DNA of 50,327 nt from an uncultured Anaeromyxobacter sp. (GTDB taxonomy: Bacteria; Myxococcota; Myxococcia; Myxococcales; Anaeromyxobacteraceae): NCBI GenBank assembly GCA_903874275.1, contig CAIQRS010000274.1, forward strand, positions 1 to 50,327. The letters are read 5' to 3'. The position numbers and the translations under genes were made by a program. Positions 1-50,327 of the stretch are shown in pieces (position 1 is the first letter of the stretch; each line of letters opens with the position of its first letter). The notes below the pieces were generated by a model, which was not told where the DNA came from, searched no databases, and saw only the letters and a list, made by a program, of their open reading frames with translations.

Positions 1-369
1 CCCCAGGAGGACCGGTTCGCGCCCGAGGGGCTCGAGACGCTGCTCGCCAGCACCTGGAAGGTGACCACCCTGAACGACCGCATGGGCTACCGGCTCGACG
101 GGCCGCCGGTGCGGCTCCTCGACGGGGCCGACATCGTCACCGACGCGGTGGTCCCGGGCGCGGTGCAGGTGTCCGGGGACGGCAAGCCCACCGTGCTCAT
201 GCTGGACGCACAGACCACCGGCGGTTACGCCAAGCCCTTCACGGTGATCGGCCCGGACCTGCGCCACTTGGCGCAGGCGCGCGCCGGGGACGGGGTCCGG
301 TTCGTGCCGTGCACGCAGGAGGAGGCGGTCGCCGCCCTGGCGGAGGAGAGACGATGGCCATCGACCTGA
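1..369 (+). CDS. pxpC: 5-oxoprolinase subunit C (biotin-dependent carboxyltransferase family), C-terminal part
   Basis: The frame is open from the first base, so only the last 122 codons are in the window. The tail has the family signature RMGYRL-GPP, a QTTGGYAKP motif and a closing DL--LAQA-AGD-VRF segment, as in PxpC/KipA-type carboxyltransferase-like subunits. With PxpA and PxpB these form the ATP-dependent 5-oxoprolinase that opens pyroglutamate to glutamate. Its stop lies inside the next gene: the pxpA ATG is at 354, a 16-bp overlap, so the two are translationally coupled. A separate pxpB would be expected upstream, outside the window. Confidence 0.9.
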   Translation, partial: PQEDRFAPEGLETLLASTWKVTTLNDRMGYRLDGPPVRLLDGADIVTDAVVPGAVQVSGDGKPTVLMLDAQTTGGYAKPFTVIGPDLRHLAQARAGDGVRFVPCTQEEAVAALAEERRWPST

Positions 370-1124
370 ACTGCGACGTGGGGGAGGGCGCCGGGGAGGA
401 CGCGCGCATCGTACCGCTGGTCTCCTCGGTGAACGTGGCGTGCGGCTTCCACGCCGGCGACCCGACCACCATCCGCGAGACCATCCGGCTGGCGGCGCGC
501 CACGGCGTGGCGGTGGGCGCCCACCCGTCGTACCCGGACCGCGCCGGCTTCGGTCGCGCCCCGATGGCCCGCTCCCCCGACCAGGTGCGGGACGACGTCC
601 TCTACCAGGTGGCCGCGGTGCGCGCCTTCTGCGCCGCCGAGGGGGTCCCGCTCGTCCACGTGAAGCCGCACGGAGCGCTCTACAACTCCGCGGCGCAGGA
701 CCCGGGGCTGGCGCGGGCCATCGCCGGGGCGGTGCTGCAGGTGGACCCGGGCCTGGTGGTGGTGTGCCTGGCCGGCTCTCCCATGGCGGCGGTGGTCCGG
801 TCGATGGGGCTGCGCTGCGCCGAGGAGGCCTTCGCGGACCGCGGCTACACCCCCGGTGGAACGCTGGTGCCGCGGGGGGATCCGGGCGCGCTCGTCGAGG
901 ATCCCGAGGAGGTCGCCGAGCGCGTCGCCACCATGGCCCGTGAACGGAGGGTGAAGGGGGTGGACGGCCGGCCGGTGGCCGTGGCGGCCGACACCATCTG
1001 CCTCCACGGCGACACGCCCGGCGCCGCGGCGCTGGCGGCGGCCATCCGGGCGCGCCTGGCGCGCGAGGGGATCCCGGTGCGCGGGCTGGCGGCCTCGTCC
1101 CGGAGCCCGGGAGGCGCGCCGTGA
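354..1124 (+). CDS. pxpA: 5-oxoprolinase subunit A (LamB/YcsF family)
   Basis: The 256-residue product has the full-length LamB/YcsF fold: it opens with IDLNCDVGEG, then SVNVACGFHAGDP, GAHPSYPDR-GFGR, VKPHGALYN and a late CLHGDTPGA motif. These metal-binding-type His/Asp motifs are diagnostic of PxpA, the subunit of the bacterial ATP-dependent 5-oxoprolinase that acts on pyroglutamate. I chose the ATG at 354 because the conserved N-terminal IDLN follows directly; an upstream in-frame ATG at 309 lies deep inside pxpC. It overlaps pxpC at its start and the next gene by 4 bp (GTGA) at its end, so all three genes form one coupled operon. Confidence 0.95.
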   Translation: MAIDLNCDVGEGAGEDARIVPLVSSVNVACGFHAGDPTTIRETIRLAARHGVAVGAHPSYPDRAGFGRAPMARSPDQVRDDVLYQVAAVRAFCAAEGVPLVHVKPHGALYNSAAQDPGLARAIAGAVLQVDPGLVVVCLAGSPMAAVVRSMGLRCAEEAFADRGYTPGGTLVPRGDPGALVEDPEEVAERVATMARERRVKGVDGRPVAVAADTICLHGDTPGAAALAAAIRARLAREGIPVRGLAASSRSPGGAP

Positions 1125-2074
1125 TCGATCCGGTGGCGGTGATCGGCGCCGGGGTGATGGGGCACGGGATCGCGCAGCTCTTCGCGGCGGCCGGCGCCCA
1201 GGTCCGGCTCCACGACGTGGACACGCCCAGGCTCGAGGGCGCCCTCCGCGAGGTGGACCGGAGCCTGCTGCTGCTCGTCGAGGAGGGGGTCCTGCAGGCC
1301 CAGGCGGCCTCCGCCGCGCGGGCCCGGATCCACCCGACCACCGACCTCGAGGGCGCCCTCCGGGGCGCCGCCCTCGTCACCGAGTGCATCCCGGAGATCC
1401 TCGACGCGAAGCACGCCCTCTTCGCCCGGGTCGAGCGGGTGGTCGCGGCGGACGCGCTCCTGGTCTCCAACACGTCCACCTTCCCCATCGCCCGGCTGGC
1501 CGAGGGGGCGGTTCACCCGGAGCGGATGGCGATCACCCACTACTTCAACCCGGCCCAGCTCGTCCCGCTCGTGGAGGTGGTGCCCCATCCCTCCATGCCG
1601 CCCGGGCGGGTCGAACGGGTGATGGAGATCCTCTCGGCCATCGGCAAGCGCCCCGTGCTCCTCCGCCGGGACGTGCCGGGCTTCGTGGCCAACCGGCTGC
1701 AGGCGGCGCTGGTGCGGGAGGCCCTCCACCTCCTCGAGACCGGCGTGGCCTCGGCCGAGGACATCGACACCGTCCTCACCGAGGGGCCGGGCGTCCGCTG
1801 GCCGTTCCTGGGGCCGGTGGAGATGGTGGACCTGGGAGGGCTCGACGTCTGGCGCCGGGTCATCGACAACCTCGCGCCCGAGCTTTGCCGCGAGGAGGGT
1901 GCGCCGGCCCATCTCCGCGAGCGGGTGGAGCGCGGCGACCTCGGCGCCAAGACCGGCGCGGGTTTCCACGACTATGCCGGGGGGCGGGGCGAGGCCCGCC
2001 TGCGCCACCGGGATCGGGCGCTGGTCCGGCTGGCCGAGCTCAAGCGACGGCTGGAAGAGCCGCCTCGAGACTGA
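1121..2074 (+). CDS. 3-hydroxyacyl-CoA dehydrogenase family protein
   Basis: This 317-residue protein has an N-terminal Rossmann domain with the NAD motif GAGVMGHG (residues ~9-16), the SNTSTFPI stretch, the catalytic-type HYFNPAQL-PLVEVV motif near residue 145 and a C-terminal helical domain starting at PGFVANRLQ. Size and motifs fit short single-function 3-hydroxybutyryl-CoA dehydrogenases, which oxidise L-3-hydroxyacyl-CoA with NAD. The GTG start at 1121 overlaps the pxpA stop (GTGA). The link with 5-oxoproline use is unusual; co-transcription is clear from the overlap, but a shared pathway is only inferred. A related possibility is a hydroxy-acid dehydrogenase acting on a non-CoA substrate. 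Confidence 0.88.
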   Translation: MIDPVAVIGAGVMGHGIAQLFAAAGAQVRLHDVDTPRLEGALREVDRSLLLLVEEGVLQAQAASAARARIHPTTDLEGALRGAALVTECIPEILDAKHALFARVERVVAADALLVSNTSTFPIARLAEGAVHPERMAITHYFNPAQLVPLVEVVPHPSMPPGRVERVMEILSAIGKRPVLLRRDVPGFVANRLQAALVREALHLLETGVASAEDIDTVLTEGPGVRWPFLGPVEMVDLGGLDVWRRVIDNLAPELCREEGAPAHLRERVERGDLGAKTGAGFHDYAGGRGEARLRHRDRALVRLAELKRRLEEPPRD

Positions 2075-2093
2075 AAAGTCACTCAATCTCGGC

Positions 2094-2139
2094 CCGATAT
2101 CGGTTTTTCTTTTGCCTGGATCGGCCTGTCCCGTAAACT
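2094..2139 (+). promoter_or_regulatory. Promoter of first ferritin-like gene: palindrome plus -35/-10
   Basis: A 10-bp palindrome CCGATATCGG (2094-2103) sits 8 nt before a -35-like TTGCCT (2112-2117), followed after 16 nt by a -10-like TAAACT (2134-2139). The same arrangement recurs 657-658 bp downstream, before the second paralog. The shared block TGTCCCGTA-A-TGGGTACACG covers the -10 and the likely transcription start. Confidence 0.6.
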
Positions 2140-2190
2140 GGGTACACGCTGCATCCCGGGGAGGTCCCTGGGAACCCGATAGGGGCTCGC

Positions 2191-2715
2191 TTGAACATCC
2201 AGGAATGCATCCAGGCCGCCGCGCGGATCCAGATTCTCCTTCGCGACCTCCACACCGGGCTGGCGCGGTGCTTCGGGGCGAATCGCACCCTGCGCGAGAA
2301 CTTCCTCGGCCTCGCTCGCGAGGAGGGGCAGCGCGCCCTGGACATCCGCCTCCTCGTGCTGGACCGCAGGGGAGTTCCGTGGTCCGACGAGGCCATCGAC
2401 ACCATCCACAGGGACCTCGTGTCCACCCTCGCGGAGCTCTCCGCCATGGCAGGGGAACTCCGCCGGGATTCCAGGTGCTTCAGCCCGGTCTCCGTCCTCC
2501 GCCGGGTTATCCAGGTGGAACGCCGGTGCAACGCGATCCACGCGGGGAGCCTGGCCCGGAGCGCCGACCCCGAACTTCGCTGGTTCTTCGCCTCGCTGAC
2601 CAGGCGGGACCGCACGGTCGAGCAGTTGCTCGAGCAGGCCCTCCGGAGCCTGGTGGCGCCCGTCCGAGTGGCCTCGATCCCGACCGGGAAGGTCGCCGCA
2701 AATCTCGCCGCGTAG
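2191..2715 (+). CDS. Ferritin-like (rubrerythrin-type) helical protein, ligand-poor paralog
   Basis: The 174-residue, mostly helical protein is a tandem paralog of the next gene; both begin NIQEC and align almost without gaps for about 150 residues. The pattern of four long helices with EE near residue 45 resembles ferritin-like proteins. Positions that could hold iron in the second copy are changed here: E14 to Q, H48 to R, E108 to Q, E119 to G and H143 to V. If the family is a diiron one, this copy has probably lost the centre. The TTG start is supported by exact alignment with the paralog and an AGGGG site 5 nt upstream. It has a C-terminal extension of about 20 residues that the second copy lacks. 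Confidence 0.65.
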   Translation: MNIQECIQAAARIQILLRDLHTGLARCFGANRTLRENFLGLAREEGQRALDIRLLVLDRRGVPWSDEAIDTIHRDLVSTLAELSAMAGELRRDSRCFSPVSVLRRVIQVERRCNAIHAGSLARSADPELRWFFASLTRRDRTVEQLLEQALRSLVAPVRVASIPTGKVAANLAA

Positions 2716-2751
2716 TGCGGGTCCTGGATTGGCCGAACCTCATACTTCGGT

Positions 2752-2796
2752 CCGATATCGATTCCTCATTGCGCGCCCCGCCATGTCCCGTACATT
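2752..2796 (+). promoter_or_regulatory. Promoter of second ferritin-like gene, duplicate of the first
   Basis: The elements seen before the first paralog recur in order: CCGATATCGA (2752-2761), TTGCGC (2769-2774), a 16-nt spacer and TACATT (2791-2796), then TGGGTACACG. Because the spacer DNA is only partly conserved while these boxes are kept, they are probably functional promoter and operator elements. Confidence 0.6.
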
Positions 2797-2847
2797 GGGT
2801 ACACGTCGCTTTTGGGGGAGGACCCATTGCGCCGACGAGGTGACACC

Positions 2848-3309
2848 GTGAACATCCAGGAATGCTTCCAGACCGCGGCCCGGATCGAGATCCTCCTTCG
2901 AGACCTCTACTCCGGGCTGGCGCGCTGCTTCAGGACGAACCCGCACCTCTACGAGAGCTTCCTCTGCCTCGCCAACGAGGAGGAGCAGCACGCACTGCGC
3001 ATCCGGCTCCTCGCCCTTCACCGGAGAGGCGTGACCTGGACCGACGACGCCATCGACCGGATCCGGGGAGACCTCCTCACCACGGTCGCGGAGCTCTCGG
3101 CCATGGCCAGGGAGGTCCGGAGGAGCTCCGACGGGCGCTCGGCTGGCCCGGTCCTGCGCAAGGTGATCGAGGTGGAGCGTCGCTGCGGGTCGATCCACGC
3201 CGAGGGGCTGGCCCGGAGCGCGGACCCCGAGGTGCGCGGCTTCTTCTCGTCGCTCGCCAAGCAGGACGTCCGGCACGAGCGGCTGCTCGAGCAGGCCCTG
3301 CAGGCCTGA
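2848..3309 (+). CDS. Ferritin-like (rubrerythrin-type) helical protein
   Basis: The 153-residue product is a paralog of the preceding gene but keeps a full set of candidate metal ligands: E14 in helix 1, E45xxH48 in helix 2, E108 and H117/E119 in helix 3 and D140xxH143 in helix 4. This resembles the E, ExxH, E, ExxH layout of ferritin-like diiron proteins, though I cannot name a subfamily. The GTG at 2848 is chosen over a longer frame starting at 2812 because it aligns with the paralog start and has GAGG 7 nt upstream. The gene has its own copy of the promoter. A role in oxidative stress or iron handling is plausible but inferred. Confidence 0.68.
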   Translation: MNIQECFQTAARIEILLRDLYSGLARCFRTNPHLYESFLCLANEEEQHALRIRLLALHRRGVTWTDDAIDRIRGDLLTTVAELSAMAREVRRSSDGRSAGPVLRKVIEVERRCGSIHAEGLARSADPEVRGFFSSLAKQDVRHERLLEQALQA

Positions 3310-3341
3310 GGCGCCGCCCGGCCGGGGCCGCCCGCCGCCGC

Positions 3342-3470
3342 TCAGTTGCAGCGGAGCAGGTCGCCCGCCACCTCGCCGGTGAAGGCCGGCTGCAGGTAGG
3401 AGACGAAGGCCCAGAGCACGAGCAGCGCGAGAAGCCCGAGGCCGGAGGCGACGAGCATCTTGCGGGTCAC
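3342..3470 (-). CDS. 42-residue single-helix membrane protein coupled to an MFS gene
   Basis: A short frame starts with GTG at 3470, sharing GTGA with the stop of the MFS gene, so it is probably made by translational coupling. The peptide has one strongly hydrophobic helix (about residues 5-26, rich in Leu/Val/Ala) and a short tail ending in a Cys-Asn. One-helix partner proteins are known next to some MFS transporters, notably of the oxalate/formate antiporter group; I do not see enough sequence likeness to assign it to that family. It is too short for most automated callers. Confidence 0.55.
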   Translation of the reverse strand: MTRKMLVASGLGLLALLVLWAFVSYLQPAFTGEVAGDLLRCN

Positions 3471-4696
3471 ACGGCTCCCTCGGTGCGGTCCCTGAGCCGC
3501 GCCACCGGCGTCTCGCGGATGGGAATGTTGAGCAAGGCGGCCACCACCGCCAGCGCCACCGACATCCACCAGACGACGTCGTAGCTCCCGGTCAGCACGA
3601 AGAGCCTGCCGCCCAGCCAGCCGCCCAGGAAGGCGCCCACCTGGTGGAAGAAGAAGACGATGCCGCCGAGGAGCGCCAGGTTCTCCACGCCGAAGAGGGT
3701 CGCCACCGTCCCGTTGGTGAGGGGGACGGTCGAGAGCCAGAGGAGCCCCATGGCGGCCCCGAAGACGTAGGCCGACCCCTCGGTGAGCGGGACCAGCACG
3801 AACGCCGACAGCACGAGCGCGCGCAGGAGGTAGAGCGCGACGAGCAGCCCGGGCTTGCTCCTCCGGCCTCCCAGTACACCCGCGGTGTAGGTCCCGGCGA
3901 TGTTGAAGAGCCCCACCAGCGCCAGCACCGCCGCGCCGGTGGAGGGGCCAAGCCCCCGGTCGGTCAGGTAGGCGGGGAGGTGGGTGGCGATGAAGACCAC
4001 GTGGAATCCGCACACGAAGAAGCCCAGGCAGAGCAGCCAGAAGCCGGGGAGCGAGAGCGCCTCGCCCAGGACGGCGCGAAGGGGCATGGGGGCCGGGCGG
4101 GAGGCGCCGCCGCCACGCGCCTCGGAGAGAGGGGCGGCCAGAGGGAACATGAGGAGGCCGAGGACGGCGAGCGAGAGCAGCGTCGTCATCCAGCCCACCG
4201 ACTGGATGGCCGTGAGGGCGGCCGGCAGCATGACGAACTGGCCGAGGGAGCCCACCGACATGGCGACGCCCATGGCGAAGCTCCGGCGCCCCGGCGGCGT
4301 CTTGCGCAGGACCGCGCCGAAGACCACGGTGATGCTGGCCCCGGAGAGGCCGATCCCGATGAGGAGGCCGGCCGAGAGGGCGAGCAGGGTCCCGGTCCGC
4401 GAGAGGGCCATGAGGACCAGGCCGAGGACGTAGAGGAAGGCGCCGCCCACGATCACCCGGCCGGAACCGTACCGGTCGGCGATCCGTCCCGCGAAGGGTT
4501 GGGCCACGCCCCAGGCCAGGTTCTGGAGGGCGATGGCGAAGGCGAAGACCTCGCGGGTCCAGCCGTGGGCCTGCGACATGGGCGCGAGGAAGAGGCCGAA
4601 GGTGTGGCGGATGCCCAGCGAGACGGCGAGGAGGAGCGCCCCGGCCGCCAGGGTCACGGCGGGGGTGCGCCAGTCGCGCCGGGCGGGGGTGTCCAT
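3467..4696 (-). CDS. Major facilitator superfamily transporter
   Basis: The 409-residue protein has about 12 hydrophobic segments, the MFS loop motif GRIADRYGSGR between helices 2 and 3, and a repeat-like second half beginning near FWLLCLGFFVCGF. The substrate cannot be read from sequence; the overall look is of the monocarboxylate/oxalate-formate style of MFS porters. I chose the ATG at 4696 because the first helix follows at the usual distance and a -10-like TAGATG (4704-4709) ends 7 nt upstream, pointing to a leaderless message. The stop overlaps the start of a tiny one-helix gene by 4 bp. Confidence 0.88.
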   Translation of the reverse strand: MDTPARRDWRTPAVTLAAGALLLAVSLGIRHTFGLFLAPMSQAHGWTREVFAFAIALQNLAWGVAQPFAGRIADRYGSGRVIVGGAFLYVLGLVLMALSRTGTLLALSAGLLIGIGLSGASITVVFGAVLRKTPPGRRSFAMGVAMSVGSLGQFVMLPAALTAIQSVGWMTTLLSLAVLGLLMFPLAAPLSEARGGGASRPAPMPLRAVLGEALSLPGFWLLCLGFFVCGFHVVFIATHLPAYLTDRGLGPSTGAAVLALVGLFNIAGTYTAGVLGGRRSKPGLLVALYLLRALVLSAFVLVPLTEGSAYVFGAAMGLLWLSTVPLTNGTVATLFGVENLALLGGIVFFFHQVGAFLGGWLGGRLFVLTGSYDVVWWMSVALAVVAALLNIPIRETPVARLRDRTEGAV

Positions 4697-4703
4697 GCGC
4701 GGG

Positions 4704-4709
4704 CATCTA
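4704..4709 (-). promoter_or_regulatory. Leaderless-type -10 box of the MFS gene
   Basis: TAGATG on the minus strand ends 7 nt before the ATG at 4696, with no Shine-Dalgarno between. The divergent gene has TAGATA at 4760-4765 ending 5 nt before its ATG at 4771. Confidence 0.4.
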
Positions 4710-4770
4710 TCCGCGCCGGGCCGGCGGCGCAAATCGGTTCCACGCCGCCGCGCCGGTGGTAGATAGAGCC

Positions 4771-5286
4771 ATGCCCGGCGAACCGACCAAGCTGGCGAAG
4801 CTCGAGAAGCGGATCGAGAACGAGATGAAGCAGTACGCGGTCGTCGCGGGCTACTTCGCGTTCTTCTTCCTCTCCCTCACCACCTACCAGAAGCTCATCC
4901 TCGCCGAGTACGACATCGGCTACTACCAGTACGGGTGGGCCGTCGTGCAGGCCATGATCCTCGGCAAGGTCGTGCTGCTCGGGCAGTTCCTGCACCTGGG
5001 CAGCCGGTTCGAGGACCGGCCGCTGATCCTCACCGCCCTCTGGAAGTCGCTGGTCTTCGCGCTGCTCGCCGCCGCGCTGGTGGCGCTGGAGCACCTGGTC
5101 GAGGCGCTCCTCCACCACCGGCCCCTCTCCGCGGTGTTCCAGCTCTCCGGGGGGCACGGCGTCGAGATGCTGGCCCGATTCCAGATCGTCCTGGTGGCCT
5201 TCGTGCCCTTCTTCGCCGTCCGCGAGCTGGCCCGGATGTCGGGCCACGACGACCTGGTCGAGGTCCTCTTCGCCCGGCGGAAGTGA
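4771..5286 (+). CDS. Four-helix membrane protein upstream of a PilT-like ATPase
   Basis: The 171-residue protein begins with a charged helix (EPTKLAKLEKRIENEMKQ) and then has about four transmembrane segments (around residues 23-41, 48-66, 80-100 and 128-146). I do not recognise the family. The ATG at 4771 follows a TAGATA box by 5 nt. The stop and the start of the next gene overlap in TGATG, so it is translationally coupled to the PilT-like ATPase, which suggests a shared membrane-associated task; that partnership is inferred from the overlap alone. Confidence 0.7.
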   Translation: MPGEPTKLAKLEKRIENEMKQYAVVAGYFAFFFLSLTTYQKLILAEYDIGYYQYGWAVVQAMILGKVVLLGQFLHLGSRFEDRPLILTALWKSLVFALLAAALVALEHLVEALLHHRPLSAVFQLSGGHGVEMLARFQIVLVAFVPFFAVRELARMSGHDDLVEVLFARRK

Positions 5287-6485
5287 TGGACCTCCCCGCG
5301 CTCATCGTCACCGCCCGCGACGCCGGCGCGAGCGACCTCCACCTCGAGGCGGGGTTGCCCCCCAGCGCCCGCATCCGGGGACGGCTGCAGCCGATGGGGG
5401 CGCCGCTGGCGGCGCGGGAGCTCCTGGAGGCGGCGCGGGACGTCGTGGGGGAGGATCGCTGGCCCGGCTTCCTGGAACGGCGCTCGGCCGACGTGGCGCG
5501 CAACCTGGGGGGCGTGCGCTGCCGGGTGAACGCGCTCTGCACGGCGCGCGGGGTGGGGCTGGCCATCCGCTTCCTGCCCACCACCCAGGCCACCCTCGAG
5601 CGGCTGAACCTGCGTTCCGACCTGGCGCGGCTCGTCGAGCCGCACCACGGGCTGGTCATCGTCAGCGGCCCGACCGGCTCGGGCAAGTCGAGCACGCTGG
5701 CCGCGCTGGTGCAGGAGGTGAACCTGCGCGAGGCCCGACACATCGTGACGCTCGAGTCGCCCATCGAGTACACGCTCACGCCCCGGCAGTCCTTCATCCG
5801 GCAGCGCGAGGTGGGGCGGGACACGCCCAGCTTCGAGCAGGGGCTCTACGACGCAATGCGGGAGGACCCCGACGTGCTGGTGGTGGGGGAGCTCCGCGAC
5901 GCCGAGACCATGCGGCTCACCCTCTCGGCCGCCGAGACCGGGCACCTGGTGCTGACCACCGTTCACTCCTCGTCAACCGGGGAGGCGCTGCAGCGCATCG
6001 TGGGGGCGTTCCCGGCGGAGATCCAGGCCGGCATCGCCACCCAGCTCGCCGACTGCCTGGTCGGCGTGGTCTGCCAGAGGCTGCGCTTCTTCCCGGAGCG
6101 GAACCTGCGCGCCCCCGAGTGCGAGATCCTGATGGGCAGCCAGCCGGTGAAGGCGATGGTCCGGCAGGGGCAGTTCTTCAAGATCCCCACCGCGCTCGAG
6201 ACCGGGGCGGCCGACGGCTGCTGGACCTTCACCCGCTACCGGGAGTGGCTGGAGCGGAGGACCGACTGGTACCTGCCCTCGCCCGAGCCGGCCGCCCGGG
6301 AGCCCGTGGCACGGGAGCCGGAGCACGGCGAGAGGGCCGAGCCGCCTCGTACACCCGCCGGGGCGCCCGGGCGCGCGCCCCGGAGACCGGTGACGACGGA
6401 GCCGCGGGACGGCGTCCTCGAGATCCCCTCGTCGGACGAGGACCTCGCCCGCATCCTCGACGAGCTGGAGCGACGGGGGGAGTAG
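5286..6485 (+). CDS. PilT/PilU-family twitching-motility ATPase
   Basis: The 399-residue protein has the PilT layout: an N-terminal PAS-like domain starting ASDLHLEAGLPP-ARIRG, a Walker A GPTGSGKS at residues 128-135, an Asp-box region with TLESPIEY, a Walker B-type DVLVVGELRD near 196-205 and a His-box region around TTVHSSSTGEALQRI. PilT-type ATPases power retraction of type IV pili from the inner membrane. Differences from textbook PilT are VGELRD in place of VGEMRD and a longer, Pro/Arg/Glu-rich linker (about 320-375) before a conserved-looking tail rich in acidic residues. No other pilus gene is nearby. The ATG at 5286 overlaps the upstream stop. Confidence 0.85.
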   Translation: MDLPALIVTARDAGASDLHLEAGLPPSARIRGRLQPMGAPLAARELLEAARDVVGEDRWPGFLERRSADVARNLGGVRCRVNALCTARGVGLAIRFLPTTQATLERLNLRSDLARLVEPHHGLVIVSGPTGSGKSSTLAALVQEVNLREARHIVTLESPIEYTLTPRQSFIRQREVGRDTPSFEQGLYDAMREDPDVLVVGELRDAETMRLTLSAAETGHLVLTTVHSSSTGEALQRIVGAFPAEIQAGIATQLADCLVGVVCQRLRFFPERNLRAPECEILMGSQPVKAMVRQGQFFKIPTALETGAADGCWTFTRYREWLERRTDWYLPSPEPAAREPVAREPEHGERAEPPRTPAGAPGRAPRRPVTTEPRDGVLEIPSSDEDLARILDELERRGE

Positions 6486-7387
6486 GGGGGCGCCGGTTCC
6501 GATGCGTGGGGAACTCCGCGGGTGAAAAGGTCCATGTGGGCGTCGCCGTAGGCCTGGCGTGCGGCTTCCAGCCTCGTCGTGGAACCGCACACGCCGCCCG
6601 AATCGAGCTTCCACTGGCACTTGCCCCCGTCCCGCCTGCGGACCTCCCGCTTCACCTTGGGCGGAACGCTGGCCCTCCGCTTCTCCTGCTGGGCGAGCAG
6701 CAGGTCGAGCGCGGCGTCGATCACCTGCTCGTCCGTCGCCCCCGGCTGGACGTGCGATTGCCCCGCCCTGGCCCGCTTCAGCTTCGCGACGAGTGCCCTC
6801 GACACGGTGACGTGGATCCGGCTCACGGTGGAGGTGAGCGGCTCGACCACGGTCCTGGCCGGTCCCCGCGCAGGTTCCAGAGGAGGGACCGGGGCAGTCG
6901 CCAAAAGTTCACCCGGATGAACCGGCGAAGCCGTTGATTTCACTGGGGGCGGGATCTCGGTGACCACCGTCCTCCTCGGCACCACCGCCGCCGGCATGAT
7001 CTCCACCGCGACCTGATGCGCCTCCTGCTTCGAGCAGTGGAAGAACTTTGGCAGTACCTCGGCACGGTTCGCGTCGGTCATGACCTTCGCCAGCTGGATG
7101 ATGCTGGTCAGACACAGCCGCCCGTCCCGGAGCGGCTCCACCACTTCGGGGAACCGGGCGACGAGCCGGGCCGCCACCTTCCGGTAGTGGGCCGCCCCCC
7201 GGGAGAGCTTGAGCTCCCGGAGCAAGAAGTCGAAGAGGTTGGCGAAGCCGAGCCTCCGGTACGCACCAGACCGGTCGAATTCCGAGAGGGCGATGAGAAA
7301 ATCGGCGAGGGCTGCTTGCTCGCGGCGGAGAAGGTCGGCGAGGTGGCGGGAGGACTCGCGGGCCTGGACCAGATTCGTGTCGTTCAT
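6236..7387 (-). pseudogene. HNH endonuclease (DUF222/13E12-like) relic with catalytic core deleted
   Basis: Residues 1-130 are the helical N-terminal domain typical of HNH proteins that occur in many copies in such genomes. The zinc-type start of the HNH domain is present (RRRDGGKCQWKLD, then GGVCGST, residues ~250-270), but TRLE at 274 runs straight into AARQAYGDAHMDLF, which normally follows the catalytic His-Asn stretch. The expected DH...HN core of about 30 residues is missing, so nuclease activity should be lost. After residue ~291 the frame continues as low-complexity sequence antisense to the end of the PilT-like gene, so the natural stop is probably lost too. The ATG at 7387 is clear. 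Confidence 0.65.
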
Positions 7388-7693
7388 GAATCCACTGTCT
7401 CACGGGAAATTTCGGCCTTTCCAGACGCACGAGGATGCCCATGCGGCCGGGATCCGGCGCGGGGATCTCGAACCTCGCCAGGAGTTTCGGCGGCGCGCGC
7501 ACGAGGCGCTGGCGCAGCGCCAGGGGCATCCCCGCGGCGACCGCCTCACCGAGCGCGAATCTCGCAAAATGCCTGTCAATAGGCGCGTTCACGAACGCCC
7601 CATCTGCCCGATGGTCCGCGCCACGGACGCTTCGATGTCATCCCGCGGACGGTTCGATGTCACACCCCGGCCGCCCCGGGTGTCACCCGGACG
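7388..7693. other. 306-bp intergenic region between the HNH relic and yceI-like gene
   Basis: The last 70 bp hold a tandem repeat (separate entry). The rest has an open minus-strand frame from 7592 that runs into the relic in another frame; its first 65 codons look fairly coding-like in composition but match nothing I recognise. I therefore call it non-coding or a gene remnant. Confidence 0.4.
7624..7693 (+). repeat. About 22-bp tandem repeats ending at the yceI-like start codon
   Basis: CGGACG boxes occur at 7624, 7646 and 7688, with a CGGCCG variant at 7668, and TGTCA follows in each unit at 7636, 7658 and 7681. Units 1 and 2 share CGGACGnTTCGATGTCA exactly; unit 3 is diverged. The period of 22-23 bp equals two turns of the helix, as in arrays of protein-binding sites. 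The last CGGACG touches the ATG at 7694. Confidence 0.6.
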
Positions 7694-8335
7694 ATGGGCC
7701 ACCGACGCCTTTCCGCACCGTCAGCCTTGCTCGCCGCCGCCCTCCTGGCGCTCCCGCCGCGACCAGGCGTCGCCGCGCCGTTCACCGCCGACGCCTCCAC
7801 GGGCTCCATCGTCGTGCACGCGGTGAAGGCGGGGCTCCTCTCCGGTCTCGCGCACGACCACCGCCTCGTCGCGGAACGGTGGCGCGCCGACGTCGGCTGG
7901 GACCTGGAAGGAGCCGGCGCCTTCGACCTGCGGATCGTCGTGGACGCATCGTCCCTGCGCGAGACCGCGACACGTCTGGGAGAGGCGAGCCGATCGCTGA
8001 TCGGCCGCGAGGTCGCGGGCCCCGGGGTGCTCGACGCCGGGAGGTTCCCGGAGATCCGCGTCCGGGCCGCCGGACTGCTGGCCTCACCGCCCCGGGGCGA
8101 GGAGGAGCGGGAAGGGGAACTGCGCGCCGAGGTCACGCTCCACGGCGAGACCCGGCCCGTCTCCGTCCCCTTCCGGCTGACGGCGAGTGGAGCCGGCTTC
8201 CGCGCCCGCGGGACCGTCCTGCTCCGCCAGACCGACTTCGGGATGACGCCCTTCACGACGGCCATGGGCACGATCGGCGTCGACGACGAACTGCGCATCG
8301 AATTCGATCTCCTGCTGCACCCGCGGCCACCCTAG
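7694..8335 (+). CDS. YceI-like periplasmic protein
   Basis: The 213-residue product has a signal peptide (hydrophobic LLAAALLALPP, cleavage near GVAA-AP) followed by a YceI-type lipocalin-like beta domain: FTADASTGSIVVHAVKAG, AHDHRL, a central IRV-A-GLL strand, RPVSVPFRLT and a DFGMTPF...GVDDELRIEFDL close. YceI proteins bind isoprenoid or amide lipids in the periplasm. The AHDH form near the N-terminus is typical of the YceI branch found with redox and metal genes. The ATG at 7694 directly follows a tandem repeat that could be a regulator-binding array. No operon partner; the downstream radical SAM gene is separated by about 50 bp. Confidence 0.75.
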   Translation: MGHRRLSAPSALLAAALLALPPRPGVAAPFTADASTGSIVVHAVKAGLLSGLAHDHRLVAERWRADVGWDLEGAGAFDLRIVVDASSLRETATRLGEASRSLIGREVAGPGVLDAGRFPEIRVRAAGLLASPPRGEEEREGELRAEVTLHGETRPVSVPFRLTASGAGFRARGTVLLRQTDFGMTPFTTAMGTIGVDDELRIEFDLLLHPRPP

Positions 8336-8387
8336 CCGCGACCGCCCTCCCGGTACCCTGGCTTGCCAACGGGACCCACATGGGGTC

Positions 8388-10019
8388 TTGTCCGCTCGCC
8401 CCCCCCCCGACCCCGAGGACTTCTTGCCCCAGGCCACGTGCCGGAAAGCACTGCTCGTCTACCCGAAGTTCGAGGGGACCTCGTTCTGGAACTACCAGGC
8501 GACCTGCGAGCTCATGGGGGCGCGCTACTCGGCGGCGCCGCTGGGGCTCATCACCGTGGCCGCGCTCCTCCCGAAGAGCTGGGACGTGCGGCTGGTGAAC
8601 CGGAACACCGAGGAGCTCCGCGAGGAGGACCTGGCCTGGGCCGACGTGATCATGACCGGCGGCATGCTTCCGCAGCAGCCGGACACGCTCCGCATCGTCG
8701 AGATGGCGCACGCCCTCGGGCAGCCGGTGGTGGTCGGTGGCCCCGACGCCACCTGCTCCCCGGAGACCTACGCCGCCGCCGACTTCCTGGTGCTCGGCGA
8801 GGCCGAGGAGATCATGGCCGACTTCGTGGCCGCCTTCGAGGGTGGCGCCGCCAAGGGGACCTTCACGGCGACCCGCTTCCCCGACGTCACCCGGTCCCCC
8901 GTTCCCCGCTTCGACCTGCTCCAGCTCGACCACTACCTCCACGTCGGGGTGCAGTACTCGCGGGGCTGCCCCTTCGATTGCGAGTTCTGCAACGTCATCG
9001 ACCTGAACGGCCGGGTTCCGCGGGCCAAGACCACGGAGCAGGTGCTCCGCGAGCTCGACGCCCTGCGTGCCGTCGGGTACCGCGGCCACGTGGATTTCGT
9101 GGACGACAACCTCATCGGCAACCGCAAGGCGCTGAAGCCCTTCCTGCGCGAGCTCAAGAGGTGGCTCGACGAGCGCGGCCGCCCCTTCGAGTTCAGCACC
9201 GAGGCCAGCCTCGACCTGGCCGAGGACGACGAGCTCCTGCGGCTCATGCGGGAGGCCAACTTCTTCGCCATCTTCGTGGGCATCGAGACCCCCGACGCCG
9301 CCTCGCTGATCCAGGCCAACAAGAAGCACAACACCCGCAGCGACATCGTCGAGAGCGTGAAGAGGATCCACCGGGCCGGCATCTTCGTGAACGCCGGCTT
9401 CATCGTGGGCTTCGACGCCGAGCCCGAGACCGTGGCCCGGGAGATGGTGGCGTGCATCGAGGCGGCCAGCATCCCGGTCTGCATGGTGGGGCTCCTCTAC
9501 GCGCTGCCCGGGACCCGTCTCGCCAGGCGGCTGCACGCCGAGGGGCGCCTCGACGAGCGCCCCTTCCAGGTGCTGGCCGGCGACGCCGACCAGTGCACCT
9601 CCGGCCTCAACTTCACTGGACGCCGTCCGCGCGCCGCCGTCCTCTCCGACTACCGGGAGGTGCTCCGGAAGATCTACGCACCGGCGGCCTACTTCGGCCG
9701 CGCCCGCCGCGCCGCGCGCTTGCTCGACCGTTCCGCCCACTCGATCCGGCCGCCGCTGCGCCACGTGCTCCGCGACCTCCGCGGGTTCGGCAGGATGGCC
9801 TGGCGGATGGGGGTGCGCGACCCCGAGGTGCGGTTGGAGTGGTGGAGGACGCTCGTCGAGACCGCCCTGCACAACCCGTCCGCCATCAAGATCGTCATGT
9901 CCTTCGCCGCGCTCTACGTGCACCTCGGCCCGTACTCCACCGACCTGGTGGAGCGGCTCGACGGGATGATCGAGCGGTCGCCGCAGGCCGTGGAGGCGCC
10001 CGCAGCGCTGGCGAGCTGA
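8388..10019 (+). CDS. B12-binding-domain radical SAM protein
   Basis: The N-terminal ~140 residues are a cobalamin-binding-like domain (LVYPKFEGTSFWNY, GLITVAALLP, VVVGGPDAT). The radical SAM core follows with the cluster motif CPFDCEFC and the GFIVGFDAEPE segment; the C-terminal ~150 residues match the helical extension seen in the RCCLKC-free, DUF4070-type group. Such enzymes catalyse methylations or ring chemistry on lipids such as hopanoids, but the substrate is not readable here. The start is uncertain: TTG at 8388 is used, yet an ATG at 8380 with a run of ten C at 8399-8408 in between would be in frame if the run had eleven C. A TTG at 8424 is a third option. Confidence 0.85.
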   Translation: MSARPPPDPEDFLPQATCRKALLVYPKFEGTSFWNYQATCELMGARYSAAPLGLITVAALLPKSWDVRLVNRNTEELREEDLAWADVIMTGGMLPQQPDTLRIVEMAHALGQPVVVGGPDATCSPETYAAADFLVLGEAEEIMADFVAAFEGGAAKGTFTATRFPDVTRSPVPRFDLLQLDHYLHVGVQYSRGCPFDCEFCNVIDLNGRVPRAKTTEQVLRELDALRAVGYRGHVDFVDDNLIGNRKALKPFLRELKRWLDERGRPFEFSTEASLDLAEDDELLRLMREANFFAIFVGIETPDAASLIQANKKHNTRSDIVESVKRIHRAGIFVNAGFIVGFDAEPETVAREMVACIEAASIPVCMVGLLYALPGTRLARRLHAEGRLDERPFQVLAGDADQCTSGLNFTGRRPRAAVLSDYREVLRKIYAPAAYFGRARRAARLLDRSAHSIRPPLRHVLRDLRGFGRMAWRMGVRDPEVRLEWWRTLVETALHNPSAIKIVMSFAALYVHLGPYSTDLVERLDGMIERSPQAVEAPAALAS

Positions 10020-10074
10020 CCGCGGGAGGGGCCTGGGGCACCGGCCACCCATCGCCGGGCGTCCGTCGGTTCAC

Positions 10075-10080
10075 TAGACT
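10075..10080 (+). promoter_or_regulatory. -10 box of the Ser/Thr kinase gene
   Basis: TAGACT ends 16 nt before the ATG at 10097. The same hexamer stands before other genes in the window (15005, 28515). No clear -35 is visible. Confidence 0.4.
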
Positions 10081-10096
10081 GGGCCGACCCCGCCCC

Positions 10097-12223
10097 ATGT
10101 CCCACCGCGACCATCCAAGCGAGCCGCACCCCGCCGCCCCCGAGGGCACGCTGACCGGGCTCATGCGGGAGGTCTTCACGGGCGACGACCCACGCCGCTC
10201 CACCTGGGACGGGGTGCTCCTGAAGGGAGCCCGCATCGGACGCTTCGAACTCGTCCGCGAGATCGGGAGGGGTGGCTTCGGATCGGTCTGGGAGGCGCGC
10301 GACACCGAGCTCAAGCGCAAGGTGGCCTTCAAGGCCATCCACGGCTCCAGCCCCTCGACCGCCGACGATCGCGCGCTCGCCGAGGCGGAGACCGCGGCCC
10401 ACCTCTCCCACCCGAACATCGTCACCCTCCACGACGTGGGGCGGAGCGAGCACGGCCCCTTCCTGGTGATGGAGTTGCTCCAGGGGGAGCCCCTCTCCCG
10501 GCGGCTGGAGCGTGGGCCGCTGCCACCCCGGGAAGCCCTGCGCATCGCCTCCGAGATCGCACGCGGCCTCGCCCACGCCCACGACCGCGGCGTCGTGCAC
10601 CGGGACCTCACCCCGGGAAACGTCTTCCTCCGCGAGGGAGGCGGCGTGACCATCCTCGACCTGGGCTTCGCGCAGGTGCTCGGGCGGGAGGCACCCCGGG
10701 GAGGAACGCCCGGGTACATGTCGCCGGAACGGCTCCTGGGAAGGCCGGAGGACGCGCGGTCCGACGTCCACTCGCTGGGAGTGATCCTGCACCGGATGCT
10801 GACCGGGCAGCGGCCTCCGGTCGGCGAGGAGACCGGACCGCTCCCGATCCTGGAACTGCCCGGCCTCGCGCTTCTGGTCGCGCGGATGCTCGACGACGAC
10901 CCGGAGAGGCGGCCGGCCACGGCAGGGGAGGTGCTGCGGGCGCTCCAGGAGATCGGGAGCGGGGACGGAGGGGCGGCACCCTCCAGGAAGAGGCGCAGCA
11001 TCCTGCGCGTCGCAGCGCCGGTGGTGCTGGTGGTCGCCGTGGCCGTGGGGGTCGCCGGCTACGCGGCGTGGGATGGACGGGGGAGGGCTCGCGGGGCGCC
11101 TGTCGCCATCGCCGTCCAGGTTCCGGAGCCGGTGATCGGCGTGGGTTCCACGGTCCAGGCGAGCGTGTCGCTGCGGGACGCCTCGGGAGCCGTCGTCGAG
11201 GGCCCGGGGATTGCCTGGGCTTCGGGCGACGAGGCCATCGCCGCGGTCGACGCCTCCGGGCGCGTGACCGGGCGTGCGTCGGGAACGACCCTCGTCACGG
11301 CGAGGTCGGGCGAGGCCTCCGGGTCGGCCACGGTGGTGGTGAGCGGCCCGGAGTGGGAACTGGTCCAGGCGAGCAGCCTGGCCCCACCTCCGGCGGAGTC
11401 CCTGACGCGGAACGGGGCGCTCGGCGGGCAGGGGATGGCGAGCGTGTACGGCCGGGCGGCCTGGTACCAGACCTCCGACTGGTCGATGCTCTTCATGCCG
11501 CTCGCCCTGCCGGAAGGGACCGACGCCTTCGCCATCCAGGCGAGCTTTCACCTTCCCCCGGTCCTCGACTCGGGGCGGGCGGTGTCCCTCGTCGTCTTCA
11601 CCTCTCCCGGGACGAAGGACCCGGCAGACCTCGTCCACGGCCGGGGGATCACGCTGGACCAGCAGCCCGGCAGGTCGCCCGTCTATTTCTGGGGAGTCCC
11701 AGAGGGATGGACCACGGCGGACGTCACCAGCACGGGACCGATGGCGGCGCCCATCACCGGCAGGTGGCGAATGCTGCGCATCGAGGGCTCCCGGGAGCAG
11801 TGCTGGCTCCGGGTGCTGCTCGACGGGGAGGAGATCTACACCGGCGCCGAACCGTGCGACCTCTCCGGACGGTACGTGATGGTCGGGTCGCTCCATGGAG
11901 CGAGTCACCCGGTGAATGGTGCCTGGTCCGACCTGCGCGTCTTCCGGGGTGCGACGGTCGAGAGCATGTCCGTGGAGGTCGATCGCGCCGCGCCGGGAAG
12001 CGCCCACGTCGCCAAGGCCCGGGTCGTCCTCCGCGACGCGCGGGGAAACCGCATCGCCGGGCGGGTCGTCCGGTGGGAGTCGAGCGATCCGGGGATCGCG
12101 ACCGTGGACGCCGACGGCGCCGTGCTCGGAATCCGGAAGGGCGAGGTGACCCTCACCGCGCGCTGCGAGGGCAGGAAGGCGTCATCGGTCGTCGCGGTCG
12201 AGCCGCGCGCGGCTCCTCGCTAG
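10097..12223 (+). CDS. Membrane Ser/Thr protein kinase with extracellular Ig-like (BIG2) domains
   Basis: The 708-residue protein starts with a Hanks-type kinase domain: glycine loop GRGGFGSV, invariant Lys K79, catalytic HRDLTPGN with D170, DLG with D188 and a GTPGYMSPE activation segment. A single transmembrane helix lies at ~304-324. Outside the cell are a BIG2-like domain (about 335-415, ending in the WASGD-AIAAVDASGRVTG pattern), a ~200-residue LamG-like or otherwise unassigned beta-rich domain, and a second BIG2-like domain (about 622-702, WESSDPGIATVDADG). All catalytic residues look intact. The ATG at 10097 is chosen because the frame upstream overlaps the radical SAM gene. Cell-surface sensing is inferred from the layout. 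Confidence 0.85.
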   Translation: MSHRDHPSEPHPAAPEGTLTGLMREVFTGDDPRRSTWDGVLLKGARIGRFELVREIGRGGFGSVWEARDTELKRKVAFKAIHGSSPSTADDRALAEAETAAHLSHPNIVTLHDVGRSEHGPFLVMELLQGEPLSRRLERGPLPPREALRIASEIARGLAHAHDRGVVHRDLTPGNVFLREGGGVTILDLGFAQVLGREAPRGGTPGYMSPERLLGRPEDARSDVHSLGVILHRMLTGQRPPVGEETGPLPILELPGLALLVARMLDDDPERRPATAGEVLRALQEIGSGDGGAAPSRKRRSILRVAAPVVLVVAVAVGVAGYAAWDGRGRARGAPVAIAVQVPEPVIGVGSTVQASVSLRDASGAVVEGPGIAWASGDEAIAAVDASGRVTGRASGTTLVTARSGEASGSATVVVSGPEWELVQASSLAPPPAESLTRNGALGGQGMASVYGRAAWYQTSDWSMLFMPLALPEGTDAFAIQASFHLPPVLDSGRAVSLVVFTSPGTKDPADLVHGRGITLDQQPGRSPVYFWGVPEGWTTADVTSTGPMAAPITGRWRMLRIEGSREQCWLRVLLDGEEIYTGAEPCDLSGRYVMVGSLHGASHPVNGAWSDLRVFRGATVESMSVEVDRAAPGSAHVAKARVVLRDARGNRIAGRVVRWESSDPGIATVDADGAVLGIRKGEVTLTARCEGRKASSVVAVEPRAAPR

Positions 12224-12245
12224 AGGAGGCTGCCCGCGCCGCTTC

Positions 12246-13340
12246 TCACTTCACCGCGATGGGCAGGAACGTGAACATCTTCGCCGGGGCGAACTTCGCC
12301 GCCACGTTGCCCGAGTAGACCGCGCCTCCGGCGACCACGAGCTTCTTCACCGGGGCGCCCTCCTTCAGGTCGAGGTCGGCCATGGGGACCCAGAAGACGC
12401 TCGGGCTCGTCGCCGAGTCGAAGGCGTAGACCAGCCGCGTCTGGTCCGCCACGGTCCTCCAGATGGTGGAGGAGATGTTGGGCTGGCCGGGCGTGGTGAT
12501 GCCGAGCGGGACGCCCACGCTGCGGACCACGCCGAGCACGCTCGACAGCGCCTGGAACTCGAACTTCTGGCCGGGGACGGCCGCGATGTAGCTCTTGTCC
12601 GGGCTCCGCGGGATCGCGCCCAGGAGGAAGGAGGCGCGGGCGAAGCGGTCGGCGGCACGGTTGGTGCCCGGGAGGAAGACCAGGCCTCCGATGCCCTGCC
12701 AGTAGGCGTTGAGCGCCAGCTGCTGGTCGTAGATGGGTGAGTTGGTCATGACCACGTACTGCTTGCCGTGGTGGATGACGAGCTTGCCGCCGATGTACTC
12801 GAGGATGGCCGAGTCGCCGGTCGCGTCGGAGATGGAGAGGTGGAGCTGCGCCTTCTGGCCGTTCGGGAGGCTGTCGGTGACGACCTGGAAGGTCTCCTTG
12901 CCCAGCGCGGCGACGGTCTCGGCCACCGTGGCGAAGTTGTCGAGGACGTACTGCGCCCAGATGCTGATGGAGAGAGCGGGCCTGCCGTCCGGCTTTCCGT
13001 AGTCCGACTCGGCGAGGTAGAGCTGGTTGGCGACGAGCCCCTTCTCGTTCATCCCGTCGCTGGTGCCGATGTCGTAGCCGGTGGCGACGACGCTGCCGTA
13101 CCGGGAGACCCAGCGCGGCGCGTTGGGCCCGGTGGCGCCGTCGCGCTGCATTCCGCGAGGAAGCGCCCAGAGGTTGGTGCGCATGTCCTCGGCCCAGTCC
13201 ATCCCGCGCCCGGTGATCACCGTGCCGTCGGGGGCGGTGTAGAGGACGCGCGTGCACGCGTCGGCCGGGGAGGCGGAGAGGAGGGTGAACAGGGCCGCTG
13301 CGGCGCCGGCGACGATGCGCTTCGTCATGGAGGAGGGCAT
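12246..13340 (-). CDS. Linear amide C-N hydrolase (choloylglycine hydrolase / penicillin V acylase family)
   Basis: A signal peptide (SPADA) is followed at once by Cys29 in CTRVLYT, the expected N-terminal nucleophile once the leader is removed. Further Ntn-hydrolase features are GRGMDWAEDM, NEKGLVANQLYL, DATGDSAILEYIGG and MTNSPIYDQQL. Family members cleave bile-salt amides, penicillin V or acyl-homoserine lactones; in soil bacteria a periplasmic acylase role is likely, but the substrate is inferred. The 364-residue size is typical. The ATG at 13340 is used; a second ATG at 13328 and a GTG at 13349 are possible, and none has a strong ribosome site. Confidence 0.85.
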   Translation of the reverse strand: MPSSMTKRIVAGAAAALFTLLSASPADACTRVLYTAPDGTVITGRGMDWAEDMRTNLWALPRGMQRDGATGPNAPRWVSRYGSVVATGYDIGTSDGMNEKGLVANQLYLAESDYGKPDGRPALSISIWAQYVLDNFATVAETVAALGKETFQVVTDSLPNGQKAQLHLSISDATGDSAILEYIGGKLVIHHGKQYVVMTNSPIYDQQLALNAYWQGIGGLVFLPGTNRAADRFARASFLLGAIPRSPDKSYIAAVPGQKFEFQALSSVLGVVRSVGVPLGITTPGQPNISSTIWRTVADQTRLVYAFDSATSPSVFWVPMADLDLKEGAPVKKLVVAGGAVYSGNVAAKFAPAKMFTFLPIAVK

Positions 13341-13538
13341 CCGGTTCACATACCCCAACCGCCCGCCGGACCCGGCATGCCCCGACGGGGATGGCTCGCC
13401 CTTTCCGGACCGGGAGTCTGGAATCCCCGACATCCCACACCCGCAACTCCCCGGAATCACGCCTCCGCCAACCTGGCAAGCCGGGTGCATTCGCTCCCCT
13501 CGTCTATCAACCCAAACGACGGACCGACGGAGAACACC

Positions 13539-13838
13539 ATGAACCGCAAGACCCCCAGCATCATCGGCGCCGCAGTCGGCCTGGCCCTCTTCCTCGCCAT
13601 CGCCCTCCTCCCGGCCCTGCTCTACGGCGGCTACGCGGGCGTGCTGCTGGCCGGCGGGATCTTCGGGACGCCCGTGCAGCCCACCTTCCTGGTCCGCTCG
13701 CTCATCATGTTCGGCATGGTGATGGGCGCCCTGGGCGTCGGCTCCCTCTTCGCGGTCGGCGGCGCGGTCGCCGGCGCAGCGGTCGGCGTCCTGACCACCT
13801 CCGCCACTCCGGTCAAGGCCGAGGCGAAGGGCGCGTAG
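13539..13838 (+). CDS. Small membrane protein of unknown function
   Basis: The 99-residue product has about three hydrophobic helices (roughly 8-30, 33-60 with a glycine-rich stretch, 62-85) and a short Lys/Ala tail. The AVGGAVAGAAVG pattern resembles glycine-zipper helices. I do not recognise the family. A GGAG site precedes the ATG at 13539, and a strong hairpin terminator follows at 13874. The gene is divergent from the amide hydrolase with a 198-bp spacer in which I see no convincing promoter. Confidence 0.65.
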   Translation: MNRKTPSIIGAAVGLALFLAIALLPALLYGGYAGVLLAGGIFGTPVQPTFLVRSLIMFGMVMGALGVGSLFAVGGAVAGAAVGVLTTSATPVKAEAKGA

Positions 13839-13873
13839 CACCGCTGAAACGGGCGAGATATCGCTTCACACGC

Positions 13874-13901
13874 GAGGCCGTCCCTGAAAGGGGGCGGCCT
13901 C
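13874..13901 (+). terminator. 12-bp stem, GAAA-loop terminator hairpin
   Basis: GAGGCCGTCCCT pairs with GGGGGCGGCCTC around a GAAA tetraloop (two G-T pairs), followed by CTTCGTC. It lies between two convergent genes and could serve both, although the T tract is short. Confidence 0.6.
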
Positions 13902-13912
13902 TTCGTCATGGA

Positions 13913-14131
13913 TCAGCGCGACGTCCTTCGCTGGCCTGCGGTCCCGGGAAGCGGGGCAAGGGCGTGCCGTTCGCAGGCGGGGCAGGGCGTCAGGATGTCG
14001 CCCGTACGCGGATCGGCACGGAAGTCGATGTGGAAGGGGCGCGCCCCTTCCGGGTCACAGTCCTGGCAGAAGGTCGCCCTGGGGGGGCGGGGATGCAAAA
14101 CGATGAGATTGTGAAGGCGGGCGGTGTCCAT
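13913..14131 (-). CDS. Small zinc-ribbon protein
   Basis: The 72-residue product has two Cys pairs, FCQDCDPEG and CPACER, about 25 residues apart, which is the spacing of a zinc ribbon. I chose the ATG at 14131 because AGGA lies 5 nt upstream; the frame stays open to 14197, giving a 94-residue alternative. No function is recognisable. It is convergent with the small membrane protein across the hairpin at 13874-13901. Confidence 0.5.
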   Translation of the reverse strand: MDTARLHNLIVLHPRPPRATFCQDCDPEGARPFHIDFRADPRTGDILTPCPACERHALAPLPGTAGQRRTSR

Positions 14132-14230
14132 TGGTTCCTGCAGGAGATAGACAGCCCTGCCGCCAAAAGGTGACCGATACCGTCGCCGGATACCCAAAAT
14201 GGACTCGCCCGTGGAACCGACGCCCCTGGG

Positions 14231-14992
14231 TCAAAAAGCCACCACCAGCCCGATCGTCAGCACCTTGGACCCGCGGCTCACCCAGGGCAGCCACCCCACG
14301 TCCGGCAGGAAGTACCGGGCGATGTCCAGCGCGGCCGTCCCGAGGATCAGCCCAGCGAAGACCCCGTGCGGCATGCCCGGCATCTTGTCCAGCCCGTGTA
14401 GGTCCCCCTCCGGGGGCTCGATCTGGATCAGGTTGGCGATGCCGTAGGCCACCGAGGTCGCGGTGTTGAAGAGCAGCATGCCCTTCAGGAAGGGGGCGGT
14501 CTCGTACCGGATGCGCGGGTTCCCGGTGAGGATGATCTCATCGGTGATCTCCTGGCAGAGGATCCCCGAGGAGACGATGAAGGCATAGCCGTTCGGTCCG
14601 GGGGCGAAGGGCGACCCGTCGCGCTTCCAGCAATTCCCGTCCACGCAGGTGATGTTCGGCGAGACCGCGAAGAACGGGAGGAACCCCAGGAACGTCACCG
14701 GCTCGAGGGTCGGTACGTTGGCCATGGCCAGGTTGGCCACGCCGTGGCAGGCCTCGTGGACGACGAAGGCGGTGACGAACCCCGCCGCGGTCAGGGCCAC
14801 CGAGGCGAAGGTGACGTTGGTGAACTCGGGCAGGGCGTCCGCCTGCGGGGTCGCCAGGTGGAGCGGGGTGGAGAGGTCGGGGTGCTGCTCCTGCGCCCAG
14901 GCCGGTGACGCGGCGAGCCATATCGCCGCCGCCACGGCCGCGCCCCACCGGGCCCCGCTCTGGAAGTCGCACACCACACTCGCGTCTACCAC
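14231..14992 (-). CDS. Membrane protein with HExxH-like motif (M50-style), exported
   Basis: The 253-residue protein has a leader (AAIWLAASPAWA, then QEQ) and several hydrophobic segments. In the first of these is VVHEACHG (H79, E80, H83), the zinc-binding motif of M50-type intramembrane or membrane metallopeptidases. A late NPxDG-type partner motif is not obvious, although LDIARYFLPD near the C-terminus could supply an Asp, so activity is uncertain. Two Cys in TCVDGNCWKRD suggest a periplasmic disulfide. The GTG at 14992 is tentative; GTG codons at 14977 and 14974 are alternatives. It is divergent from the 589-residue gene with only 26 bp between the start codons. Confidence 0.6.
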   Translation of the reverse strand: MVDASVVCDFQSGARWGAAVAAAIWLAASPAWAQEQHPDLSTPLHLATPQADALPEFTNVTFASVALTAAGFVTAFVVHEACHGVANLAMANVPTLEPVTFLGFLPFFAVSPNITCVDGNCWKRDGSPFAPGPNGYAFIVSSGILCQEITDEIILTGNPRIRYETAPFLKGMLLFNTATSVAYGIANLIQIEPPEGDLHGLDKMPGMPHGVFAGLILGTAALDIARYFLPDVGWLPWVSRGSKVLTIGLVVAF

Positions 14993-15004
14993 GAAAAGTT
15001 GGTC

Positions 15005-15010
15005 TAGACT
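15005..15010 (+). promoter_or_regulatory. Leaderless-type -10 box of the 589-residue gene
   Basis: TAGACT ends 8 nt before the ATG at 15019. The intervening GGGGCCCC has no purine-rich ribosome site, and transcription would start within 1-3 nt of the ATG. Confidence 0.5.
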
Positions 15011-15018
15011 GGGGCCCC

Positions 15019-16788
15019 ATGTCCGACATCGAAAAGCGGAATCTCATCGCCCAGTGGGCCTTCGACACCCGCCCCGTCCTGGGCCGCTTCCACCTCTGGC
15101 TCGAGGACGTGAACGTCCACCGCTCCCAGGCCGAGCCGGTCTCCTCCCACACCTTCACTCCCCGTGGGATCGCCCGCAACCTGGCGGTCACCGCCGCGGC
15201 CACCGCGCTCGGCACCAAGCTCTACGGCGGGTACGGCGACGGGGCCGGGAAGGACAAGTTCGCCTACAACCAGGCCAAGAAGGGCGCCGACGCCATCAGC
15301 GCCTACGTCATGAGCGAGGGGCTCTGGTACCTGACCCGCACCCTGCCCGAGGACCACGCCATCATGGTGAGCCTGGGCGAGGGGCTCATGCCCAAGGCGG
15401 GCGAGACGCCGGAGATGGGCGCAAATCCATTGCTCGGCTTCGGCCGCGTCTATGCGCGCCCCGAGGTGGCCATGACGGTGGACCGCCGGGTGCGCCGCCT
15501 CCTCAACGAGCCCGGCCACACCTTCGAGCAGTTTCACGGCTGGCTGAAGAGCCGAGGCATCACCATCTGGGGCGCGGCCGTGGACACGCTGGAGAACACC
15601 TCCCGCTTCGCCGAGGGGAAGCCCACCGGTCCCATGGTGGTCTTCCACCTCTTCGACTCGCCGCTCACCATCTCGCGCCCGTACGAGTCGTACACCGGCT
15701 GCCTCACCGTGCCCCGGCCGGTGGCCCGCAAGGCAGAGGACCTGGCCGTGCTGCTCGACTACCGCACGCCGCGCGCCAAGGTGATGGAGGTCATCCAGGC
15801 AACCTACCCGGGCATCCGCCCCGACCACGTGCACGTCTGGACGCTGCGCGGGAAGAGCCGGCTGAAGCGGCTGGGCAAGACCTGGGAGGCCTGGACCTCG
15901 GCCGGCGCGCACCTGGTGGAGGACGGCTGGAAGGCCCCCTCCGGGCTGGAGATCTTCACCGACTCGGGCACCTACGCCCCCACCTTCCTGGTGGGGAGCT
16001 GGAAGGACGCCTCGGGCGCCCCGCACGTCTTCCTCTGCGACGGCTACGCGGCCAGCGCCGAGGCCATGCAGGCCTCCAGCCTCGACGAGGTCCTCGACGT
16101 CTCGTCGAGCATGGCGGTCTTCTCCCCGAGCTTCGATCTCCCCTGCGACCAGGAGGCGAAGATCATGCAACTCGACCCGGGCGCGCCCGACTTCGCGGCG
16201 AGCATCCGGGCCATCACGGCCGGCCGGCCGGTCACCGACGCCGAGGTGGAGGGCTACGCCGCGGCCATCCGCGACGCCCGGAACTGCAACGTCCCCATGG
16301 GGAAGCCCGTTCTCCGGGCCGACAGCTTCCTCCCCGAGAAGCACTGGGGCGTGCTGGCGGCCATCGGGTACATGTGCGACGACCCGTACACCGGAACCAA
16401 GGGGGTGGAGAAGGTCTCGGAGGGCGTCTACCGGGTCACCACGCGCCTCGCCACCCGCAACGCCTCCTCCTACATCACCTTCACGTTCCGTCTCATGGAG
16501 TCGTTCGAGCAGCAGCGCCACGTCTTCAGCCCGCTGCTGGTCCGCTTCCTCTCCGGCGTGGACCACACCAAGCGCGCCGTGAAGATCTCCGACTCGGGGC
16601 GCATCCGCAACGAGCTCCAGACCATGTTCTCCCAGGCGCTCGACCACGACGGTGACCGGATGACGGTGCACTTCGACCGGGTGGACGAGAAGGTGATGCC
16701 CCGCGAGAAGCAGGAGGCCATCCGCCGGGTGCTCGAGTGGTACAAGGCGAACCACCCGGTCTGGTTCACCTGGCTGGACGTGGCCTGA
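15019..16788 (+). CDS. Conserved-looking soluble protein of unknown function
   Basis: The 589-residue product has no leader and no obvious membrane helix. It has well-formed globular sequence with recurrent aromatic and charged motifs (RFHLWLEDVNVHRSQAEP near the N-terminus, FAYNQAKKGADAISAY, an HVHVWTLRGKSR stretch in the middle, HWGVLAAIGYMCDDPYTGTKG, and a closing WYKANHPVWFTWLDVA). I cannot assign a family. The start is fixed by a -10 box 8 nt upstream. It shares a 26-bp divergent promoter region with the HExxH membrane protein, so the two may be co-regulated. Confidence 0.75.
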   Translation: MSDIEKRNLIAQWAFDTRPVLGRFHLWLEDVNVHRSQAEPVSSHTFTPRGIARNLAVTAAATALGTKLYGGYGDGAGKDKFAYNQAKKGADAISAYVMSEGLWYLTRTLPEDHAIMVSLGEGLMPKAGETPEMGANPLLGFGRVYARPEVAMTVDRRVRRLLNEPGHTFEQFHGWLKSRGITIWGAAVDTLENTSRFAEGKPTGPMVVFHLFDSPLTISRPYESYTGCLTVPRPVARKAEDLAVLLDYRTPRAKVMEVIQATYPGIRPDHVHVWTLRGKSRLKRLGKTWEAWTSAGAHLVEDGWKAPSGLEIFTDSGTYAPTFLVGSWKDASGAPHVFLCDGYAASAEAMQASSLDEVLDVSSSMAVFSPSFDLPCDQEAKIMQLDPGAPDFAASIRAITAGRPVTDAEVEGYAAAIRDARNCNVPMGKPVLRADSFLPEKHWGVLAAIGYMCDDPYTGTKGVEKVSEGVYRVTTRLATRNASSYITFTFRLMESFEQQRHVFSPLLVRFLSGVDHTKRAVKISDSGRIRNELQTMFSQALDHDGDRMTVHFDRVDEKVMPREKQEAIRRVLEWYKANHPVWFTWLDVA

Positions 16789-16789
16789 G

Positions 16790-17245
16790 TCAGTAGCCGG
16801 TGCCGCCGCCCGGGTAGGGATCGGGGGCGGGCGCGGCCGCGGCGCGGATGGTGATGGTGCCGTTCGGCGTGACCATCATCGAGGCGTGGCTGGAGCAGTA
16901 GTAACTCAGCACCGTGCCCTCGACGAGCCCGGCCGGGAGGGTGAAGGTCTTCGTCCCCGTGAACAGCCCGGTGTCGAAGGGAGTCCCGCCTCCCGGTGCA
17001 CCGGGGGTGAATGTTGCCGGTGCCACCTGCTGGGTGACCGAGTGGGCCATGGCGTCGCGGTTCAGCACCGTGATGGTTGCGCCGGCCGGGGCCGAGAGGT
17101 TGAGCGGCGCGTAGGCCATGCCGGAGATGGTGATGTAGTAGCCGGGCGGCAGGGACGAGGCCGCCGGCGTGGAATCGCCGCAGGCGGCGGCGAGCGCAAG
17201 GACGGCGACGAGGGGAAACGAGCGAAGCGTGGATCGCATGGGCAT
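16790..17245 (-). CDS. Cupredoxin (plastocyanin-like) lipoprotein
   Basis: The 151-residue protein has a lipoprotein leader with the modified Cys at C22 (LALAAAC-G). The mature part is a cupredoxin fold with all four type 1 copper ligands visible: H68 in AMAHS, and C117, H120 and M123/M124 in YYCSSHASMM. Such proteins shuttle electrons in the periplasm; a lipid anchor would tether it to a membrane. A Pro/Gly/Tyr tail follows the last strand. The ATG at 17245 has AGGAGG 4 nt upstream; the ATG at 17239 is also possible. It is divergent from the sigma-like microprotein. Confidence 0.85.
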   Translation of the reverse strand: MPMRSTLRSFPLVAVLALAAACGDSTPAASSLPPGYYITISGMAYAPLNLSAPAGATITVLNRDAMAHSVTQQVAPATFTPGAPGGGTPFDTGLFTGTKTFTLPAGLVEGTVLSYYCSSHASMMVTPNGTITIRAAAAPAPDPYPGGGTGY

Positions 17246-17458
17246 TGTGCCTCCTGTTCCGGAGGAAGGGTTCCGGCTGCCAGGATCACACCGGCGACCC
17301 GCAAAAGGCGCCACGAAAACGAATACTTGCAGCGATTTGCCGCGCTCCCCCCTCCATCCGCCGCCCACGGACGCCGGGATGCTGGCCCGATTCGCCGCGC
17401 CCAGGTGTCTTCATCGTCGGGTGGTCTCGGGTCGAGTCGTCACGGGGGAGGTTGGACA

Positions 17459-17617
17459 TTGGACCACCGCGACGCGGCGGTCCGGCTCTGCCGGGACTAT
17501 GGTCCCGCGGTGTACAGGCGCTGCCTGCGGCTCCTGCGGAACCGGGAGGCGGCGCAGGACGCGACCCGGGAGGTGGTCATGCGGTTGTTTCGAAGCCTGG
17601 GGAGGGAGTTCTCATGA
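17459..17617 (+). CDS. 52-residue sigma-70 region 2 microprotein
   Basis: The peptide reads like the first part of an ECF-type sigma factor (region 2.1-2.2): AAVRLCRDYGPAVYRRC, RLLRNREAAQDATREV, MRLFRSL, and then stops. Region 2.3-2.4 and region 4, needed for promoter opening and -35 recognition, are absent. A very good GGGGGAGG site stands 8 nt before the TTG at 17459, and the stop shares ATGA with the next gene, so the short form appears to be translated rather than dead. It could be a decoy for the downstream anti-sigma-like protein or a remnant kept for coupling. Both readings are inference. Confidence 0.6.
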   Translation: MDHRDAAVRLCRDYGPAVYRRCLRLLRNREAAQDATREVVMRLFRSLGREFS

Positions 17618-18378
17618 CCGCTCGGTGCCCGTCCGACCTGCGCCTCGAGGGATACCTCCTCGACCCGGAGAGATCGGAACTGGGCGAGCACGTGGGTGGA
17701 TGCGTGACCTGTCGCGTCCGGCTGGAACGGATGAACGCGGGGGGCGACGACTTCCGCCAGTACGTGTTCCCCGCCACGATCGACGCGGTCGTCGCTGCTG
17801 CGGCCCCCCGGCCCCGTCCGGGCTGGATCGCGCCCTTCCTGCCGGTCGCCGCGGCGTGCGCCGCCGCCATGATCTTCCTCCTGAAGCCGGTTCCGCCGGA
17901 GGGCATCCTCGCGGCCAGGGGAGAGGTTCTCTCGCTGGAGGTCTTCACCGGGTCCTCCGAAGGCGCACGCCAGCTGGGCAACGGCGAGCTCCTGCCCGAA
18001 GGGACCCCGCTTCGCTTCCGGGTCAAGACCACGGTTCCCTGCCGCGTGCGGGTCGTCTCCGCCGATTGCGAGGGGCGGGTCGTCCTGCTCTACCCCCCAC
18101 CGGGCGAGGACTCGCCGATCGTGAGCGGAACGTCGGTCCTTCCCGGAGAGGCGAAGCTGGGCGGCGACGAGGGGCCGGAGCGAATCTTCGCGCTCTGCAG
18201 CCGCGAGCCGCTCCCCGTTCTGGCCCTGGCTGCGAAGCTCTCCGACCAGGCCACCGGGGACGACGACCGGGTCCGCCGGGCGAGCCGGCTCTCGGGACTG
18301 CCGGAGGGAACGCTGCAGGCCACGCTTCTGGTCGAGCACGGCGAGGAGAAGGCCGGCCAAGGCCACCCCGAGAAGTGA
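17614..18378 (+). CDS. Anti-sigma-like zinc-finger membrane protein with DUF4384-type domain
   Basis: The 254-residue protein begins with a zinc anti-sigma motif, HVGGCVTC (H-x3-C-x2-C, about residues 25-32), followed by one transmembrane helix (about 70-88, ending FLL) and a C-terminal beta-rich domain like DUF4384 (GELLPEGTPLRFRVKTTVPCRVRVVSADCEGRVVLLYP is its core). This is the usual partner of ECF sigma factors in myxobacterial-type operons. The upstream gene, coupled by ATGA, supplies only a sigma region 2 fragment, so its true partner is unclear. The hybrid kinase follows after 37 bp, which includes a small GCCCC-AAGA-GGGGC hairpin. Confidence 0.7.
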   Translation: MTARCPSDLRLEGYLLDPERSELGEHVGGCVTCRVRLERMNAGGDDFRQYVFPATIDAVVAAAAPRPRPGWIAPFLPVAAACAAAMIFLLKPVPPEGILAARGEVLSLEVFTGSSEGARQLGNGELLPEGTPLRFRVKTTVPCRVRVVSADCEGRVVLLYPPPGEDSPIVSGTSVLPGEAKLGGDEGPERIFALCSREPLPVLALAAKLSDQATGDDDRVRRASRLSGLPEGTLQATLLVEHGEEKAGQGHPEK

Positions 18379-18415
18379 CGCCCCAAGAGGGGCTGTCAGA
18401 TTCGACCCTGCGTCG

Positions 18416-20860
<2,445 letters not shown>

Positions 20861-20893
20861 CCGCGGCGCCCAGGGACTGCCTGGATCCTGGCA

Positions 20894-20919
20894 CCGGCTG
20901 CCCGGGGAGCGGGCACCGG
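20894..20919 (+). terminator. Imperfect hairpin after the hybrid kinase
   Basis: CCGG-ct-GCCC pairs with GGGC-a-CCGG around a 7-nt loop, 34 bp after the kinase stop. There is no T run, so a terminator role is only possible. Confidence 0.25.
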
Positions 20920-21005
20920 AGTCCCGTGACCGCCGCGCGATCGCGCAGCCCGATGCCCGGTGGCGCGGCGCGCCCCTTGCAGCCGGGAGCAGCCGGAGGT
21001 GAGGC

Positions 21006-21344
21006 GTGACCAAGATCGAGGCAGTCATCCAGCCGTCACGGCTGGAGACCCTGAAGAACGCGTTCGCGGCATGGGGGGTCGAGGGGCTGACCGTGACCGA
21101 GGTGAAGGGTTACGGAAGGCAGCGCGGGCACGGCGAGGTCTACCGGGGCGCCGAGTACTCCATCGACTTCCGCCCCAAGCTGAAGGTCGAGGTGGTGGTC
21201 CCCAGCTCCCTCGTCCCGCGCCTCCTCGACGTCCTCCAGAAGGCGGTGGGGACCGGGCGCATCGGTGACGGGAAGGTCTTCGTCGTGCCCGTGGACGAGG
21301 CGATCCGGGTGCGCACCGGGGAGCGGGGTGACGAGGTCCTGTAG
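21006..21344 (+). CDS. glnB: Nitrogen regulatory protein P-II
   Basis: The 112-residue protein has the canonical PII plan: MTKIEAVIQPSRLETLKNAF, the T-loop GRQRGHGEVYRGAEY with the uridylylation site Y51, the B-loop TGRIGDGKVFV and a C-terminal VRTGERGDEVL. PII proteins bind ATP/ADP and 2-oxoglutarate and control nitrogen assimilation. A strong GGAGGTGAGGC site precedes the GTG at 21006. No amtB or glnA is adjacent, so the usual genetic partners are elsewhere; glnB rather than glnK is therefore a weak preference. Confidence 0.92.
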   Translation: MTKIEAVIQPSRLETLKNAFAAWGVEGLTVTEVKGYGRQRGHGEVYRGAEYSIDFRPKLKVEVVVPSSLVPRLLDVLQKAVGTGRIGDGKVFVVPVDEAIRVRTGERGDEVL

Positions 21345-21405
21345 CGGTCGGGCGCCGGGGCGGGCTTGCAACACCCTTTCTCCCGTGGGATGAGCCCTGG
21401 TCAGG

Positions 21406-21984
21406 ATGAGCGCCCCGTCCCTCCTGCTCTCGGCGTTCGCTCCCGAGCTCTCCGGGCTCGACCGCGAGCCTCCGGCGGGCTGGGTCGTCGCCACCTCCGG
21501 CATCGGGGCGATCACCGCCGCGGTGGAGACCTGCCGCCTGCTCCGGGAGCACCGGCCGTCCCGCCTCCTCTTCGTGGGGACCTGCGGGGCCTACGACGGG
21601 CGGCTCGCGGTGGGCGACGTCCTCTCTGCGGCGCGGGCCATCGCCACCTCGGTGGAGGAGGCGGAGGGGCGTGCCTACCGTCCGGCCGCGGAGGTTTCCC
21701 GGTGGCCGGCCACCTGGGTCCTTCCGCTCCCCGCCCACGACGTCGCCGTCCCGCCCGCCATCACCCTGACCGAGGCGGGGGCGCGGTCCCTCGCCCGGAT
21801 CGCCGCGGCCGAGCACCTGGAGCTCACCGGGGTGCTGGCGGCCTGCGCCGCGGCGGGCGTCCCGGCGGCCGCGGTCCTGGGCGTCGCCAACCGGGTCGGG
21901 CCCGACGCGCACGCGGAGTGGATGGGGGAGAACGCCCGGGCGAGCGCCCTCGTCGTCGCGGCCATCCGGCCGTTCCTGGGATAG
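21406..21984 (+). CDS. Nucleoside phosphorylase / nucleosidase-family protein
   Basis: The 192-residue protein has the purine-nucleosidase fold signatures GIGAITAA, LLFVGTCGAYD, a VGDVLSA strand and a late catalytic-like segment LTGVLAACAAAGVPAAAVLGVANRVGPDAHAEW. It resembles MTA/SAH nucleosidases and futalosine hydrolase (MqnB) but is shorter, and the usual SMExxAV binding motif is replaced by TGVLAAC, so the substrate is open. It precedes fdhD by 3 bp and is probably co-transcribed with it. Confidence 0.65.
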   Translation: MSAPSLLLSAFAPELSGLDREPPAGWVVATSGIGAITAAVETCRLLREHRPSRLLFVGTCGAYDGRLAVGDVLSAARAIATSVEEAEGRAYRPAAEVSRWPATWVLPLPAHDVAVPPAITLTEAGARSLARIAAAEHLELTGVLAACAAAGVPAAAVLGVANRVGPDAHAEWMGENARASALVVAAIRPFLG

Positions 21985-21987
21985 GGG

Positions 21988-22860
21988 ATGGACGAGAACC
22001 CGCCCGTCCACCCGCGCGCCGGGGCCACCACCGACGTGGAGGTGGTCCGCGTGGAGGGCGGCCGGGCCGAGCGGCGCGCCGACGCGGTGGCGGTGGAGGA
22101 ACCGCTCGAGGTCCGCGTGGACGGCGAGACGGTGGCGGTGACCATGCGCACGCCGGGCGCCGACTCCGACCTGGCGCTCGGCTTCCTCTTCTCGGAAGGG
22201 ATGATCGACGGGGCCGGCGACGTCGGCTCGGTGGCCCACTGCGGCCGCCCCGGCGAGGAGGGGTACGGGAACGTCGTGGACGTGCGCTCCGCCGGCGGCC
22301 ACCGGATCGACGTCGAGCGCGTCCTCGAGGGGCGGCGCTGGTCCACCACCACGTCGGCCTGCGGGGTCTGCGGCCGCCGGAGCATCGACGGGCTGCTGGC
22401 CCGCTGCTCCCCGGTGGGGGACGCCCCGGCGCTCCCGGCGGCGGAGATCCTGCGCTGCATGGCGCTGCTCTCCGGGTTGCAGCCGGTCTTCTCGCGGACC
22501 GGCGGCCTCCACGCGGCCGCGGCCTTCGGCGAGGGCGGCGCGCTGCTCGCCTCGGCGGAGGACGTGGGGCGCCACAACGCGGTGGACAAGGTGGTGGGGG
22601 CGCTCCTGCGCCGCGGCCTGGCCGGGCGCCCCGGACCCGGCGGGGCCCGCCTGCTCGCGGTGAGCGGCCGGACCAGCTTCGAGATCGTGCAGAAGGGCGC
22701 CGCCGCGGGCGTCCCGGTGGTGGCCGGGGTCTCGGCCCCCAGTTCACTGGCGGTAGATCTGGCCCGGGGTGCGGGGATCGCCCTGGTGGGCTTCGCCCGG
22801 GGCGACAGGCTGAACGTGTACACCCACGCGGAGCGGATCGCGGGGGCGGCCCCGGGCTGA
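21988..22860 (+). CDS. fdhD: Formate dehydrogenase sulfurtransferase FdhD
   Basis: The 290-residue protein matches FdhD throughout: EEPLEVRVDGE, DLALGFLFSEGMI, the Cys loop TTSACGVCGR (C125, C128), FSRTGGLHAAAAF, AEDVGRHNAVDKVVG, SGRTSFEIVQKGAAAGVPVV-GVSAPSSLAVDLA and a final RLNVYTH. FdhD moves sulfur from the IscS desulfurase to the molybdenum (or tungsten) cofactor of formate dehydrogenase. No formate dehydrogenase is in the window, but mobA at 39466-40080 is another step of the same cofactor pathway. The ATG at 21988 follows the nucleosidase-like stop after 3 bp. Confidence 0.95.
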   Translation: MDENPPVHPRAGATTDVEVVRVEGGRAERRADAVAVEEPLEVRVDGETVAVTMRTPGADSDLALGFLFSEGMIDGAGDVGSVAHCGRPGEEGYGNVVDVRSAGGHRIDVERVLEGRRWSTTTSACGVCGRRSIDGLLARCSPVGDAPALPAAEILRCMALLSGLQPVFSRTGGLHAAAAFGEGGALLASAEDVGRHNAVDKVVGALLRRGLAGRPGPGGARLLAVSGRTSFEIVQKGAAAGVPVVAGVSAPSSLAVDLARGAGIALVGFARGDRLNVYTHAERIAGAAPG

Positions 22861-22880
22861 GCCCGGGCGGCGCCTGGACC

Positions 22881-25130
22881 TCAGAAACCCAGCTGGACTC
22901 CCAGCGTGGGCAGGATCGCCCAGAGCCCGGGAGAGCCGAAGGCCGGCGGGTACCAGGCGAACATGAGCTGCAGCCGCAGCACCCCGACGAGGGCCGCCGC
23001 CGCCCCCGCCTCGACGGCGGGGCGCGAGCAGGCCCCGATGGTCACCCGGTCCTGCCCCTCGCAGGGGGATCCGCCGAAGGAGTCGTTCGGGGAGAGCATG
23101 TAGCCGCCCCGCAGCAGGAAGGAGGGCTGGAAGGCCGGTGACCCCATCGACGCCGGGAGCGCGTCGAGGCCGATCATGGGGACGAAGGCCACCGGGGGCG
23201 GGCTCGAGCCGAAGGAGGTGGCCAGGTTCATCACCTCGATTGCCCCGGTGAGCCGGACCCAGGAGAGGTGCTTCACGGCCCAGTCGCCACCGACCTCGAG
23301 CGCCCGGCCCAGCGAGAGCCAGACCGTGGTGCGGGGGGGCACGTAGTAGAAGTAGTCCACCCCCATGCGACCGGCGGCGCCGATCGCGACCTCCTCGCCG
23401 AAGGTCGGCTGCGCCCGGGCCAGCTGGTCGGTCACGGCCGCGAGCTGGGAGCGCATCGCGGCCAGGACCTGGTCCTCGGTGGCGCCCGGCGGCACGCTGA
23501 CGTCGGACCACTCGTACCCGTAGGCGGCGAGCAGGCGCGTCATCTGGGTGGCCTCCGACTCGTCCTCCTGCTTCCGCCAGTCCGGATTGCCGGTCACCCC
23601 GGCGACCCGCGCCGGTGGCGCGCCCTCCAGCGCCCCCTTGCATGCCGCGAACTCGGCGGGGGGCGGGCTCCACCTCGAGTCGGGGCGGCAGCGGTCCCAG
23701 AGCCGGTCGAGGGAGACCTGGGCGAGGATGCGCTGGTTGTGCAGGGCCTTGCCGGCGCAGCGGGCCTCAGCGTCGGGGGCGCCGTCGAAGATGGCGCGGA
23801 GGCAGCCGACGGGCGCCCAGGACTCGGCCGCGGCGCGCGCCTCGGGGAGGTCCTCCGGCCAGACGTAGCGGTGGCGGAGATCCGCCGCCAGGCGCGGGAC
23901 CGTGAAGCGCTCCAGCTGCCGCCGGGCCTCGTACATGCCCAGGTCGAAGTCGTACGACCGGAATCCGCGGTCGAAGAAGCCGAAGAAGGCGTACATGGGC
24001 GAGCTGGCCGCGGGGAAGTGGCGGCGAGGGAAGATCAGGTTCCCGGCGGTCTCGGGGTAGTCCTGGATGAGCAGGAAGAGCTCCCGGGAGCGGGCGCTGT
24101 TCACGAACCCTCCCAGCTCCCGGAGCAGCAGCGGCAGGAGCGACCTGTCGCTGCCCGACTCGGAGGCGGCCTGGTCCGGGAAGGCGGCCCCGTCGGCGGA
24201 GAGGAAGGCGAAGGCCACCTCTGGGGGCGGAGTGCGGGAGGCGTCGAGCCGGGGCCCGTCGTTCCAGCGCAGGCCTCGCCCCGGCGTCCGGGAGAGCCCG
24301 CCCGCCGCGTAGGTGGCGGCCAGCCGGAGCGGGGAGTTGTCGAAGACCCCGCCGTCCACGAAGAGGCTCGTGGTCGCCGCCGCTTCCGGGCAGAACGGCG
24401 CAGCCCGGCCGAGCGTGCGCACCACGCAGTGCTTCACCGGTCGTGGAGGGAAGGCGACGGGGAAGGAGGTCGAGGCGATGACCGCGTCGAGGAGGGCCGC
24501 GAAGGGCACGCTCCCGTCCCCGGCCTCCGGGAGGAAGGCCTGCTCGTCGAGCGAGTCGGGATCGACGTAGTTGGTGATGAGCGGAGGGCGCCCCTCGCCA
24601 CGCCCCCGGATCCGGACCACGAAGTGCTCCTCGGTCACCGGGACCTTGAGGCGCCCCTCGGCGGCCTCGATGAGCCGCGGGGAGAGGCGCGAGGCGGCGA
24701 CGCCCAGGACCACGTCGCAGTCCTCCGGGAGCCCCCGGGCGAGCTCCTCCTCCACCATCGCCCCCACCTCCTGGAAGCTCTGCTGGGAGAAGGCCGCCAC
24801 CGGGCTCCTCGAGTCGGTGCGGAAGAGCTGGTTCAATCCCATGGGGACCCAGACCCGGTGGAAGAGGCTCCGGCGCGGGTCGAGCGACGTGCCGGCGCAC
24901 GAGGCCCGCAGGGTGAGCAGCGCGTTCACGCTGCCCGCCGACGCCCCGGTGGCGATGATGGTCCGGAAGGTGCCCGGGTTGGCCCGTTGCGCGGCCAGCG
25001 TGTAGTAGAGGTAGCCGGCCTCGTAGGCGCCCAGGGAGACCCCTCCACTGACGGTGAGGGCCACGGGGACGTCGCGCGCCTCGCCGGGAACGGCGGAGAG
25101 GAGCAGCGCGGCGAGAACGGGGAGGGTCAT
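22881..25130 (-). CDS. Exported patatin-like phospholipase with C-terminal barrel-like domain
   Basis: The 749-residue protein has a leader (LPVLAALLLSAVPGEA). The patatin domain follows with the oxyanion loop SGGVSLG, the nucleophile elbow GASAG (S64) and the catalytic Asp in FVDGG, near residue 250. The C-terminal ~300 residues are rich in alternating beta strands, and the protein ends in LGVQLGF with a terminal Phe, as in outer-membrane barrels; PlpD-type patatins have such an arrangement. Acyl-ester hydrolysis at the cell surface or in the periplasm is inferred. The ATG at 25130 has GGAGAAGGAC upstream and overlaps the LysR stop by 4 bp (ATGA). Confidence 0.85.
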   Translation of the reverse strand: MTLPVLAALLLSAVPGEARDVPVALTVSGGVSLGAYEAGYLYYTLAAQRANPGTFRTIIATGASAGSVNALLTLRASCAGTSLDPRRSLFHRVWVPMGLNQLFRTDSRSPVAAFSQQSFQEVGAMVEEELARGLPEDCDVVLGVAASRLSPRLIEAAEGRLKVPVTEEHFVVRIRGRGEGRPPLITNYVDPDSLDEQAFLPEAGDGSVPFAALLDAVIASTSFPVAFPPRPVKHCVVRTLGRAAPFCPEAAATTSLFVDGGVFDNSPLRLAATYAAGGLSRTPGRGLRWNDGPRLDASRTPPPEVAFAFLSADGAAFPDQAASESGSDRSLLPLLLRELGGFVNSARSRELFLLIQDYPETAGNLIFPRRHFPAASSPMYAFFGFFDRGFRSYDFDLGMYEARRQLERFTVPRLAADLRHRYVWPEDLPEARAAAESWAPVGCLRAIFDGAPDAEARCAGKALHNQRILAQVSLDRLWDRCRPDSRWSPPPAEFAACKGALEGAPPARVAGVTGNPDWRKQEDESEATQMTRLLAAYGYEWSDVSVPPGATEDQVLAAMRSQLAAVTDQLARAQPTFGEEVAIGAAGRMGVDYFYYVPPRTTVWLSLGRALEVGGDWAVKHLSWVRLTGAIEVMNLATSFGSSPPPVAFVPMIGLDALPASMGSPAFQPSFLLRGGYMLSPNDSFGGSPCEGQDRVTIGACSRPAVEAGAAAALVGVLRLQLMFAWYPPAFGSPGLWAILPTLGVQLGF

Positions 25131-26098
25131 GTCCTTCTCCTGGGTCGGCTGGACGGCGAGCCCTCCTGGCCGGCCATCTCCTCGGCCCGGGCCATGAGCG
25201 GCGCGGCCCGGGCGACGAGGAGGTCGATGAAGGCCCGGGAGCGGGGGAAGAGGGAGCTCCGTCCCGGGAAGATCACGCGCACCTCGATGGCCGGTCCGCT
25301 CCACTCGGGGAGGACGGGCACGAGCGCGCCCGATCGCAGCGCGTCCTCGACCAGGAGGCGCGTGCTCATCAGCACGCCGACGCCGGCGAGCGCCGCAGCG
25401 TGGAGAGGGGCGTGGTCGTTGGCGACCAGCGCCGGAAAGAGGGGGACCGTCTCGGTGCGGGGACCGGAGGCGATGCTCCAGGAGAGGCGCGCCGGGCCTG
25501 CGCCGCCGGAGTAGACCAGCGTGGGGTGTCCGGAGAGGTCATGGGGCGCCTCGGGCCTGCCCTTCTTCTCCAGATATCCGGGGCTGGCGAAGAGGCGGGT
25601 CTGCATGGTGCCCAGCAGGCGGGTGGAATGGCGGGAGGGCGGGAGCGGCCAGGGGGAGAGGGCCACCTCGGCGCCGCGCCCCACCAGGTCCTCCGGCTCG
25701 TTCTTGAGGGTGAGGGCCACCCGGACCTCCGGGTAGGTGCGCAGGAACTCGGGCAGGAAGGGCAGGAGGAGCACCCGGGCCAGCGTGAATGGCGCGCTGA
25801 CCCGGAGCGTGCCGCGGGGCCCCGACCCCAGCCGCCGCACGGCGGCCTCGGCGTCGGAGACCTCGTCCTCGATGCGCAGGCACCGCTCCAGGAAGGCCCG
25901 GCCGGCGTCGGTCAGGCTCACCTTCCGGGTCGAGCGCAGGAGCAGGCGGACGCCGAGACGCTTCTCGAGCGCGGTGATCCTGCGGCTCACCGTGGCCTTG
26001 GGGAGCCCCAGGAACTTGCCGGCGCCGGTGAAGCTCCGCCGGGTCCCCACCGCGGCGAAGACGCGCATGTCGTTCAGGTCGGGGGTGGTGTCGCGCAT
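25127..26098 (-). CDS. LysR-family transcriptional regulator
   Basis: The 323-residue protein has an N-terminal winged helix of the LysR type: LNDMRVFAAVGTRRSFTGAGKFLGLPKATVSRRITALEKRLGVRLL, then the effector-binding domain beginning GTLRVSAPFTLA. The closest group by look is the AaeR/DmlR-like branch (RITALEKRLGVRLLLRST-KVSLTDAG). It sits third in a minus-strand operon, 8 bp after the aminotransferase and coupled to patatin by ATGA, which is unusual because LysR genes are normally divergent from their targets. It may control the operon itself through the dyad at 28525-28547. The ATG at 26098 is favoured; one at 26066 is also in frame. Confidence 0.88.
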   Translation of the reverse strand: MRDTTPDLNDMRVFAAVGTRRSFTGAGKFLGLPKATVSRRITALEKRLGVRLLLRSTRKVSLTDAGRAFLERCLRIEDEVSDAEAAVRRLGSGPRGTLRVSAPFTLARVLLLPFLPEFLRTYPEVRVALTLKNEPEDLVGRGAEVALSPWPLPPSRHSTRLLGTMQTRLFASPGYLEKKGRPEAPHDLSGHPTLVYSGGAGPARLSWSIASGPRTETVPLFPALVANDHAPLHAAALAGVGVLMSTRLLVEDALRSGALVPVLPEWSGPAIEVRVIFPGRSSLFPRSRAFIDLLVARAAPLMARAEEMAGQEGSPSSRPRRRT

Positions 26099-26106
26099 GG
26101 ACCGCG

Positions 26107-27282
26107 CTATGTGAACACACCGGCCGGGACCCTTGCCAGCCTCTCGCAGGCCCGCTCGAGCGTCTCGTCCGACTTGGCGAAGCAGAAGCGCAGCACCCGG
26201 TCCTGCCGGCCGTTCGCGAGGAAGGCCGAGACCGGGATGGAGGCGACGCCGAACTCGCGGGTGAGCCGCTCGGCCAGGATCGTGTCCGGCTCGTCGCTCA
26301 CCCGGGCGGTGCTGGCCAGCTGGAAATAGGTCCCGGCGCAGGGCAGGGGCTCGAAGGGGGTGGCCGCCAGCCCGGCGCGGAAGAGGTCCCGCTTGCGCTG
26401 GTAGAAGGCCGGCAACTCGAGCCAGCGTCGGGCGTCCGACATGAAGTCGGCGAGCGCCAGCTGGACCGGCGTGTTCACGGTGAAGACCACGAACTGGTGG
26501 ACCTTGCGGAACTCGGCCATGAGCTCGCGCGGGGCCAGCGCCCATCCCACCTTCCAGCCGGTGACGTGGAAGGTCTTCCCGAAGGAGCCCACCACGAAGG
26601 AGCGGGGAGCCAGCTCGGGGTGGCGCGACACGCTCTCGTGCCGGGCCCCGTCGAAGACGATGTGCTCGTAGACCTCGTCGGAGAGGATCACGATCCCGGT
26701 CCCGCGGACCAGGCCGGCCAGCGCGTCCAGGTCACTCCGCGTGAACACGGAACCGGTGGGGTTGTGCGGGCTGTTCACCAGGATCATGCGGGTGCGGGGG
26801 GAGAGGAGACCCCGGATGGCCTCCCAGTCGGGCCGGTAGCCGGGCGGCGTGAGCGAGGCGCGCAGGACCCGCCCCCCGGCCAGCTCCACGGCCGGGACGT
26901 AGGAGTCGTAGACCGGCTCGAGGACGATCACCTCGTCGCCCGGCCGGACCAGCGCGGTGATCGCGGTGAAGATGGCCTGGGTGCCCCCGGCGGTGACGGT
27001 GACCTCGTGCTCCGGATCGTAGCGGGTCCCGTACAGCCCCTCCGAGCGGGCGCAGATGGCCTCCCGCAGGGCGGGCACGCCGGCCATGGGCGCGTACTGG
27101 TTCGACCCTGCGTGCATGTGGCGCGAGACCAGGTCGAAGAGCTCGGGCGGCGCCGAGAAATCCGGGAAGCCCTGCGAGAGGTTGAGCGCGCCGCACTCCC
27201 CGGCCAGGCGCGACATGACCGTGAAGATGGTGGTCCCCACGCCGGGGAGGCGGCTCTCGACCGGGAAGGGAAGCCGGGGCAT
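26107..27282 (-). CDS. PLP aminotransferase, methionine aminotransferase (YbdL) type
   Basis: The 391-residue protein is a class I/II aminotransferase: LNLSQGFPDFSAP near the N-terminus, TAGGTQAIFTAI, LEPVYDSY, NSPHNPTG, DEVYEHIVFDG, the PLP lysine in SFGKTFHVTGWKVGW and a final RFCFAKSDETL. The QGFPDF and FGKTFHVTGWK forms match the methionine/aromatic aminotransferase (YbdL/KAT) branch, so keto-acid transamination with methionine or aromatic amino acids is likely. The ATG at 27282 follows the MFS stop by 9 bp, so the two are in one operon. Confidence 0.88.
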   Translation of the reverse strand: MPRLPFPVESRLPGVGTTIFTVMSRLAGECGALNLSQGFPDFSAPPELFDLVSRHMHAGSNQYAPMAGVPALREAICARSEGLYGTRYDPEHEVTVTAGGTQAIFTAITALVRPGDEVIVLEPVYDSYVPAVELAGGRVLRASLTPPGYRPDWEAIRGLLSPRTRMILVNSPHNPTGSVFTRSDLDALAGLVRGTGIVILSDEVYEHIVFDGARHESVSRHPELAPRSFVVGSFGKTFHVTGWKVGWALAPRELMAEFRKVHQFVVFTVNTPVQLALADFMSDARRWLELPAFYQRKRDLFRAGLAATPFEPLPCAGTYFQLASTARVSDEPDTILAERLTREFGVASIPVSAFLANGRQDRVLRFCFAKSDETLERACERLARVPAGVFT

Positions 27283-27291
27283 CCCCCGAAT

Positions 27292-28506
27292 CTACGCGAT
27301 CCGCCCCAGGCGGCGCAGCCGCGGGGCGCGCCAGGCGACGAGCCCGACGGTGAGGAGCGTCATCCCGCCCCCGAAGATCACCGACGGCACGGTCCCGAGC
27401 AGCTTCGCCGCCACGCCGCTCTCGAAGGCCCCCAGCTCGTTGGATGAGCCGATGAAGAGGCTGTTCACCGCCGACACCCTCCCCATCATCTCCTGGGGCG
27501 TGACGGTCTGGACCAGCGTGCTGCGCAGCACCACCGAGACCGCGTCGAGCGCCCCGCCGGCCACCAGGATGGCCGCCGACAGCCAGTAGCTGCGGGAGAG
27601 CGCGAAGGCGATCCAGGTGATCCCGAAGAGGGCCACGCAGACGAGCATGGCCCGGCCGGCGCGCCGGAAGTGCCCGAACCGGGCCAGCGCCAGCGAGGTG
27701 GCCACCGAGCCGACGGCCGGGGCGGCCCGCAGGAACCCGAACCCGACCTCGCCGACGTGGAGGACGTCCCGGGCGAAGACCGGCAGGAGCGCCGTGGCAC
27801 CGCCGAAGAGGACGGCGAAGAGGTCGAGGCTGAGCGCGCCGAGGAGCAGCGGCTCGCGGAAGACGAAGCGCACGCCCTCGGCGATCTCGGCGACCGGGTG
27901 GCGCGGCGGCACCGGGGGCCTCGGGCGCGGGGCCACGGCGAGGAGCGCCGCGAGACCGACGCCGAGGAGCCCCATCTCCACCGCGTAGGCCAGCCGCGGG
28001 CCGCCCAGGGCGATGAGCGCGCCGCCCAGGGCCGGGCCGACGACCATGGTGGAGTGGAAGATCGACGACCGCCAGGAGGCGGCGTTCTGGTACTGCTCCC
28101 GCGGCACGAGCTCCGTCCCCAGCGACGCCGAGGCCGGGCGGAAGAAGGCGCGCCCCAGTCCGGCCAGCGCCTGTGCGCCGTAGAGGGGGAGGGGGGAGCG
28201 CCCCGGGGAGATGCTCACCGTGAGCAGCCAGGCGCCGCTCGCGGCGATGACGGCCAGGCTCAGGAGCGCGATGAGCCGCCGGTCGATCCGGTCGGCGGCC
28301 CAGCCCCCGACGAGCGTGAGCGAGAGGAAGGGCACGGCCTCGGCGAGCCCCACGAACCCCAGCGCCAGCGGGTCCCCGGTCATCTCGTAGACCTGCCAGC
28401 CGAGGACGGCGGTCTGGATCTGGGTGGCCCCGAAGACCGCCGCCATGGCCCCCAGGAAGGCCCGGTACTCGGCGAAGCGGAGCGAGGAGAAGGGGTCGGG
28501 CGCCAA
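27292..28506 (-). CDS. MFS transporter (enterobactin-exporter-like, MFS_3 group)
   Basis: The 404-residue protein has 10-12 hydrophobic segments, beginning FSSLRFAEYRAFLGAMAAVFGATQIQTAVLGWQVYEMT, with the GGWAADRIDRR loop motif and RPASASLGTELVPREQYQNAASW in the middle, which are typical of the MFS_3/EntS group of exporters. The start TTG at 28506 is chosen because a TAGACT box ends 8 nt upstream and no ribosome site is present, the same layout as other leaderless genes here. It heads the operon MFS, aminotransferase, LysR, patatin. Export of an aminotransferase product is a guess. Confidence 0.85.
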   Translation of the reverse strand: MAPDPFSSLRFAEYRAFLGAMAAVFGATQIQTAVLGWQVYEMTGDPLALGFVGLAEAVPFLSLTLVGGWAADRIDRRLIALLSLAVIAASGAWLLTVSISPGRSPLPLYGAQALAGLGRAFFRPASASLGTELVPREQYQNAASWRSSIFHSTMVVGPALGGALIALGGPRLAYAVEMGLLGVGLAALLAVAPRPRPPVPPRHPVAEIAEGVRFVFREPLLLGALSLDLFAVLFGGATALLPVFARDVLHVGEVGFGFLRAAPAVGSVATSLALARFGHFRRAGRAMLVCVALFGITWIAFALSRSYWLSAAILVAGGALDAVSVVLRSTLVQTVTPQEMMGRVSAVNSLFIGSSNELGAFESGVAAKLLGTVPSVIFGGGMTLLTVGLVAWRAPRLRRLGRIA

Positions 28507-28514
28507 GGGGCGAC

Positions 28515-28547
28515 AGTCTACCGCGCCGGCCACTCCCCGTGGCCGGC
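28515..28547 (-). promoter_or_regulatory. Promoter and 9-5-9 dyad operator of the MFS-aminotransferase-LysR-patatin operon
   Basis: On the minus strand a -10 box TAGACT (28515-28520) ends 8 nt before the TTG start. Just upstream, GCCGGCCAC (28525-28533) and GTGGCCGGC (28539-28547) form a perfect inverted repeat around TCCCC, lying where the -35/-10 spacer would be. A bound repressor would block the promoter. Confidence 0.55.
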
Positions 28548-28618
28548 CCGCGGCGGCGGGATTAAGCAGCCCCACCGGGGCACGACGCCCCGCCGATTCC
28601 GAAAGGAAGGATGAACAC

Positions 28619-29404
28619 GTGCACACACTCCGATTCGCCGTCGCCGCGGCGCTGGGGCTCCTCGTGACCACCGCCCGTGCCGAGATCGTCACGAAGACCG
28701 TGGAGTACAAGCAGGGGGAGACCGTCCTCGAGGGCTTCCTGGCCTACGACAGCGCCGGGCCCGCGAGGAAGCCGGGCGTGCTGGTGGTCCACGACTGGAA
28801 GGGGCTGGGGCCGGGCCCGAGGGCACGCGCCGAGCAGCTCGCGAAGATGGGCTACGTCGCCTTCGCCGCAGACATCTACGGCAAGGGCGTTCGCCCGGCC
28901 CCCGGGAAGGAGGGGGCGACCGCCGGCCAGTATTTCAAGGACCGGGCGCTGATGCGGAGCCGGGTCGTGGCCGCCTTCGACGAGCTGGCGCGCCAGCCCA
29001 ACGTGGACACGGGGCGCATCGCCGCGATGGGGTACTGCTTCGGGGGGACGACCGTCCTCGAGCTGGCCCGCTCGGGCGCGGGCGTGGTGGGGACCGTGGT
29101 CTTCCACGGCATCCTCGAGACGCCGACGCCCGCCGACGCGAAGAACATCAAGGGAAAGGTGCTCGTCCTCCACGGAGCCGACGACCCGTACGTGCCCGAT
29201 GCCCAGCTCAAGGCGTTCGAGGACGAGATGCGCGCCGCCAAGATTGACTGGCAGGTCGTGAAGTACTCGGGCGCCGTCCACGCCTTCGCCGTTGTCGAGG
29301 CAGGCAACGATCCGTCCAAGGGTGCGGCCTACAACGCCACGGCCGACCGGAGGAGCTGGAAGGCGATGGAAGATTTCTTCGCGGAGATCTTCGCGAAGGG
29401 CTAG
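28619..29404 (+). CDS. Exported dienelactone-hydrolase-family protein
   Basis: The 261-residue protein has a leader (LRFAVAAALGLLVTTARA, then EIVTK) and a dienelactone-hydrolase fold: VLVVHDWKGLGPGPRARAEQLA-MGYVAFAADIYGKG, the Cys nucleophile in GYCFGG, Asp in HGADDPYVP and His in SGAVHAF. The Cys-Asp-His triad is complete. A periplasmic or secreted location suggests a role on lactones or esters outside the cytoplasm; the substrate is unknown. The GTG at 28619 has GGAAGGA about 9 nt upstream. The stop shares the CTAG palindrome with the stop of the convergent cytochrome gene. Confidence 0.85.
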   Translation: MHTLRFAVAAALGLLVTTARAEIVTKTVEYKQGETVLEGFLAYDSAGPARKPGVLVVHDWKGLGPGPRARAEQLAKMGYVAFAADIYGKGVRPAPGKEGATAGQYFKDRALMRSRVVAAFDELARQPNVDTGRIAAMGYCFGGTTVLELARSGAGVVGTVVFHGILETPTPADAKNIKGKVLVLHGADDPYVPDAQLKAFEDEMRAAKIDWQVVKYSGAVHAFAVVEAGNDPSKGAAYNATADRRSWKAMEDFFAEIFAKG

Positions 29405-29868
29405 CCGGCGCCGGCGCCGCGGCGGCGCGCCCGGGCCACGAGAACCGCGGCGGCGAGGAGCAACCCACCCGCCGCGGCCCAGGGCAGCGCCGCCTTCCAG
29501 GGCGGCCTGCGGTTCTCGAGCGCCCGCCAGGCGAGCCACCCGGCCAGCGCGCGCCTGTCCGCCTCCGGGCCTGTGAAGGGCTGGTCCATGCGCCGGTTGA
29601 TGGACTGGAGCCGCCCCACGTTCTCGTAGGCCCGTTCCGGGTCGCCCCAGAGTTCCGGACGGAGGCGCGGACCGAGAGGATCCTCCGGGATCCCCCCGGG
29701 AGAGCCGTGGCAGGAGAGGCAGAAGCGGCGCATGACCTGCTCCCCCCGCACATGGACGTCGGGTGACGGGGGCGCCCCGCCCGCGCGCCCCGGCGCGGCG
29801 GCCAAGGCCAGGGAGAGCAGCGCCGCGGCGGCGCGACGGTCCAGCCGGTGTTTCCGGGCGAGGTCCAA
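29401..29868 (-). CDS. Membrane-anchored c-type cytochrome
   Basis: The 155-residue protein has a leader (RRAAAALLSLALAAAPGRA), one haem motif CLSCH (about residue 50) and a C-terminal transmembrane helix (WAAAGGLLLAAAVLVA) followed by an Arg/Gly tail. A Met in INRRMDQPF is a likely sixth ligand. Size and anchor fit an electron carrier held on the periplasmic face of the inner membrane, as in the CcdA/NrfE-like or cytochrome-c-oxidase associated group; I cannot name a partner. The TTG at 29868 is chosen because TAGGAT ends 8 nt upstream with no ribosome site. Confidence 0.7.
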   Translation of the reverse strand: MDLARKHRLDRRAAAALLSLALAAAPGRAGGAPPSPDVHVRGEQVMRRFCLSCHGSPGGIPEDPLGPRLRPELWGDPERAYENVGRLQSINRRMDQPFTGPEADRRALAGWLAWRALENRRPPWKAALPWAAAGGLLLAAAVLVARARRRGAGAG

Positions 29869-29876
29869 GCCGGCCC

Positions 29877-29882
29877 ATCCTA
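29877..29882 (-). promoter_or_regulatory. Leaderless-type -10 box of the cytochrome gene
   Basis: TAGGAT on the minus strand ends 8 nt before the TTG at 29868. The divergent kdsB gene has the same hexamer at 29929-29934. Confidence 0.45.
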
Positions 29883-29928
29883 CCCCCCGGCACCCCCATT
29901 CCGGCCAGCGAATCCCCCGTCGCTGGGC

Positions 29929-29934
29929 TAGGAT
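29929..29934 (+). promoter_or_regulatory. Leaderless-type -10 box of the kdsB-kdnB-kdnA operon
   Basis: TAGGAT ends 10 nt before the GTG at 29945, and the gap CGGGAACCCC has no purine-rich ribosome site. Confidence 0.45.
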
Positions 29935-29944
29935 CGGGAACCCC

Positions 29945-30685
29945 GTGCGACGCATCGCCCTCATCCCGGCCCGGCTCGGCGCCACCCGCTTCCCGCGAAA
30001 GCTCCTCGCTCCGCTGGGTGGGAAGACCGTCATCCGCCGGACCTTCGAGGCGGTGCGGGACACCGGCCTCTTCGACGCGGTCCTGGTGGTCACCGACGCC
30101 GACGAGATCCGCGCCGAGGTGGAGCGCGCCGGCGGGGAGGCCCGCATGTCGCGGGGGCAGCACGACAGCGGGACCGACCGCATCGCCGAGGTGGTGGAGG
30201 GGCTCCCGGCCGACCTGGTGCTCAACGTCCAGGGGGACGAGCCATTCACGCGTCGTGAACCCCTGGAGCGGCTGCTCGGCGCCTTCGACGGGCCGGAGGG
30301 CGAGGGCGTGGGCGTCGCCTCGCTCATGCAGGAGCTGCACGACCCCGCCCTGATCCAGGACCCCAACTACGTGAAGGTGGCGGTCGATTTCGCCGGGAAC
30401 GCGCTCTTCTTCTCGCGCTCCCCCATCCCCTACCTGCGTGACCCGTCGGTGCGCCCCACCTTCTGGGAGCACATCGGCGTCTACGCCTTCCGCCGCGACG
30501 CGCTGCTCCGGTTCGCGCGGCTTCCGGCCGGACCGCTGGAGCGGGCCGAGAAGGTCGAGTGCCTGCGCTTCCTGGAGCACGGGATCCGCATGCGCATGGT
30601 GGCCACCGACTACATGGGCGTGGAGATCGACACGCCAGAGGACCTGCGCCGCGCCGAGCGGCTGCTGGCCGGCGGAGAGGGCTGA
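29945..30685 (+). CDS. kdsB: CMP-Kdo / CMP-8-amino-Kdo synthetase (3-deoxy-manno-octulosonate cytidylyltransferase)
   Basis: The 246-residue protein matches KdsB: ALIPARLGATRFPRKLLAPLGGKTVIRRTFE, VTDADEI, HDSGTDRIAEV, LNVQGDEPF, ALFFSRSPIPY, HIGVYAFRRDALLRF, and VEIDTPEDL. It activates Kdo with CTP for lipid A core assembly. Because the next two genes make the 8-amino sugar Kdo8N, this copy may prefer Kdo8N, as the KdsB next to kdnAB in Shewanella does; the sequence alone does not prove that preference. The GTG start follows TAGGAT by 10 nt. The frame upstream of 29945 overlaps the cytochrome gene and is rejected. Confidence 0.92.
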   Translation: MRRIALIPARLGATRFPRKLLAPLGGKTVIRRTFEAVRDTGLFDAVLVVTDADEIRAEVERAGGEARMSRGQHDSGTDRIAEVVEGLPADLVLNVQGDEPFTRREPLERLLGAFDGPEGEGVGVASLMQELHDPALIQDPNYVKVAVDFAGNALFFSRSPIPYLRDPSVRPTFWEHIGVYAFRRDALLRFARLPAGPLERAEKVECLRFLEHGIRMRMVATDYMGVEIDTPEDLRRAERLLAGGEG

Positions 30686-30695
30686 AGGAGAGAAC

Positions 30696-31769
30696 GTGCA
30701 CAAGAACCTGAAGCAGGTGGGGCAGGTGATGTTCGGGCGCGGCGCCCTGGGGCAGCTCGACGCCGTCCTGGCCGACAACCGGCAGGGGACGGCCCCGGTG
30801 GTGTTCCTCGTCGATCACGTCTTCCAGGACCGGCCCGAGTTCGTGGCCCGGATCCCGGTGCGCGGCCGCGACCGGATCTACTTCGTGGACACCACCCACG
30901 AGCCCAAGACCGGCGACGTGGACTCGCTGCGGGACCGGATCCGGGCCGAGCTGGGAAAGGTCTCCGGCCTGGTGGGCGTCGGCGGCGGGTCCACCATGGA
31001 CCTCGCCAAGGCGGTGGCCCTCATGCTCACCAACCCCGGCTCCTCCCAGGACTACCAGGGGTGGGATCTCGTCCAGGTCCCGGGCGTATTCAAGGCCGGC
31101 GTGCCCACGCTCTCCGGGACCGGCGCCGAGGTGTCGCGCACCGCGGTGCTCATCGGGCCCACCAAGAAGCTGGGGCTCAACTCCGACTACACCCCGTTCG
31201 ACCAGGTGCTGCTCGACCCCGACCTGCTCGAGGGGGTGCCGGAGCGGCAGCGCTTCTTCACCGGGATGGACTGCTACATCCACAACGTGGAGTCGCTGCA
31301 GGGCCGGGCCATGAACTCCTTCGCCCGCGCCCACGCCGAGAAGTCCCTCGACCTGTGCCGGGAGGTCTTCCTGGAGAGGGACAGGTGGGACGGGGACTCG
31401 GACGAGAAGCTCATGATGGCCTCCTGGATGGGCGGGATGTCCATCGCCTACTCGCAGGTCGGCGCCGCCCACGCCATGAGCTATGGCCTGGGCTACGTGC
31501 TGGGGACGCACCACGGTGAGGGGAACTGCATCGCCATGCAGGTGCTCGAGGAGATCTACCCGGAGGGCGTTCGCGACTTCCGGAAGATGCTCGAGAAGGC
31601 CGGCGTGGAGCTCCCCCCGGGCCTGACGGCCGGTCTTCCGCCCCAGAAGCTCGACAAGATGATCGAGGTCTCGCTCGGCATGGCGCCGCTCTGGCAGAAC
31701 GCGCTGGGCGACGACTGGAAGCGCCAGATGCCCCCGGAGCGGCTGCGCGGGCTCTACCAGCGGATGTAG
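30696..31769 (+). CDS. kdnB: Kdo 8-oxidase, iron-containing alcohol dehydrogenase family
   Basis: The 357-residue protein is an Fe-ADH family member (GVGGGSTMDLAKA, TLSGTGAEVSRTAVL, the metal site Asp/His set in FFTGMDCYIHNVES and HAMSYGLGYVLGTHHGEGN). KdnB of Shewanella oxidises C8 of Kdo to an aldehyde, which KdnA then aminates. Length and context between kdsB and kdnA make this assignment firm by synteny. GAAGGAGAGAAC precedes the GTG at 30696, and it lies 10 bp after kdsB. Confidence 0.88.
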   Translation: MHKNLKQVGQVMFGRGALGQLDAVLADNRQGTAPVVFLVDHVFQDRPEFVARIPVRGRDRIYFVDTTHEPKTGDVDSLRDRIRAELGKVSGLVGVGGGSTMDLAKAVALMLTNPGSSQDYQGWDLVQVPGVFKAGVPTLSGTGAEVSRTAVLIGPTKKLGLNSDYTPFDQVLLDPDLLEGVPERQRFFTGMDCYIHNVESLQGRAMNSFARAHAEKSLDLCREVFLERDRWDGDSDEKLMMASWMGGMSIAYSQVGAAHAMSYGLGYVLGTHHGEGNCIAMQVLEEIYPEGVRDFRKMLEKAGVELPPGLTAGLPPQKLDKMIEVSLGMAPLWQNALGDDWKRQMPPERLRGLYQRM

Positions 31770-31778
31770 GAGGCTTTC

Positions 31779-32969
31779 ATGCCCGGCTACGAGATGTGGG
31801 GCGCCGAGGAGCGGCGCGAGGTCGAGGAGGTGCTCGAGACCGGCATCCTCATGCGCTACGGATTCGACGGACCGCGCCAGGGGCGGTGGAAGGCCCGCGA
31901 GCTCGAGGCCGCACTCTGCCAGCGCACCGGGGCGGCCCACGCGCAGCTGGTCTCCTCCGGCACGGCGGCGCTGACCACGGCGCTGGCCGCGCTCGGTGTG
32001 GGGGCGGGCGACGAGGTGGTCATGCCCACCTTCACCTTCGTGGCCAGCTTCGAGGCGGTCCTCTCGGTGGGGGCCACGCCGGTGCTGGCCGACGTGGACG
32101 ACACGCTCACCCTCTCGCCGGCCGCGGCCCGCGCCGCGGTGACGCCGCGCACCCGGGCGATCATGCCGGTGCACATGTGCGGCTCCATGGCCGACCTGGG
32201 CGCGCTCGAGGAGCTCTGCCGCGAGAAGGGGCTGGTGCTGCTGGAGGACGCCTGCCAGGCCACCGGCGGGAGCTGGAAGGGGAGGGCGCTCGGCACGGTG
32301 GGCAAGGCCGGTTGCTACTCCTTCGACTTCGTGAAGACCATCACCTGTGGTGAAGGGGGCGCCATCGTCACCTCCGACGCCGAGGTGGCCCGCCGCTGCG
32401 ACCAGTACGCCGACCACGGGCACGACCACATGGGCGTGGACCGCGGCGCCGACCTGCACCCGGCGCTGGGCTACAACTTCCGCATCTCCGAGCTGCACGC
32501 GGCGGTGGGGCTGGCCCAGATCCGCAAGCTCGACGGCTTCCTCACGATCCAGCGGAGGAACAAGCGGGCGCTGCGCGAGGCGCTCTCCGCCGTCCCCGGC
32601 GTGACCTTCCGGCGCATCCCCGACCCCGACGGCGACAGCGCGTCGTTCCTCTCCTTCTTCCTGCCCGACGAGGCGCGAGCCAGGGCGGCGGCGAAGGCCA
32701 TGCAGGGCGCCGGCATCCCGGCCATGTACTGGTACGACAACAACTGGCACTACCTGCGCCGCTGGGACCACTTGAAGACCGCGTCGTCCTTCTCGCCGCT
32801 TCCCGCAAGCGTCCGCGAGGCGCTCGGCAAGCTGGCCAGCCGCCCGTTCCCGGCCTCCGACGCGGTCATGTCCCGGGCCATCTCGACCCCCATCGCGCTC
32901 TCCTGGACCGCCGAGCAGCTGGCCGAGCGGGCGGCGAAGCTGGCCGCGGCGGTGCGTTCGGCCGCGTAG
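31779..32969 (+). CDS. kdnA: 8-amino-3,8-dideoxy-manno-octulosonate (Kdo8N) transaminase
   Basis: The 396-residue protein is a DegT/DnrJ/EryC1-type sugar aminotransferase: SSGTAALTTALAALGVGAGDEVVMPTFTF, ILP-like MPVHMCGSMADL, LLEDACQATGGSWKGR-LGT, the PLP lysine in CYSFDFVKTITCGEGG and YNFRISELHAAVG. It transfers an amino group to the C8 aldehyde made by KdnB, giving Kdo8N. A TAGGAGGCTTTC site precedes the ATG, which is 9 bp after kdnB. Its 3' end is convergent with the glycosyltransferase gene 10 bp away. Confidence 0.9.
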   Translation: MPGYEMWGAEERREVEEVLETGILMRYGFDGPRQGRWKARELEAALCQRTGAAHAQLVSSGTAALTTALAALGVGAGDEVVMPTFTFVASFEAVLSVGATPVLADVDDTLTLSPAAARAAVTPRTRAIMPVHMCGSMADLGALEELCREKGLVLLEDACQATGGSWKGRALGTVGKAGCYSFDFVKTITCGEGGAIVTSDAEVARRCDQYADHGHDHMGVDRGADLHPALGYNFRISELHAAVGLAQIRKLDGFLTIQRRNKRALREALSAVPGVTFRRIPDPDGDSASFLSFFLPDEARARAAAKAMQGAGIPAMYWYDNNWHYLRRWDHLKTASSFSPLPASVREALGKLASRPFPASDAVMSRAISTPIALSWTAEQLAERAAKLAAAVRSAA

Positions 32970-32979
32970 GGGTCCGGCG

Positions 32980-33978
32980 CTACGCTGCGCCGCCGCCGAG
33001 CAGGGCCCGCGCCTCGGCGATCACCGCGGCGGAGGTCAGCTCGGTCATGCAGCGGTGGTGCCCCTCGGGGCAGCGGTCCCCGCCGTGGTTGGAGCAGGGC
33101 GCGCAGTCGATCGGGAAGCGCACGGCACGTCCGGGAGGCTGGGGCCCCCAGCGATCCGGCGAGGTGGGGCCGAAGACGGCCAGCGCCGGGGTCTGGACCG
33201 CCCCGGCCAGGTGGACCGGCCCGGAGTCGCAGGAGACGAGCAGGTCCACCGAGGCGAGCCCGGCCGCCAGCCCCTCCACCGGCAGGCGGGTGAGGTCGCC
33301 GGCCACCGGGGCGTGCAGCGCGGCGCGGAAGCGGGCCAGCGCCTCGGCGTCGCCCGGCCCGCCGGCCAGGATGACGCTCGCCCCCGTGTCCGCCAGCGCG
33401 TCGGCCACCTCGGCGAAGCGCTCGGCGGGCCAGAGCTTGGTGGCGCGGCTCGCCCCGGGCGCGAAGGCCACCCGGGGCCGGGAGGCCCCGGCGAGCGCCA
33501 CGGCGGCACCGTCGCGGGCCGAGCCGGAGAGCGCCACCTGGGTCTTCCCGGCCCGCTCGATCCCCAGCGGGCGGAGCACGTCGGCGTAGATCCGGGTGGC
33601 GTGGGGCCCGTGCGCCGGAGGGTCCACGCCGAGGAGCGCCAGCGCCGCCTGGCCGGGCGTCCGGCGCCGGAAGACCAGTTGCCTTCGTCCCGCGGCCCGG
33701 GCCACCACCGCGCTCTTCACCTTGTTCTGGAGGTCGATGGCGAGGTCGAAGCGCCCCCGCAGCTTGACCGCGAGGTTCACCGCCTCGCGGATGCCGCCCC
33801 GGCCGAGCCGGTGGACCCGATGCACGTCCGGGAGCCCCTCGAGGAGCGGAGCGTAGGCCGGCGAGGTCACCCACTCGATGCGGGCCCCGGGGAAGCGCGC
33901 ACGCAGGGGCTCGAGCACCGAGGTGGAGAGGACCACGTCGCCGAGCGCGCTGTAGCGGATGACCAGGACGGAACGCAA
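32980..33978 (-). CDS. Lipopolysaccharide heptosyltransferase-family glycosyltransferase (GT9)
   Basis: The 332-residue protein has the GT9/ADP-heptose transferase layout: VLVIRYSALGDVVLSTSVLEPLRARFP, FDLAIDLQNKVKSA, the second domain with VAFAPGASRATKLWPAERFAEVA and a donor-binding part DLLVSCDSGPVHLAGAVQTPALAVFGPTSPDRWGP, then two Cys pairs near the end (CAPCSNHGGDRCPEGHHRC). It would extend the LPS core and fits the neighbouring Kdo8N genes. The TTG at 33978 is chosen because RSVLVIRYS must start here and TATCAT ends 8 nt upstream. It is divergent from oxyR, sharing an operator. Confidence 0.88.
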   Translation of the reverse strand: MRSVLVIRYSALGDVVLSTSVLEPLRARFPGARIEWVTSPAYAPLLEGLPDVHRVHRLGRGGIREAVNLAVKLRGRFDLAIDLQNKVKSAVVARAAGRRQLVFRRRTPGQAALALLGVDPPAHGPHATRIYADVLRPLGIERAGKTQVALSGSARDGAAVALAGASRPRVAFAPGASRATKLWPAERFAEVADALADTGASVILAGGPGDAEALARFRAALHAPVAGDLTRLPVEGLAAGLASVDLLVSCDSGPVHLAGAVQTPALAVFGPTSPDRWGPQPPGRAVRFPIDCAPCSNHGGDRCPEGHHRCMTELTSAAVIAEARALLGGGAA

Positions 33979-33986
33979 CGGGGGGA

Positions 33987-34005
33987 ATGATAGGCTGTGG
34001 CTATC
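33987..34005 (+). promoter_or_regulatory. OxyR-type operator over two divergent leaderless promoters
   Basis: GATAG (33989-33993) and CTATC (34001-34005) form an inverted repeat with a 7-nt spacer, the ATAG-N7-CTAT half of the OxyR consensus. The minus-strand -10 TATCAT (33987-33992, 8 nt before TTG 33978) and the plus-strand -10 TAGGCT (33991-33996, 9 nt before ATG 34006) both lie in it. OxyR bound here would be expected to repress both genes. Confidence 0.65.
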
Positions 34006-34995
34006 ATGAGGTCCAGCCACCATCCCTTCACCCTGCGGCAGCTCCAGTACGCCGCGGCCGTCGCCGACCTGCGCTCCTTCCGGCGCGCTGCCGAGCGCTG
34101 CCACGTCTCCCAGCCCTCCCTCTCCGCCCAGGTCATCCAGCTCGAGGAGCAGCTGGGCGTGCGGCTCTTCGAGCGCGCCTCGCGGAGGGTCATCGTCACG
34201 GCCGCCGGCGAGGCGGTGCTCACCCGGCTTCGCCGGCTGCTGCTCGAGGCCGACGACCTGGCCGACAGCGTCCGGCAGCTGGGCGACCCGCTGGCGGGCA
34301 CGCTGCGTCTCGGCGTCATCCCCACCGTCTCGCCCTACCTGCTCCCCGAGATCGTCCCGGAGCTCCGGGCGCGCCACCCGGCGCTCTCGGCGGTCTGGGT
34401 CGAGGACAAGACCGAGAACCTGGTCGAGGCGCTGCGGGAGGGGCGGATCGACGGCGCGCTGCTCGCGCTCGAGGCGCCGCTCGGGGAGGTGGAGAAGGAG
34501 GTCGTCTGCGAGGATCCGTTCGTGCTCGCGGCCCCTCCCGGCCACCCGCTCGTCCAGGCCAGCGCCCCGGCGACGCCCCAGGAGCTCCGCGGCGCCGGGT
34601 TCCTGCTGCTCGACGACGGCCACTGCTTCCGCGACCAGGCGCTCACCTACTGCGCGTCGGCGCGAGGGCGCGAGCTCGACTTCCGCGCCACGAGCCTGGC
34701 CACGCTGGCCCAGATGGTGGCCGGGGGCGCGGGGATCACCCTGCTCCCGCGCCTCTCGCTGCCGGTGGAGAACCGGCGCTCCGAGCTCGCGGTGCGGAGG
34801 CTCGCGAGCCCGTCGCCTCATCGGACGCTGGCGCTGGTCTGGCGGCCGCGCTCCCCCCTCGGTCCGGCCCTGCGGCGCCTCGCCACGACCATCCGGGAAG
34901 CCTGCGCCGGCGCCGAGCCCCGGCTGGAGGCGGCCGTCGGGGGGAAGGCCCCGGTGCGCTCACGGGGCGTGGCCGGAAGGAGGGGCGCCCCGTGA
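34006..34995 (+). CDS. oxyR: Hydrogen-peroxide-sensing regulator OxyR
   Basis: The 329-residue LysR-family protein has the N-terminal winged helix (TLRQLQYAAAVADLRSFRRAAERCHVSQPSLSAQVIQLEEQLGVRLFERA) and, in the regulatory domain, LLDDGHCFRDQALTYC with C207 and C216. This matches the redox pair C199/C208 of Escherichia coli OxyR with the same 9-residue spacing. A GATAG-N7-CTATC site lies directly over its promoter, which suggests autoregulation. The ATG at 34006 is preferred over the GTG at 33997 since the -10 box would otherwise overlap the start. The C-terminus carries a ~20-residue basic tail. The GTGA end couples it to the phospholipase D gene. Confidence 0.93.
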   Translation: MRSSHHPFTLRQLQYAAAVADLRSFRRAAERCHVSQPSLSAQVIQLEEQLGVRLFERASRRVIVTAAGEAVLTRLRRLLLEADDLADSVRQLGDPLAGTLRLGVIPTVSPYLLPEIVPELRARHPALSAVWVEDKTENLVEALREGRIDGALLALEAPLGEVEKEVVCEDPFVLAAPPGHPLVQASAPATPQELRGAGFLLLDDGHCFRDQALTYCASARGRELDFRATSLATLAQMVAGGAGITLLPRLSLPVENRRSELAVRRLASPSPHRTLALVWRPRSPLGPALRRLATTIREACAGAEPRLEAAVGGKAPVRSRGVAGRRGAP

Positions 34996-36398
34996 CCCTT
35001 GCCTGGCTGCTTCCGGTCCTCAACTGGTCGATCCGGCTCTGGGCCATCTGGGCCGTGCCGCGCCGCCGCTCGCCCAACGCGGCCCGGGCCTGGCTGCTCC
35101 TCATCCTGGTCCAGCCCATCGTCGGGCTGGCGCTCTACTCGATCTTCGGGAGGGCCTACCTGCCGGCCCGGCGGAAGGAGCGCCAGAAGCTGGCGAGCGC
35201 CTTCATCCAGGAGGCGCGGGAGGCGGCCGGTTCTCCCTCGGTGGTCCAGGTGGAGGGGGACCGGGCAGCGACGGCCGTCCTGGCCGGCAAGCTCGGGGCC
35301 TTTCCGGTCCTGGGCGGCAACCGGGCCGAGCTCATCGACGACTACCCCGTCGCCATCGACCGGATGGTGGCCGACATCGACGCGGCGCGGGAGAGCGTCA
35401 GCCTGCTCTTCTACATCGTGGAGCCGGACGCCACCGGGCGGCGGGTGGCCGACGCGGTGCTGCGCGCGGCGGGGCGCGGTGCCGTCTGCAAGGTGCTGAT
35501 GGACGGGATGGCCTCCGCGCCCGGGTTGAAGAAGCTCGCCCCCGCGCTTCGCGCCGGCGGCGTGGAGGTGATCTCGCTCCTCCGCCCGGGGACGCGCCGG
35601 GCGCGGCGCGACCTCCGCAACCACCGCAAGATCGCCGTCCTCGACGGGCGGGTCGGGTACACCGGCTCGCAGAACCTGGTGGACGCGTCCAACTACAAGG
35701 GGCGGGGGCTCACCTACGAGGACCTCATGGTCCGGGTGGAGGGGCCGGTGGTCCGGCAGCTCGAGGCCATCCTCCTCACCGACCGCTACCTCGAGACCGG
35801 GAAGGGGCTCGACGGGTCCACGAGGCTCCCGGACCTACCCGAGGTCGGCCTCGTGAGGGCCCAGGCCCTGCCCAGCGGACCGACCTACGAGGTGGAGAAC
35901 AACGAGCGGACCTTCGTCCAGATGCTCTACGGGGCGCGCGAGCGGATCGTGGTGACCACGCCCTACTTCGTCCCCGACCGTCCGTTCGTGGACGCCATGC
36001 AGGCCGGTGCCGCCCGCGGCCTGGACGTGCACCTCGTCACGCCGGAGCAGGCCGACCAGTGGCTGGTCCGCCTGGCCCAGGAGTCCTACTACGCCGAGAT
36101 GCTCGCCGCGGGCGTGAAGATCCACCTCTACCGGCCGCGCTTCCTCCACGCGAAGCACATCTCGGTGGACGACGACCTCTGCGCCATCGGTTCGTCCAAC
36201 CTCGACATGCGCTCCTTCGCCTTGAACGAGGAGGACATGCTCCTGTTCTACGACAGGGGAGTGGCCGCCGACCTGAGGCGGATCCAGAACCGCTACCTGC
36301 GCGACTCCATCCCCCTCGACCCGAAGGACTGGGAGAAGCGCCCCGCGCTGCGCCGGACGGCCCAGCAGCTCGCCCGGCTGGTGGACTCGGTCCTCTAG
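34992..36398 (+). CDS. cls: Cardiolipin synthase-type phospholipase D protein
   Basis: The 468-residue protein has two N-terminal transmembrane helices (WLLPVLNWSIRLWAIWAV and AWLLLILVQPIVGLALYSIFG), then two HKD motifs: HRKIAVLDGRVGYTGSQN (H211) and HAKHISVDDDLCAIGSSN (H386). This is the plan of ClsA-type cardiolipin synthases that join two phosphatidylglycerols. The GTG at 34992 overlaps the oxyR stop in GTGA, so the two are translationally coupled; control of cardiolipin by peroxide sensing would be an unusual link and is inferred from that overlap. Confidence 0.9.
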   Translation: MTLAWLLPVLNWSIRLWAIWAVPRRRSPNAARAWLLLILVQPIVGLALYSIFGRAYLPARRKERQKLASAFIQEAREAAGSPSVVQVEGDRAATAVLAGKLGAFPVLGGNRAELIDDYPVAIDRMVADIDAARESVSLLFYIVEPDATGRRVADAVLRAAGRGAVCKVLMDGMASAPGLKKLAPALRAGGVEVISLLRPGTRRARRDLRNHRKIAVLDGRVGYTGSQNLVDASNYKGRGLTYEDLMVRVEGPVVRQLEAILLTDRYLETGKGLDGSTRLPDLPEVGLVRAQALPSGPTYEVENNERTFVQMLYGARERIVVTTPYFVPDRPFVDAMQAGAARGLDVHLVTPEQADQWLVRLAQESYYAEMLAAGVKIHLYRPRFLHAKHISVDDDLCAIGSSNLDMRSFALNEEDMLLFYDRGVAADLRRIQNRYLRDSIPLDPKDWEKRPALRRTAQQLARLVDSVL

Positions 36399-36500
36399 GA
36401 CCACCCTGGACGGCCAGAAGTTCGACAAGGGTGCGGATCCGGCCGACCATCCCACATGTGAGGTGGATGTAGGCGAATGTAGGGGTGGGCGGAGGCGGCC

Positions 36501-37220
36501 GTGGAGACTCGGGAAATTGGAGAACGCGGGGACCTGGAACGGGCGCTCGACCTGGTCTTCGGCGCCAACCGTCCCACCAGCGCGAGCGGGGAGGGGTTCC
36601 GCCGCGAGGTCCGGGAGGCGTTCCGGCGCCGTGCGCTCGAGACCCATCCCGACCGCGCCAACGCCCTCGGCCGCAGCGAGTCGAGCCTCGCCGAGGAGTT
36701 TCGCCAGATCTTCGAGGCCTACGAGTTCCTGTCGCGGGAGGAGGCCCCCCCGCCGCCCCGCCCGGTCGCGCATCGCCCCCGGGACCCGGCCTCCCGCCCG
36801 CCCCGGGATCACCTGAGCCGCGCCCCGCTGCCGCACCGTCCGCTCCTCTTCGCCGAGTTCCTCTACTACTCGGGGCGTGCCTCCTGGCGAAACCTCGTCG
36901 AGGCTGTCTCCTGGCAGCGCCGCCAGCGCCCCTCCATCGGGCGGATCGCCGTCGAGTGGGGCCACCTCTCCGACGACGAGGTGCGGGAGATCCTCGACCG
37001 CCGCCGCCGCGACCGCGTGGAGGAGCCCTTCGGCGAGTACGCGCGCCGGCAGGGGTTCCTGTCCGGAGGGCAGCTCCTCGCGCTGCTCGGGCGGCAGCGG
37101 AGGCTCCAGCGCCGGATCGGCCAGTTCTTCGTGGAGATCGGGCTGGTCCGCGAGCAGGAGATCCCCTCCCTCGACGCCGACCTCTCCCGCCACAACGCGC
37201 GCTGGCGACGAACCGCCTGA
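36501..37220 (+). CDS. J-domain protein with duplicated C-terminal module
   Basis: Residues ~10-75 form a J-domain: three helices around RREVREAFRRRALETHPDRAN with HPD at 49-51. After a Pro/Arg linker come two similar units, IGRIAVEWGHLSDDEVREILDRRRRD and IGQFFVEIGLVREQEI, which resemble repeats seen in the N-terminal modules of type II secretion ATPases. J-domains stimulate DnaK-type chaperones; the C-terminal part may bring them to a client or to a secretion machine. The GTG at 36501 follows GGAGGCGGCC. In the upstream 102 bp I see a CACATGTG palindrome and two GATGTAGG/AATGTAGG direct repeats but no clear promoter. Confidence 0.75.
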   Translation: METREIGERGDLERALDLVFGANRPTSASGEGFRREVREAFRRRALETHPDRANALGRSESSLAEEFRQIFEAYEFLSREEAPPPPRPVAHRPRDPASRPPRDHLSRAPLPHRPLLFAEFLYYSGRASWRNLVEAVSWQRRQRPSIGRIAVEWGHLSDDEVREILDRRRRDRVEEPFGEYARRQGFLSGGQLLALLGRQRRLQRRIGQFFVEIGLVREQEIPSLDADLSRHNARWRRTA

Positions 37221-37293
37221 GAGCACGGACCGCGACGGCGCCGGCCCGTCCGTCCCGCACGGGTCCTGTCGCCACGGCCGCCCGGGGCAGGGC

Positions 37294-37299
37294 TACAAT
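37294..37299 (+). promoter_or_regulatory. -10 box of the basic protein / Cys-rich lipoprotein pair
   Basis: TACAAT lies 34 nt before the ATG at 37334, with a TGGAGG ribosome site at 37320-37325. This gene is of the ordinary leadered type. Confidence 0.45.
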
Positions 37300-37333
37300 C
37301 GGACTCTTCCTCGCTGCCCGTGGAGGCTAGACC

Positions 37334-37627
37334 ATGGCGACCAAGGCCGAGTGGTTCCGCTACAACACCGAGCGCGCCGGGCCGAAGAAGCCGAAGGCGG
37401 TGAAGAAGGCCAAGCCCGGGCCGAAGCCTCACAACCTGGCCGAGAAGGACCGCAAGGCGCTCTACGCCTTCGAGGACCATGCTCCGGGAACCCGCCCCTC
37501 GCGCAAGTCCACGCGCAAGGGCTCGAACCGCCAGAAGACCGACGCGAAGGCCCGCCTGACGCGGGCCAAGTCCGAGGTGGTGCCGCGGAAGCCGGTGCGT
37601 CCCCGCACCAGCGGTGGAAAGCGATGA
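37334..37627 (+). CDS. Small, very basic protein of unknown function
   Basis: The 97-residue product is rich in Lys, Arg and Pro (GPKKPKAVKKAKPGPKP, then STRKGSNRQKTDAKARLTRAKS) with an aromatic start (AEWFRYNTERAG). It has no membrane helix and looks like a nucleic-acid-binding or disordered protein. A strong TGGAGG site precedes the ATG. Its stop and the next start share ATGA, so it is coupled to a lipoprotein gene despite the unlike properties of the two products. Confidence 0.6.
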   Translation: MATKAEWFRYNTERAGPKKPKAVKKAKPGPKPHNLAEKDRKALYAFEDHAPGTRPSRKSTRKGSNRQKTDAKARLTRAKSEVVPRKPVRPRTSGGKR

Positions 37628-38799
37628 GGCGCCCCATGGCCGTCTCGATCGGAAGTTCCCTGGCGCGCGGCGGATGGCTGCTCGCGCTGGTCGTCGTCGT
37701 CGTCGCGTCGGGCTGCAGCTCGACCGCGACCACCTGTCCGACGGGGCAGACCTCCTGCGGCGGGGCCTGCGTGGACCTCACGTCGAACCCCCTGTACTGC
37801 GGCGCGTGCAACGTCTCCTGCAACGCCGGGGCGAGTTGCTCCGGCGGGAGCTGCGCCTGCCCGGCCGACAAGCCGGCCACATGCGGGCTCGTCTGCGTGA
37901 ACAAGCAGACCGACCCCGCCAACTGCGGGACGTGCGGTCACAACTGCGGGCTCGGGACCTGCGCGGCCGGTGCATGCGTCTGCAACACCACGCCGGCGAC
38001 GGTCGCGCTCTGTCCGAACGACCCGGCCACCGGCAGCTGCGTGGACAAGGCCACGAGCGGGGCCAACTGCGGGACCTGCGGGAACGTCTGCGTTCCAGCC
38101 ACGACCTGCTCGACCGGGACCTGCCAGTGCCTCCCCCCCAACACCACCTGCCAGGCCGGGACCCCGTCGGAGGTCTGCACCAATACCCAGACCGACCCCG
38201 CCAACTGCGGATCCTGTGGCCGCGCCTGCGGCTCCGGATACACCTGCGCGGCCGGCGGCTGCCAGCTGGTCTGCGCCACGGGCCTCAGGAACTGCAACGG
38301 CGTCTGCGTGGACACCCGGATCGACCCCGCCAACTGCGGCGCCTGCGGCAACCCCTGCGGCTCGGGCAAGAGCTGCGTGAACAGCGTTTGCCAGGCGGCC
38401 TGCACGACCTTGACCTGTGGCGGCGTCTGCTGCCAGGCCCCGACGGCCGGGAACGCGTGCTGCCCGACGGCCGGGTCCGAGATATGCCCGAACGTGCACA
38501 AGAACTTCATCGGAACCGAGGTGCAGACCTACTACACCTGCACGCCCTCCTACACCTACGACGTCCTGACGGCCTCGTTCGCATCGGGCACGTGGGCCGG
38601 TGATTTCGGCCTGCCCATCTCCTCGCAACGGGCCTGCCCCGACACGGGTGGCTCGCTCTGCGTGGTCCGCCAGAAGGGGTTCGGCGTCACCGCCGCCTGC
38701 GGGGTCTGGTGCTACGAGGGGCCGCTGGCCGCAACCCTCCAGGTGACCCAGGGCTACGCCTGTCCGTGCCCGACGCAGCAGCAGGTCGACTGGTACTGA
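37624..38799 (+). CDS. Cys-rich repeat lipoprotein (myxobacterial type)
   Basis: The 391-residue protein has a lipoprotein leader (VVVVASGC-SS) and then at least five units of about 40-45 residues following the pattern C-x-x-VCV...DPANCGxCGxxCxxG...C. Such repeats are common in myxobacterial surface proteins, where the Cys probably form disulfides. The last ~120 residues are a different, Tyr/Phe-rich domain (VQTYYTCTPSYTYDVLTASF) with a few Cys. Surface adhesion or binding is a guess. The ATG at 37624 overlaps the upstream stop; one at 37636 is an alternative. It ends 7 bp before the convergent DsbA-like gene. Confidence 0.7.
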   Translation: MRRPMAVSIGSSLARGGWLLALVVVVVASGCSSTATTCPTGQTSCGGACVDLTSNPLYCGACNVSCNAGASCSGGSCACPADKPATCGLVCVNKQTDPANCGTCGHNCGLGTCAAGACVCNTTPATVALCPNDPATGSCVDKATSGANCGTCGNVCVPATTCSTGTCQCLPPNTTCQAGTPSEVCTNTQTDPANCGSCGRACGSGYTCAAGGCQLVCATGLRNCNGVCVDTRIDPANCGACGNPCGSGKSCVNSVCQAACTTLTCGGVCCQAPTAGNACCPTAGSEICPNVHKNFIGTEVQTYYTCTPSYTYDVLTASFASGTWAGDFGLPISSQRACPDTGGSLCVVRQKGFGVTAACGVWCYEGPLAATLQVTQGYACPCPTQQQVDWY

Positions 38800-38806
38800 C
38801 CGCGGG

Positions 38807-39469
38807 TCAGAACAGCGTCGCCTGCCCGGAGAAGACCAGGTCGTGGAACTCCCAGAAGCGCCCCTGCGCGTGGGCGCAGTCGGCGGCGATCGCCGCCGGC
38901 CGGGCGTGGGCGTGCATCGAGAGCGGGAAGTGCTTGAAGACGACCCGCACGTAGCCCCCGGCCCCGGCCAGCACCGTGCGGAGCGTGGGCTGCACCCGGC
39001 CGCAGTAGGGGCACTCGAAGTCTGAGAACTCGACGATGGTCACGAGCGCGTCGGCCGGTCCGGCGACCGGCGAGGTCCCCACCGGGACGCCGGGAAAGGT
39101 GGTCGCGTAGTAGGTGGCGGCGGGGAGGCCGCTCGCCTGGGCCCGGGTGCGCGCGGCCTGGATGGCGTCCTGGAACACTCCCGCGGCCTGGGCGCCCACG
39201 ACCATGGCCCCGTTCACGAGGAAGGTCGGGGTCCCGCCCACGCCGGATGCGACGCCCACCGTCATGTCCTCGATGATCCGGGCGTCGGGGTTGGCGCGGG
39301 TGCGGCAGGCCTGCCAGGCGGCCATGTCGAGCCCCGCCTGCGTGGCGATGGCGGTGATGCGGCTCTCGAAGGTGGTGCCGGGGGCCGGGCCCGCGCCCTC
39401 CGTCGGGGTGCCCGCCGATCCGCAGGCGGCGAGGGCGAAACCCAGGGTGGCGGCGAGGATCGATCTCAT
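38807..39469 (-). CDS. DsbA/thioredoxin_4-type lipoprotein with rearranged halves
   Basis: A lipoprotein leader (GFALAAC, C16) precedes the C-terminal half of a DsbA-like domain (about 35-105, helical WQACR, then the cis-Pro motif GGTPTFLVNG with P81). Only after it comes the N-terminal half of a DsbA-like domain, with VEFSDFECPYCG (C153, C156) and VVFKHFPLSMHAHA. The protein then stops at residue 220, before a second cis-Pro strand. Together the two halves could form one circularly permuted fold, or the gene may be a 3'-truncated two-domain protein. The ATG at 39469 overlaps the mobA stop (ATGA). Confidence 0.7.
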   Translation of the reverse strand: MRSILAATLGFALAACGSAGTPTEGAGPAPGTTFESRITAIATQAGLDMAAWQACRTRANPDARIIEDMTVGVASGVGGTPTFLVNGAMVVGAQAAGVFQDAIQAARTRAQASGLPAATYYATTFPGVPVGTSPVAGPADALVTIVEFSDFECPYCGRVQPTLRTVLAGAGGYVRVVFKHFPLSMHAHARPAAIAADCAHAQGRFWEFHDLVFSGQATLF

Positions 39470-40080
39470 GGCGGACTCCAGCACGGGGGCTCGAGCCCCA
39501 GCCGCAGGAGGTCCTCCGGCGTGTTCACGTTCTCGAGGCAGCGTCCGTCCGGATCCACCTCGCGCCATTCCCGGGCAGGCACCACGCGCGCCCCGATCTC
39601 CGCGGCGATGGCCTGCAGCGACGGGTCCCCCTCCCGGAGCATCCGCTCCACCGCGGGGAGCGCGCTCCGCGACCAGAAGGCGTGCAACCCCTCCAGCCCA
39701 CGCTCCCACTCGACGAGGACTGCCGAGGCCCCGTCGCGGCGGGAAGCGAGGTGGCGGATGGGCCCCTCCGAGAGGAAGGGCATGTCGCAGGCGGCGGTGA
39801 AGATCCACCCGGTGCGGGCTCCCCGGAGCGCCGCGTGGAGCCCGCCCGGAGCGCCCTTGCCGGGAACCACGTCGGGGACGACTGACGCCCCCAGCGCGAC
39901 CCAGGGCCCCGGGTCGTTCGCGACCACCAGGGCCTCGTCGAAGAGATCGCGGAAGAGCGCCAGGGAGCGCTCCGCGACCGGGACGCCCCGGAGACGCGCG
40001 AAGCCCTTGGCCGCGCCCCCCAGGCGCCGTGCCTGTCCGCCGGCCACGAGGACGCCGGTGCAGTCGGGAATGGGTTCCAC
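39466..40080 (-). CDS. mobA: Molybdenum cofactor guanylyltransferase
   Basis: The 204-residue protein has the MobA signatures: TGVLVAGGQARRLGGAAKGFARL at the N-terminus, VPDVVPGKGAPGGLHAAL, the metal-binding ACDMPFLS, and a late NVNTPEDL. MobA attaches GMP to Mo-molybdopterin for enzymes such as formate dehydrogenase; fdhD is in the same window. The GTG at 40080 is chosen because a TAAGCT box ends 7 nt upstream and the fold starts at once. It is coupled to the DsbA-like gene. Confidence 0.92.
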   Translation of the reverse strand: MEPIPDCTGVLVAGGQARRLGGAAKGFARLRGVPVAERSLALFRDLFDEALVVANDPGPWVALGASVVPDVVPGKGAPGGLHAALRGARTGWIFTAACDMPFLSEGPIRHLASRRDGASAVLVEWERGLEGLHAFWSRSALPAVERMLREGDPSLQAIAAEIGARVVPAREWREVDPDGRCLENVNTPEDLLRLGLEPPCWSPP

Positions 40081-40087
40081 GGGCCGG

Positions 40088-40093
40088 AGCTTA
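40088..40093 (-). promoter_or_regulatory. Leaderless-type -10 box of mobA
   Basis: TAAGCT on the minus strand ends 7 nt before the GTG at 40080, separated by CCGGCCC, which has no ribosome site. The divergent TPR gene has TAAAAG at 40138-40143 ending 7 nt before its GTG. Confidence 0.4.
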
Positions 40094-40150
40094 CCGCGCG
40101 CCGCCCCGCCGCGGTGGCGGCAGCGACGCCCCTCTGCTAAAAGACCGCGC

Positions 40151-40474
40151 GTGACTCCCGAGCAGCGCCTCGAGGCCTTTCGCAAGATCGTGGAGCGCAG
40201 CCCGGACGACCCGTTCGCGCGCTACTCGCTGGCCATGGGGCAGCGCGGGGCCGGGCAACTCGAAGACGCCGTCCGGTCCTTCGATGAACTGGCGGGGCGC
40301 GTCCCCGGGTACGTCCCCACCTATCTCATGTGGGGCCAGACGCTGGAGATGCTGGACCGCGGCGCGGAGGCGGTGGGGGTCTACGAGCGGGGCATCCTGG
40401 CGGCGCGCCAGTCCGGGAACGACCACGCGCTCTCCGAGCTGACGCAGGCCCGCGAGGCGCTCGGGGCGTCCTAG
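40151..40474 (+). CDS. Small tetratricopeptide-repeat protein
   Basis: The 107-residue protein consists of about three TPR-like helix pairs: LEAFRKIVERSPDDPFARYSLAMGQRGAGQLEDAVRSFDELAGRVPGYVPTYLMWGQTLEML, then AVGVYERGILAARQSGN. It has no leader. Such short TPR proteins are protein-binding adaptors; no partner is evident. The GTG at 40151 follows TAAAAG by 7 nt without a ribosome site. fabI begins 42 bp after its stop. Confidence 0.7.
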   Translation: MTPEQRLEAFRKIVERSPDDPFARYSLAMGQRGAGQLEDAVRSFDELAGRVPGYVPTYLMWGQTLEMLDRGAEAVGVYERGILAARQSGNDHALSELTQAREALGAS

Positions 40475-40516
40475 CAGCGAGCTGGCCAGCCCGGCGGAAA
40501 CCAGGAGAGGAGCGGC

Positions 40517-41302
40517 ATGAGCGGACTGATGCAGGGGAAGAGGGCGTTCGTCACCGGGGTCGCCAACGACCGGAGCATCGCCTGGGCCATCGCCCAGCAG
40601 TTCAAGGCCCAGGGGGCGGAGCTGGCCTTCTCGTACCCCGGCGAGGCCATGGGCAAGCGCACCGTCCCGCTGGTGAAGACGATGAACCCGGTCGCCGTGC
40701 TCGACCTCGACGTGTCGAGCGACGAGCAGATCGACGCGGCCGTGAAGGAGGTCGGGAAGGTCTGGGACTCGGTGGACGTGCTGGTCCACGCCATCGGCTA
40801 CGCGCCCCGCGAGGCCCTCGACGGGCGCTTCACCGACGTCACCACTCGTGAAGCCTGGCGCATCACCATGGACGTCTCGGCCTACTCGCTCATCGCGCTG
40901 GCCCGCGCCTTCCGCCCCATGATGCGCCCCGGGTCGAGCATCGTGACCCTGAGCTACTACGGCGCCGAGAAGGTGGTGACCAACTACAACGTCATGGGGG
41001 TCGCCAAGGCCGCCCTGGAGGCCTCGGTGCGCTACCTGGCCGAGGACATGGGGCGCGAGGGGATCCGCGTGAACGCCATCAGCGCCGGTCCGCTCAAGAC
41101 CCTGGCCGCGGCCGGCATCAAGGGCATGCGCACCATGCTCGGCGAGAACGCCTCGAAGACGCCGCTGCGCCGCAACATCGAGCATGACGAGGTGGGCAAG
41201 GCGGCCCTCTTCCTCTGCTCGTCGCTGGGCTCCGGGGTCACCGGCGAGACCCTCTACGTGGACGCCGGCCAGAACATCATGGGCGTGGTGTCGATGGGGT
41301 AG
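40517..41302 (+). CDS. fabI: Enoyl-[acyl-carrier-protein] reductase (NADH) FabI
   Basis: The 261-residue protein is a FabI: GKRAFVTGVANDRSIAWAIAQQFKAQGAELAFSY, VLVHAIGYAP, the active-site pair in SYYGAEKVVTNYNVMGVAKAALE (Tyr-x6-Lys), RVNAISAGPLKTLAA and SGVTGETLYVDAGQNIMG. It performs the last reduction in each cycle of fatty-acid elongation. AGGAGAGGAGCGGC precedes the ATG at 40517. No other fab gene is adjacent. It is convergent with the MBL hydrolase, with 11 bp between the ends. Confidence 0.95.
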   Translation: MSGLMQGKRAFVTGVANDRSIAWAIAQQFKAQGAELAFSYPGEAMGKRTVPLVKTMNPVAVLDLDVSSDEQIDAAVKEVGKVWDSVDVLVHAIGYAPREALDGRFTDVTTREAWRITMDVSAYSLIALARAFRPMMRPGSSIVTLSYYGAEKVVTNYNVMGVAKAALEASVRYLAEDMGREGIRVNAISAGPLKTLAAAGIKGMRTMLGENASKTPLRRNIEHDEVGKAALFLCSSLGSGVTGETLYVDAGQNIMGVVSMG

Positions 41303-41313
41303 GGCGCAAGCGG

Positions 41314-41967
41314 TCACATGAAGTGGCCGCGCGGGGCGTCGTCGCCGGCGTAGGGATTCTGGCGCCGCTCCTCGCCGAGCGTGCCCCCCGGGCCGTGCCC
41401 CGGGAAGAAGCGGACCTCGTCTCCGAGCGGGAAGAGCCTTTCCCGGATGGACCGAAGCAGCTCCGGTGCGTTGCCCCCGGGCAGGTCGGTCCGTCCGACC
41501 GAGCCCGAGAAGAGCGTGTCCCCGCAGAAGAGCACCCCGTCCGCCGGGAAGAAGAGGCAGACCCCGCCCGGGCTGTGGCCCGGCGTGTGGATCACCCGCG
41601 CCTCGTGGTTCCCCACCCGGACGGAGTCGCCGTCGGAGAGGAAGGACGTGACCGTGGGTGAGCGGGCCAGGCCGAAGCCCAGGCCGGCCGCCTGCCCGGG
41701 CAGCGCCCGCAGGAAGGGCTCGTCGGAGGCGTGGATCCGGAAAGGGGCGCCGGTCCTCCGGCAGACCTCCTCTGCCCCCACGACGTGGTCCACGTGGCCG
41801 TGGGTGGCCAGGACGCCGCCGATGCGGAAGTCGGGCTGGGCGAGGCCGAGCACCCGGGCCGTCTCGCCCCCCGGGTCGATCACCAGCGCGTCACCCGTCG
41901 CCGGGTCGGCGACCAGCCAGGTGTTCTCGGAGAACGGTCCGACGACCGCCTGGCGGACGACGAGCAA
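41314..41967 (-). CDS. Metallo-beta-lactamase-fold hydrolase (glyoxalase II-like)
   Basis: The 217-residue protein has the MBL metal motif THGHVDHVVG, a later HTPGHSPGGVC, CGDTLFSGSVGRTDLPGG and FFPGHGPGGTLGEE, i.e. the full set of metal ligands in the order of YcbL/glyoxalase II-like enzymes. These cleave thioesters such as S-lactoylglutathione; the exact substrate is unknown. The start TTG at 41967 is 6 nt after the stop of the Fe-S carrier gene, so the two are one transcript. No strong ribosome site is seen. Confidence 0.88.
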   Translation of the reverse strand: MLVVRQAVVGPFSENTWLVADPATGDALVIDPGGETARVLGLAQPDFRIGGVLATHGHVDHVVGAEEVCRRTGAPFRIHASDEPFLRALPGQAAGLGFGLARSPTVTSFLSDGDSVRVGNHEARVIHTPGHSPGGVCLFFPADGVLFCGDTLFSGSVGRTDLPGGNAPELLRSIRERLFPLGDEVRFFPGHGPGGTLGEERRQNPYAGDDAPRGHFM

Positions 41968-41973
41968 GGTCGG

Positions 41974-42360
41974 CTAGGCCGAGAAGGACGAGCCGCAGCC
42001 GCAGGTGTTCTTGGCGTTCGGGTTGATGAACTTGAACCCGGCGCCCTGGAGCCCCTGGATGTAGTCCACGGTGACGCCCTGGAGGTACATGGCGCTCATG
42101 GGGTCCACGTAGAGCTTGAGGCCGCCCGTCTGGTCGAGGACGAGGTCGCCGTCCTTGGCGTCCTTCTCGAAGTCCATCGTGTACTGGAAGCCGGAGCAGC
42201 CGCCGCCGGCGACGCCGATGCGGATCCCGTGACCGGCGAGACCCTCCTGCTCGATGGCGGCGAGGACCATCTCGACGGCCTTGTCGGTGAAGGAGACGAA
42301 GTTCGGGACCTCGCTGGCGAGGTTCTGGGCGACGGACGCGGTGGCGGTGGCAGTTTCCAT
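41974..42360 (-). CDS. A-type iron-sulfur carrier (ErpA/IscA family)
   Basis: The 128-residue protein has the three conserved cysteines of A-type carriers: C55 in AGGGCSGFQYTMDF and C120/C122 in NTCGCGSSF, plus the NPNAKN lead-in. These proteins carry [2Fe-2S] or [4Fe-4S] clusters to target enzymes. A ~20-residue extension at the N-terminus is longer than in E. coli ErpA. No isc or suf genes are adjacent. AAGGAAGGACC precedes the ATG at 42360, but a -10-like TATGAA overlaps it. A 17-bp palindrome just upstream may be an operator. Confidence 0.9.
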   Translation of the reverse strand: METATATASVAQNLASEVPNFVSFTDKAVEMVLAAIEQEGLAGHGIRIGVAGGGCSGFQYTMDFEKDAKDGDLVLDQTGGLKLYVDPMSAMYLQGVTVDYIQGLQGAGFKFINPNAKNTCGCGSSFSA

Positions 42361-42369
42361 GGTCCTTCC

Positions 42370-42398
42370 TTCATAATGGACCGGCCCGGTCCAGGCAA
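42370..42398 (-). promoter_or_regulatory. Promoter with perfect 17-bp palindrome before the Fe-S carrier gene
   Basis: On the minus strand TTGCCT (42393-42398) and TATGAA (42370-42375) are spaced by 17 nt. The spacer is almost filled by TGGACCGGGCCGGTCCA (42377-42393), an odd-centred perfect palindrome with 8-bp arms. It could be an operator or a terminator hairpin of the upstream reductase gene; no T run follows. Confidence 0.5.
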
Positions 42399-42409
42399 TT
42401 GGAGAAGGA

Positions 42410-43114
42410 TCAGCCCGGTACTCCCAGGTGTCTTCCGCCGTCCACCGGGACGAGCGCCCCGGTCACGAACGGGGAGTCGGCGAGGAAGCGCACCGCCCGG
42501 GCCACGTCCTCCGGAGCGCCCACCCGGCGCAGCGGGATGCGCATGGCAAGCCTCCGCCGCGCCCCGGCGGTGTAGCTCTCCGGCCAGAGCACCGTCCCCG
42601 GCGCCACGCCGTTCACCCGGACCGAAGGCGCGAGCTCGAGGGCCAGCGCCTCGGTCACCGCATGCAGCGCCGCCTTGGACGCCCCGTAGGCGGAGTAGCT
42701 GGCCCAGGGAACGATGGCGCCGCCCACGTCGATCACGTTCACCACCGACCCGCGTGCCCGGCGGAGCAGCGGCAGGAGCGCGCGGGTGAGGAGGAGCGGG
42801 GCGCGGGCGTTGAGAGCCATCTGGGCGTCGAAGAGCGCGGCGTCGGTGTCCTCCACGGCGCGCCGCTCGAAGAGGGCGGCGCTGTTCACGAGCAGGTCGA
42901 GCCGGTCGAAGCGCTTGCGGAAGGCGCGGGCCAGCGACGACGGGCCGTCGGGCAGGGAGAGATCGCCGCGGATGCCGAGCAGCGTGCGCGGCGGGCGATG
43001 GGAGTGGAAGTGGGCCACCACCTCCCAGCCGTTGCGGGAGAGGTCCACCGCGATGGCCCGGCCCACCCGCGTCCCGGCGCCGGTGACGAGCGCGACACGC
43101 CGGCGGGGCGCCAT
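42410..43114 (-). CDS. Short-chain dehydrogenase, FolM/pteridine-reductase-like
   Basis: The 234-residue protein has the Rossmann motif TGAGTRVGRAIA (TGxxxRxG, as in pteridine reductases such as FolM, rather than the usual TGxxxGxG), LVNSAALFERR, the catalytic pair in SAYGASKAALHAV (Tyr-x3-Lys) and VNGVAPGTVLWPE. It probably reduces a pterin or another small substrate with NADPH. The ATG at 43114 is 1 bp after the stop of the adenosyltransferase gene, so both are in one operon. Confidence 0.82.
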   Translation of the reverse strand: MAPRRRVALVTGAGTRVGRAIAVDLSRNGWEVVAHFHSHRPPRTLLGIRGDLSLPDGPSSLARAFRKRFDRLDLLVNSAALFERRAVEDTDAALFDAQMALNARAPLLLTRALLPLLRRARGSVVNVIDVGGAIVPWASYSAYGASKAALHAVTEALALELAPSVRVNGVAPGTVLWPESYTAGARRRLAMRIPLRRVGAPEDVARAVRFLADSPFVTGALVPVDGGRHLGVPG

Positions 43115-43115
43115 G

Positions 43116-43673
43116 TCAGCCGCCCTTCCGCGGCAGCCAGAGGGTCTCGGCGACGCCCGCGCGCAGGTTCTCGGCGCGGGCCGCCTCGAAGAGGAAGTCC
43201 GAGAGCCGGTTCAGGTAGACCACCACGGCGGGATCGATGTGGGCGAGGTGCGAGAGCGCCACCGAGCGCCGCTCGGCGCGGCGGCAGGTGGCCCGGGCCA
43301 CGTGGAGCGCGGCCGCGGCCGACGTTCCCCCCGGGAGCACGAAGGCGGTGAGGGCAGCGAGCTCCTCGTCCCAGCGGTCCATCCGGCGCTCGAGCGCCTC
43401 GGCCCACTCGCCGCGGACGCCGGGCAGCGCCCCGTGGGCCCGGGCGTCGTGCGGCGTGGCCAGCTCGGCCCCGACCGCGAAGAGCTCGGCCTGGATGCGG
43501 GCCAGCTCGACGTCCACCTCGGCCGCGGGCGCGAGGGCCCGGGCGAGGCCGATGGCGGCGTTCAGCTCGTCCACCGCCCCGTAGGCCTCGACGCGGGCGT
43601 CGTCCTTGGGGACGCGACCGCCCCCGAAGAGGCTGGTCTCCCCACCGTCGCCGGTCTTCGTGTAGATCTTCAT
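43116..43673 (-). CDS. PduO-type cob(I)alamin adenosyltransferase
   Basis: The 185-residue protein has the PduO/MMAB motifs: KIYTKTGDGGETSLFGGGRVPKDD at the N-terminus (ATP-binding), VDELNAAIGLAR, a FVLPGGTSAAAALHVARATCRRAERR stretch and LNRLSDFLFEAAR. It adds the adenosyl group to cob(I)alamin, making coenzyme B12; a B12-domain radical SAM gene is elsewhere in the window. Its ATG at 43673 has TAGCAA ending 9 nt upstream, next to the divergent -10 of the ATP-grasp-like gene. Confidence 0.93.
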   Translation of the reverse strand: MKIYTKTGDGGETSLFGGGRVPKDDARVEAYGAVDELNAAIGLARALAPAAEVDVELARIQAELFAVGAELATPHDARAHGALPGVRGEWAEALERRMDRWDEELAALTAFVLPGGTSAAAALHVARATCRRAERRSVALSHLAHIDPAVVVYLNRLSDFLFEAARAENLRAGVAETLWLPRKGG

Positions 43674-43682
43674 GACAACGCC

Positions 43683-43692
43683 TTGCTATCAG
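43683..43692. promoter_or_regulatory. Overlapping divergent -10 boxes
   Basis: TTGCTA (43683-43688) reads TAGCAA on the minus strand, ending 9 nt before the adenosyltransferase ATG at 43673. TATCAG (43687-43692) on the plus strand ends 8 nt before the ATG at 43701. The boxes overlap by two bases, so the two promoters should compete. Confidence 0.45.
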
Positions 43693-43700
43693 CGCCCGAC

Positions 43701-45047
43701 ATGCACCGCAACGGTCCGTTCACCGAGGAGCAGATCGCCCGCATCGGGAGCGAGGCGGCCAGGCTCGCCTGGACGGGCGGCATGACGGTCCTGCGCCCCG
43801 ACGGCGAGGTCGTCCCCATCCCGCTCGTGGCCGAGCCCGAGGTCGAGTCGCGGGAGCGTCTCTCCTGGCTCGCTGCCGAGTCGCGGGCCATCCTGTCCGG
43901 GTCCGTGAAGCTGGCCCGGGCGCTGCTCGCCCGCGGCGACCCGCGCGACCGCGAGGCCTTGCTCGGCCCGTTCGAGGGGCTCGAGGCCGACGCCATGGGG
44001 CTCCTCTTCTCCGAGGTTCCGTGCCCCGCGGTGGTCGCCCGCGTGGATTTCCTCCCGCCCGGCGACGGAGGGCTGCCGCGCGCCCTCGAACTCAACGCCA
44101 CCATCCCCGCCATGCCCGCCTACGCCGACCTGGCGGCCCACTCCTGGATCCGGGCGGCTGCGCGTCTGCGCGGGATGACGCCCCGCCGCGAGAGAGACCT
44201 GGTCGCGCGGGCCGGCAGCCACATGGAGGCGCTGCGGGAGACGCTCGTCGCCTTCTACCGGTGGCGGGGCGGGGCACGGGAGCGCCCCTCCATCGCCATC
44301 GTGGCCCGGCCCGGCGATGCGCAGATCGGCGAGCTGCGCCGGCTCGAGGCCCACTTCCGGCAGATGGGGCACGAGACCGCGGTGCTCGTCCCGGACGAGG
44401 CCGACCCGGACGCCCACGACCTGCTCTACCGGCACGTCTGGGCCCACCGGACGCCCCCGGGCTCCCCGTTCGCCCGCGCGCTGCGCGAGCCGGCCCGCTG
44501 GCCGCTCATGAACCCGGTGAACGGGATGCTCGAGGCCAAGGCGCTCTTCGCGCGCCTCTCCGAGGCGGCCGACGACGCGGCGATGGCCGCGCTGGCGGGG
44601 CTCGACCCGGTCGAGCTCGCCGCCGCCCGGCGCATGCCCTGGACCAGGCTCCACTCCCCGGAGACGGTGGACCGGCTCGTCGGTGGCCGGGAGGGCTTCG
44701 TCCTGAAGCGCAGCTGGGACTACGGCGGGAAGAGCGTCCACCTGGGCGCGGAGACCGAGCCGGCCGCCTGGGAGCGGGTGGTGCGGGAAGCCGCTTCCGA
44801 CCGGCGCGGGGGCGGGTTCGTGGCCCAGGAGCGGATCTTCGCCGCCCGCCGCCCGGCCACGCGCATCACCCCTTCGGGTCCGGAGCCGGGCTCCCTCTAC
44901 CGCGACGTCTCCACCTACTCCGGCCTCCTCCCGGTCCACCCGGGTGGAAGCGTGGTCCGGGCCGCGGCATCTCCCGTCGTCAACATCCTGGGGGGTGGCG
45001 GACTCGCCCCCGTGATCCCCGCCGACGTCTGGGAGGAGCTGTGCTGA
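43701..45047 (+). CDS. ATP-grasp-like protein of unknown substrate
   Basis: The 448-residue protein has features of (circularly permuted) ATP-grasp ligases: ALELNATIPAMPAYADLA in the first half and VLKRSWDYGGKSVHLG with a Lys/Gly-rich ATP-binding loop in the second half, then FVAQERIF. No leader is present. Such proteins form amide bonds; glutathionylspermidine-synthase-like or peptide-ligase roles are possible, and I cannot choose. The ATG at 43701 is fixed by TATCAG 8 nt upstream. Its last codons overlap the next gene by 7 bp. Confidence 0.6.
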   Translation: MHRNGPFTEEQIARIGSEAARLAWTGGMTVLRPDGEVVPIPLVAEPEVESRERLSWLAAESRAILSGSVKLARALLARGDPRDREALLGPFEGLEADAMGLLFSEVPCPAVVARVDFLPPGDGGLPRALELNATIPAMPAYADLAAHSWIRAAARLRGMTPRRERDLVARAGSHMEALRETLVAFYRWRGGARERPSIAIVARPGDAQIGELRRLEAHFRQMGHETAVLVPDEADPDAHDLLYRHVWAHRTPPGSPFARALREPARWPLMNPVNGMLEAKALFARLSEAADDAAMAALAGLDPVELAAARRMPWTRLHSPETVDRLVGGREGFVLKRSWDYGGKSVHLGAETEPAAWERVVREAASDRRGGGFVAQERIFAARRPATRITPSGPEPGSLYRDVSTYSGLLPVHPGGSVVRAAASPVVNILGGGGLAPVIPADVWEELC

Positions 45048-45442
45048 GCGAGCTGCAGATCGGCCTTCGCCGCGAGTACGCCCGCGCGGTCCGCTACCAC
45101 CAGGAGCTCTCGCTGCTGCTCGTGGACCTGCCCCCGAGCTCCGAGGTGCTCGGCCGGGTGAGGGACGCCGTCCGGCTCTGCGATTCCGCCTCGCCGGCTC
45201 CCGGCGACCGTGTGGCGGTGATCCTCCCCGAGACCACGCTCACCGGGGCGCTCCTCGTCGCGACGCGCCTGGCGGGTGCGCTCGGACCGTCCCCCACGAC
45301 CGGGGGCCCGCAGTCCGTAGGGGTCGCGGCCTACCCTTCACCCTCCGTCGCCGATGCGGAATCCCTGATGAGGGCGGCCGAGAAGGCGCTGGAAAACGCG
45401 AGATCTCAGGGGGGTGGAATCCTGACCCCCGTTTCGCGCTGA
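45041..45442 (+). CDS. Compact, degenerate GGDEF-family protein
   Basis: The 133-residue product opens like the start of a diguanylate cyclase domain (REYARAVRYHQELSLLLVDL) and later has RVAVILPETTLTGALLVATRLAGAL and a closing ADAESLMRAAEKALENARSQG. Where GGDEF should stand it has APGDRV, and the metal-binding Asp region between is about 40 residues shorter than usual. It should be unable to make c-di-GMP and may bind a nucleotide or partner. GGGAGGAGCT precedes the GTG at 45041, which lies inside the ATP-grasp-like gene, so the two are coupled. Confidence 0.6.
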   Translation: MLSELQIGLRREYARAVRYHQELSLLLVDLPPSSEVLGRVRDAVRLCDSASPAPGDRVAVILPETTLTGALLVATRLAGALGPSPTTGGPQSVGVAAYPSPSVADAESLMRAAEKALENARSQGGGILTPVSR

Positions 45443-45599
45443 CGGCCCAGGAAGGTCGGACCCGGTGTGTCCGTGACTGATTCGGGTCTGACCCGGGTTT
45501 CCGCTTACCCATCCCCGTCCTGGGTGAATACCCTGGAATCCCAGGGACCCCGGGTGACGGGGACCTGGACCGGGTCGTGCAACTGCCTACATCGCCGCC
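45443..45599 (+). promoter_or_regulatory. Regulatory region of the kinase/response-regulator operon
   Basis: This 157-bp gap holds three small dyads: CGGGT-CTG-ACCCG (45483-45495), ACCCA-N9-TGGGT (45507-45525) and CCCTGG-AATC-CCAGGG (45531-45546). CTGGACCGGGTCGTGCA (45565-45581) has GG and GC exactly 10 nt apart, as in sigma-54 promoters. A sigma-70-type TACATC (45588-45593) ending 6 nt before the ATG is an alternative. Confidence 0.4.
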
Positions 45600-47129
<1,530 letters not shown>

Positions 47130-47143
47130 CAGGAGAGAACGCC

Positions 47144-48616
<1,473 letters not shown>

Positions 48617-48628
48617 CGTCCGGGTTCG

Positions 48629-49282
48629 CTAGAGCGGGCGCCCGGAAGGCGCGTCGTCCAGGAAGGCCCGGGTCAGCTCCACGATCCGGGGCAGCGCCCC
48701 GGTCAGCTCGTGGCCGTCGTCCACCACCACGAGCTGGGCACCGGGCGTGCGGTCCACCCAGGCCCGCACGTCCTCGAGCGGGACGGTGTCGTCGCGGCCG
48801 CCGGCGATGCAGAGCGCCGGGACGTGCACCACCGGGAAGGGCGGCCAGTTCTCCGCGTCCGCGAAGAAGGCCCAGCCGATGCGGCGTGGGCGGTTCTCGG
48901 CGTGGTGGTGGACCTCCACGCTGCCCTCCTGCTCCCAGCGGGCCAGGTCGGCCGGGGCCAGCCTGGCCCTCCAGCGCTCGTGGAGCCGGAACGCCGGGGC
49001 GAGCAGCACGAGGCGGGCCACCGAGGGGTTGCGCGACGCGGCCAGCGCGGCGAGCCAGCCGCCCAGCGAGCTTCCGATGACGACGTGGGGCCCGGGCGCG
49101 GAGTGGAGCGCCTCCTCCACGATGGCGAGCATCGACGAGGGGGTGCTCCGCTCGAACCCTTCTGGCCCCGGCGTGAGGTCGAGCCGGACCGGCACGATGC
49201 CGTCCGGCGCCAGCCCGGCCGCGATGGCGGTCGCCTTGGTCGAGCCCGGGCCCGAGGCGAAGCCGTGGAGGTAGAAGACCAT
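48629..49282 (-). CDS. Small alpha/beta hydrolase (YqiA/UPF0227-like esterase)
   Basis: The 217-residue protein opens with the fold start FYLHGFASGPGSTKA, has the nucleophile elbow GSSLGG, Asp in GGRDDTVPL and His in DDGHEL, i.e. a complete Ser-Asp-His triad. Size and the HGFASGP start match YqiA-type esterases. The natural ester is unknown. The ATG at 49282 is used; the two CAT runs just upstream on the plus strand give alternative starts in other frames. It is divergent from the CBS-domain gene. Confidence 0.85.
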   Translation of the reverse strand: MVFYLHGFASGPGSTKATAIAAGLAPDGIVPVRLDLTPGPEGFERSTPSSMLAIVEEALHSAPGPHVVIGSSLGGWLAALAASRNPSVARLVLLAPAFRLHERWRARLAPADLARWEQEGSVEVHHHAENRPRRIGWAFFADAENWPPFPVVHVPALCIAGGRDDTVPLEDVRAWVDRTPGAQLVVVDDGHELTGALPRIVELTRAFLDDAPSGRPL

Positions 49283-49314
49283 CGCCCCATCATGCGCAGG
49301 GAAGCGCCCCCGGA

Positions 49315-49320
49315 TATAGC
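49315..49320 (+). promoter_or_regulatory. -10 box of the CBS-domain gene
   Basis: TATAGC lies 22 nt before the ATG at 49343, with a GGAGG ribosome site at 49332-49336. This gene is leadered. The surrounding GATATA reads similarly on the other strand. Confidence 0.35.
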
Positions 49321-49342
49321 CCCCATCCAACGGAGGCTCCCC

Positions 49343-49810
49343 ATGGACCTGAAGCCCGACACGCAGACGCCGCTCTCGCAGGTGCTCGCCGGGAAGGGGC
49401 GCGGCACCGACACCCTGTCCGTTCCCCCCGACGTCACCGTGGCCGCCGCGGTCGAGGTGCTGAACCGCCACCTGGTCGGATCGGTGCTGGTCATGGAGGG
49501 CGGCAAGCTCCTGGGCATCTTCACCGAGAGGGACATCCTGCGCCGGGTGGTGGGCGAGCGGCGCGACCCGGCGACCACCCGGGTGGCCGACGTGATGACC
49601 CGCGACCTGGTGGTGATGCGCCCCACCTCGTCGGTGGTGGACGCCATGAGGGTCATCTCCGAGAAGCGCATCCGCCACGTCCCGGTGGTGGACGGGAGCA
49701 CCGTGGTGGGCGTGGTCTCCCAGGGAGACCTGAACCACTGGCTGGTGCGCAACCGCGAGGGGCAGATCCAGGACCTGGTGGATTACGTGACCGGGAAGTA
49801 CCCGGCCTGA
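49343..49810 (+). CDS. CBS-domain-pair protein
   Basis: The 155-residue protein consists of two CBS domains: TLSVPPDVTVAAAVEVLNRHLVGSVLVMEGGKLLGIFTERDILRRVVG and VADVMTRDLVVMRPTSSVVDAMRVISEKRIRHVPVVDGSTVVGVVSQGDL. Stand-alone pairs bind adenine nucleotides or similar ligands and regulate partners. The last ~20 residues (GQIQDLVDYVTGKYPA) match those often seen in the oxidoreductase-linked CBS group. No partner is evident. GGAGG stands 6 nt before the ATG. Confidence 0.9.
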   Translation: MDLKPDTQTPLSQVLAGKGRGTDTLSVPPDVTVAAAVEVLNRHLVGSVLVMEGGKLLGIFTERDILRRVVGERRDPATTRVADVMTRDLVVMRPTSSVVDAMRVISEKRIRHVPVVDGSTVVGVVSQGDLNHWLVRNREGQIQDLVDYVTGKYPA

Positions 49811-49826
49811 GAGCCCCGGCCGGCCG

Positions 49827-50327
49827 TCACCCGTCCCTCTTCCCGGCGCGCAGCCGCGCCAGGCGCTCGAAGAGCTCGCGCTCGAGGCCGCTGCCGGACG
49901 GGGTCACGATGCGCTCGCCGCGCAGCGCGTCGGGGAGGTACTGCTCGGCCACGTAGTGCCCCTCGAAGTTGTGCGGGTAGCGGTAGCCGCCCCCGTAGCC
50001 CATCGACTCCATGAGCCGGGTGGGCGCGTTGCGCAGCTTCAGGGGCACCGGCAAGGGACCCTGCTCGAGCACCAGCTTCCGCGCCGCGGCGTAGGCGGCG
50101 ATGACCGTGTTCGACTTGGGGGCGAGCGCCAGGTAGGCGACGGCCTGGGTGAGGGGAAGGACGCCCTCGGGCATGCCCACGAGCTCCAGCGCCTGGAGCG
50201 CGGAGGTGGCGACGACCAGCGCCCGCGGATCGGCGTTGCCCACGTCCTCGCTCGCGAAGATCACCATGCGACGGGCCACGAAGCGAGGCTCCTCGCCCCC
50301 CTCCAGCATCCGCACCATGTAGTAGAC
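49827..50327 (-). CDS. rarA: Replication-associated recombination protein A (RarA/MgsA), C-terminal part
   Basis: The gene runs off the right end; 166 C-terminal residues are present. They match the MgsA-type tetramerisation domain: YYMVRMLEGGEEPRFVARRMVIFASEDVGNADP, ALELVGMPEGVLPLTQAVAYLALAPKSN, LRNAPTRLMESMGYGGGYRYPHNFEGHYV. RarA is an AAA+ ATPase that acts at stalled replication forks. The Walker motifs would be upstream, outside the window. It is convergent with the CBS gene, with 16 bp between ends. Confidence 0.93.
   Translation of the reverse strand, partial: VYYMVRMLEGGEEPRFVARRMVIFASEDVGNADPRALVVATSALQALELVGMPEGVLPLTQAVAYLALAPKSNTVIAAYAAARKLVLEQGPLPVPLKLRNAPTRLMESMGYGGGYRYPHNFEGHYVAEQYLPDALRGERIVTPSGSGLERELFERLARLRAGKRDG

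Follow-up and report, generated by a model that had tools for sequence, protein, structure and literature searches.

The short region between oxyR and a divergent glycosyltransferase gene of the GT9 family in an uncultured Anaeromyxobacter sp. carries an exact OxyR-type dyad. This site is most likely a well-supported but ordinary oxyR auto-operator, cut down to a single dyad and standing in a changed neighbourhood. It had been predicted to be an operator shared by oxyR and the glycosyltransferase, through which peroxide sensing would directly set the expression of a lipopolysaccharide (LPS) gene; comparison with other oxyR loci does not support the shared operator, and direct setting of an LPS gene by peroxide does not follow. 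A rubrerythrin gene elsewhere in the genome is most likely a better candidate for an OxyR-induced target than GT9. The window is the whole stretch of DNA analysed (50,327 nucleotides); it belongs to a 285-contig assembly, and the two congeners compared with it (G001 and G003) are metagenome-assembled. Features are listed in Table 1.

Table 1. Features at and around the oxyR locus and at the rubrerythrin gene (window positions unless another locus is named).
Feature	Position	Strand	Basis or remark
kdsB-kdnB-kdnA cluster (LPS sugar 8-amino-Kdo)	29945-32969	+	converges on GT9; present in both congeners
GT9 heptosyltransferase-like gene, TTG start	32983..33978	-	PF01075
Short stretch where about 38 bp of the two congeners are missing from the window	33979..33989	.	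congener comparison
OxyR-type dyad, ATGATAG-GCTGTGG-CTATCAT	33987..34007	.	exact; read as oxyR auto-operator
Sigma-70-like promoter for GT9, TGGACC-N17-TATCAT	33987..34015	-	consensus match only
oxyR, LysR-type peroxide sensor, Cys207/Cys216	34006..34995	+	HTH_1 and LysR_substrate domains
Cardiolipin synthase gene (cls)	34992..36398	+	TIGR04265, above cut-off
Three-element OxyR-type site	locus L033, 1501-1526		upstream of rubrerythrin at 1630-2046

The oxyR-GT9 junction

The start codons of GT9 (TTG, 33978, minus strand) and oxyR (ATG, 34006, plus strand) are separated by 27 bp (33979-34005), as originally reported. The TTG start is conserved across the window species and its two congeners, and the oxyR start is backed by the absence from relatives of the alternative GTG at 33997. 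The dyad consists of the arms ATGATAG (33987-33993) and CTATCAT (34001-34007) around the spacer GCTGTGG, with its ATAG-N7-CTAT core at 33990-34004. It is exact, but it occupies only the oxyR-side part of the gap that it was said to fill, and its right arm extends into the oxyR ATG. OxyR sites are ATAG-n7-CTAT inverted repeats (PMC5002191), a form that the junction site has; the claimed match to half of the OxyR consensus is correct, the second half-site being absent. A pattern search allowing 0-1 mismatches finds ATAG-N7-CTAT nowhere else in the window, and a first-order Markov model gives an expectation of 0.009 exact cores per window and about 2e-6 in the gap.

The oxyR product contains both a LysR helix-turn-helix and a substrate-binding domain, and its best solved relatives are OxyR structures. 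Cys207 and Cys216 lie inside GHCFRDQALTYC and align with Cys199 and Cys208 of E. coli OxyR (GHC-RDQA--FC). The NCBIfam OxyR model PRK11151 is by far the best model for the protein, the runner-up being a Francisella OxyR model; the score of 263 bits falls below an equivalog cut-off of 329 bits. That threshold governs naming, is adjusted to enterobacterial-type members and does not stand for a functional property. The OxyR-family domains and aligned redox cysteines support the earlier identification of the protein as a true OxyR-family member.

In the junction a single sigma-70-like promoter was found, TGGACC-N17-TATCAT for GT9, whose -10 lies within the left dyad arm. Both congeners have a similar TSGACC-N17-TATCAC and, in addition, a TTGCC-N18-TACAAG that is outside the dyad and 7-8 nt upstream of the GT9 start; the latter is absent from the window. 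Its -10 is so near the start that the transcript would be almost leaderless, and the promoter calls are thus held loosely. Two -10 boxes had been placed inside the dyad: the minus-strand one fits, but the plus-strand TATCAT (34002-34007) was rejected as an oxyR -10 because its transcript would start downstream of the oxyR ATG.

Conservation of the dyad among oxyR orthologues

The region upstream of oxyR was compared among 51 distinct orthologues from Myxococcota, Acidobacteria and other groups. With up to one mismatch allowed, 39 of the 51 have a dyad no more than 80 bp from the oxyR start; with up to two allowed, 46 do. The dyad is conserved beside oxyR in many genera. The divergent neighbour, identified for 35 orthologues, is a catalase (12), an AhpC-type peroxiredoxin (11), KatG (8), Dps (1) or GT9 (3); peroxide-defence genes make up 32, and examples of the neighbours were confirmed by Pfam. 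Only the window species and its two congeners have GT9 in this place. The dyad is exact in both congeners, so the original prediction, which depended on its being kept alongside this gene pair, holds on that point.

The ATAG of the dyad lies at -16 from the oxyR ATG in all three GT9-bearing species. GT9, however, shifts: the GT9-oxyR gap is 27 bp in the window species and 66 and 65 bp in the congeners, where GT9 stands 38-39 bp further off. The roughly 38 bp missing from the window include the TTGCC-N18-TACAAG sequence. Because the distance from dyad to oxyR is fixed while the neighbours vary and the distance to GT9 changes, the dyad appears to belong to oxyR and to be older than the GT9 neighbour. 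Since it tracks oxyR and not GT9, it is best read as an ancestral oxyR auto-operator, not as a purpose-built shared switch.

Most orthologues carry a second upstream element, with consensus CCAAgACAtcgTTtggAT, whose AGAC..GGAT positions precede ATAG..CTAT by 22 bp, in the register of an OxyR tetramer site. This half-site was not found upstream of the dyad in the window genus (profile scores of -27.6, -28.2 and -19.7, against a random mean of -36.8 and a 95th percentile of -20.1). Most other orthologues score +21 to +49, values that are partly circular because the profile was built from these sequences. Likewise, the four elements at 11-bp spacing that make up a full tetramer operator were not found at the window oxyR. 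Thus, the oxyR site is a half-operator and not a full OxyR tetramer site, and the comparison indicates that the window genus has lost the second half-site, which lay on the divergent-gene side, together with the divergent peroxide-defence gene.

A site of the ATAGGCATTGCCTATCG type recurs in many Myxococcaceae genomes. In one example (L027, genome G050), it directly adjoins a second LysR gene, the product of which is 37% identical to the window OxyR, and it is possibly another LysR auto-operator.

Origin of the gene neighbourhood

GT9 scores below the cut-offs of specific heptosyltransferase models. Its orthologues in other genera of the family (60-63% identity; 14 genomes, being those with enough upstream sequence) are co-directional behind a coding sequence and are not beside oxyR. 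The gene upstream of them is a putative Kdo transferase, and on one partial contig the GT9 orthologue is followed by lpxK-like and acyltransferase-like sequences, all of these putative names being read from DNA. In the window genus GT9 has left that setting; its place beside oxyR is most likely more recent than the dyad. On its other side lies the kdsB-kdnB-kdnA cluster, in which KdnA and KdnB give near-full-length matches to the solved structures 5k8b (1.5e-147) and 5k8c (1.2e-126), respectively. The window also encodes, on the plus strand at 37614-38799, a cysteine-rich protein with repeated NCGTC/NCGSC-type motifs.

The start of cls and the stop of oxyR share 4 bp (GTGA), an overlap kept in the three species; cls was not found after oxyR in any other orthologue compared. 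The GTGA coupling of a cardiolipin synthase is real as a conserved overlap, but it joins cls to oxyR on the plus strand and not to the glycosyltransferase. Any link between OxyR and cls would act through oxyR autoregulation. The literature searched contained no link between OxyR and a heptosyltransferase or cardiolipin synthase operon, and no study of OxyR DNA sites in Anaeromyxobacter.

A fuller OxyR-type site at rubrerythrin

Each of the four genomes in the genus has ATAG-N7-CTAT-N7-ATAG, with zero mismatches, ahead of a rubrerythrin gene (product assigned to PF02915 by Pfam). This corresponds to three of the four OxyR elements at 11-bp spacing, and a conserved GATGTGTTGCG then follows. G001 and G003, the two congeners with oxyR, have two exact dyads each, found only at oxyR and upstream of rubrerythrin. 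The window genome has four: the same two, one that precedes a methyltransferase gene by 16 bp (C45) and one at C163; neither of the extra dyads recurs in the congeners, and both are treated as chance. The counts of 4, 2 and 2 (window genome, G001 and G003) compare with 1, 1 and 2 for reversed-pattern controls and 0.9 expected per 5 Mb; they are near chance, and the argument thus rests on recurrence at the same two genes. A three-element search with 3 mismatches gave fewer matches than its reversed control and is informative only for the exact rubrerythrin sites. Catalase (PF00199) was not found in the window genus. The AhpC relatives in the genus were also considered and set aside: those closest to oxyR-linked AhpC are about 40-43% identical and have no dyad nearby.

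Interpretation

The reading that we favour, with a probability of roughly 0.78, combines these elements. An OxyR dimer would hold the dyad, the oxyR-proximal recognition site of the ancestral operator, overlapping the oxyR start region. By analogy with E. coli OxyR, which represses its own gene under both oxidising and reducing conditions (PMC5002191), this should limit the level of oxyR and hence of the translationally coupled cls. With the second half-site and the divergent gene for peroxide defence apparently lost and GT9 now upstream, OxyR would induce rubrerythrin from its fuller site, and GT9 would be mainly a neighbour. OxyR could plausibly affect GT9 to some extent, because the promoter-like -10 of GT9 overlaps the dyad; as this is the only such -10 in the window, OxyR would block GT9 and not activate it, so that possible control of GT9 would most likely be repression. 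That peroxide directly sets LPS gene expression does not follow, given that the E. coli protein autorepresses in both redox states.

Direct control of both GT9 and oxyR-cls by dyad-bound OxyR, tying peroxide to envelope make-up, would account for the GT9-oxyR-cls order and dyad being kept in three species, and for a dyad arm forming the window's only sigma-70-like GT9 -10, with a similar sequence in both congeners. We consider it improbable, however: the dyad predates the pairing of the two genes and keeps to oxyR, there is no second half-site, the congeners have another promoter-like sequence nearer GT9 and outside the dyad, and the promoter calls are consensus matches only. Also unlikely is a broader rewiring of OxyR in the genus, in which the auto-operator would now also govern GT9 by repression and cls by coupling to oxyR, and an OxyR-controlled rubrerythrin would have taken over peroxide removal. 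ATAG-N7-CTAT also fits the general LysR form T-N11-A, and further LysR proteins are encoded in the genome; yet recognition by some other LysR regulator, or a palindrome arisen by chance, is very improbable for a sequence that adjoins oxyR orthologues in many genera, matches the OxyR consensus and has so low a chance expectation in the gap.

Comparison with known systems

An oxyR auto-operator as the favoured reading implies that arguments from divergent promoters can mislead, since here the operator would have been inherited with its regulator while the neighbour is recent. It also predicts a conserved oxyR-cardiolipin synthase overlap, and an OxyR-rubrerythrin link within the former delta-proteobacteria lineage. 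In the metal-reducing delta-proteobacteria of an earlier study, OxyR was absent and peroxide control of rubrerythrin was assigned to PerR (PMC545781). A peroxide sensor is thus assigned to rubrerythrin in both cases, but the sensor is PerR there, whereas an OxyR-type site precedes the gene here.

The E. coli oxyR-oxyS operator (PMC5002191, citing Toledano 1994) resembles the window locus in having ATAG-n7-CTAT by the oxyR promoter, a divergent gene and an OxyR of the same redox-cysteine type. The window locus differs in having one dyad only, without a second half-site in the 22-bp register, in its divergent gene being a glycosyltransferase, and in the overlap of the dyad with the oxyR start codon. 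The oxyR loci of Myxococcota and Acidobacteria with a divergent catalase, KatG or AhpC gene have the same dyad in the same place relative to oxyR; they keep the upstream half-site and the peroxide-defence gene, whereas the window genus appears to have lost both and has GT9 instead.
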